Positions 1 through 35,412 of a DNA stretch of 35,412 nt are shown here, piece by piece (positions within the stretch are counted from its first letter, which is position 1; each line of letters begins with the position of its first letter). Origin of the DNA: Spirochaetaceae bacterium (lineage in GTDB: Bacteria > Spirochaetota > Spirochaetia > Treponematales > Breznakiellaceae); NCBI GenBank assembly GCA_031262035.1, contig JAISIL010000211.1:1-35412 (forward strand). The letters are read 5' to 3'. The position numbers were made by a program, and so were the translations under genes. Under the pieces are notes generated by a model, which had not been told where the DNA came from, searched no databases, and saw only the letters and a list, made by a program, of their open reading frames with translations.

Positions 1-4
1 ATTT

Positions 5-31
5 CCCCGCGTCCCCGCGCCTCCGCGTGAG
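5..31. repeat. GC-rich short repeat (CACGCGGAGGCGC family), intergenic copy
   Basis: This copy lies just downstream of the asnS stop codon. Read on the minus strand it is CTCACGCGGAGGCGC followed by further GGNGCG units. The same sequence recurs inside asnS (869-895), iorA (19454-19482 and 19789-19815) and the acyltransferase gene (23345-23372). This is the only copy outside a coding region. Confidence 0.85.
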
Positions 32-36
32 ATATT

Positions 37-1443
37 CTAAAACTCGCACAGACCCACCGCCCGCGGATAGGGAATTACATCGCGGATATTCTGCATGCCG
101 GTCACATATTGGACGAGCCGTTCAAAGCCCAGCCCGAAACCGACGTGGGGTACGCTGCCGTAGCGCCTTAAATCGAGATACCAGTAGTAGTCTTCTGGTT
201 TTAAACCCAGTTCAGTCATTCGTTTTTCCAGTTTTTCAAGATTATCCTCGCGTTCACTGCCACCGATAATTTCACCAAGCCGGGGAACAAGGACATCCAT
301 TGCCCGCACGGTTTTGCCGTCATCGTTTTGCTTCATATAGAAGGCCTTTATCTCTTTGGGGTAATCGGTAACAATCACCGGCCCGCCTGTAAGGTTTTCG
401 GTAAGGTATCGTTCATGTTCGCTTTGCAGGTCGCAGCCCCAAAAAGGCTTAAAATCAAAGGCTCTGCCTTTTGAAACAGCCTTTTCCAATTCGGCAATGG
501 CCTCTGTGTAGGTCAGATGGGCAAATTTTGCATTGGCCACTTTATGAAGGCTGTCGATAATGCCTTTTTCGACGCGCTCATTGAAGAAGGCCAGGTCTTC
601 GGCACAGTCCTTCAAGGCTGTTTGAAAAAGATGCTTCAAGAAGTCCTCGGCAAGGGCCATATCGTCTTCAAGATGGGCAAAGGCAAATTCAGGTTCTACC
701 ATCCAGAATTCGGCCAAATGCCGCGAGGTATTGGAATTTTCAGCACGGAATGTCGGCCCAAAGGTGTAACAACGGCTCAAGGCTGTCGCATAAGTTTCCG
801 CCTCCAGTTGTCCTGATACAGTAAGACTCGTTCTTTTCCCAAAGAAATCTTTCGAGTAATCTATTCCTCCCCGCGCCTCCGCGTCTCCGCGTGAGCTTTC
901 AAGCGTTGTCACTTGGAACATCGCCCCGGCCCCTTCGGCGTCGCTTGCTGTGATTATCGGTGTATTGACATACTGAAAGCCCCGTTCCTGAAAAAACTGA
1001 TGAATAGCAAAGGCCAGGCGATTGCGAACTCGCGCCACCGCCCCAAAGGTATTGGTTCGTGCCCTCAGGTGTGCATTTTCACGCAAATATTCAAGGCTAT
1101 GCCGCTTCTTCTGCATTGGATACTCAGGCGCATCACCAATAAGCCGGACTTCGCCTGCTGCAAGCTCAAGTCTTTGCCCTGCCGCAGGCGAGGGAATCAG
1201 CCTTCCCTTAATCTCTACCGAACAGCCGGTAGTAATCTGCGCCAGAACAGGGGCAGTTTCCTGGTGAGAATCAATATCAAAGGTGCATTGTATATTTGCA
1301 AAAGAGGAGCCGTCATTCACCTCAATAAAAACAAGGTTTTTCATGTCCCGTTTAGTGCGAACCCAGCCTCTGACCAGGGCCTCAAGGCCATCTTTCGTGC
1401 CGGAAGGGTCTGTAGTCAATAAATCTTTTATAAGAGGAAGCAT
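37..1443 (-). CDS. asnS: Asparaginyl-tRNA synthetase
   Basis: Class II cytoplasmic synthetase that charges tRNA-Asn with asparagine in an ATP-dependent reaction. The 468 residues match the family length. An N-terminal OB-fold anticodon-binding domain (about residues 20-105) precedes the catalytic domain, which shows motif 2 (FRAENSNTSRHLAEFW, with VEPE following) and motif 3 (GFGLGFERL) near the C-terminus. It is the last gene of a minus-strand run rpmF-acpP-rnc-asnS, 41 bp after rnc. The ATG is preceded by AGGA about 8 nt upstream, so the start is reasonable. Residues about 183-192 (SSRGDAEARGG) are encoded by a copy of the GC-rich dispersed repeat, in the loop before KDFFGK; the frame is kept and all catalytic motifs are intact. 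My recollection of E. coli AsnS is that a loop of similar length sits here, so this may be a replacement instead of a net insertion. Confidence 0.97.
   Translation of the reverse strand: MLPLIKDLLTTDPSGTKDGLEALVRGWVRTKRDMKNLVFIEVNDGSSFANIQCTFDIDSHQETAPVLAQITTGCSVEIKGRLIPSPAAGQRLELAAGEVRLIGDAPEYPMQKKRHSLEYLRENAHLRARTNTFGAVARVRNRLAFAIHQFFQERGFQYVNTPIITASDAEGAGAMFQVTTLESSRGDAEARGGIDYSKDFFGKRTSLTVSGQLEAETYATALSRCYTFGPTFRAENSNTSRHLAEFWMVEPEFAFAHLEDDMALAEDFLKHLFQTALKDCAEDLAFFNERVEKGIIDSLHKVANAKFAHLTYTEAIAELEKAVSKGRAFDFKPFWGCDLQSEHERYLTENLTGGPVIVTDYPKEIKAFYMKQNDDGKTVRAMDVLVPRLGEIIGGSEREDNLEKLEKRMTELGLKPEDYYWYLDLRRYGSVPHVGFGLGFERLVQYVTGMQNIRDVIPYPRAVGLCEF
869..895. repeat. GC-rich short repeat inside asnS, in frame
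   Basis: This copy matches the sequence at 5-31 with one unit changed (GGAGACGC for GGAGGCGC). It is read in the TCA-CGC frame to give SRGDAEARG. The copies in iorA and the acyltransferase gene use other frames, so the peptide itself is not what is conserved. Confidence 0.85.
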
Positions 1444-1484
1444 AGTATAATCCTAATACAAAATGTCAAAATAAACAAGGACGT

Positions 1485-2273
1485 TTATTGCTGTTTCTCA
1501 GGGTGCAGCGTAACCCAGGCAATCTTTGCCGCTTCCTGTTCGGCGGCTTTTTTGTTGCGTCCAATTCCCGGCCCATAGGTTTTACCGCCAACCAGGGCCT
1601 CTACCCAAAAGAGCTTGCTGTGTTCCTGCCCCTTCGATTTAAGCAGCTTGTAAACAGGCACCCGCCGGAATTTCTGCTGGCAGTATTCCTGTAAGAGGGA
1701 CTTATAATCAAGATGATAATTATTGCTGATAACCCGGTCGACCTCTTTATCCAGCCAGGAATTGATAAAATTGAAGGCCGGCAAAAAACCGCCGTCAATG
1801 TAGATTGCACCGATAAGGGCTTCCATTGCATCGGCAAGAATGGCGTTCTTCCCCCTGCCGCCTGAGCTTTCCTCGCCTTTTCCAAGGAGCATCATGGTAT
1901 CAAGCTGCAGTTCCCGTGCGACACCGGATAAAATATCTTCAGAAACAACAACGGCTTTTATTTTGGCAAGTTCGCCCTCGTTTTTTTCAGGAAAATTGAT
2001 GTAAAGATAAGAGGCAGCCGTTGCTCCCAGAATAGCATCGCCAAGAAACTCCAGCCTTTCATTGTTGATACCGTGATGGTTTACCTGCAAGCTTTGTTCG
2101 GTATTACCTGCTTCATTAGTGACAGAACGATGAGTAAATGCTAAATTGAGAAGGTTTAAATCCTTCATTCTAAACCCGGCGGCATTCTCGAAACTGATAA
2201 GTTCCTTCTTCCGCTCCGGGTTCAGAATAAATTTTTTATTATTTTTGTTGGGATTTAATGAATTCGTAAGCAT
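1485..2273 (-). CDS. rnc: Ribonuclease III
   Basis: Double-strand-specific endoribonuclease that processes rRNA precursors and other structured transcripts. The N-terminal RNase III domain contains the signature NERLEFLGDAIL and a second acidic site in ADAMEALIGAIYID. The C-terminal part has the dsRNA-binding domain (DYKSLLQEYCQQ through KKAAEQEAAKIA). It follows acpP as in T. pallidum (recalled order rpmF-acpP-rnc). The start is uncertain: upstream in-frame ATGs at 2306 and 2294 and the one chosen at 2273 all lie inside acpP, and none has a good ribosome-binding site. Translation is therefore probably coupled to acpP by reinitiation. The 2273 start gives 262 residues with a lysine/asparagine-rich leader before the first conserved helix. 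Confidence 0.93.
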   Translation of the reverse strand: MLTNSLNPNKNNKKFILNPERKKELISFENAAGFRMKDLNLLNLAFTHRSVTNEAGNTEQSLQVNHHGINNERLEFLGDAILGATAASYLYINFPEKNEGELAKIKAVVVSEDILSGVARELQLDTMMLLGKGEESSGGRGKNAILADAMEALIGAIYIDGGFLPAFNFINSWLDKEVDRVISNNYHLDYKSLLQEYCQQKFRRVPVYKLLKSKGQEHSKLFWVEALVGGKTYGPGIGRNKKAAEQEAAKIAWVTLHPEKQQ

Positions 2274-2478
2274 CTTTGACTGTTTCGAATTCATTTGCTT
2301 TTTCATCGGGAATCGTTACCCCCAGTTCTTCTTCAATAGCATACACAAGGTCGTAGGTGTCAAGACTGTCGGCCTGAAAATCCTGTCTGAAGTTAGATTC
2401 CATGGTGATCTTTGATTCATCAACATTATCAAGCTTCTCTGCGATGATTTTTTTTAGTTTTTCAAATAGTTCGTCCAT
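2239..2478 (-). CDS. acpP: Acyl carrier protein
   Basis: Small acidic carrier of acyl chains for type II fatty acid synthesis in the cytoplasm. The 79-residue product has the ADSLDT motif, in which Ser38 would receive the 4'-phosphopantetheine arm, and the usual four-helix pattern (for example DLVYAIEEELGVTIPDE). An AGAGGAG sequence lies just upstream of the ATG. It sits between rpmF (18 bp away) and rnc, whose coding region overlaps its 3' end in another frame. The usual neighbours in many bacteria (plsX, fabH, fabD) are absent. Confidence 0.97.
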   Translation of the reverse strand: MDELFEKLKKIIAEKLDNVDESKITMESNFRQDFQADSLDTYDLVYAIEEELGVTIPDEKANEFETVKDAYEFIKSQQK

Positions 2479-2496
2479 TTTACACTCCTCTGTTTG

Positions 2497-2688
2497 TTAC
2501 GCGCCCTTGGTTTCGGGGACAATAACCTGTTTTCCGCGGTAAAACCCACATTTTGGGCATACATGATGCGGTAAAACGCTGTTTCCACAGGAACCACAAG
2601 CAATCATGGTCGGTGCGGACAGTTTCATGTTCAAGGTTTGCCGCCTTCGCGTGCGTGCCTTGGAAGTTTTTGATCTGGGTACAGCCAT
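2497..2688 (-). CDS. rpmF: 50S ribosomal protein L32
   Basis: Large-subunit ribosomal protein of 63 residues, slightly above the usual 56-60. The basic N-terminus MAVPRSKTSKARTRRR is typical, and Cys31, Cys34, Cys44 and Cys47 (CGSC, then CPKC) form a zinc-ribbon of the C+ type. A GAGAGG ribosome-binding site precedes the ATG. It is the first gene of the minus-strand cluster and is served by a near-consensus promoter at 2718-2746, divergent from the gap promoter. Confidence 0.97.
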   Translation of the reverse strand: MAVPRSKTSKARTRRRQTLNMKLSAPTMIACGSCGNSVLPHHVCPKCGFYRGKQVIVPETKGA

Positions 2689-2717
2689 AAATAACCTCTC
2701 TATAAATATCTCGTCTA

Positions 2718-2746
2718 AATATAACCAAAAACGCTTTTTTTGTCAA
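2718..2746 (-). promoter_or_regulatory. Sigma70-type promoter for rpmF-acpP-rnc
   Basis: On the minus strand a perfect -35 box TTGACA (2741-2746) is separated by 17 bp from a -10 box TATATT (2718-2723). It lies about 30 bp upstream of the rpmF start codon. Confidence 0.8.
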
Positions 2747-2807
2747 GTAGGTAATGATAAAAAATAATTTTAAAAATAATTTTTATCATGAATTTTTTTT
2801 CTTTATA

Positions 2808-3927
<1,120 letters not shown>

Positions 3928-3932
3928 TTTTT

Positions 3933-4033
3933 AACCACGAATGGCACGAATGCCTGACGGCACACGAATTTTTAGTTAGAAATATAAGATTATTCGTGTG
4001 GGAGCGTAGCGACCATTCGTGTTATTCGTGGTT
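3933..4033 (+). repeat. Cloverleaf-type intergenic repeat, copy 1
   Basis: Ends are AACCACGAAT and ATTCGTGGTT. The left side hairpin is GCC-TGAC-GGC, the central stem ACACGAAT pairs with ATTCGTGT, and the right side hairpin, GGGAGCGTAGCGACC, is imperfect. The copy fills the gap-pgk gap, ending 22 bp before the pgk ATG. As RNA it could act as a processing or termination structure between the two genes (inference). Confidence 0.9.
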
Positions 4034-4055
4034 CATTTCTTTATAGGAGAAAACA

Positions 4056-5336
4056 ATGATAAAGACAGTAAAAACAATCCCCCTTGCAGGGAAACGCGTG
4101 ATAATGCGTGTGGATTTTAATGTGCCGATGAAGGTAGTGGAGCCGGGGAAGCCTGGTGTTGTCGGGGACGATACCCGTGTGGTTGCCGCTCTGCCTACCA
4201 TCAAATATATTCTTGACCAGGGCGTTAAGACCCTTACCCTGATGAGCCACCTGGGCGACCCGGATAAGGATGCCAAAAAGGCAAAAGAAAAAGAAGGGGA
4301 TGCATTCAGTAAGGATGCATTTATGAATAAAAACTACGGAAAGTATCACCTGCAGCCGGTGGCCGAGCATTTGGCAAAACTATTGGGCAAGCCGGTGGTG
4401 TTTGCCGCTGATGCACTGGGGCAGAAGGCTTTTATTGAAGGCCAGAAAGATGGCACGGTGATTGTGCTTGAAAATACCCGCTTCCATAAAGAAGAAACCA
4501 GCAAAGACGGCGCCGAAAGGGATAAGATGGCAAAAGAATTGGCCACTTACGGCGATGTTTTTGTCAATGACGCCTTCGGAACGGCCCACCGCGACCATGC
4601 TTCTACGGCATCTATTGCAAAATTCATGCCTGCAGGTAATGTCTGCGGCGGTTTCCTTATGGAAAAAGAAGTGCAGTTCCTCGAACCAATTGTTACGAGC
4701 CCGGTGAAGCCTTTAGTGGCCATTATCGGCGGTGCAAAAGTATCCAGCAAAATCGCCGTGCTTGAATCCTTGCTGAAAAACGCAAAGGCATTGGTTATTG
4801 GCGGCGGTATGGCCTACACCTTCTTTAAGGCACAGGGTCATAAAATTGGTAAAAGCCTTGTCGAAGATGACCAGATTGATACAGCAAAAGATATTTTGGC
4901 AAAGGCAAAAGCAGCAGGCTGCGAAATCGTTCTTCCCCTTGACCAAATTGGGGCAGAAACCTATGCGGCAGATGCAAAACCGGTAGCCATTGACGGCGTA
5001 GATGTTCCCGATAACCTGATGGGTTTGGATGTCGGCCCGAAAACCATTGCAGAATACAAGAAGGTTTTGGATACAGCAAAAACCATCGTCTGGAACGGCC
5101 CGGTTGGCGTCTTCGAGTTTGATGCATTTGCAAAAGGCACCGAAGAAGTGGCACAATTGGTAGCAGGCGAAACAGCCAAGGGCGTCATCACCGTCGTAGG
5201 CGGCGGCGATTCCGTAGCAGCAGTGAACAAATTCGGTTTGGCCGATAAAATGAGCCATGTGTCCACCGGCGGTGGCGCATCACTGGAACTGCTGGAAGGC
5301 AAAAAACTGCCTGGCATCGAGGTGTGCCGGGGTTAG
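4056..5336 (+). CDS. pgk: Phosphoglycerate kinase
   Basis: Transfers a phosphate from 1,3-bisphosphoglycerate to ADP in lower glycolysis. The 426-residue product has the N-terminal motif RVDFNVPM, the hinge and nucleotide-binding segments AIIGGAKVSSKI and WNGPVGVFE, and the C-terminal VVGGGDSVAAV and STGGGASLELLEG. The length exceeds the usual 390-400 because of a lysine-rich insertion (DPDKDAKKAKEKEGDAF) after MSHLG. The conserved HLGRP motif reads HLGDP here; my recollection is that treponemal PGKs share this, so it looks like a lineage trait. TAGGAG precedes the ATG. Confidence 0.98.
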   Translation: MIKTVKTIPLAGKRVIMRVDFNVPMKVVEPGKPGVVGDDTRVVAALPTIKYILDQGVKTLTLMSHLGDPDKDAKKAKEKEGDAFSKDAFMNKNYGKYHLQPVAEHLAKLLGKPVVFAADALGQKAFIEGQKDGTVIVLENTRFHKEETSKDGAERDKMAKELATYGDVFVNDAFGTAHRDHASTASIAKFMPAGNVCGGFLMEKEVQFLEPIVTSPVKPLVAIIGGAKVSSKIAVLESLLKNAKALVIGGGMAYTFFKAQGHKIGKSLVEDDQIDTAKDILAKAKAAGCEIVLPLDQIGAETYAADAKPVAIDGVDVPDNLMGLDVGPKTIAEYKKVLDTAKTIVWNGPVGVFEFDAFAKGTEEVAQLVAGETAKGVITVVGGGDSVAAVNKFGLADKMSHVSTGGGASLELLEGKKLPGIEVCRG

Positions 5337-5341
5337 AAAAT

Positions 5342-5399
5342 AAGTAGGAAGTAGGAAGTAGGAAGTAGCAACATACTTCCTACTTCCTACTTCCTACTT
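5342..5399. repeat. Perfect 26-bp-arm palindrome between pgk and tpiA
   Basis: The left arm (5342-5367) is made of tandem AAGTAGG units. The right arm (5374-5399) is its exact reverse complement, and the loop is GCAACA. A run TTTTCTTGAC follows, so the transcript could form a strong hairpin that stops or protects the mRNA between pgk and tpiA. Both its position and its design (tandem short units folded back on themselves) resemble the palindrome inside argS. Confidence 0.9.
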
Positions 5400-5454
5400 T
5401 TCTTGACTTCACGATAAAACCTTCGAATAACAAATAACTAATAGGAGAGATAAT

Positions 5455-6204
5455 ATGCGAGATTACTACATAGCCGGCAACTGGAAGATGCACAAGACCC
5501 GTGCAGAAGCTGCCGATTTGGCGAAGGCCCTTGTGGATGGCCTTAAAGGTGCGAAACATAAGTACCTTGTTGCACCTTCATTTACCGCCCTGGAAACCGT
5601 GGCCCCTATTGTGAAGGGCACAAATATCAGGCTGGGGGCGCAGAATTGTGCGCAGGAAGAACAGGGCGCACATACCGGGGAAGTCTCGGTGCTGCAATTG
5701 AAGGACCTGGGTGTCCAGACCATCATCTTAGGCCACAGTGAAAGGCGGCATGTGTATGGGGAATCCGATGCCCTTATTAACAAAAAGGTCAAGTTGGCCT
5801 TAAAGCACGGTTTTGAAGTTATTCTGTGCATCGGCGAAACATTGGACGAACGGGAAGCAGGCGCTGCCGAAGCGGTTTGTGAAGCCCAGACGGTGTTGGG
5901 CCTTGCCGGTATAACGGCGGCAGATATGGCGAACATCGTCATCGCCTACGAGCCGGTTTGGGCAATAGGCACCGGCAAAACGGCCAGTCCCGAAGATGCA
6001 GAGGCGATTCATGCCTTTACCAGGAAGGTTTTAACGAACCTTTACGGTAAAGATGTTGCGGAAAAAACCATCATCCAATACGGCGGGTCGGTAAAGCCTG
6101 AGAATGCAGCACAGTTAATGGCAAAACCCAATATTGACGGGGCATTGGTCGGCGGTGCGGCATTAAAGGCCGAAACCTTTGTGCCTATTTGTAAGTTTGA
6201 TTAA
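5455..6204 (+). CDS. tpiA: Triosephosphate isomerase
   Basis: Interconverts dihydroxyacetone phosphate and glyceraldehyde 3-phosphate. At 249 residues it is the family length. Catalytic residues are visible: Lys11 in NWKMHK, His94 in ILGHSERR and Glu166 in AYEPVWAIGTGK. The C-terminal phosphate-binding loop QYGGSVKPENA and ALVGGAALK are intact. AGGAGAG precedes the ATG. It ends tail-to-tail with the glycogen debranching gene; the two stop codons share the TTAA at 6201-6204. Confidence 0.98.
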   Translation: MRDYYIAGNWKMHKTRAEAADLAKALVDGLKGAKHKYLVAPSFTALETVAPIVKGTNIRLGAQNCAQEEQGAHTGEVSVLQLKDLGVQTIILGHSERRHVYGESDALINKKVKLALKHGFEVILCIGETLDEREAGAAEAVCEAQTVLGLAGITAADMANIVIAYEPVWAIGTGKTASPEDAEAIHAFTRKVLTNLYGKDVAEKTIIQYGGSVKPENAAQLMAKPNIDGALVGGAALKAETFVPICKFD

Positions 6205-8411
6205 ATGCTAAGCCGGCCTTTTGGAACTGTTTTACTGGCCAGTATAACCAGGCTCTTTTCTTTCAGGTAATAGACATTGGGGAAGAAAAGGGTCTTCCAA
6301 TCGGGCGGGGGAAGGATGTCATTGGGTGCAGGCAGGCCCGTATCGGCAACCAGCACCCATTCCTTGCCTTCCGGGGCATTGCATACCGAAAAACTCACAG
6401 CAGTGGACGATGCATTCATCATTATGTAAAAATCACAGTCATCACGGTCGGCTTTTATGTCGGCCTTTGAACCATCGAGCCTGAAGGCAAGGCATAATTC
6501 GGTTTTATCCCAATCGACGGCGCCTCCGTCGGCAGCAAACCAACTAATGTCGGGGGTTGCATCATAGTAGCCGCCGACACCAGTGTAAAATTCAGGGCGC
6601 ATAAAGCCGGGGTGACGTTTGCGGAAGGCTATCATCTCTTTTATAAAACGAAAAAGTTCTTTCTTTTCGGCGGCTTTTATATCATCATCGGAGAGGAAAT
6701 CCCAGTTATACCAGGATATTTCGTTGTCCTGGCAGTAAGCATTGTTGTTCCCATTCTGCGTGCGGCCTATCTCATCGCCGCCGAGCATCATCGGGGTGCC
6801 AAGGCTCAGCATCAGGGTAGCGGCAAAATTCTTCATCTGCCTTAGGCGGAGCTGCCGAATGGGCGAGCGCTCGGTATCGCCTTCGACTCCGTAATTGTAA
6901 CTGTAATTGTTATTGTTTCCGTCCCGGTTATTTTCGCCGTTATTTTCATTATGCTTTCCATTGTAGGATACAAGGTCGGCAAGGGTAAAGCCATCGTGGC
7001 TGGTGATAAAATTGATGGAATGAAAGGGCTTTCGGCCGTCGCGAAGATAGAGGTCGGAGCTTCCGGCAAGACGGGTGGCAAAGTCGCGGAGCTCGCCCTT
7101 ATCGCCGCGCCAGAACTTACGCACACCGTCGCGGTAGCGGTCATTCCATTCGGCCCAGCGGCCGCCGGGAAAGTGACCGACCTGATAGGCTCCACCGGCA
7201 TCCCAGGCTTCGGCGATAATCTTGGTGTTGGCAAGTATCGGGTCTTCGGCAATCCGTTCCAGGACCGGGGGATTTTCCATCAGGTTTCCGTGCTGGTCGC
7301 GCCCGAGGATAGCGGCAAGGTCGAAGCGGAAGCCGTCGACATGCATCTCGACAACCCAGTAGTGGAGGCAGTCGATAATAAAACTCCGGGTGATAGGATG
7401 ATTGCAGTTTACCGTATTCCCGCAGCCGGAATAATTTTTATAATAGCGCTGGTTTTCGTCCAGCATGTAATAAACGGAGTTATCGAGGCCTCGGAAGCCG
7501 TAAGTAAGGCCGCGCTCGTTGCCTTCTGCCGTGTGGTTAAAGACAATGTCCAATATAACCTCGATGCCGGCCTTGTGGAGCTCGCGAACCATGGTTTTAA
7601 ATTCATTGACAGCGCCGTTTGGGTTTCTGTTTGCCGTCCATGCCCAGGAATAAGATGCTTTGGGAGCAAAAAAGGCTACGGTAGAATAGCCCCAGTAGTT
7701 TTTAAGACGGTGGCCTGTTTGGGGGTCTGTACGGTCGTTTTCATCTTCATAAAAATCATGAATAGGAAGGAGTTCCAGGCTGGTAATCCCTAATTCTTTC
7801 AGGTAGGGGATTTTTTCTATAAGGCCAAGGTAGGTGCCCGGGTGGGCGACGCCTGAATTGCCGTTTGCCGTAAAGCCACGAACATGGGTCTCGTATAAAA
7901 CGCTGAAACGAAGCGGATAGTTAAGGGGAATATCGCCTTGCCAATCGAAATCATCGGAAGCAACAACCGCCTTGGGGTGGCGGGCAGGGTCGGCATCCTT
8001 GTAGGAAAAAGAAAGGTCGGCCGAGGTATCGTCTATCTCGTAACCAAGGCTCAGTTCCGGGGCCCAGTTTTCCATGTTGGCAATGGCCCGCGCATAAGGG
8101 TCAAGGAGCAGTTTGTGTTTATTAAAACGCAGGCCTTTTTCCGGCACATAGGGCCCGTCAACCTTGTAAAGGTAGCAAACACCGGGCTCTAAGCCCTGGA
8201 TAAAACAATGCCAAATATCACCGCTGCGGTTTTTACGGCTGTCAAGTTCCACCGTGTAAAAGGGCCTTGCATCGGCGGCTGCTTCGAAAAGGAGCAGACT
8301 AACAGCCTTTGCATTGCGGGCAAAAAGAGAAAAATTTACCCCATTCCCCAAAAAACAAGCGCCAAAAGGCAGGGGTTTGCCGTTCAGGACATTCGGGCTA
8401 GTAGTTGGCAT
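6201..8411 (-). CDS. glgX: Glycogen debranching enzyme (GlgX/isoamylase type)
   Basis: GH13 hydrolase expected to cut alpha-1,6 branches of glycogen or limit dextrins. From the chosen ATG (8411) the product has about 736 residues: an N-terminal CBM48-type domain (PFGACFLGNGVNFSLFARNA), then the barrel with DIVFNHTAEG, the nucleophile region DGFRFDLAAILG, the acid/base region KIIAEAWDAGG and FITSHDGFTLADLVSYN. The asparagine-rich HNENNGENNRDGNNNN stretch is an expanded form of the HNEANGENNRDG motif usual in this family. An upstream in-frame start (8486) would add 25 residues unlike the family and would pass through the promoter, so 8411 is preferred. There is no ribosome-binding site; the promoter places transcription start at the ATG. 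Confidence 0.94.
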   Translation of the reverse strand: MPTTSPNVLNGKPLPFGACFLGNGVNFSLFARNAKAVSLLLFEAAADARPFYTVELDSRKNRSGDIWHCFIQGLEPGVCYLYKVDGPYVPEKGLRFNKHKLLLDPYARAIANMENWAPELSLGYEIDDTSADLSFSYKDADPARHPKAVVASDDFDWQGDIPLNYPLRFSVLYETHVRGFTANGNSGVAHPGTYLGLIEKIPYLKELGITSLELLPIHDFYEDENDRTDPQTGHRLKNYWGYSTVAFFAPKASYSWAWTANRNPNGAVNEFKTMVRELHKAGIEVILDIVFNHTAEGNERGLTYGFRGLDNSVYYMLDENQRYYKNYSGCGNTVNCNHPITRSFIIDCLHYWVVEMHVDGFRFDLAAILGRDQHGNLMENPPVLERIAEDPILANTKIIAEAWDAGGAYQVGHFPGGRWAEWNDRYRDGVRKFWRGDKGELRDFATRLAGSSDLYLRDGRKPFHSINFITSHDGFTLADLVSYNGKHNENNGENNRDGNNNNYSYNYGVEGDTERSPIRQLRLRQMKNFAATLMLSLGTPMMLGGDEIGRTQNGNNNAYCQDNEISWYNWDFLSDDDIKAAEKKELFRFIKEMIAFRKRHPGFMRPEFYTGVGGYYDATPDISWFAADGGAVDWDKTELCLAFRLDGSKADIKADRDDCDFYIMMNASSTAVSFSVCNAPEGKEWVLVADTGLPAPNDILPPPDWKTLFFPNVYYLKEKSLVILASKTVPKGRLSI

Positions 8412-8417
8412 ACTATA

Positions 8418-8446
8418 AGTATAGTGGAAAACTGAAATTAAATCAA
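8418..8446 (-). promoter_or_regulatory. Promoter of glgX, predicts a leaderless mRNA
   Basis: On the minus strand the -35 box is TTGATT (8441-8446), followed by a 17 bp spacer and the -10 box TATACT (8418-8423). Only 6 bp separate the -10 box from the ATG at 8411, so +1 should fall on or next to the A of the start codon. Confidence 0.7.
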
Positions 8447-8455
8447 GCTCACGAA

Positions 8456-8472
8456 GGTTTGCAAAGCAAACC
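8456..8472. repeat. Small hairpin next to cloverleaf copy 2
   Basis: GGTTTGC-AAA-GCAAACC is a 7 bp stem with a 3 nt loop, 8 bp outside the left end of the cloverleaf repeat and just upstream of the glgX -35 box. It has the same 3-nt-loop style as the element's side hairpins, but no second copy was found. Confidence 0.6.
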
Positions 8473-8480
8473 AAATAAAA

Positions 8481-8569
8481 AACCACGAATAACGCGAATC
8501 CGCCTAACAGCGGACACGAATATCACTTTTCATTCGTGTCGGCGAAGCCGATTCATGTTATTCGTGGTT
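8481..8569 (+). repeat. Cloverleaf-type intergenic repeat, copy 2
   Basis: Outer stem AACCACGAATAACGCGAAT pairs with ATTCATGTTATTCGTGGTT. The left side hairpin is CCGC-CTAACA-GCGG, the central stem ACACGAAT/ATTCGTGT has a short loop, and the right hairpin is CGGC-GAA-GCCG. It lies between the divergent glgX and 8651 promoters. The right flank (about 8570-8598) resembles the outer flank of copy 8. Confidence 0.9.
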
Positions 8570-8600
8570 TTTATGGTTTCAAAGTTGAATGTCTTTCCTC

Positions 8601-8629
8601 TTGACATTTCCCTGGTATTGTTCTATAGT
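8601..8629 (+). promoter_or_regulatory. Promoter of the ferritin-like/VIT1 gene
   Basis: TTGACA (8601-8606), a 17 bp spacer and TATAGT (8624-8629), 21 bp before the GTG start. I see no clear Fur-type inverted repeat over it. Confidence 0.8.
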
Positions 8630-8650
8630 GAATAAGAAGGGGATAAGATA

Positions 8651-9523
8651 GTGAGCATAACTGATAAGAAGCTCCTAAAGCAGGCGATTGTTATTCAGCG
8701 GACGGAGATGACTGAGTATTTGGTGTATTTACGGCTGGCGAAGATTTGTAAGAATGAAGCAAATGCGAAGGTATTAAAAGATATAGCTGAGGCGGAAAAA
8801 GGCCATGCAGCATTCTGGCAGCAGCAGACAGGCATTGAGGTGCAGCCGGACCGCTGGCATATTGCCTGGACGGTTTTTTGGGCGCGGCTTTTGGGTTTAA
8901 CCTTTACCTTAAAGCGCATGGAAAAGAATGAGGGCACGGCATCGCATCTTTACAGTATGCTGGTAGAGCAGGTGCCCGGCGCTGAAAAGCTGATGAAAGA
9001 TGAGGCTGAGCACGAACATGCCCTGCTTCAGATGCTCGACGAGCAAATTCTGCAATACGCCGGCTCTATTGTCCTTGGCTTAAATGACGCCCTGGTTGAA
9101 CTGACCGGTTCGCTTGCCGGCTTTACCTTTGCATTAGGCGACCCCAAAACGGTGTCTGTTGCAGGGCTTGTTACCGGCATCTCTGCGGCTTTTTCTATGG
9201 CGGCGTCGGAGTATCTTTCTGCAAGAGCCGAGAATAACCCGCAGGCGAAGCTGTCTGCTGTGTATACCGGAATTGCCTATTTCATTACGGTTATTATTCT
9301 GATTATGCCCTATTTGCTGCTTTCAAATATCTTTTTGGCCCTTGTCATTACCCTGGCGCTGGCTGTGTGCATCATTTTTGTCTTTAATTACTATCTTTCT
9401 GTGGCAAAAGAGCTTAATTTTAAGCATCGCTTCCTCGAAATGGCCGGAATCAGTCTTGGTGTAGCGGCGCTTTCCTTTGTAGTAGGCTGGGTTTTAAAGA
9501 ATGTGATGGGGATTGAGGGATAA
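8651..9523 (+). CDS. Ferritin-like domain / VIT1-CCC1 membrane protein
   Basis: Two-domain protein of 290 residues. Residues about 10-135 form a rubrerythrin/ferritin-like helical bundle with candidate metal ligands (RTEMTEYLVYLRL, EAEKGHAAFW, EAEHEHALLQMLDEQ). Residues about 140-288 form a VIT1/CCC1-type membrane domain, beginning GLNDALVELTGSLAGFTFAL and ending in several hydrophobic helices. Membrane-bound ferritin (MbfA) proteins have this architecture and export iron under oxidative or iron stress; Fe or Mn transport here is inferred. It starts with GTG after AAGAAGGGGAT and has its own near-consensus promoter. The lipoprotein gene starts 1 bp after its stop, so the two are co-transcribed. 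Confidence 0.85.
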   Translation: MSITDKKLLKQAIVIQRTEMTEYLVYLRLAKICKNEANAKVLKDIAEAEKGHAAFWQQQTGIEVQPDRWHIAWTVFWARLLGLTFTLKRMEKNEGTASHLYSMLVEQVPGAEKLMKDEAEHEHALLQMLDEQILQYAGSIVLGLNDALVELTGSLAGFTFALGDPKTVSVAGLVTGISAAFSMAASEYLSARAENNPQAKLSAVYTGIAYFITVIILIMPYLLLSNIFLALVITLALAVCIIFVFNYYLSVAKELNFKHRFLEMAGISLGVAALSFVVGWVLKNVMGIEG

Positions 9524-9524
9524 A

Positions 9525-10241
9525 ATGGGTAAAATTGAGGTAAAAAAGTTTATTCTTGCAGTAATTGCCCTAAGCGTCATGGTCTTTGCCGCTTGTAATG
9601 GCGAAATCAATGGGTCTATAAACGAAGACGGCAGTGGAAGCTTTACTGTGGAGACGGTCCTGATAAAAAGCCTGGTACCCCAGTTTGGGAAGACGCTCAG
9701 TGCATCGCAGGTGGAGGCTTCGTTTAAAAATGCTCCGGGGATTTCGTCCATTAGCATGAAGGATCGGGGAAACGGCTTTGGAGCAATTGGCGGGGAGGTG
9801 CTTGTTAATAATATTGGCGACTTCCTGAAGATTCCTGCAGTGCTCACCTCGCATACAGGCAATGCCAAGCAGTTTATAGATTACGATTCGGCGGGGAGGA
9901 TTACCGTCACCATTAACCGGGATACAAGCCCTGCAATTATTTCGCTTTTAAGCCAGGACATGCAGGACTACCTTTCCGTGCTGCAGCCGCCGGTGCTTAT
10001 GGGAACGGTGCTCAGCAAGGCGGCCTATCTGAAACAGCTGAAGGTATTCGGTTACAATGACGCTATGATTAGCGAACTTGACAAGGCAAAAATCACTGTG
10101 AATATTGAGTTTCCCCGGCCTTTAAAAGAAATAAAGGGCGGGGTAAAATCGGCAAAAAATGAACGAAGCGGGGTCTTTGACCTTGCTTTAATTGACCTTA
10201 TGGTTCTTGAAAAGGAGACAGTATGGCAGGCGATATGGTAA
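9525..10241 (+). CDS. Lipoprotein of unknown function
   Basis: A 238-residue protein with a lipoprotein signal: MGKIEVKKF, a hydrophobic stretch and the lipobox VFAAC, so the mature protein starts at Cys23 and is probably membrane-anchored. The next residues (NGEINGSINEDGSGSFTVET) resemble the start of small beta-rich domains. I do not recognise the family. GAGGGATAA overlapping the upstream stop serves as the ribosome-binding site, which favours ATG 9525 over an upstream TTG. The 3' end overlaps pepF by 19 bp, implying translational coupling. Confidence 0.8.
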   Translation: MGKIEVKKFILAVIALSVMVFAACNGEINGSINEDGSGSFTVETVLIKSLVPQFGKTLSASQVEASFKNAPGISSISMKDRGNGFGAIGGEVLVNNIGDFLKIPAVLTSHTGNAKQFIDYDSAGRITVTINRDTSPAIISLLSQDMQDYLSVLQPPVLMGTVLSKAAYLKQLKVFGYNDAMISELDKAKITVNIEFPRPLKEIKGGVKSAKNERSGVFDLALIDLMVLEKETVWQAIW

Positions 10242-12061
10242 AGACCGTGAATAAAATACCTACACGGGCGGAAATTGAGCAGAAAGACAAGTGGGATTTA
10301 TCGAAATTGTTCAAAAGCGATGCAGACTGGGATGCTGCTTTCGTCAAACTCGATGCTTGTGCCGAAAAAGGGCTCGGCTTTAAGGGAACTTTGGGGAAAT
10401 CCGCTGAAAATTTACTGCATTTCCTTGATTTCGAGAAGGAATTGGGCATTCTTGAAGAAAATTTGGGCTGTTATGCCCAGTTACGGCAGAGTGAAGATGA
10501 GGGAGATGGTGCTGCACGGACAATGCTCGGCAAGTTTATGATGGCCTATGCCAAAATAGAAGCGTTTTTAGCCTGGAGCGCTCCTGAAATTCAGGCAATT
10601 CCCGATTTTGACATAAAAGCATTCCTTGCCGATAAGCGCCTTGATGAGTATAAGATTTATCTTGAAAAACTCCTTCGCTTTAAGCCCTATATCTTAAGTG
10701 AAAAAGAAGAGCGGATTATTGCTATGCAGTCGGAGAACAGGGGCCTTGCCGATGATGCTTTTTCGGCCTTGACCAATGTTGATATGGATTTTGGCCTGAT
10801 TGATGAGGGCGGCCCTACGGGGAAGCTCCCCCTTACCCATTCGACATTCAGCCTCTTTTTGCGAAACAGCGACCGGAATGTGAGGAAAACTGCCTATAAT
10901 CAGTTTTATGAAAATTTTGACCGGCACAAAACGACCATTGCCTCTTTGTATGCAGGCTCTGTTAAAAATGATGTGATACAGGCACGGATTCGAGGCTTTT
11001 CGTCGGCACGGGCAGCAGCCCTCTTCCCCGATAATGTTCCGGAAACGGTGTATGATAACCTGATTGATACGATAAATGCAAACCTTGAGCCGCTTCACCG
11101 CTATTATGCCCTGCGCAAAAAAGCCCTGGGCCTTTCTTCCCTTTGCCACTATGATGTGTATGTGCCTTTTGTGGCAGACATTAAACGAAGGCATACTTGG
11201 AATGAGGCGGTAGATGTGGTATGTTCAGCCTTGTCTCCGCTTGGGCCTGAGTATGTAGATACTTTGCAAAACGGCCTTCTGGGCAGTAATGGGCATCCGG
11301 CCTGGGCCGATCGTTATGAGAACAAAGGCAAAAGGAGCGGGGCTTTTTCTTCGGGCTGTTATACCAGCGACCCCTATATTTTAATCAACTATAAAGAAGA
11401 TGATATTGGTGATGTCTTTACCCTGGTCCATGAAGGCGGGCATTCGATGCATAGCTGGTATTCAAAGCGGGCAAACCCCTTTATGCAGTATAATTACAGC
11501 ATCTTTGAGGCAGAAGTGGCAAGCACCTTTAACGAAGAACTGCTTTTCCGTTATATGCTCGGCAATGCCGGCAGCGACAAGGAACTAAAGGCATGGCTTA
11601 TAAACCACCGTGTTGATGACATTATCGGCACCCTTTACCGGCAGACGATGTTTGCCGAGTTTGAAAAACGGACACACGAGCTTGAAGAAGCGGGTTCGCC
11701 CCTTACCGTGGAACTTTTGCGTAGTGAATACCGCGCCTTATTGACAAAGTATTTTGGCCCGGAATTGGCCTTCGAAGAGGTGTCAGACCTTGAGGGCCTG
11801 CGAATTCCCCATTTTTACAATGCCTTCTATGTGTATAAGTATTCCACCGGCATCTCTGCGGCATTGGCCCTTGCCGAGGGGGTTTTGAATGGCGGTTCTG
11901 CCGAAAGGGACAATTACTTTGCCTTCCTTAAGTCCGGGGGAAGCCGCTACCCCATAGAGGCCCTGAAAGTAGCCGGCGTGGATATGTCCAGTCCCAAGCC
12001 TGTAGAGGCTGTCTGCAAACGTTTCAGCCAATTGGTGGATGAGCTAAGCGCTTATTTGTGA
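10223..12061 (+). CDS. pepF: Oligoendopeptidase F family zinc peptidase (M3)
   Basis: Cytoplasmic metallopeptidase that degrades short peptides. The 612 residues match the family. The zinc site HEGGH is at residues 403-407 (VHEGGHSMHSWYSKR), and the downstream glutamate lies in IFEAEVASTFNEELL. The N-terminal helical domain (DKWDLSKLFKSDADWDAAF) is typical. AAAGGAGA precedes the ATG inside the end of the lipoprotein gene. There is no signal peptide. The link to the lipoprotein and iron gene upstream is positional only. Confidence 0.95.
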   Translation: MAGDMVKTVNKIPTRAEIEQKDKWDLSKLFKSDADWDAAFVKLDACAEKGLGFKGTLGKSAENLLHFLDFEKELGILEENLGCYAQLRQSEDEGDGAARTMLGKFMMAYAKIEAFLAWSAPEIQAIPDFDIKAFLADKRLDEYKIYLEKLLRFKPYILSEKEERIIAMQSENRGLADDAFSALTNVDMDFGLIDEGGPTGKLPLTHSTFSLFLRNSDRNVRKTAYNQFYENFDRHKTTIASLYAGSVKNDVIQARIRGFSSARAAALFPDNVPETVYDNLIDTINANLEPLHRYYALRKKALGLSSLCHYDVYVPFVADIKRRHTWNEAVDVVCSALSPLGPEYVDTLQNGLLGSNGHPAWADRYENKGKRSGAFSSGCYTSDPYILINYKEDDIGDVFTLVHEGGHSMHSWYSKRANPFMQYNYSIFEAEVASTFNEELLFRYMLGNAGSDKELKAWLINHRVDDIIGTLYRQTMFAEFEKRTHELEEAGSPLTVELLRSEYRALLTKYFGPELAFEEVSDLEGLRIPHFYNAFYVYKYSTGISAALALAEGVLNGGSAERDNYFAFLKSGGSRYPIEALKVAGVDMSSPKPVEAVCKRFSQLVDELSAYL

Positions 12062-12084
12062 GGGAGAAATCATTTAAAATAAAA

Positions 12085-12191
12085 AACCACGAATAACACA
12101 AATGATATTGCCTACGGCAAATCACACGAATTTTTGCTTACTAATTGTAGATTATTCGTGTCGGCGAAGCCGATTCGTGTTATTCGTGGTT
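12085..12191 (+). repeat. Cloverleaf-type intergenic repeat, copy 3
   Basis: Outer stem from AACCACGAATAACACAAAT to ATTCGTGTTATTCGTGGTT. The left side hairpin is TTGCC-TAC-GGCAA, the central hairpin is closed by ACACGAAT/ATTCGTGT, and the right hairpin is TCGGC-GAA-GCCGA. It lies between pepF and the argS promoter. Confidence 0.92.
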
Positions 12192-12218
12192 GAAAAAAAG
12201 GTTTGATGTGACAGCTAC

Positions 12219-12247
12219 TTGTAGTTTGCCCGATATTTCAATATACT
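12219..12247 (+). promoter_or_regulatory. Promoter of argS, short or absent leader
   Basis: TTGTAG (12219-12224), a 17 bp spacer and TATACT (12242-12247). The ATG follows 8 bp later, so +1 should be within a few bases of the start codon. The -35 box is weaker than in the other promoters listed. Confidence 0.6.
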
Positions 12248-12255
12248 AATCCCAT

Positions 12256-13995
12256 ATGCAGAACTATAAACAAGACTGGCAGAAGATTATTGCTGAGGTT
12301 TTACATACAGAAGCGGAAAAGCTTATTGTAGAGACACCGCCCAAACCGGAAATGGGTGATCTGGGTTTTCCGATGTTTGCTTTTGCGAAGACGCTTAAGA
12401 AGGCTCCGGCGCAGATTGCAAAAGAAGTTGTTGAGGAAATTAACCGCGAACCACGCGAACAGAATAAGGATGAAGTTTTTGCTGTGGGTCCTTATGTGAA
12501 CGTGCGTTTGGACAGGGCTTCTGTTGCGCAGAGTATTCTTGCCGATGCAGGTTTGAAGGAGCAGCCTTTAAAGGGGCAGCGTATTATGGTGGAATTTTCC
12601 AGCCCCAATACCAATAAGCCCCTTCACCTGGGGCATCTGCGAAATGATGCACTGGGGGAAAGTATTTCCCGTATTCTTTCTGCTTCGGGGGCCGAGGTGC
12701 GAAGGGTCTGCATTATTAACGACCGGGGAACGCATATCTGCAAGTCGATGCTGGCCTACCAAAAATGCGGAGAAGGTAAGACACCGGAAGGCGAGCATAT
12801 AAAAAGCGACCATTTTGTCGGTGATTATTATGTCCGCTATAATGATATGGAAAAAGAGAATCCGGCTCTCTTGCAGGAAGCACAGGAGATGCTTCGCAAG
12901 TGGGAAACCGGCGACCCGGAAACCCTTGCCCTCTGGAAGCAGATGAATACCTGGACAATAGAGGGCTGGATGCAAACCTACAAACGCACCGGCGTCCATT
13001 TTGACCAATTCTACTACGAAAGCAAGACCTACCTTTCAGGCAAGGACGAAGTGCTAAAAGGTTTGGCCGACGGTGTTTTTTTTAAGGTCGAGGATGGCTC
13101 TGTGCAGATTGATTTAAATGATGAGGGCTTGGATAATAAGGTCCTCCTTCGCAAGGACGGCACCTCAATATACATTACCCAGGATATAGGCACGGCAATT
13201 CACCGGCATGAAGACTGGCCTTTTGACCGCCTGGTCTTTGTTGTGGGCAGTGAACAGAACTATCACTTTCAGGTGCTCTTTATCATATTAAAAAGGCTCG
13301 GCTTTGAATGGGCAAAGGACTTATATCACCTGTCCTACGGCATGGTGAATCTTCCTGAGGGCAAGATGAAAAGCCGGGAAGGCACGGTCGTCGACGCCGA
13401 TGACCTTATTGACAGCCTCCGCGACATGGCCCTTGAAGAAATCCGCAGCAAAGACCGCGAGGCGCTGGTGGGCGATGCAATGGATGTTGCAGATAAGATA
13501 GCCCTTGGCGCTCTGCACTACTATCTCTTATCTAAAACACCTGCAAAAGATATGCTCTTCGACCCGAAGGAATCCCTCTCGTTTAATGGCGATACCGGGC
13601 CTTATTTGCAGTATATGGGAGCACGAATTTGCGCTTTACTGCGTAAAGCACAAATTAAGGAGCAAGGAGCAGGTAGCAAGGAGCATCCTAACGCTGCTAC
13701 CTGCTCCTTGCTACCTGCTCCTTCAATAAACGACCTTGAGTGGGAGCTTATCAGGATTATTTCCAACTATAGTGATGCTGTTGTTCAGGCTGCGACAAAG
13801 ATGGATCCCAGTGCTCTGGCGAATTATCTCTATGAGCTTTCGCGAAGCTTCAGCCGCTTTTATCATGATTGTCCGATTCTCAATGCCGAAACGCCTGAGT
13901 TGGTGTCTTTCAGGCTGGAAATCTGCAAGGCTGTTGAAAAAATTTTGCGGGATGCACTGGAACTCATCTGTATTCCCTTTATGGAAACTATGTAA
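12256..13995 (+). CDS. argS: Arginyl-tRNA synthetase
   Basis: Class I synthetase that charges tRNA-Arg. The 579-residue product has the N-terminal additional domain, the HIGH motif as HLGH in NKPLHLGHLRNDALG, a KMSKS-like GKMKSREGTVV, and the C-terminal DALR anticodon-binding domain (LANYLYELSRSFSRFYHDCP). Residues about 470-490 (KEQGAGSKEHPNAATCSLLPA) are encoded by a long palindrome and lie between the catalytic and anticodon domains; the frame is intact. No Shine-Dalgarno sequence precedes the ATG, consistent with a leaderless message. It is followed 15 bp later by a phosphoesterase gene with its own GGAG site. Confidence 0.97.
   Translation: MQNYKQDWQKIIAEVLHTEAEKLIVETPPKPEMGDLGFPMFAFAKTLKKAPAQIAKEVVEEINREPREQNKDEVFAVGPYVNVRLDRASVAQSILADAGLKEQPLKGQRIMVEFSSPNTNKPLHLGHLRNDALGESISRILSASGAEVRRVCIINDRGTHICKSMLAYQKCGEGKTPEGEHIKSDHFVGDYYVRYNDMEKENPALLQEAQEMLRKWETGDPETLALWKQMNTWTIEGWMQTYKRTGVHFDQFYYESKTYLSGKDEVLKGLADGVFFKVEDGSVQIDLNDEGLDNKVLLRKDGTSIYITQDIGTAIHRHEDWPFDRLVFVVGSEQNYHFQVLFIILKRLGFEWAKDLYHLSYGMVNLPEGKMKSREGTVVDADDLIDSLRDMALEEIRSKDREALVGDAMDVADKIALGALHYYLLSKTPAKDMLFDPKESLSFNGDTGPYLQYMGARICALLRKAQIKEQGAGSKEHPNAATCSLLPAPSINDLEWELIRIISNYSDAVVQAATKMDPSALANYLYELSRSFSRFYHDCPILNAETPELVSFRLEICKAVEKILRDALELICIPFMETM
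13664..13723. repeat. Palindromic repeat inside argS, in frame
   Basis: Perfect 21 bp arms at 13664-13684 and 13703-13723, each built from the units AAGGAGCAGGTAGC and AAGGAGC, with an 18 bp loop. An extra AGGAGCA unit precedes the left arm, and GCTGCTACCT fills part of the loop. It is read through without a stop codon. Confidence 0.9.
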
Positions 13996-14010
13996 TAAAC
14001 GGAGTTATAT

Positions 14011-14559
14011 ATGAAAGCACTAATCATTTCTGATATTCACGGTTCGGCACAGCAGTTGGAAAAGGCGCTTGCCCAGTTTGAGCGCCTGCAGCCCGATTTT
14101 CTTTTTATCCTGGGCGATGTGCTCTACCATGGCCCCCGAAACCCCCTTCCCGGCGGCCATAACCCGATGCGTGTTGCCGAGCTCCTTAACGGCCTGAAGG
14201 ATAAGATTATTGCCGTGCGGGGGAACTGCGATGCAGAAATTGACCAGGCCGTGTTGAAGTTTCCCTGTTCCGGGGATTATGCCATTGTAGAAGATGCAGG
14301 CGCCGACGAAAAACGAATGCTCTTTCTTACCCATGGCCATCTTTACGAAAGAGAGAGCTTTCCCTTTGACCTTCCTGCGGGGTCGGTGGTGTTTTCCGGT
14401 CATACCCATGTGTCGGTTCTTGAAACAGACCCGAAGACCGGCATCACCTGGTGCAATCCAGGTTCTATCAGCCTTCCGAAAGGCGGGCTTTTCAGCACAC
14501 CCAGTTATGCAGAGTATATAGACGGAAAGATTGAGGTAAAAGAATTAGGAGGAGACTGA
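14011..14559 (+). CDS. YfcE-like metallophosphoesterase
   Basis: Calcineurin-like phosphodiesterase of the MJ0936/YfcE group, probably hydrolysing phosphodiester substrates in the cytoplasm. All metal-binding blocks are present in order: SDIHG near residue 7, GDVLYHGPRN, RGNCD, LTHGH and SGHTHV. The ending NPGSISLPKGG is typical of YfcE. The length of 182 residues fits. An ACGGAG site precedes the ATG. The next gene overlaps the stop by 1 bp (TGATG), so the two are coupled; substrate unknown. Confidence 0.9.
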   Translation: MKALIISDIHGSAQQLEKALAQFERLQPDFLFILGDVLYHGPRNPLPGGHNPMRVAELLNGLKDKIIAVRGNCDAEIDQAVLKFPCSGDYAIVEDAGADEKRMLFLTHGHLYERESFPFDLPAGSVVFSGHTHVSVLETDPKTGITWCNPGSISLPKGGLFSTPSYAEYIDGKIEVKELGGD

Positions 14560-15533
14560 TGCCTACATTAAGATACCGCTTTGTCCGTGCCGTTGCAAAG
14601 ATTCTTGGCGGCAAACACCTGATGACCTTAAAGCCCGATGCCCTAAAGGCCGAGCTTGAAAAACGGGGAAATGAAAAAATTGCCTTCCCCGCAGCCTTTA
14701 CCAAAAGCTGCGTTGTCGAGCGCATTGATGGGGATGCAAGCTTGGGCATTAAGTGCCCCTGCTATGTGCTCAGGGGGAAGAAGCAGCCTGCAAAAGAGGC
14801 CGCGGATGCCGGTAAAAAAGGGGCTATCCTCTTTATCCACGGGGGCGGTTATGTGGAGTTCACCAGCGAATTTCACTGGCTTTTTGCCTCGCGGCTGGCA
14901 TGCAGGACAGGCCTTCCGGTGTATTTTCCCCTCTACCCGCTTTTACAATATGCACCGGAACAGAGCCTTGAGGCGCAGTTTGACACCGTGTATTCGGTGT
15001 ATCAGGCTATGGTAAAGGAGTATGGGAATAATATCATTGTTGCAGGCGATTCAGCCGGTGCAGATATTACCTTAACCCTCTGCCACTATATAAAAGACCA
15101 TAAAGACGAGGTAATGGTTTCTTCGCCAATGCCCCAAAAGATTGTGCTGATTTCCCCTGCCGACTGCGGCGAACAGGACAGCGAAGTAGTGAAGAAGATG
15201 CGGGAAATAGAAGCGCGCGATGTAATGTGCGGCGTTGAGTATAACTTCTCCTTTCCCGAAGTCTTTCATATTGATACTTCAACAAGTAATTATTTCTTCC
15301 GCTCCTGCCATGGTGATTTCAAAGGCTTCCCTGAAGCACTGATATTCTCCGGCACCGATGATGTGTTCTACCCGCAAATCCCTGCTTTTGTAGAACGGTT
15401 GGAGGCGGCCGGTGTAAAGCATGATTTTGTTTCTGGCAAGGGAATGATGCACGACTGGCCTATTATGCCGATAGCCCCCGAGTGCCTTAAAGCCCTGGGG
15501 CAAATTGTAGAATTTATTACAAAGCCGGTATAG
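14559..15533 (+). CDS. Alpha/beta hydrolase (HSL/esterase type)
   Basis: Predicted esterase or lipase-like hydrolase of 324 residues. The oxyanion-hole motif HGGG appears in LFIHGGGYVEF, the nucleophile elbow is AGDSAGAD, the acid is likely the Asp in SGTDDVFYP and the base the His in GMMHDWP. This combination is that of the hormone-sensitive-lipase branch. No signal peptide is evident. AGGAGG lies directly upstream and the start overlaps the phosphoesterase stop. The natural substrate cannot be read from the sequence. Confidence 0.88.
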   Translation: MPTLRYRFVRAVAKILGGKHLMTLKPDALKAELEKRGNEKIAFPAAFTKSCVVERIDGDASLGIKCPCYVLRGKKQPAKEAADAGKKGAILFIHGGGYVEFTSEFHWLFASRLACRTGLPVYFPLYPLLQYAPEQSLEAQFDTVYSVYQAMVKEYGNNIIVAGDSAGADITLTLCHYIKDHKDEVMVSSPMPQKIVLISPADCGEQDSEVVKKMREIEARDVMCGVEYNFSFPEVFHIDTSTSNYFFRSCHGDFKGFPEALIFSGTDDVFYPQIPAFVERLEAAGVKHDFVSGKGMMHDWPIMPIAPECLKALGQIVEFITKPV

Positions 15534-15563
15534 ATACTCGATGTAGCATTTTGGTAGTATAGT

Positions 15564-15989
15564 ATGTTTAGTGATATAAGTAAATTGGTAAGCACAGTAA
15601 ATATACACAGTGTTACTTTTGCTGCTATAGTAGTAATTTGCTCACTTTTCTTTTTGGCGCTTGGTTTTTTTCTGGGAAGGCGAAAACTTAATGCGGTAGT
15701 AAAAGAGCGTTTAAAACAATCGCGGGCAGTGCTTGGCGGGCTAGTTTCCGAACAAATAGCCCCCTTGCTTCCCGGTTTTCCCTATGACCCCGGCGATTGC
15801 CGTTTTGTCGGGAAACCAATCGATTTTATCATTTTTAAGGGAATGAACGGCACAAGTATAAATGAAGTAGTATTTTTGGAAATAAAAGCCGGTAAAAACG
15901 GCACACTCAACGAGCAGGAGAAGTGTCTTCGGGATGCCGTGCAAAAAGGAAGGGTCAGATGGGAACAGTTAAATCTCGCAACACAGTAA
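15564..15989 (+). CDS. Membrane-anchored Holliday-junction-resolvase-like nuclease domain protein
   Basis: A 141-residue protein. Residues about 18-40 form one hydrophobic segment (AAIVVICSLFFLALGFFLG) followed by RRK. The rest matches, from memory, the Endonuc_Holl family: APLLPGFPYDPGDCRFVGKPIDFIIFKG, then VVFLEIKAGKNGTLNEQEKCLRDAVQKGRVRWE. The D-(I/V)FLE-K pattern is that of PD-(D/E)XK nucleases, with Asp in PIDFI, Glu and Lys in LEIKAG. Cellular role unknown. No ribosome-binding site is clear before the ATG, so the start is less certain than the body. The next gene begins 31 bp before its stop. Confidence 0.78.
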   Translation: MFSDISKLVSTVNIHSVTFAAIVVICSLFFLALGFFLGRRKLNAVVKERLKQSRAVLGGLVSEQIAPLLPGFPYDPGDCRFVGKPIDFIIFKGMNGTSINEVVFLEIKAGKNGTLNEQEKCLRDAVQKGRVRWEQLNLATQ

Positions 15990-16447
15990 AGGTCAAATCG
16001 CTAAAAAGGTTACTTTCCCTCTGTGTTCTCTGCGTCCTCTGTGGTTTAAAGATACATGCACAGAACTTTAATCCCGCCGTATTTATAGGGCTTACTATAG
16101 CCGATTTATACAGCTACTATGGCCCCCCTGAAAGCGTGTATGCGGCACGGGGCGCTGCAATGTGGCAGGATGATGTAGTCTTTGTCTACAAAACACCGCC
16201 AAGCCCCATTGCCGAATACTATATCTACCAAAACCGGGTCTGGCAGGTTAAAATCGATAGCTATGGCTCAATAAAAGACGGCGACAGCCGGACAATTATC
16301 CCCATGGTGCTGGGGAATTACATCACCGAAGGGCCCGATTATACCCTTGTTCCTCTGCAAGGCGGTTCCTGGCCCCTTGCTTTACGCTTTGCAATTGATC
16401 CACAGGGAAAGATAAGCGGCATGTATATCTACCGTTCAGATTTATAG
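15959..16447 (+). CDS. Small exported protein of unknown function
   Basis: A 162-residue protein starting at an ATG preceded by AAGGAAGGG inside the end of the nuclease gene. Residues about 15-34 form a signal peptide (SLKRLLSLCVLCVLCG, then LKIHAQ, with probable cleavage after HAQ), so the product is likely periplasmic. The hydrophobic core is encoded by a dispersed-repeat sequence (16017-16047). The mature part (LTIADLYSYYGPPESVYAARG, QDDVVFVYK, YYIYQNRVWQVKI) looks like a compact globular domain. I do not recognise it. Confidence 0.75.
   Translation: MGTVKSRNTVKVKSLKRLLSLCVLCVLCGLKIHAQNFNPAVFIGLTIADLYSYYGPPESVYAARGAAMWQDDVVFVYKTPPSPIAEYYIYQNRVWQVKIDSYGSIKDGDSRTIIPMVLGNYITEGPDYTLVPLQGGSWPLALRFAIDPQGKISGMYIYRSDL
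16017..16047 (-). repeat. CCACAGAGG-type dispersed repeat within a signal peptide
   Basis: On the minus strand it reads AAACCACAGAGGACGCAGAG followed by AACACAGAGG, an imperfect tandem of a 9-10 bp unit. From general experience this sequence is dispersed in many environmental bacterial genomes. Here its complement encodes LCVLCVLCG, the core of a signal peptide. Confidence 0.75.
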
Positions 16448-16517
16448 AGGGCGATCTAATACAAGGCGAATTTATCATTGCAGAAATGAGCCTTTTCAGC
16501 CGATACTATAAACACTG

Positions 16518-17033
16518 ATGAAGCGGCCATTTTTATTTATCCTCCCATTGTGGCTGGGGGCTCTTGTCTATATCATTCTCTCGCTATTCAATGGGCCAAA
16601 CGGCTTTTCTGCTTACCGGCAAATGCAGCAGGAAATTGATATACAAAAGGAAAACTTGAGCCATCTGCAGAACCTCAATGTCCTTTTGGTTGGCGATATG
16701 GATGCCCTCCTCTACGACCAGGACGCCATAGCGGCGCGGGCACGAGAACTCGGTTACGGTAAGCTCGATGAAAACTTTATCCGCATTGTAGGCGTGCCGG
16801 GGAGCCTCCAAAAAACCTTCAATGAAGGCCGGGTGCTCAAGGCGGCCATCCCCGAATTCATGCCCAACGAAAGAATTCGCTATATTGCCTTCGGGGCCGC
16901 AGCCGCCCTTTTCCTGAGCATCCTTATTGCAGAACTCCTCCGCCGCCAGGATGAGCCGGCTAATAACGGTTATCGAAGACCCGGGGCGTTTTTTTCTCGC
17001 TTCGGGGCAGGTCACCCATTCCGACGGCCTTAA
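16518..17033 (+). CDS. FtsB/DivIC-like septum formation initiator protein
   Basis: A 171-residue membrane protein. An N-terminal transmembrane helix (residues about 4-24) is followed by a coiled coil (YRQMQQEIDIQKENLSHLQNLN) and then RARELGYGKLDENFIRI, the layout of FtsB/DivIC proteins of the division septum. A second hydrophobic helix (about 118-140, AFGAAAALFLSILIAEL) is unusual for FtsB. The last 25 codons lie antisense to the 3' end of paaK (74 bp overlap), which gives the odd tail NNGYRRPGAFFSRF. No Shine-Dalgarno sequence is seen; a weak TTGCAG-18-GATACT pair ends 10 bp before the ATG. Confidence 0.65.
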   Translation: MKRPFLFILPLWLGALVYIILSLFNGPNGFSAYRQMQQEIDIQKENLSHLQNLNVLLVGDMDALLYDQDAIAARARELGYGKLDENFIRIVGVPGSLQKTFNEGRVLKAAIPEFMPNERIRYIAFGAAAALFLSILIAELLRRQDEPANNGYRRPGAFFSRFGAGHPFRRP

Positions 17034-18195
17034 TTGTTGCCGCTATACCAATCTTTTCTTTAAAGCCATGCCCCACATGCTCTTCAAGGTTTTTACGGGC
17101 CTGTGCATCGGTTTCCGCCGTTTCAAAAAAGAGAGTGATGATATCCTTACCGTCCAGATGGTCTATCATAATCTGATATTCGCTTGAAACGCCGTCTATG
17201 CCGGCAAGCATCTCATCGACACGAGCGGGGAAGAACATCACGCCCTTCACCTTGACCATGTCATCGGAGCGGCCAAGAATCTGGTCGATACGGGGGAAAG
17301 CAGAACCACAGGGGCAATCGCCAAGCACCTCGCGGGTCAGGTCGCGGGTGCGGAAACGAATCAGCGGCGCTCCCTCTTTCTGAAGCGTCGTGATAACAAG
17401 CTCACCAATCTCGCCGGGCTTCACCTGTTCGCCGGTAGTCGGATTGATGATTTCGTAGTATAGATAATCTGTCCACATGTGCATGCCATACTGAAGAGGA
17501 CAATTGATGCCGATGCCCGGACCATAAATCTCGGTGAGGCCGTAAATATCGTAGAGCTCTACACCAAGTTCAGTGGCAATTCGGTTTCGCATCTTTTCGC
17601 CCCAGCGTTCGGAACCGGTCACGAGTTTTTTAAGATGAATTTTATCCTTCACCCCCCGCTTGGCAATTTCTTCGGCAAGAAGAAGCGCATAAGATGAGGT
17701 AGCGCCAAGCACAGTAGTTTCGAGGTCTTCCATCATCTTGATTTGCTTATCGGTATTTCCCGGCCCCAGCGGCACCGCCATGGCGCCCAGTTTTTCAGCA
17801 CCAAGTTGAAAGCCGATGCCCGCAGTCCAGAGGCCGTAACCTACGGTAATCTGAATGCGGTCGCTTTTGCTGATGCCTGCCATCTCGTAACAGCGGGCAA
17901 ACTGTATCGCCCAATCATCCACATCCTTTTGTGTATAGGGAATGATAACCGGCGTTCCGGTCGTCCCCGAGGATGAATGAATGCGCACAATTTTATCGGT
18001 ATCCACCGCACAGATTCCCAGCGGATAAGCCTCACGCAAATCGTTCTTTTCGGTAAAAGGCAGCTTGAAAAAATCATCCGCCGTTTTAATGTCGTCCACA
18101 TTGATACCTGCAAAGTGTTTCTTGTAAAAATCACTGTGCAGCGCATGTGCAATGTTCTTTTTGATAGAAACAAGAATGTCATTTGTCAATTCCAT
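16960..18195 (-). CDS. paaK: Phenylacetate-CoA ligase family enzyme
   Basis: ANL-superfamily ligase of 411 residues that adenylates an aryl acid and transfers it to CoA. The phosphate loop is HSSSGTTGTPVIIPYT, followed by YDIYGLTEIYGPG, RFRTRDLTRE, and a C-terminal domain with RSDDMVKVKGVMFFP and the ending LPRSEKKTPRVFDNRY. AAGGAGAAAAT precedes the ATG. It follows iorA-iorB, whose products make aryl-acyl-CoA from aromatic 2-oxoacids. This enzyme may activate free aryl acids or run in reverse to gain ATP (inference). A cloverleaf repeat separates it from iorB. Confidence 0.93.
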   Translation of the reverse strand: MELTNDILVSIKKNIAHALHSDFYKKHFAGINVDDIKTADDFFKLPFTEKNDLREAYPLGICAVDTDKIVRIHSSSGTTGTPVIIPYTQKDVDDWAIQFARCYEMAGISKSDRIQITVGYGLWTAGIGFQLGAEKLGAMAVPLGPGNTDKQIKMMEDLETTVLGATSSYALLLAEEIAKRGVKDKIHLKKLVTGSERWGEKMRNRIATELGVELYDIYGLTEIYGPGIGINCPLQYGMHMWTDYLYYEIINPTTGEQVKPGEIGELVITTLQKEGAPLIRFRTRDLTREVLGDCPCGSAFPRIDQILGRSDDMVKVKGVMFFPARVDEMLAGIDGVSSEYQIMIDHLDGKDIITLFFETAETDAQARKNLEEHVGHGFKEKIGIAATIKAVGMGDLPRSEKKTPRVFDNRY

Positions 18196-18218
18196 ATATT
18201 TTCTCCTTACTATTTTTT

Positions 18219-18312
18219 AACCACAAATGACACAAATGGCGCTACGCGCCACACGAATACAATCATTTTATTATTCGTGTAGCCCGCAGGGCTATTCGTG
18301 CTATTCGTGGTT
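18219..18312. repeat. Cloverleaf-type intergenic repeat, copy 4
   Basis: Outer stem AACCACAAATGACACAAAT with ATTCGTGCTATTCGTGGTT. The left side hairpin is GGCGC-TAC-GCGCC, the central stem ACACGAAT/ATTCGTGT has a 14 bp loop, and the right hairpin is AGCCC-GCA-GGGCT. Both side-hairpin stems differ from those of the other copies yet pair fully. It separates iorB and paaK inside what would otherwise be one operon. Confidence 0.92.
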
Positions 18313-18314
18313 TT

Positions 18315-18845
18315 TTATATTTCCAATGCCGCGAAATTCGCATCCCAATGTTTGGGAGGTAATTTTATTTTAATCACCTCCCGAATCTCCTCTGTGCTAA
18401 AGGGCAGAGCCCCATTTTTTATGGCCAAACCCAGCAGCGCTACATTGGTGCTTCGTTTGTTTTGCAGGCTTTCAGGGTCTAAAACAATGATTTTTTCGAA
18501 ATTTTCTTTTAAAAAGGCCAGTAGTTCAGCACTTTGTGCATCGTCTTTTTTCTGCACAACTATTAATGTGCCGTCTTTTTTCACAAAACTGCATACACGG
18601 ACTGCTTCGGCTATATCAAAACCAAGGAGCAGGTCGGCCTGGCCTTCGGGGATAAGCGGGGAATAAATGCTTTCTGTTGATGGGGCAATTCTAATGTGGC
18701 TGGTAACGCTGCCGCCCCTTTGTGCCATGCCGATTGTTTCGCTGCCTCGCACGGCATAGCCTTTTCGTATTGCCGCCTCGCCAATGAGTCTTGCCGCAAG
18801 CACCGTTCCCTGTCCGCCTATGCCGGTTAATAGTATGTTAGTCAT
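18315..18845 (-). CDS. iorB: Indolepyruvate ferredoxin oxidoreductase, beta subunit
   Basis: Gamma-domain subunit of the aryl-pyruvate:ferredoxin oxidoreductase, 176 residues. It begins MTNILLTGIGGQGTVLAARL, the family signature, followed by SETIGMAQRGGSVTSHIRI. The ATG overlaps the iorA stop (ATGA), with GGGGG upstream, so an upstream in-frame ATG at 18872 is rejected. It works with IorA to convert indolepyruvate, phenylpyruvate or hydroxyphenylpyruvate plus CoA into the aryl-acetyl-CoA, CO2 and reduced ferredoxin. The enzyme is oxygen-sensitive, which fits an anaerobe. Confidence 0.95.
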   Translation of the reverse strand: MTNILLTGIGGQGTVLAARLIGEAAIRKGYAVRGSETIGMAQRGGSVTSHIRIAPSTESIYSPLIPEGQADLLLGFDIAEAVRVCSFVKKDGTLIVVQKKDDAQSAELLAFLKENFEKIIVLDPESLQNKRSTNVALLGLAIKNGALPFSTEEIREVIKIKLPPKHWDANFAALEI

Positions 18846-20506
18846 TTTTTGCCCCCGAAGTAGGTGACACATGCCCCCTCAAAAATAATTACCCGGACGC
18901 CGGTTTTGGTAATCATCTTTTTCACTACAGCTACTGCCTCATCGTGTTTGCGACAGTTTACTGTTTCTACATGGTCAACCCCGCAGCCTTTGACAATATT
19001 GGCAATGCTTATCTTTTCTACCGTTTTGCCCATTAAGGTCCTGCCCATGCCGGGATGCTCCTGGCCGCCTGTCATTGCCGTTGTGGAATTGTCCAGCACA
19101 CAGATAATTTCATCGGCGCCATTATACACGGCATTTATTACACCACTCACACCACTTGCAAAAAAGGTCGAATCGCCAATGAATGCAAAATTTACCATTT
19201 TACTGTTTGCATCACGTATTTTTTCTGCACGGTGAATCCCTGCTGCCTGTGTTATGCCTGCACCCATACACAAACAGGTGTCTGTTACCCCAAGGGTATT
19301 TCCCAAGGTGTAACAACCAATGTCCCCTGAATAAACGGCATCGTCTGCCAAACCCATTTCTGCAACAGCGTCCTTCACCGCAGTGAATGAATCGTGGTGC
19401 GGGCATCCCTGGCAGAGAACCGGTGGCCGGGGGGGTAATGGGGGAAGAATTAGCTCACGCGGAGGCGCGGAGGCGCAGAGGGTTTTAATAAGAATATCTG
19501 TGCTTAACTCTCCGGCCGCCGGTACTGTCTTATCGTGCTTACCGTGTATTGTTATGCTTACATGATGCTTGCCGCAAATCCTGAAGAGATTATCTTCAAT
19601 AACCGGGTCAAGTTCCTCGACAACCAAAACTTCATCCAATCCTTCCAAAAAATCTAAAACTAAATTTTCATTAATCGGATATTGATTAATCTTTAGTAAT
19701 CGATATTCTTCATTTGTATTTTTCAGCGCCTCTTGCACATAAGTATAGGACACACCGCCGGTAGCAATCCCTTTGCGTGAGACGGCAACCCCGCGCCTCT
19801 GCGCCTCCGCGTGAGATAATTCCCTTTCCTGCTCGACAATCTTGATATGATTCAAATACGAGGCCCGTGGGAAAATAACCCACTTCCCATTGTCCTTTGT
19901 CCAGCCTTTTACCGGGAGCCCTTCAATCGCCGGCAGCATTTGAACAGATGAATAGGAATGGGACACACGGGTAGTAGGCCGGACAATAACCGGACGGCCC
20001 AGTTTTTCGGAAAGGGCAAATGCTTCTTCCATCATGGTGTATGCTTCTTCCGGCGACGAAGGGTCGAAAACCGGTATGTGGGCAAACTCTGCAAAATGCC
20101 GGGTATCCTGTTCTGTTTGGCTGGAAATAGGGCCGGGGTCGTCGGCAACTACAATTACCATTGCCCCTTTAATGCCCACATAGTTTATACTCATTACCGG
20201 GTCCGCAGCCACATTGAGCCCCATCTGCTTCATGGTCACCAGGACCCGTGCCCCGGCAATGGCAGCCCCGGCAGCGGTTTCCGCAGCGGCCTTTTCGTTA
20301 ACGCTCCACTCGCAGTAGGGCTTATTCGCCCCCCACCCGACCTCCCCCGCAAGGGGGGAGGAGGAAATCTCCCGTGCTACCGTTTCGAGGATTTCTGATG
20401 AAGGCGTCCCCGGATAGCCGCATGCGATATGCAGCCCTGCCCGTAAGGCCCCCAACGCAATAGCCTCATTCCCCATAAGTAAGCGTGTTTCTATACACCG
20501 TAACAT
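18842..20506 (-). CDS. iorA: Indolepyruvate ferredoxin oxidoreductase, alpha subunit, without C-terminal ferredoxin domain
   Basis: Thiamine-diphosphate subunit of the aryl-pyruvate oxidoreductase, 554 residues from ATG 20506. The N-terminal pyrimidine-binding domain has GNEAIALGALRAG and CGYPGTPSSEI; the C-terminal diphosphate domain has CQGCPHHDSF, GDIGCYTLG, FIGDSTFFASG and LDNSTTAMTGGQ. Known IorA proteins usually end in a two-cluster ferredoxin domain of about 70 residues; this one stops at GACVTYFGGKK with no CxxCxxC motif. Three repeat-derived segments lie in frame: residues about 49-56 (core of SSPLAGEVGWG), 231-240 (SHAEAQRRG) and 342-351 (CASAPPREL). The longer frame from 20602 runs through the promoter and is rejected. 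There is no ribosome-binding site; the mRNA appears leaderless. Confidence 0.93.
   Translation of the reverse strand: MLRCIETRLLMGNEAIALGALRAGLHIACGYPGTPSSEILETVAREISSSPLAGEVGWGANKPYCEWSVNEKAAAETAAGAAIAGARVLVTMKQMGLNVAADPVMSINYVGIKGAMVIVVADDPGPISSQTEQDTRHFAEFAHIPVFDPSSPEEAYTMMEEAFALSEKLGRPVIVRPTTRVSHSYSSVQMLPAIEGLPVKGWTKDNGKWVIFPRASYLNHIKIVEQERELSHAEAQRRGVAVSRKGIATGGVSYTYVQEALKNTNEEYRLLKINQYPINENLVLDFLEGLDEVLVVEELDPVIEDNLFRICGKHHVSITIHGKHDKTVPAAGELSTDILIKTLCASAPPRELILPPLPPRPPVLCQGCPHHDSFTAVKDAVAEMGLADDAVYSGDIGCYTLGNTLGVTDTCLCMGAGITQAAGIHRAEKIRDANSKMVNFAFIGDSTFFASGVSGVINAVYNGADEIICVLDNSTTAMTGGQEHPGMGRTLMGKTVEKISIANIVKGCGVDHVETVNCRKHDEAVAVVKKMITKTGVRVIIFEGACVTYFGGKK
19454..19482. repeat. GC-rich short repeat inside iorA, copy A
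   Basis: CTCACGCGGAGGCGCGGAGG plus GCGCAGAGG on the plus strand, so the gene on the minus strand reads its complement as LCASAPPREL. This is the opposite orientation to the copy at 19789-19815 in the same gene. Confidence 0.85.
19789..19815. repeat. GC-rich short repeat inside iorA, copy B
   Basis: On the minus strand CTCACGCGGAGGCGCAGAGG followed by CGCGGGG, read as SHAEAQRRG. It lies in a linker before GVSYTYVQEAL. Confidence 0.85.
20341..20361. repeat. C/G-rich hairpin repeat inside iorA
   Basis: CCTCCCCC and GGGGGAGG pair around a GCAAG loop. Read on the minus strand with its flanks it gives SSPLAGEVGWGA, a peptide I recognise as the translation of a repeat dispersed in many genomes. 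It interrupts the usual short link between GTPSSEILETVA and EWSVNEK. Confidence 0.75.
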
Positions 20507-20512
20507 ATAATT

Positions 20513-20541
20513 ATTGTAGCATTTTCGTAAAAAGCTGTCAA
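20513..20541 (-). promoter_or_regulatory. Promoter of iorAB, predicts a leaderless mRNA
   Basis: On the minus strand a perfect TTGACA (20536-20541), a 17 bp spacer and TACAAT (20513-20518). The -10 box ends 6 bp before the ATG at 20506, and no Shine-Dalgarno sequence fits between them. Confidence 0.8.
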
Positions 20542-20561
20542 TAGGTGAAAGTAAAAAAAAC

Positions 20562-20668
20562 AACCACGAATAACACGAATGATATTGCCTACGGCAAATC
20601 ACACAAATTTTTGCTTACTTATCGTAGATTATTCGTGTCGGCCTAGCCGATTCGTGTTATTCGTGGTT
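20562..20668 (+). repeat. Cloverleaf-type intergenic repeat, copy 5
   Basis: Outer stem AACCACGAATAACACGAAT with ATTCGTGTTATTCGTGGTT, perfectly paired over 19 bp. The left side hairpin is TTGCC-TAC-GGCAA within GAT...ATC, the central stem is ACACAAAT/ATTCGTGT, and the right hairpin is CGGC-CTA-GCCG with closing T/A. It sits between the divergent iorA and clpP promoters. Confidence 0.93.
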
Positions 20669-20684
20669 GTATAAATGGGAGCAC

Positions 20685-20713
20685 TTGACTTTTTCTAGAT
20701 AGTTCTGTATATT
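20685..20713 (+). promoter_or_regulatory. Promoter of clpP
   Basis: TTGACT (20685-20690), a 17 bp spacer and TATATT (20708-20713), followed by AGAAGGGA and the ATG at 20734. The -35 box starts 17 bp after the end of cloverleaf copy 5. Confidence 0.8.
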
Positions 20714-20733
20714 ATAAAAGAAGGGAATTATTA

Positions 20734-21354
20734 ATGAAGAAACTTACACCTTATTTAGAAGACGAAGATGATGAAGACGAGGATGAGGGGAAGCAGGACT
20801 CTGATGCTTTTGACGAGAAGCTGCTGAAAACCCGGACAATTCTTCTCTGCGGGGAAATCAATAAGGCGCTTGCCGAAAAAACAATCAAGCAGCTCTTGAT
20901 TTTAGACACTGCCGGCAAGGACGAAGATAAACCTGAGCCGATTAAGCTCTTTATCGACTCGCCCGGCGGGGATGCCGATGCCGGTTACGCTATTTTTGAT
21001 ATGATTCGGTTCATAAAGGCGCCGGTTATCACTATTGGGATGGGGCTTGTGGCAAGTGCTGCGGCGATTATCCAACTGGCTGCGCCTAAGGAACGGCGAA
21101 CAGGGCTGCCCAATAGCCATTATCTGATTCACCAGCCGCTTTCCGGCATTCGTGGTGTGGCTACCGACATTGAAATACATGCACGGGAATTGGAGAAGCT
21201 CCGTGAAAAAATCAATAAGTTGATTGCCGATGAAACAGGTCAGCCATTGGAGCATGTCGAAAAAGACACCGACCGCGACTACTGGATGACGGCAGAAGAA
21301 GCAGTCAAATACGGCTTGATTTCACGGGTAGTGACTTCGGCCAATGATATTTAG
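20734..21354 (+). CDS. clpP: ATP-dependent Clp protease proteolytic subunit
   Basis: Serine peptidase that forms the double-ring chamber of Clp proteases. The catalytic triad is present with normal spacing: Ser108 in GLVASAAA, His133 in YLIHQP and Asp182 in TDRDYWM. The serine box departs from the usual GQAASMGA. Residues about 8-20 form an acidic extension (EDEDDEDEDEG) before LLKTRTILLCGEI, where most ClpP proteins have a propeptide or axial loop. It is a single gene without clpX or tig beside it. The TATATT promoter and GAAGGGA site fix the start. It may be a second, divergent ClpP paralogue (inference). Confidence 0.9.
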   Translation: MKKLTPYLEDEDDEDEDEGKQDSDAFDEKLLKTRTILLCGEINKALAEKTIKQLLILDTAGKDEDKPEPIKLFIDSPGGDADAGYAIFDMIRFIKAPVITIGMGLVASAAAIIQLAAPKERRTGLPNSHYLIHQPLSGIRGVATDIEIHARELEKLREKINKLIADETGQPLEHVEKDTDRDYWMTAEEAVKYGLISRVVTSANDI

Positions 21355-21378
21355 TCTACGGTAAACTGACAGCCCCTC

Positions 21379-21407
21379 TTGAAATAAAACACCAATTGCA
21401 CTAAGCT
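21379..21407 (+). promoter_or_regulatory. Promoter of the aldo/keto reductase operon, predicts a leaderless mRNA
   Basis: TTGAAA (21379-21384), a 17 bp spacer and TAAGCT (21402-21407). The ATG at 21414 follows after exactly 6 bp. The -10 box is imperfect, but the geometry matches glgX, iorA and ilvB. Confidence 0.55.
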
Positions 21408-21413
21408 TGAAGC

Positions 21414-22631
21414 ATGAAGTATCGTGTTGACAAAGTTTCCGGCAATAAGCTGTCGGTGTTGGGCTTCGGTTGTATGCGTTTTCCCCATATCGGGCCGGCG
21501 ATTGATATCAATCTAACAGAAAAGTTGATTATGAAGGCTGTCGATGCCGGGGTGAACTACTTCGACACGGCATATCTCTATCCGGGGAGCGAGGACGCCC
21601 TCGGCCAGATTCTGGAACGGAACGGGGCGCGGGACAAGGTCTTTATCGCCTCGAAGCTCCCGATGGTAATGCTCCGCAAGAAAGAGGATATCGAAAAGTG
21701 CTTTCAAACTGAACTGAAGCACCTCCGGACAGACCATATCGATTACTATCTGATGCACATGCTCACCGATTTAGCCCAGTGGGAAAAGTTTTGTTCCTGG
21801 GGCATCGAAGAATGGATTGCCGCCAAGAAGGCAAGCGGGCAAATCCGGCAAATCGGTTTTTCCTTTCACGGAAGCTGTGCCGAGTATTTGAAGATTCTAG
21901 AGAAGTATCCTGCCGACCATCCTTTGTGGGAATTTGCCCAGATACAGTATAACTATTCTGATGAAAACTATCAGGCCGGTGTTACCGGCCTTAAGAAGAC
22001 TGCTGAGATGGGCCTTCCGGTGATTATTATGGAGCCGCTCCTTGGGGGAAAGCTTGCCAATCTTTCAAAAGAGGCTGCGACGATTTTTGCTGATCTGAAT
22101 AAATCACTTGACAAAAACTACAGCCCTGCTGTCTGGGCTTTCCGCTGGCTCTGGAATCAGAGCGAGCCTACGGTGGTTCTTTCCGGTATGAATTCGATGG
22201 CTCAACTTGATGATAACCTTGCCGCTGCAGATGAGGCCGAAGCGGGGATTTTAACAGAGGCAGAGATTGAGGCATACCAAAAGGTGCGGACAATATTCCG
22301 TGCATCTTACAAAATCCCCTGCACCGGCTGCAATTACTGTATGCCCTGCCCGCAGGGGGTGAATATCCCCGGCCTCTTTGCCGCCTACAACACACGCTAT
22401 TCACAGGGCTTTATGTCAGGGATGCAGCAATACATGACCTCTACCCATGTCACCTCAGACCATACCGGCAGGCCGGGTAACTGCATTGCCTGTTGCGCCT
22501 GCGAAAAGCACTGCCCCCAGCACTTACCGATTATACACAATCTGAAAGAGGTCAGGCGAAAAATGGAATTCCAGCCGGTCGGTATTGGTATAGATATTGC
22601 CCGTGCATTCTTGGGTAGAAAAGGTAAGTAA
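21414..22631 (+). CDS. Aldo/keto reductase with C-terminal 4Fe-4S ferredoxin domain
   Basis: A 405-residue oxidoreductase. Residues about 1-290 form the AKR barrel (SVLGFGCMRFP, YFDTAYLYPGSE, FIASKLP, DYYLMHML), giving the catalytic Asp, Tyr, Lys and His. The C-terminal 110 residues carry two cysteine clusters: CTGCNYCMPCPQGVNIP and CIACCACEKHCPQ. This AKR-plus-ferredoxin architecture is common in anaerobes; substrates are mostly unknown. There is no ribosome-binding site; the promoter places +1 at the ATG. The acyltransferase gene starts 1 bp after its stop, and the run continues into the metal transporter genes, so it heads a five-gene operon. Confidence 0.9.
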   Translation: MKYRVDKVSGNKLSVLGFGCMRFPHIGPAIDINLTEKLIMKAVDAGVNYFDTAYLYPGSEDALGQILERNGARDKVFIASKLPMVMLRKKEDIEKCFQTELKHLRTDHIDYYLMHMLTDLAQWEKFCSWGIEEWIAAKKASGQIRQIGFSFHGSCAEYLKILEKYPADHPLWEFAQIQYNYSDENYQAGVTGLKKTAEMGLPVIIMEPLLGGKLANLSKEAATIFADLNKSLDKNYSPAVWAFRWLWNQSEPTVVLSGMNSMAQLDDNLAAADEAEAGILTEAEIEAYQKVRTIFRASYKIPCTGCNYCMPCPQGVNIPGLFAAYNTRYSQGFMSGMQQYMTSTHVTSDHTGRPGNCIACCACEKHCPQHLPIIHNLKEVRRKMEFQPVGIGIDIARAFLGRKGK

Positions 22632-22632
22632 G

Positions 22633-24009
22633 ATGTATAAGCCTTATCAGCTTGCGATTACTGAGGCAAAGGCCGATGTAACTGCCCGGAAGTCTGCTAT
22701 CAGTAAACTTGCCCTTTTTTGTGTGTGGCCGCTTGCACGGCTTTACTGTGCACAGTTTATTGGCGCTGCAAGGGTTCATCTGGAGAATGCACAGTATTTC
22801 TGTGCAGAGTATAATGCTGCACTCTTAAAAAATAAAAGAATGATAATTGCATTCCGCCACCCTTATGGTAATGAACCTGAAATAATGATGTGGTATATTA
22901 TCTATAAACTAAAACGGACAGCAAAAAAATACGGTATAAAATTTTCAAGGCATCCCTTTGTCCGGACTTTATATGGTTATGAGATACTCCGTTGGGGCGG
23001 GCCGCTGGCACGCTGGATTATGCCGCGCATCGGCGCCTTGCCGGTCTATCATGCAAAGATAGACATGGCAAGTATGCGCGAAATCGATAAGGCAATAGAT
23101 GAAGGCCCCTACCCGATAGCCCTTGCCCCTGAAGGCCAGGTAACTTACACAACCGATGAGATTATTCACATAGAGACAGGTGCAATGCGGTTTGGCTTGC
23201 AGGCTGCGAAGCGGCTGGAAAATAAAGATATTCCGGTTGAGATAATGCCTTTTTCGTTCAGGTTTCATTATGGGGAAGGGGCGTGGAGGAAGGTATTCAA
23301 GATGCTGCGTAGGGTTGAAATTCTGTGTGGTATCAATAATAATTCTCACGCGGAGGCGCGGGGGCGCGGGGGTTTTTATACAAGGATTGAGTGCTGTCGT
23401 GAATATATATTAGTACAGAATGAAAAACGGTATGGCATTGATACTGGTGAAAATGATAGACCCCTATCATTCAATGATAGGGTGGATGCAGTTATTGACT
23501 GTGCTTTAAGGCGGACGGAGGAAATTCTGGGGCAGAAGGCACGGGAGGGGAATCTTTTTGACAAGATGTATTATCTGCGGCAATTGAACTGGGATAATAT
23601 TTTTATACCGGGCATGTATTCTTTGAAAAAATTACCCCAGGTGGAACGTTCGCTTGCCGATTTAAAGGCCGGGGAAGCCTGGCATGCATCCCGGCACCTG
23701 GAAATGGTAGATTTTTGTCAATACTTTAAAGGCCCCCTGCCCACTCCGGAAACCTCCTTACATGACACTATTGAATATGTGCAAAACCTTTTCGACTTCG
23801 CAAACCGCACCATGGGCGGCCAATTCAATAGCAGGCGAACCATTATGCCAAGCCGTGTTTCTTTTATTCCCGGCAAGGCCATTCCGGTAAACGAACACCT
23901 GGCAGCCTACAAACAAAACAAAAAAGAAACCACCGAACAATTAACCGAACAATTACGGGAACAATTTTTAGAGACGGCCGCGGAGGCGGCAAAAAATGAC
24001 AGGCGGTAA
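22633..24009 (+). CDS. PlsC-like acyltransferase family protein
   Basis: Predicted glycerolipid acyltransferase of 458 residues. An HX4D-type motif appears as HPYGNE (FRHPYGNEPEIMMW), so the usual aspartate is glutamate. The later block IALAPEGQVTY resembles the PEG motif. The C-terminal 180 residues (from LNWDNIFIPGMY onward) are not part of the standard domain and I do not recognise them. Residues about 238-247 (SHAEARGRGG) come from the GC-rich repeat. An upstream TTG frame (22597) overlaps the reductase gene and is rejected. It overlaps the next gene by 14 bp. The lipid substrate is unknown. Confidence 0.7.
   Translation: MYKPYQLAITEAKADVTARKSAISKLALFCVWPLARLYCAQFIGAARVHLENAQYFCAEYNAALLKNKRMIIAFRHPYGNEPEIMMWYIIYKLKRTAKKYGIKFSRHPFVRTLYGYEILRWGGPLARWIMPRIGALPVYHAKIDMASMREIDKAIDEGPYPIALAPEGQVTYTTDEIIHIETGAMRFGLQAAKRLENKDIPVEIMPFSFRFHYGEGAWRKVFKMLRRVEILCGINNNSHAEARGRGGFYTRIECCREYILVQNEKRYGIDTGENDRPLSFNDRVDAVIDCALRRTEEILGQKAREGNLFDKMYYLRQLNWDNIFIPGMYSLKKLPQVERSLADLKAGEAWHASRHLEMVDFCQYFKGPLPTPETSLHDTIEYVQNLFDFANRTMGGQFNSRRTIMPSRVSFIPGKAIPVNEHLAAYKQNKKETTEQLTEQLREQFLETAAEAAKNDRR
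23345..23372. repeat. GC-rich short repeat inside the acyltransferase gene, in frame
   Basis: CTCACGCGGAGGCGCGGGGG followed by CGCGGGGG, read as SHAEARGRGG between INNN and FYTRIE. It is in the same orientation and frame as iorA copy B. Confidence 0.85.
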
Positions 24010-24922
24010 TAAAAAAACGGGATGCGGTGTAGGGACAGGGCGCGCCCTGTCCCTACGTAGGGGCGGCAAGGGCGTAGCGACGCTACGCCCTTACAACGCC
24101 CCTACCCTGATTGTGTTTACCGTTATCGCACTGTTATCAATTTCCTGCACAAAACCTGTTCCCAGCACAAAACCCCTCATCGCCCTGAGCATTCCGCCTC
24201 AAACCTGGTTCGCAAAACAGATTGGACAGGACAAAATCGACATCCTTCTTCTTGCCGGTGAAGGACAGGACCCCCACGACTATGAGCCCACACAAAGACA
24301 ATTGGCAAGCCTTCAAACAGCCGGCCTCTGGGTTTTATCGGGAACAGAATTTGAAGTTGCCCTGCAGCCGAAAATCAGAGCAATGTATCCGGGCCTGACA
24401 ATCATCAACGGCATTGAGGGCATCAAACTAAAAGACGGCGACCGGCATACCTGGCTGGGAAGAGAGCCTGCAAAAAACATGACAAGGATTATTGAAGCAG
24501 GTCTATCATTCTATGATAGGGCTAATGAAGAATTATACAATAAAAATATGCACACAACTCTTGCACTTATCGATAAAACTTTTGATGAATTAAAAATCAA
24601 ACTGGCACCTTTAAAGGGGAGTGTAGTATTTGTGTATCATCCGGCATTCGGTTATTTTTTTGATGAATTTGGCATTACCCAAATTGCAGTAGAAACAGGG
24701 GGGAAGGAACCTACGGCACGGCAATTGTCTGCATTAATTACAAGGGCAAAGGTGGAAAAGCCTGCTGCAATCTTTGTGCAGAAACAGTTTCCTGCAACGG
24801 CGGCAAGAACAATTGCAGACAGTGTAGGGGCGGCGGTTGTAGAGCTTGACCCATTGGCAGAAGATTGGCTGGGCAACATACAAAAAATCGGAGAGGCGCT
24901 ATTAGATGCATCAAAGCAATAA
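23996..24922 (+). CDS. Metal ABC transporter substrate-binding lipoprotein (ZnuA/TroA type)
   Basis: Cluster A-I solute-binding protein for Zn or Mn, 308 residues. Ligand positions of the family are visible: His in DPHDYEP, His in RHTWLGREPAKN, the VYHPAFGYFFDEFG segment and Asp in ELDPLAEDW. No His-rich loop is present, so Mn or Fe cannot be excluded. A lipobox LLSISC follows a hydrophobic core. The 37 residues before it (GVGTGRALSLRRGGKGVATL and more) are encoded by a composite palindrome, so a repeat supplies the basic n-region of the signal peptide. The ATG lies 14 bp inside the upstream gene; znuC starts 17 bp before its stop. Confidence 0.88.
   Translation: MTGGNKKTGCGVGTGRALSLRRGGKGVATLRPYNAPTLIVFTVIALLSISCTKPVPSTKPLIALSIPPQTWFAKQIGQDKIDILLLAGEGQDPHDYEPTQRQLASLQTAGLWVLSGTEFEVALQPKIRAMYPGLTIINGIEGIKLKDGDRHTWLGREPAKNMTRIIEAGLSFYDRANEELYNKNMHTTLALIDKTFDELKIKLAPLKGSVVFVYHPAFGYFFDEFGITQIAVETGGKEPTARQLSALITRAKVEKPAAIFVQKQFPATAARTIADSVGAAVVELDPLAEDWLGNIQKIGEALLDASKQ
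24029..24105. repeat. Composite palindromic repeat at the 5' end of the znuA-like gene
   Basis: A perfect 28 bp palindrome (24029-24056, half-site GTAGGGACAGGGCG) is followed by a nested hairpin. In the hairpin GTAGGGGCG (24057-24065) pairs with CGCCCCTAC (24097-24105), and AAGGGCGTAGCG (24068-24079) pairs with 24081-24092. The first part matches the ilvB palindrome except for one base pair per half-site. It stays in frame. Confidence 0.9.
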
Positions 24923-25688
24923 AACAATTGTCGTAGATTTTCACGGGGTGTCATTCGGATATGGCCCTATTAAGGTGCTGGAAAAGGCCTGTTTCCATAT
25001 ACACGAGGGGGAATTTGTTGCCTTTGTCGGCCAAAATGGTTCGGGTAAAACCACTGTGTTAAAATTATTGCTTGGTCTTTTAAAACCTGCCGCAGGAAAA
25101 ATAACTATAGGCGGAAAAACTTTTTCAAACAAATTTGCTATAGGTTATGTGCCGCAGAATGTGCCGGCCGCATTTGACTTTCCCATTACCGTTGCCGATG
25201 TGGTAAAAGAAGGGCGGCTCCGGGGATTGTCACGGAAATACACACAAGATGACGAGGCCATCGTAGAAAAGGCATTACACATATGTTCGCTCAGCGAATT
25301 AGCAAGGCGGCAATACGGTATGCTTTCAGGCGGGCAGAGGCGGCGGGTGCTTGTCGCACGGGCATTGGCTGCCATCAATGTAGCGGATAACAACAATGCT
25401 TCCCTTTTGATACTTGATGAACCTGCGGCAAACCTTGATAAGCAAAGTGAAACACAACTTTACGATATACTCACCCGACTGAAAGGCCGTTGCACCATTT
25501 TAATTGTAACGCACAGCATGTCCTATGTATCAAACAAAACAGACCGGGTGCTCTGTCTTGGCGAAGAAGGCTACCGCTACAGCATTGTTGAACATCAAAC
25601 GGAAGAGGCAGAAGAAACGGACAAATTTCATGTGCTGCATAAAATAAGTTTTTCTGCCGAAGAATGCGACGCAGGGGAGGCAGGCTGA
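24906..25688 (+). CDS. Metal ABC transporter ATP-binding protein
   Basis: ATPase subunit of the Zn/Mn importer, 260 residues. Walker A is GQNGSGKTT, the Q-loop lies in IGYVPQNVP, the signature is LSGGQRRRVLVARAL, Walker B is LLILDEPA, and the switch His is in IVTHSMSY. The C-terminal tail (about 30 residues, HQTEEAEETDKFHVLHK) follows the family core. It overlaps the substrate-binding gene by 17 bp and abuts the permease at a TGATG, so all three subunits are translated together in ZnuA-ZnuC-ZnuB order. Confidence 0.93.
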   Translation: MHQSNKTIVVDFHGVSFGYGPIKVLEKACFHIHEGEFVAFVGQNGSGKTTVLKLLLGLLKPAAGKITIGGKTFSNKFAIGYVPQNVPAAFDFPITVADVVKEGRLRGLSRKYTQDDEAIVEKALHICSLSELARRQYGMLSGGQRRRVLVARALAAINVADNNNASLLILDEPAANLDKQSETQLYDILTRLKGRCTILIVTHSMSYVSNKTDRVLCLGEEGYRYSIVEHQTEEAEETDKFHVLHKISFSAEECDAGEAG

Positions 25689-26503
25689 TGTTACCTTTTT
25701 TGCGCAATGCCTTAATTGCCGGCCTTTTATCCTCGGTGCTCTTTGGTGTGCTCGGTTCTGTTATAACCGTCAGGAAAATTGCCTCTCTTTCAGGCTCTAT
25801 TGCCCATGCGGTCTTAGGCGGTATCGGCATGGCCCTGTTTTTTAGTGCCACCGGGATTCTCCCCAACTTTCCCCCGATAATCGGCGCCTTCATTTTTGCG
25901 GTTATTGCCGCATTGGTGATAGCAGCCGTTTCCCTAAAGGCAAAAGAGCGGGAAGATACGGTGATTAATGCCATTTGGGCAATTGGAATGAGCATCGGGG
26001 TGCTTTTTATGGCAAAAACGCCCGGCTATACCGACCCTTCCTCTTATCTTTTTGGTAATATACTGTTGATTTCGAACAGTGATTTGATTATGATTGCCGC
26101 CCTCGATGTCCTAACCGTCTTTCTAGCCTGGCGTTTTTACCCTCAGATAAAGGCCTCGAGTTTTGATGAGGAGTTTGCCCAGGTTCGCGGCGTGCCGGTG
26201 AAGGCGGTCTACATTGCAATTCTTGTGCTGATTGCCCTGGCGATAGTGCTGCTGCAAACATACGTCGGCATTATTATGGTGATTGCCATGCTGACCCTCC
26301 CTGCCGGCACCGCAGGCTGCTTTAAGACCGGCAGCCTTGGGAAGATGATGTGTGTAGCAAGCATCTTTTCCTGCATCTTTTCGCTGGCAGGGCTTGGTTT
26401 GTCCTGGGTCTGGGATTTACCGACAGGAGCGGTCACGGTGGTTTTCGCAGGTATAGTATTTCTGCTTGCGTCAGGAATACGGGTAATAAGAAGAAGAAAC
26501 TAA
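25688..26503 (+). CDS. Metal ABC transporter permease
   Basis: Membrane subunit of the ABC-3 family, 271 residues with about eight hydrophobic helices. It begins MLPFLRNALIAGLLSSVLFGVLGSVITVRK, with the family segment SGSIAHAVLGGIGMAL following. It pairs with the ATPase and binding protein upstream. GGGGAGG upstream and the TGATG overlap favour ATG 25688 over an in-frame ATG at 25664. The gene ends at the edge of cloverleaf copy 6, and no other terminator is evident. Confidence 0.93.
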   Translation: MLPFLRNALIAGLLSSVLFGVLGSVITVRKIASLSGSIAHAVLGGIGMALFFSATGILPNFPPIIGAFIFAVIAALVIAAVSLKAKEREDTVINAIWAIGMSIGVLFMAKTPGYTDPSSYLFGNILLISNSDLIMIAALDVLTVFLAWRFYPQIKASSFDEEFAQVRGVPVKAVYIAILVLIALAIVLLQTYVGIIMVIAMLTLPAGTAGCFKTGSLGKMMCVASIFSCIFSLAGLGLSWVWDLPTGAVTVVFAGIVFLLASGIRVIRRRN

Positions 26504-26600
26504 CCACGAATGAGCACGAATAGCCTTCGGCTACACGAATTTTTGCTTATTTATCATAGATTATTCGTGTCGGCGAAGCCGATTCGTATTATTCGTGGTT
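26502..26600 (+). repeat. Cloverleaf-type intergenic repeat, copy 6
   Basis: Outer stem AACCACGAAT...ATTCGTGGTT, with GCACGAAT facing ATTCGTAT. The left side hairpin is AGCC-TTC-GGCT, the central stem ACACGAAT/ATTCGTGT, and the right hairpin CGGC-GAA-GCCG. It starts within the stop codon of the permease gene and ends 19 bp before the next ATG, leaving room for little else. Confidence 0.92.
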
Positions 26601-26619
26601 AGTTTTTAAAGGAATTGAT

Positions 26620-27726
26620 ATGAAATATAAATACTATGCAAGTTTTACTCCGGGCTTACAAAAGGTAGTCGCAGAGATTGTGTCAGAGCGTTTAAATGAT
26701 GTTCGTATATCAAAATTACTCGATGGGGCTATCATTTTTGAAACTGAGGTGTCCTATGACAGTCTTAACTTTTTTTGCTTTAACAATATTTTTGCCCTGA
26801 TTAGTATTGCCGATGTCCCGCCATTGAAAAAAGTTAGTGCGAAAGCTGCCATTGAAGAATTTATTGCTACAACCTGCACACGAAAGGCGGCACGGAATAC
26901 TGCCTTTGCAAAGGATGCCATCAAAAATAACAATTCCAAGATACAAAGTTTCCGGGTCATCCCTGCCATTGAAAATACCCCGGCTGCCGTTTCAAAAAAC
27001 ACACTTGAAATTGCAGAAGATTTTATTGCAGAACTTTCAGGTCTCAACCCTTCAAGGCACAACCCTGATACAGAGTTCTGGTTCCTCTACCGCAAGGAAG
27101 GCAGCGGAGGAAATTCATTCATTGTCTTTTTAAAAAGGCTTACCCGGCATGCATCCTGGGAAAAAAGCCTCCACCCCGGGGAACTAACCCCGCCGCTTGC
27201 ATACATTTTGTGCTATCTTTCCAAACCAAAACACGGGCAAAAAGTGCTTGATCCCTTTTGCGGCTATGGTTCTATTCCCCTTGCACGGGCCAAATACTTT
27301 CCGCAAAGTGATATATATGCAGCAGATATTGATGAAAAAGTATTGGTGTATACTAAAAGTAAACTGCCAAAAACAGTGCATGTTATAAATACTGATATAG
27401 CACACTTACTCTACACAGAAGAACTACACAATTGCATAAATACCTTTGATACAATTATTACCGACCCGCCCTGGGGTGTATATGAAAAGAAAAAGGATTT
27501 GGGAAGGTTTTATAACGATATGCTCAAGACTTGTGTGCAGCTCTTAAAGGCCGATGGCGTGGTAGTCATGCTCACCGCTGCTACCCAGGAACTAAGCGAG
27601 GCACTTAAGCGGACAACACTGTCCATTACTGCACGATACAATATTCTGCTTTCCGGTAAAAAGGCAAGCGTTTTTGTCTTAGGTAATCATCTCGTCAATG
27701 GGCTTGCCGCCGGGGACCATCGGTAG
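26620..27726 (+). CDS. THUMP-like/UPF0020-type nucleic acid methyltransferase
   Basis: A 368-residue SAM-dependent methyltransferase. The C-terminal half has motif I VLDPFCGYGSIPLARA, an acidic motif II YAADIDEK and the catalytic motif IITDPPWG, the pattern of N2-guanine or N6-adenine methylases such as RlmL and Trm11/Trm14. The N-terminal half (YYASFTPGLQKVVAEIVSERL) looks like a ferredoxin-like plus THUMP region, so tRNA or rRNA is the likely substrate. AAAGGA lies 7 nt before the ATG. Its last 48 bp overlap the 3' end of ilvB on the other strand. Confidence 0.8.
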   Translation: MKYKYYASFTPGLQKVVAEIVSERLNDVRISKLLDGAIIFETEVSYDSLNFFCFNNIFALISIADVPPLKKVSAKAAIEEFIATTCTRKAARNTAFAKDAIKNNNSKIQSFRVIPAIENTPAAVSKNTLEIAEDFIAELSGLNPSRHNPDTEFWFLYRKEGSGGNSFIVFLKRLTRHASWEKSLHPGELTPPLAYILCYLSKPKHGQKVLDPFCGYGSIPLARAKYFPQSDIYAADIDEKVLVYTKSKLPKTVHVINTDIAHLLYTEELHNCINTFDTIITDPPWGVYEKKKDLGRFYNDMLKTCVQLLKADGVVVMLTAATQELSEALKRTTLSITARYNILLSGKKASVFVLGNHLVNGLAAGDHR

Positions 27727-29517
27727 AACCATTTCGTCCTTGTCTATCTGTGCATTGATTAAAGCCGGCTTGCCATTGCTTATTTCCCCAATAGCCCCTT
27801 CCAATGCTGCCTTGAATGATGCTTCGTCTGTTGCATTAAAACTCTTAATGCTGTAGGCATCGGCAAGCTTCACAAAGTCCGGGGGCCGGTCCAATGTGGT
27901 TTCAGAATAGCGTTCTTCATAAAAGAGGTTCTGCCATTGCCTGACCATACCTAAAACACCGTTATTTATTACAATAATCAGCACAGGCAGATGATAATTG
28001 GCAAGGGTAGCCAGTTCCCCGCAATTCATCCGGAACGACCCATCCCCGGTGAAAAGAACCACGGGCGTGGATGGTTGTGTTGGTTGGAGAGGCGGTTGTA
28101 GGGGCAGGGCGCGCCCTGCCCCTACAGGCCGCCCGACGGTTGCCACGGCAACCGCCGCCCCCATCGCTGCCCCCAATCCATAACCCATAGTCCCGAGGCC
28201 CCCGCTGGTGATAAAATGCCGGGGCTTATTAATCGGGTAAAATTGGGCTGCCCACATCTGGTGCTGGCCGACATCGGTAACAACGACGGCATCATTTTCA
28301 GGGAACTTGTTGTCAAGGGCCTTTGCCGTTTCTTCTATTATAAAACGGGGATGCAGGGCTGTCTTTCGGAAGTTTGCTTCTGGTTTTTCCCTTTTCCAAA
28401 GGGCTATATCCTTTCCCCAGCCGGCAGCCGGTGTCACCGAGGGGAGGCCTGCTTCCCGTGGGGGAATCTTCTGAATCATTGCCGTCAATATATTCTTTAT
28501 ATCGCCAATAATACAATCATAACTGGGAATATTCTTGTTTATTTCTGCAGGGTCAATATCAATGTGCAGTATCTTTGCCTCATTTGCAAAGCGGTCGGCA
28601 CGGCTGGTAACCCGGTCGCTGAAACGGGTGCCGACAACAATCAGCAAATCGGCAGCCTGCACGGCCTTGTTGCTCGCCACTGTGCCATGCATGCCAATCA
28701 TTCCCGTGCACAAAGGATGGTTTGCAGGCATGGCCCCAATTCCCATAAGGCTGAGGGCAACCGGCGCACCAAGCCTTTCAGCAAAGGTCTTTAACTCATC
28801 ATTTGCACCACTGATAATCACACCACCGCCTGCAAAGAGAAGGGGGCGCTTGGCGCTCTGCATCAGGCCAAGAGCCCGGTTAATATCAGCATCAGTCCAG
28901 GTTTGCCTTGCATTTCGTTCTGCAAGCCGCAGGGCCCGCCCGCCGAGCACCGAAGCAGGACGCTCGAGAAAGGCTTGAACGCCCAGCGTAGAACCCGGAG
29001 CATATTCAGTGGTCTCCGAGGTAATATCTTTTGGAATATCAATCAATACCGGGCCGGGGCGGCCGGAACGGGCAACAACAAAGGCTTCGCGGACAATCTC
29101 GGCAAGGTCGTTTATATCCCGGACAATCCAGTTATGCTTGACAATCGGCATCGTGATGCCTGCTATATCAACCTCCTGAAAAGAATCCTTCCCCAAAAGA
29201 GGCGTCGAGACATTCCCGGTAATTGCCACAAGAGGGATAGAATCCATGTAGGCCGTGGCAATTCCGGTAACAAGGTTTGTAGCGCCGGGGCCACTTGTAG
29301 CAAGACAAACACCGGCCTTCCCTGTCGCCCGGGCATAGCCATCCGCCGCATGGGATGCATGCTGCTCGTGACTGACAAGAATATGACGAATCCGGTCCTT
29401 CTGCTTGTAAAGTTCATCATAAATAAAGAGAACCGTCCCACCGGGGTAACCAAAAATCGTGTCAACACCCTGTTCAATCAGGGATTCAATCAAAATTCGC
29501 GCGCCTGTGTATTTCAT
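27679..29517 (-). CDS. ilvB: Acetolactate synthase large subunit
   Basis: Thiamine-diphosphate enzyme that condenses two pyruvates, or pyruvate with 2-oxobutyrate, in the first shared step of branched-chain amino acid synthesis. The 612 residues include GYPGGTVLFIYDEL with the catalytic Glu in SHEQHASHAADG, the FAD region, TGDGSFRMN for the metal-diphosphate site, and the ending DKDEMVLPMVPGGKPIDEMI. Residues about 454-476 (GRPVGAGRALPLQPPLQ and flanks) come from a palindromic repeat inserted just before VVLFTGDGSF. No regulatory subunit gene (ilvN) or other ilv gene is adjacent. No Shine-Dalgarno sequence precedes the ATG; a promoter places +1 at the start codon. Confidence 0.95.
   Translation of the reverse strand: MKYTGARILIESLIEQGVDTIFGYPGGTVLFIYDELYKQKDRIRHILVSHEQHASHAADGYARATGKAGVCLATSGPGATNLVTGIATAYMDSIPLVAITGNVSTPLLGKDSFQEVDIAGITMPIVKHNWIVRDINDLAEIVREAFVVARSGRPGPVLIDIPKDITSETTEYAPGSTLGVQAFLERPASVLGGRALRLAERNARQTWTDADINRALGLMQSAKRPLLFAGGGVIISGANDELKTFAERLGAPVALSLMGIGAMPANHPLCTGMIGMHGTVASNKAVQAADLLIVVGTRFSDRVTSRADRFANEAKILHIDIDPAEINKNIPSYDCIIGDIKNILTAMIQKIPPREAGLPSVTPAAGWGKDIALWKREKPEANFRKTALHPRFIIEETAKALDNKFPENDAVVVTDVGQHQMWAAQFYPINKPRHFITSGGLGTMGYGLGAAMGAAVAVATVGRPVGAGRALPLQPPLQPTQPSTPVVLFTGDGSFRMNCGELATLANYHLPVLIIVINNGVLGMVRQWQNLFYEERYSETTLDRPPDFVKLADAYSIKSFNATDEASFKAALEGAIGEISNGKPALINAQIDKDEMVLPMVPGGKPIDEMIT
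28091..28156. repeat. Palindromic repeat inside ilvB, in frame
   Basis: A perfect 28 bp palindrome (28098-28125, half-site GTAGGGGCAGGGCG) is followed by CGGTTGCC-AC-GGCAACCG (28137-28154). The outer GGCGGTTG (28091-28098) can also pair with CAACCGCC (28149-28156). The 28-mer matches that in the znuA-like gene and is read in the same frame (VGAGRALPL against VGTGRALSL). Confidence 0.9.
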
Positions 29518-29523
29518 GCCATC

Positions 29524-29552
29524 AGTATAATAGAAAAAAAGAAAATAGGCAA
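29524..29552 (-). promoter_or_regulatory. Promoter of ilvB, predicts a leaderless mRNA
   Basis: On the minus strand TTGCCT (29547-29552), a 17 bp spacer and TATACT (29524-29529). Six bases (GATGGC) separate the -10 box from the ATG at 29517. No leader peptide or attenuator fits in this distance. Confidence 0.65.
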
Positions 29553-29573
29553 TAGGTTTTACTCCAGAATAAC

Positions 29574-29680
29574 AACCACGAATAACACGAATGATATTGC
29601 CTACGGCAAATCACACGAATTTTCGCTTACTTATTGTAAATTATTCGTGTCGGCCTAGCCGATTCGTGCTATTCGTGGTT
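29574..29680 (+). repeat. Cloverleaf-type intergenic repeat, copy 7
   Basis: Nearly identical to copy 5. The left side hairpin is TTGCC-TAC-GGCAA, the central stem ACACGAAT/ATTCGTGT, and the right hairpin CGGC-CTA-GCCG; the outer stem has one mismatch (AACAC/GTGCT). It sits between the divergent ilvB and 29757 promoters. Confidence 0.93.
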
Positions 29681-29708
29681 CATAAAAAGACAGCATAAAA
29701 AGCGGCAC

Positions 29709-29737
29709 TTGACTAAATTCACTGTTCCTATTATAGT
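29709..29737 (+). promoter_or_regulatory. Promoter of the TSCPD-aminotransferase genes
   Basis: TTGACT (29709-29714), a 17 bp spacer and TATAGT (29732-29737). The ATG at 29757 follows with ACGGAG between. A TTG-initiated longer frame would begin on the -35 box and is rejected. Confidence 0.8.
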
Positions 29738-29756
29738 GAAAAACGGAGTTGATTAT

Positions 29757-30020
29757 ATGATTGAACATATGAACAAGGGCACCTGTTCTACCAAGGTGCA
29801 GTTTGATTTGCTTGATGGAAAGGTCCACAATGTTTCATTTGAGAATGGCTGTAATGGAAATCTTAAGGCGATAGGTGTTTTGACCGAGGGCATGGAGGCG
29901 ATTGATGTAGTGCAGAGGCTTAAAGGCCTTAAATGTATGTCAGAGAAGGGAGGCAGGGGTCAGACTTCCTGCGGCGACCAGTTTGCACAGGCTCTTGAAG
30001 AAGCTCTTGTCTCTAATTAA
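29757..30020 (+). CDS. TSCPD-domain protein (TIGR03905-like)
   Basis: An 87-residue protein that is almost entirely one TSCPD domain: GTCSTKVQFDLLDGKVHNVSFENGC, then GNLKAIGVLTEGMEAIDVVQRLKGLKC, then QTSCGDQFAQAL. The name motif TSCPD reads TSCGD. The same domain occurs at the C-terminus of class II ribonucleotide reductases; free-standing versions have no established role. Four cysteines (CSTK, NGC, LKC, TSC) could bind a metal. The strong promoter and GGAG site fix the start. The aminotransferase gene begins 15 bp after its stop. Confidence 0.85.
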   Translation: MIEHMNKGTCSTKVQFDLLDGKVHNVSFENGCNGNLKAIGVLTEGMEAIDVVQRLKGLKCMSEKGGRGQTSCGDQFAQALEEALVSN

Positions 30021-30035
30021 ATAAGAGGTTTGCTT

Positions 30036-31361
30036 ATGAATATATTAGCTGAAGAACTAAACAAGGCGCTTGAAGGCTGCGTTGCCGGGCGTCTTATGTC
30101 GGGAATGGGAAAGCGTATTTATTTTCCCAAGGGAATTATTGCACAGTCTGCCGAAGCCAAGGCAGCTCCTGAAAAGCCTACACAGGCAAATGCAACAATC
30201 GGAATGGCTTTTGGTAAAGGAAAACCTTTAAGCCTGTCTGCCACAGCAGAATGCTTTAAGGGCCTTCCGGTAGAAAAAGTGATTGTCTATGCTGCCACAG
30301 GCGGTTTACCTGATGTCCGTGATGCATGGGAAACTGCCATGCTGAAAAAGAACCCCAGCCTGAACGAGGCGGTAGAAAAAGGCGAAAAGAACTATATCAA
30401 GCCGGTAGTAGTGCCGGGCATTACCGCAGGGCTTTCTTATACTGCCGATTTATTTACCGATAAGGGCCAGCCGGTGATTATTTCTACTCCCTCGTGGGAC
30501 AATTATCCTTTAATCTTTGCTGAACGCCGTGAGGCGGAATTAATTGAAGCGCCCTTCTTTCAGGGAAAGGCTCTGAACATTGATTCAATCAAGACAGCAC
30601 TGGAAAACAGCGGTAAGCAAAAGCGGATTCTTCTCAACTTCCCCAATAACCCATCGGGTTATGCTCCAACCAATGATGAGGCAGAAAAGCTTATCAATCT
30701 GATAAAAGAAAGCGCCGAAGCGGGGAACGATATCCTGGTTATGGTCGATGACGCATACTTCGGCTTTTTCTACGAAGACGATGTGTATAAGGAATCTCTT
30801 TTTGCAAGGCTCTGTAACCTTCACCAGAATGTGCTGGCCGTAAAACTTGACGGGCCGACAAAAGAAGACTATTCCTGGGGCCTTCGCCAGGCCTTTGTTA
30901 CCATGGGCTTTAAGGGAATGAGCGAATCGGAAAACGCAGCCTTAAACAGCAAGATGCTGGGGCTTATTCGCAGCTCGGTGTCCTGTTCAAACACGCCGGC
31001 ACAGCTTGCCCTGCTTAAGAGCTTTACCAAGCCTGAAACCCTTGTAGAAAAGGCGGCCTTCTTTAATACACTGAAAGAACGCTACATTATTGTCCGGAAA
31101 TTTGTTACTTCAAATATCTGCCAGGCCCTTATTCCCCTGCCTTTTAACTCAGGCTACTTCATGAGCTTCCTTTGCCGGGGCTTTAAAGCAGAGACCCTTC
31201 GCAAGGAGCTTCTGTCCAAATATTCTATCGGTGTAGTTGCTCTGCCGGGCCTTAATGGAAAATCCTATATTCGTGTTGCCTATTCTTCCTTGGATGCAGA
31301 GCAGATTCCTGGCGTCTACCGGCACATTTATGATGCAGCGCTGGAAATAATGCAGGGATAG
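30036..31361 (+). CDS. PLP-dependent aminotransferase, class I/II fold
   Basis: A 441-residue fold-type I enzyme. The segments AATGGLPDVRDAWE (glycine-rich start of the cofactor domain), STPSWDNYPLIF, NFPNNPSGYAP (conserved Asn-Pro), DDAYFGFFYEDD and KLDGPTKEDYSWGLR are visible; the Lys in PTKEDY is the likely Schiff-base residue. My recollection is that this TKEDY/TKEEF subgroup is separate from AspC. The amino acid substrate cannot be read from the sequence. ATG 30036 has AGAGG 7 nt upstream; TTG 30030 would be too close to it. It is co-transcribed with the TSCPD gene and probably the lipoprotein gene downstream. Confidence 0.88.
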   Translation: MNILAEELNKALEGCVAGRLMSGMGKRIYFPKGIIAQSAEAKAAPEKPTQANATIGMAFGKGKPLSLSATAECFKGLPVEKVIVYAATGGLPDVRDAWETAMLKKNPSLNEAVEKGEKNYIKPVVVPGITAGLSYTADLFTDKGQPVIISTPSWDNYPLIFAERREAELIEAPFFQGKALNIDSIKTALENSGKQKRILLNFPNNPSGYAPTNDEAEKLINLIKESAEAGNDILVMVDDAYFGFFYEDDVYKESLFARLCNLHQNVLAVKLDGPTKEDYSWGLRQAFVTMGFKGMSESENAALNSKMLGLIRSSVSCSNTPAQLALLKSFTKPETLVEKAAFFNTLKERYIIVRKFVTSNICQALIPLPFNSGYFMSFLCRGFKAETLRKELLSKYSIGVVALPGLNGKSYIRVAYSSLDAEQIPGVYRHIYDAALEIMQG

Positions 31362-31370
31362 TTGGTAAGA

Positions 31371-32663
31371 ATGCGAAAAAAGGATGCCGAATTTGTTATT
31401 TCATCAGTGTTTTTTCTCCTTGTAGCCTTTTTTTGCAGTTCTTGCGGGATGTTTCAGTCGAAAACGGCTGTCTTATGGACAGACATTCCCGAATTTGCCC
31501 TGTATGCCGGTGCTTTTAACACTGCCCAGGATGAATGGACCCTGGAAGTCCGCTATATGGACTCCCCGGCAGGCGAACTGGCAGAACTCATCAACAATGA
31601 GGTAGGGGCTTTTACAAGGGGAAAGGCCAATTATCCCGACCTTGTCGCCGGTTCCTGGCTAAAAAGCTCCTCTACATCGGGGATTTTTGCCCCCCTTGAT
31701 GAAGAAATTGAAAAAGGGCTTATCAATCCGGACTCTTTTTACAAAAATCTCCTTAATTTAGGGCGCATCAACAATGTGCAGTGCCTCTTACCTATTGCTT
31801 TTAACCTGCCTGCTATTGTGTTCCCCAAAAGCATTGAACGCAGTTTGCAGAACCCTTTTACCATTACCCTTGCCGAATTACGGGAGACAAGCGAAAAATA
31901 TATTGAGTTTGATAAAAGCGAGCGGCTTACCAAAATGGGCTTTTCCCCGCTCTGGAATGATGACTTCCTCTATACCATGGTAAACCTTTTTGGGGCTAAT
32001 TTCCGTGAAGATACCCCATTGCAGTGGGATAACAATGCCTTAAACGAGGCTCTAGCCTACGGCGCCGATTGGATTCGCCCCGACGGCGATGAATTTATCT
32101 TTAAGTATTTTACCGAGCCGCCTTCGCAGCTCCTCCTTTCAGGCCGTATATCTTTTGCCTACATGGAAAGCAATGGCTTTTTTTCGCTTACCCAGGAAGA
32201 ACGCGATGCCCTCTCGTTTCGCTGGCTTAATTGGGAGGACTCTATTCCCCTTGCCGAAGATATAAGTTATCTGGGTATTTGCCGGGAAGGCCGGGCCGAA
32301 GAAGCAGCCTATGCCTTTGTATCCTGGTTTTACAATGAAGAAACCCAGCAGATGTTTTTGGAAGAGGCCAATAGATTGCATCTAAAAGAGCGTGCTTTCG
32401 GCATTGCAGGGGGCTTTTCCGCTATCCGCGCGGTTACCGAGACGGTGTATCCGAAATACTATCCCGGTTTGCTCGGCCATGTTCCACCTGAAGATTACCT
32501 TGCCTCTCCGAATATCCTTCCCCGCATCTGGCTTGGCCTTAAGGAAAGGGTGATTCTTCCCTACTTGTATACCTGTATCCATGATGATATTGTAAATAAT
32601 ACCGAAGATATCCTCAGGCAGCGAATACTGGAATGGTATCGAAGCAGCAATCAAAGAAGGTAA
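31371..32663 (+). CDS. Extracellular solute-binding-like lipoprotein
   Basis: A 430-residue protein with an N-terminal export signal: MRKKDAEF, a hydrophobic stretch (VISSVFFLLVAFF) and CSSC, a relaxed spirochaete-type lipobox. The body has features of family 1 ABC solute-binding proteins: LWTDIPEFALYAGAF, YPDLVAGSW, LLPIAFNLPAIVFPK, and the late segment EEAAYAFVSWFYNEETQQMFLEE. No permease or ATPase genes are adjacent, so it may depend on components elsewhere or serve another envelope role. A TTG at 31362, right after the upstream stop, is an alternative start that adds three residues. Confidence 0.8.
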   Translation: MRKKDAEFVISSVFFLLVAFFCSSCGMFQSKTAVLWTDIPEFALYAGAFNTAQDEWTLEVRYMDSPAGELAELINNEVGAFTRGKANYPDLVAGSWLKSSSTSGIFAPLDEEIEKGLINPDSFYKNLLNLGRINNVQCLLPIAFNLPAIVFPKSIERSLQNPFTITLAELRETSEKYIEFDKSERLTKMGFSPLWNDDFLYTMVNLFGANFREDTPLQWDNNALNEALAYGADWIRPDGDEFIFKYFTEPPSQLLLSGRISFAYMESNGFFSLTQEERDALSFRWLNWEDSIPLAEDISYLGICREGRAEEAAYAFVSWFYNEETQQMFLEEANRLHLKERAFGIAGGFSAIRAVTETVYPKYYPGLLGHVPPEDYLASPNILPRIWLGLKERVILPYLYTCIHDDIVNNTEDILRQRILEWYRSSNQRR

Positions 32664-32676
32664 GAGCAGGAGAAAG

Positions 32677-33447
32677 ATGCAGTTTGAACTAAACGAAGCC
32701 CAAATTGATGAAATTCTCTTTGTAATGGAAGATCAGAACAGTAATTTTATCTTTGACACAGAAAGCGGCGAAATTATCAATCTTGATGAGCAGATATTTA
32801 CTGATAAGAGTGAAAATACCCGGGGAGACCGCTATATTGACCTTCCCGACTGGGATTCCTCCGAAGGCTTTCTCCTGATGGAGCACTTTGCCGCTTCGCT
32901 GAAGAATCCGATAATCCAGAATAAGCTGAGAGCGGCGCTTGACCGGGGCAAGGGAGTCTTCCGGGCCTTCAAGGATGTGCTTGCTGAGTATCCCGAGGCT
33001 GAACAACTCTGGTATTCATTCAAAGAACGGGAGATGCGAAAGGTTGTTCTTGATTGGTATAATGCCATGCGGGAAACCTGGGGACTGGAAAAAATCGGCC
33101 TTGAGCCTGAGGATACCGACGACCTTATCTTTGAGGACTTTAAATTCGAGACCTGGACAGAGGCCGGCGCCTTTGGCCTCTATGCAGAAACTGAAGCCGG
33201 TGAAAAAGTGGGACAGATTAGCGGCAGTATCAGCGAGGGGCCTAAAAAAAGTATCAGCATTACAGAACTCCGTGTAGAAGATATGTATCAAGGTTTGGGT
33301 GTAGGGAAATCACTTTTAAGCCGTTTCCTTGAAAACTATGCAAAAGAGGCAAGTGTGCAGATAGACCTTCCGGTAAGCAGCGTCGGTTTTTCCCGTGCGC
33401 TTGAACGGGAAGGTTTTTCGGCGCTTAGCACTAGATTTATACGCTAA
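32677..33447 (+). CDS. UPF0158 domain fused to GNAT-like acetyltransferase domain
   Basis: A 256-residue protein with two parts. Residues 1 to about 140 match the UPF0158 family: FIFDTESGEI, YIDLPDWDSSEGFLLMEHFAA, then GVFRAFKDVLAEYPEAEQLWYSFKEREMRKVVLDWY. Residues about 155-256 look like a GNAT domain, with the acetyl-CoA loop in ELRVEDMYQGLGVGKSLLSRFLE and a late VGFSRALEREGF. The function of UPF0158 is unknown; the acetyltransferase assignment rests on the QGLGVGKSLL motif. AGGAG precedes the ATG, 13 bp after the lipoprotein gene. Confidence 0.78.
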   Translation: MQFELNEAQIDEILFVMEDQNSNFIFDTESGEIINLDEQIFTDKSENTRGDRYIDLPDWDSSEGFLLMEHFAASLKNPIIQNKLRAALDRGKGVFRAFKDVLAEYPEAEQLWYSFKEREMRKVVLDWYNAMRETWGLEKIGLEPEDTDDLIFEDFKFETWTEAGAFGLYAETEAGEKVGQISGSISEGPKKSISITELRVEDMYQGLGVGKSLLSRFLENYAKEASVQIDLPVSSVGFSRALEREGFSALSTRFIR

Positions 33448-33480
33448 AATAGATTATACTTTAGTAATAAGAGGTTATGT

Positions 33481-34563
33481 ATGGATATTTCTCTATTGCT
33501 TAAGATACTAAAGATTGCCGGAATTGTTATTGCTGTTCTTGTTGTTATTGCCCTTATTGGCACTGTCTATTTATCGCTTACTGAATATAAGCCTGATGCG
33601 GTTGAGCCGCTTGTAGTGAATCCCCCTGCCGCCCTGCCTGCCCCTTCTATTGGAGACAGCCTGTCTATTTTGTCCTGGAATATCGGCTATGCTGCGCTTT
33701 CGGACGACCAGGATTTTTTTATGGATGGCGGAAAGGGTATCCGGCCAAAGGAAAAATCGATTGTAGAAACAAACCTCAAGGCAATACGGGATTTTATTGT
33801 CCGTCAAAATGCCGATATCAGCCTTTTACAGGAAGTAGACTACAGTTCGCATCGTTCCTATAAGATTAACGAGGTAGATTATCTTGATAAAAGCTACAAT
33901 GGGGTAAGCCTCTATGCGCCAAACTTTCGTGTTGCCTTTGTTCCCTACCCGCTACCCCCGATTGGTTCTGTAGAAAGCGGCCTGGTAAATATGAACCGGC
34001 TCAATGTCCGCAGCGCAGAAAGGCTCAGGCTTCCCACACCTTTTACCTGGCCTGTGCGTGTGGCCAACCTGAAAAGGGCTCTATTGGTAGAATATATTCC
34101 CCTGGCTAATTCCGACAAGCAGCTTGTGGTAATAAACCTTCATCTTGAAGCCTATTCCTCTAACGAGGGCCGCATTGCACAGATGAAGGTTTTAAGCGAA
34201 ACAATGGAAAGCGAATATAAAAAAGGGAACTATGTTATTGCAGGCGGCGACTTTAACCAAACCTTTCCCGGTATAGACATTGAAAAAGGCCCTTTTGCCA
34301 TACTGGAAAAAGATTTCTTTGTCCCCGGTGTGCTGAGCCAGGCCATGATTCCCCAGGGCTTTAGCTATGCTGTCGATACAAAAACCCCCTCCAACCGCCT
34401 GAACAACAAGCCCTATTCCAGGGACGACACAACAGCCCAGCATTACATCATAGACGGCTTTATTCTGTCGCCAAATGTAAAACTTGTGTCGGTGCAAACC
34501 ATCAACCTCAATTTCGTCAACTCCTACCACAACCCCGTGCATCTGGAGGTGCAGTTGAGGTAA
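33481..34563 (+). CDS. Membrane-anchored endonuclease/exonuclease/phosphatase-family protein
   Basis: A 360-residue protein with one N-terminal transmembrane helix (residues about 8-33), so the catalytic domain is likely outside the cytoplasmic membrane. EEP-fold motifs follow: LSWNIG, the metal-binding Glu in LLQEVDY, NLHLEA, GGDFNQTF and IIDGFIL. The final SDH motif is changed to SYHNPVHLEV, with the His kept. Family members cut phosphodiesters in DNA, sphingomyelin or inositol phosphates; substrate here unknown. AAGAGG precedes the ATG. It ends 5 bp from the convergent toxin gene, with no visible terminator between. Confidence 0.85.
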   Translation: MDISLLLKILKIAGIVIAVLVVIALIGTVYLSLTEYKPDAVEPLVVNPPAALPAPSIGDSLSILSWNIGYAALSDDQDFFMDGGKGIRPKEKSIVETNLKAIRDFIVRQNADISLLQEVDYSSHRSYKINEVDYLDKSYNGVSLYAPNFRVAFVPYPLPPIGSVESGLVNMNRLNVRSAERLRLPTPFTWPVRVANLKRALLVEYIPLANSDKQLVVINLHLEAYSSNEGRIAQMKVLSETMESEYKKGNYVIAGGDFNQTFPGIDIEKGPFAILEKDFFVPGVLSQAMIPQGFSYAVDTKTPSNRLNNKPYSRDDTTAQHYIIDGFILSPNVKLVSVQTINLNFVNSYHNPVHLEVQLR

Positions 34564-34568
34564 GCAGA

Positions 34569-34949
34569 TTAGACGGACTTCTCGAAATAATGCACTGCAG
34601 GTAAATCCTTAAAGTGGTGGTCAGTTGTCCATAATTCGGCCTCGTAAAGCAAGGTGATGGCATAGATGATGCTGTCTGCAATCGGGAGTTTCCATGTCTG
34701 GCTTATTTTGGTAGAATAAATGGCAATACTGCTATCCAAATCGACAACCTTCCCCTGAGACATCATGTAGACAACATGGTCGGCAGCCTCATCATCCTTT
34801 TCACGGGAAATCCGTTTATAAACTTCGTGAAAGCAGATAGAAGGAACAACTAACTCATCGGTTTTGAGTAATATTGGCTCAAATGTATCTGCCAACTGGC
34901 CGTCGGCGGCATATTCAACCCAGGCTGAAGAATCGAGGACATTCATCAT
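34569..34949 (-). CDS. PIN-domain ribonuclease toxin (VapC type)
   Basis: A 126-residue PIN domain. The acidic residues expected at the metal site are present: Asp in NVLDSSAWVEY, Glu in FHEVYKRI, Asp in PIADSIIYA and Asp in WTTDHHFKDL. The ATG overlaps the antitoxin stop (ATGATGA), with GGAG upstream, the usual antitoxin-toxin coupling. A longer frame starting at 34994 runs inside the antitoxin and is rejected. Targets (tRNA or other RNA) cannot be predicted. Confidence 0.9.
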   Translation of the reverse strand: MMNVLDSSAWVEYAADGQLADTFEPILLKTDELVVPSICFHEVYKRISREKDDEAADHVVYMMSQGKVVDLDSSIAIYSTKISQTWKLPIADSIIYAITLLYEAELWTTDHHFKDLPAVHYFEKSV

Positions 34950-35179
34950 AATTCTCCATTCATAGTGCGGTCTTCTTCTTCCCGCTCTTTGCAAAAATCA
35001 GAATTAACACCTCGTGCAATACCCCGAATGCTTTTTAGAGGCGAATCTTTAACGAGATGAACATCCTTCCCGACCGGAATGAAGCCAACCTTATTCCCTG
35101 GCTTAATCCGCCATGTCTCCCTGGTGCGTTTAGGGATAACAATCTGATACTTTGGCGAAACAACTGCTACATCTACCAT
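34946..35179 (-). CDS. AbrB/SpoVT-type antitoxin (VapB type)
   Basis: A 77-residue protein. Residues about 1-45 form a SpoVT/AbrB swapped-hairpin DNA-binding domain (VSPKYQIVIPKRTRETWRIKPGNKVGFIPVG). The charged tail (KSIRGIARG, then DFCKEREEEDR) would wrap the toxin. AAGGAGAG precedes the ATG and the pair has its own promoter. Autorepression through the AbrB domain is expected from the family, not shown here. Confidence 0.9.
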   Translation of the reverse strand: MVDVAVVSPKYQIVIPKRTRETWRIKPGNKVGFIPVGKDVHLVKDSPLKSIRGIARGVNSDFCKEREEEDRTMNGEL

Positions 35180-35201
35180 ATCGATACTCTCCTTGCTTTA
35201 C

Positions 35202-35230
35202 AATATAGCGAACGATGCGATTTTTGTCAA
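35202..35230 (-). promoter_or_regulatory. Promoter of the vapBC-type pair
   Basis: On the minus strand a perfect TTGACA (35225-35230), a 17 bp spacer and TATATT (35202-35207), about 22 bp before the antitoxin ATG. Confidence 0.8.
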
Positions 35231-35248
35231 GAGGTTCCCTCAAACTTC

Positions 35249-35412
35249 CAGGGCAAAATCATTTAACTTTGAAATCATAAAAAAACAACCACAAATATAC
35301 ACGAATCGGCTTCGCCGACACGAATATTCTATGATAAGTAAGTAAAAATTCGTGTGGCCGAAGGCCATTCGTGTTATTCGTGGTTACTATAAAGTTAAAT
35401 GATTTTGCCCTG
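35249..35412 (-). repeat. Cloverleaf-type intergenic repeat, copy 8, with an extra outer inverted repeat
   Basis: The core at 35287-35385 has side hairpins CGGC-TTC-GCCG and GGCC-GAA-GGCC and central stem ACACGAAT/ATTCGTGT. Its central loop is the reverse complement of those in copies 3, 5, 6 and 7, so it is inserted the other way round. It is enclosed by a perfect 22 bp inverted repeat (35249-35270 and 35391-35412, beginning CAGGGCAAAATC), the right arm of which ends exactly at the window edge. Confidence 0.9.

Follow-up and report, generated by a model that had tools for sequence, protein, structure and literature searches.

We found that iorA, the gene for the alpha subunit of indolepyruvate:ferredoxin oxidoreductase, carries three repeat segments from two families, each in frame within an intact open reading frame and each in a linker of the protein. 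We read these segments as the traces of two unrelated small repeat families: a hairpin that was inserted, and a pair of facing MITE/REPIN-like arms that would have been laid down by a substitutive, repair-patch-like process. To this reading we assign a probability of about one half. The window, i.e. the whole stretch of 35,412 nt that was analyzed, is contig C164 of a 3.07-Mb genome (215 contigs, 99% complete), and its features are collected in Table 1.

Table 1. Genes and repeat elements of the window, with positions, strands and remarks
Feature	Position	Strand	Remarks
Family A arm, intergenic, at the window edge	5-31	-	
Family A arm, in frame inside asnS	869-895	-	Encodes SRGDAEARG
Copies of the third repeat family	3925-4050, 8473-8583, 12075-12201, 20552-20678, 26484-26610, 29564-29690, 35272-35390		
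iorB, beta subunit, adjoining gene	18315-18872	-	No repeat inside
iorA, indolepyruvate:ferredoxin oxidoreductase alpha subunit	18842-20506	-	554 codons, intact; TIGR03336 match
Segment 3, family A arm	19454-19480	+	Outer end CTCACG at 19454; encodes LCASAPPRE on the minus strand; net -7 aa, apparently replacing native codons
Native IorA coding sequence between the two facing arms	19481-19788	-	Alignment with homologues
Possible truncated start of an arm, CTCACGCAAAG, continuing into the native codons KGIA	19771-19781	-	Two such in the sample, about two expected by chance; may be due to chance
Segment 2, family A arm	19789-19815	-	Outer end CTCACG at 19815; encodes SHAEAQRRG; net -5 aa, apparently replacing native codons
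Segment 1, REP-like hairpin element (family B)	20329-20361	-	Encodes SSPLAGEVGWG; reads as a plain insertion
Family A arm, in frame inside ORF 22597-24009	23345-23371	+	

Repeat segments in iorA and in the rest of the window

The ThDP/PFOR core of the iorA product is conserved. Its best match among named genomes was to a Treponema MAG, which may point to a treponeme, perhaps one of a termite gut, and the 80 IorA loci obtained from relatives all came from other genera. Of the two marks of membership that we considered, a TIGR03336 score over the curated cut-off of 650.9 and the C-terminal 2x[4Fe-4S] ferredoxin domain, neither was found: the score was 581.8 (E=1.4e-174), and the domain, present in 92 of 92 compared homologues, is lacking. 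At 18842-18870 the protein stops 9 residues on from the conserved Cys546, where all 92 homologues continue with a two-cluster ferredoxin domain of 63-100 residues, and iorB directly overlaps iorA at this ferredoxin-less end. The junction is free of repeats, and the truncated end is a clean domain loss. An AlphaFold2 model of IorA (mean pLDDT 72.6) matched ThDP enzymes in its overall fold and placed all three repeat segments between secondary-structure elements, largely in stretches with a pLDDT below 50 (51-59, 233-242 and 346-366). The original prediction was right in describing three in-frame segments of two families between conserved blocks of the enzyme, and all three were found at the positions it gave. 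The segment residues are absent from the IorA homologues rather than present in most of them, the outcome that would have told against the prediction.

Segment 1 belongs to family B, of which we found 30 members in a 1.31-Mb sample of the genome, the iorA copy counted. The full element of 33 nt consists of a C-rich head and a perfect 8-bp stem, the hairpin CCTCCCCC-GCAAG-GGGGGAGG lying at 20341-20361. Between conserved anchors the linker measures 23 residues in IorA compared to a median of 11 in 91 homologues (+12 aa), and as the subtraction of 11 codons leaves 12 residues, close to this median, we read the segment as a pure insertion. Judged by its sequence, segment 1 is an ordinary in-frame insertion of a REP-like hairpin; the length of this loop is variable in relatives too.

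Two further repeat families were noticed in the window. The third family, ACCACGAATAACACGAAT...ATTCGTGTTATTCGTGGTT, measures about 110-130 nt and has several copies. The fourth, TGTAGGG(G/A)CAGGGCGCGCCCTG(C/T)CCCTAC, occurs at 24028-24056 and 28097-28125, close to where a ZnuA-like gene starts and within ilvB. An Rfam search of the window gave no match.

Sequence and distribution of the family A arm

Segments 2 and 3 belong to family A, a 27-nt GC-rich repeat of the form CTCACGC(RRAGNCGC)nRRAG. The family pattern CTCACGCRRAGNCGCRRAGNCGC gave 117 exact matches in the genome compared to 0 for the reversed control pattern, which excludes a chance origin. Among 118 other genomes of the order one was positive, with four copies on one contig; in this sole other genome of the order with the arm (G104:C38:114924-119803; L318, L320, L321 and L323) the copies lie within 5 kb and all point in the same direction. 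Arm statistics were taken from the 1.31-Mb sample, which is less than half of the genome and in which contigs with known repeat matches were favored, so that densities are biased.

In this sample 103 of the 128 longer copies are exactly 27 nt long. The base preceding the arm is G or T in 97% of cases, and positions -2 to -6 are A-rich and almost free of C, within genes as well. Beyond the 27-mer, 33% of the arms share an extension scoring at least 8 with another arm, compared to 0.9% in shuffles; from these shared extensions and the fixed start it follows that an arm has a fixed outer end but a ragged inner one. The arm of segment 3, for example, continues with the shared GGTTTT to about 19487. 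No notable palindromic core is present in the arm itself. Full-length arms were located in frame inside ORFs in 67 of 124 cases, and arms of at least 19 nt inside long ORFs in 71 of 136. The genes concerned include those for GltB, OraE, CysS, AspS, GlnS, IlvD, PolA, Lon, PcrA, MutS2, ProA, thymidine phosphorylase (TP) and a fused shikimate kinase/dehydrogenase. Arms are read in each of the three sense frames (SHAEAQRRG, SRGGAEARG and LTRRRGDAE), and, apart from one spurious entry, the antisense frame in which TGA would be read is avoided; this frame preservation is partly a matter of ascertainment, because the ORFs were chosen for being open.

At the arms we observed no target-site duplication, only a weak excess of 3-nt flank matches that is unsupported by any single offset. 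The PF01797 search of the whole genome revealed no Y1/RAYT transposase, and mobilization of family A by a RAYT was rejected on this ground. A search within the genome for related empty sites, made via repeated flanks, yielded one paralogue and otherwise only junctions with a further repeated element. A literature search for sequence strings returned only primer-like false matches.

The repeat class was also found in Gemmatimonadota, Alphaproteobacteria, Cyanobacteria and phage contigs, with arm matches at 29 and 26 places on two replicons of Gemmatirosa, in plasmids of Sphingomonadaceae and Nostocales, and in 85 stretches of phage contigs. Neighbors up to 400 nt apart on the phage contigs comprised 40 facing, 5 outward and 21 same-direction pairs. 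Strains of Sphingobium show alternative repeats at one intergenic site; among the plasmid strains compared at intergenic sites every one had arms or other repeats, and no empty site with a clean border was found. In Sphingobium sp. TomTYG72 (L414) a palindromic insert of about 140 nt (CTAGGGCCGCTCGACATTC...GAATGTCGAGCGGCCCT) directly follows the right-hand arm, and TomTYG74 has a near-empty site.

Effect of the arms on linker length

If arms were purely added, the linker minus nine codons should have the length of the homologous linker, i.e. the net change should be +9. At both GC-repeat sites IorA is, arms included, the shortest of 93 proteins (22 residues compared to a homologue minimum of 24, and 23 compared to 25), from which we conclude that segments 2 and 3 replaced native codons. 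The original prediction had treated all three segments as inserts, which holds for the hairpin but not for these two GC repeats. Removal of the arm leaves a linker shorter than in all homologues at eight of the nine sites with homologue sets (AspS, three in GltB, ProA, TP and two in IorA), the exception being IlvD (+10), which looks like plain addition.

Further net changes, which on the whole agree with this result, were counted from printed alignments with solved structures, a comparison used for OraE since this protein is absent in relatives. We obtained -1 and +7 aa for OraE, +7 for PcrA, +6 for phosphoglycerate mutase, -3 for NAD synthetase, 0 and +6 for the Cu-ATPase, +1 and +5 for AroK, and +12 for GlnS, which again looks like plain addition. 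In CysS a complete pair of 26 codons occupies the place of about 30 homologue residues; the Lon arm lies within a linker too long for comparison. Altogether, the net change of 19 arms was -7 to +2 aa in 12 cases, +5 to +7 in five and +10 to +12 in two. That family A arms usually appear to replace native codons rather than to add to them is, as a phenomenon, well supported by these sequence comparisons. The ancestral linkers, which were inferred from other genera, could already have been short before the arms arrived.

Alternatively, plain 27-nt insertions into linkers could have been followed by separate small deletions, favored by selection restoring the linker length. In favor of such a course, every case is found in a tolerant place, and relatives differ in linker length. 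However, the arms are near the consensus, which makes them recent, linkers longer by 20-50 residues are tolerated in relatives so that there is little pressure for trimming, IorA ended shorter than 92 of 92 homologues, and the polarity of the arms described below would be left unexplained; we therefore consider this course very unlikely.

In a relative of another genus (G008) we noticed that the same linkers, in IorA (L042, site 3) and in GltB (L283/L280, near residue 853), contain another, proline-rich repeat (PPPTPPPGGE/PPPTPPKGGE), which indicates that these places were invaded independently.

Arrangement of the arms in facing pairs

Segments 2 and 3 are the two arms of a single inward-facing family A pair: they form a 30-nt inverted repeat at 93%, separated by about 310 nt of intact IorA coding sequence. 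The bases outside both arms, 19447-19452 and 19817-19822, are inversely matched (GAATTA/TAATTC), and other pairs have no such match. Ordering 146 arms along the contigs, we observed 40 facing, no outward and two same-direction pairs among neighbors up to 400 nt apart, and no facing excess beyond 600 nt. Thirty of the facing pairs are short (61-131 nt overall, mostly with element-like spacers) and ten are long (arm starts 126-335 nt apart), the iorA pair among them; about 4.5 neighbors of all orientations together are expected by chance in the distance range of the long pairs. Single arms numbered 66. The interior was native gene in five checked of the ten long pairs, namely those in iorA, gltB, oraE, the Cu-ATPase gene and aroK. 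Within a long pair the two arms resemble each other without being identical (3.6 mismatches compared to 5.8 in shuffled pairs, p=0.0008), and this likeness suggests a common donor.

The two oppositely oriented GC-rich copies of the original prediction are therefore real, and we can add that they face each other in an arrangement that is found genome-wide. The proposed insertion hotspot in iorA is not supported, because one pair accounts for two of its three segments and because two or three arms each are also found in gltB, aroKE and further genes. Strong tolerance at linkers, the other explanation offered, is supported as a filter, but accounts for neither the facing polarity nor the overwriting. 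Selection for an RNA hairpin was rejected as the cause of pairing, as outward pairs would give the same stem and none was seen. As to a related autonomous transposon with the same ends, no facing pair at 1-8 kb was found in the sample, which covers less than half of the genome.

According to a classical MITE/REPIN scheme, a trans-acting transposase would insert a complete hairpin of 60-130 bp, from which one arm, the spacer and some flanking gene would later be deleted owing to the instability of the palindrome, so that solo arms and missing codons result. The thirty short pairs with their element-like spacers fit this scheme, as does the observation that solo family A arms often retain a stub of spacer, and REP singlets in Pseudomonas have been interpreted as REPIN remnants (PMC3116915). 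However, the scheme explains the solo arms but would not produce facing arms around intact native coding sequence, and neither a RAYT nor a target duplication was found, which makes it in our judgment unlikely for family A.

Proposed mechanism

We infer a substitutive mechanism of arm installation. The process would start where two 3' ends point inwards at A-rich sites, such as at the borders of a repaired gap, and each of these ends would be extended by copying the arm of one donor from its outer end inwards. Synthesis would afterwards resume on the native template at a distance of up to about 50 nt, and the codons skipped in this way would be lost. Single arms may represent one-sided events or remnants, and selection would retain in-frame copies in tolerant linkers. 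Such patching from a donor copy would account jointly for the facing polarity, the native interior and the lost codons.

A variant of the patch process might be templated by RNA: a 3' end at an A-rich site would prime reverse transcription of a small element transcript ending in GCGUGAG(A/C)UUUU, which would give the copy a fixed start and a ragged end and would cost bases of the target. The A-rich flank, the fixed outer end and the ragged inner end are in line with this variant, and the genome contains two reverse transcriptase loci. However, neither of these genes is tied to the repeat, the first being a broken group II intron and the second standing in a setting like that of diversity-generating retroelements beside a DUF6273 protein, and we regard the variant as highly improbable. 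The intron reverse transcriptase is split over two frames (L156:15782-17303, G000:C51), and the other reverse transcriptase gene lies directly behind that for the DUF6273 protein (L129:3327-5780, G000:C119).

Only tentatively, and with more doubt than confidence, we consider the broader view that a previously undescribed, cross-phylum substitutive mobile-repeat process, possibly RNA-templated, overwrites sequence on either side of intact native DNA with a 27-nt arm, the two arms facing each other, and that in this bacterium it rewrote linkers and, in shikimate kinase, even the helix that follows the P-loop.

Comparison with known systems

Rickettsia palindromic elements (RPE) and other intragenic bacterial MITEs (ERIC/RU-1, NEMIS) are small repeats that occur in frame in conserved protein genes, in several reading frames, and also in intergenic regions (PMC2229807). 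Family A resembles RPE in lying in frame within conserved protein genes. However, RPE, ERIC/RU-1 and NEMIS are whole palindromes of about 100-200 bp described as insertions, whereas family A has a 27-nt arm that appears to replace codons and pairs across native gene sequence; in place of the RPE palindrome of about 105-146 bp, most genes contain a non-palindromic arm of 27 nt. Of the features of MITEs, terminal inverted repeats around a short non-coding interior are seen in the 30 short pairs, whereas the 10 long ones enclose other sequence (native gene in five), 66 arms are single, and target-site duplications are lacking.

REP sequences and REPINs are short repeats arranged as inverted doublets within 400 nt, their singlets being presumed remnants (PMC3116915). 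Family A is similar in that inverted doublets are over-represented at short distance (40 of 42 neighbor pairs up to 400 nt), but differs in a genome without a Y1/RAYT gene, in an arm without a notable palindromic core and in a variable distance between arms. REP/REPIN sequences are moreover mainly extragenic, and family A, with more than half of its full-length arms in ORFs, is not.

In template-switch mutation between inverted repeats, short stretches of coding sequence are overwritten, and an inverted repeat arises or is made perfect (PMC8604942). This type of mutation predicts facing as well as outward pairs and arms copied from each other, whereas family A neighbors up to 400 nt apart are all facing except for two in the same direction, and their arms are non-identical. 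The outward pairs that template switching on a local inverted repeat would also give are not seen. Diversity-generating retroelements replace a stretch of a gene by copied sequence rather than adding to it. Their resemblance to family A is functional only, as family A has neither a pair of template and variable repeat nor an A-to-N mutation pattern, and has many unrelated targets.

In the literature we found no report of facing repeat pairs that overwrite protein linkers of conserved genes. Bacterial genes with small in-frame repeats have been on record since the RPE, and such repeats are treated as insertions. If it is true that the arms of a cross-phylum family replace codons, and do so as facing pairs around an intact gene, dispersed repeats would act as ready-made patches that swap protein linkers and nearly keep their length. 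This would be a distinct route of protein evolution, and overwriting by family A would yield testable predictions on how repeats spread without a known transposase.
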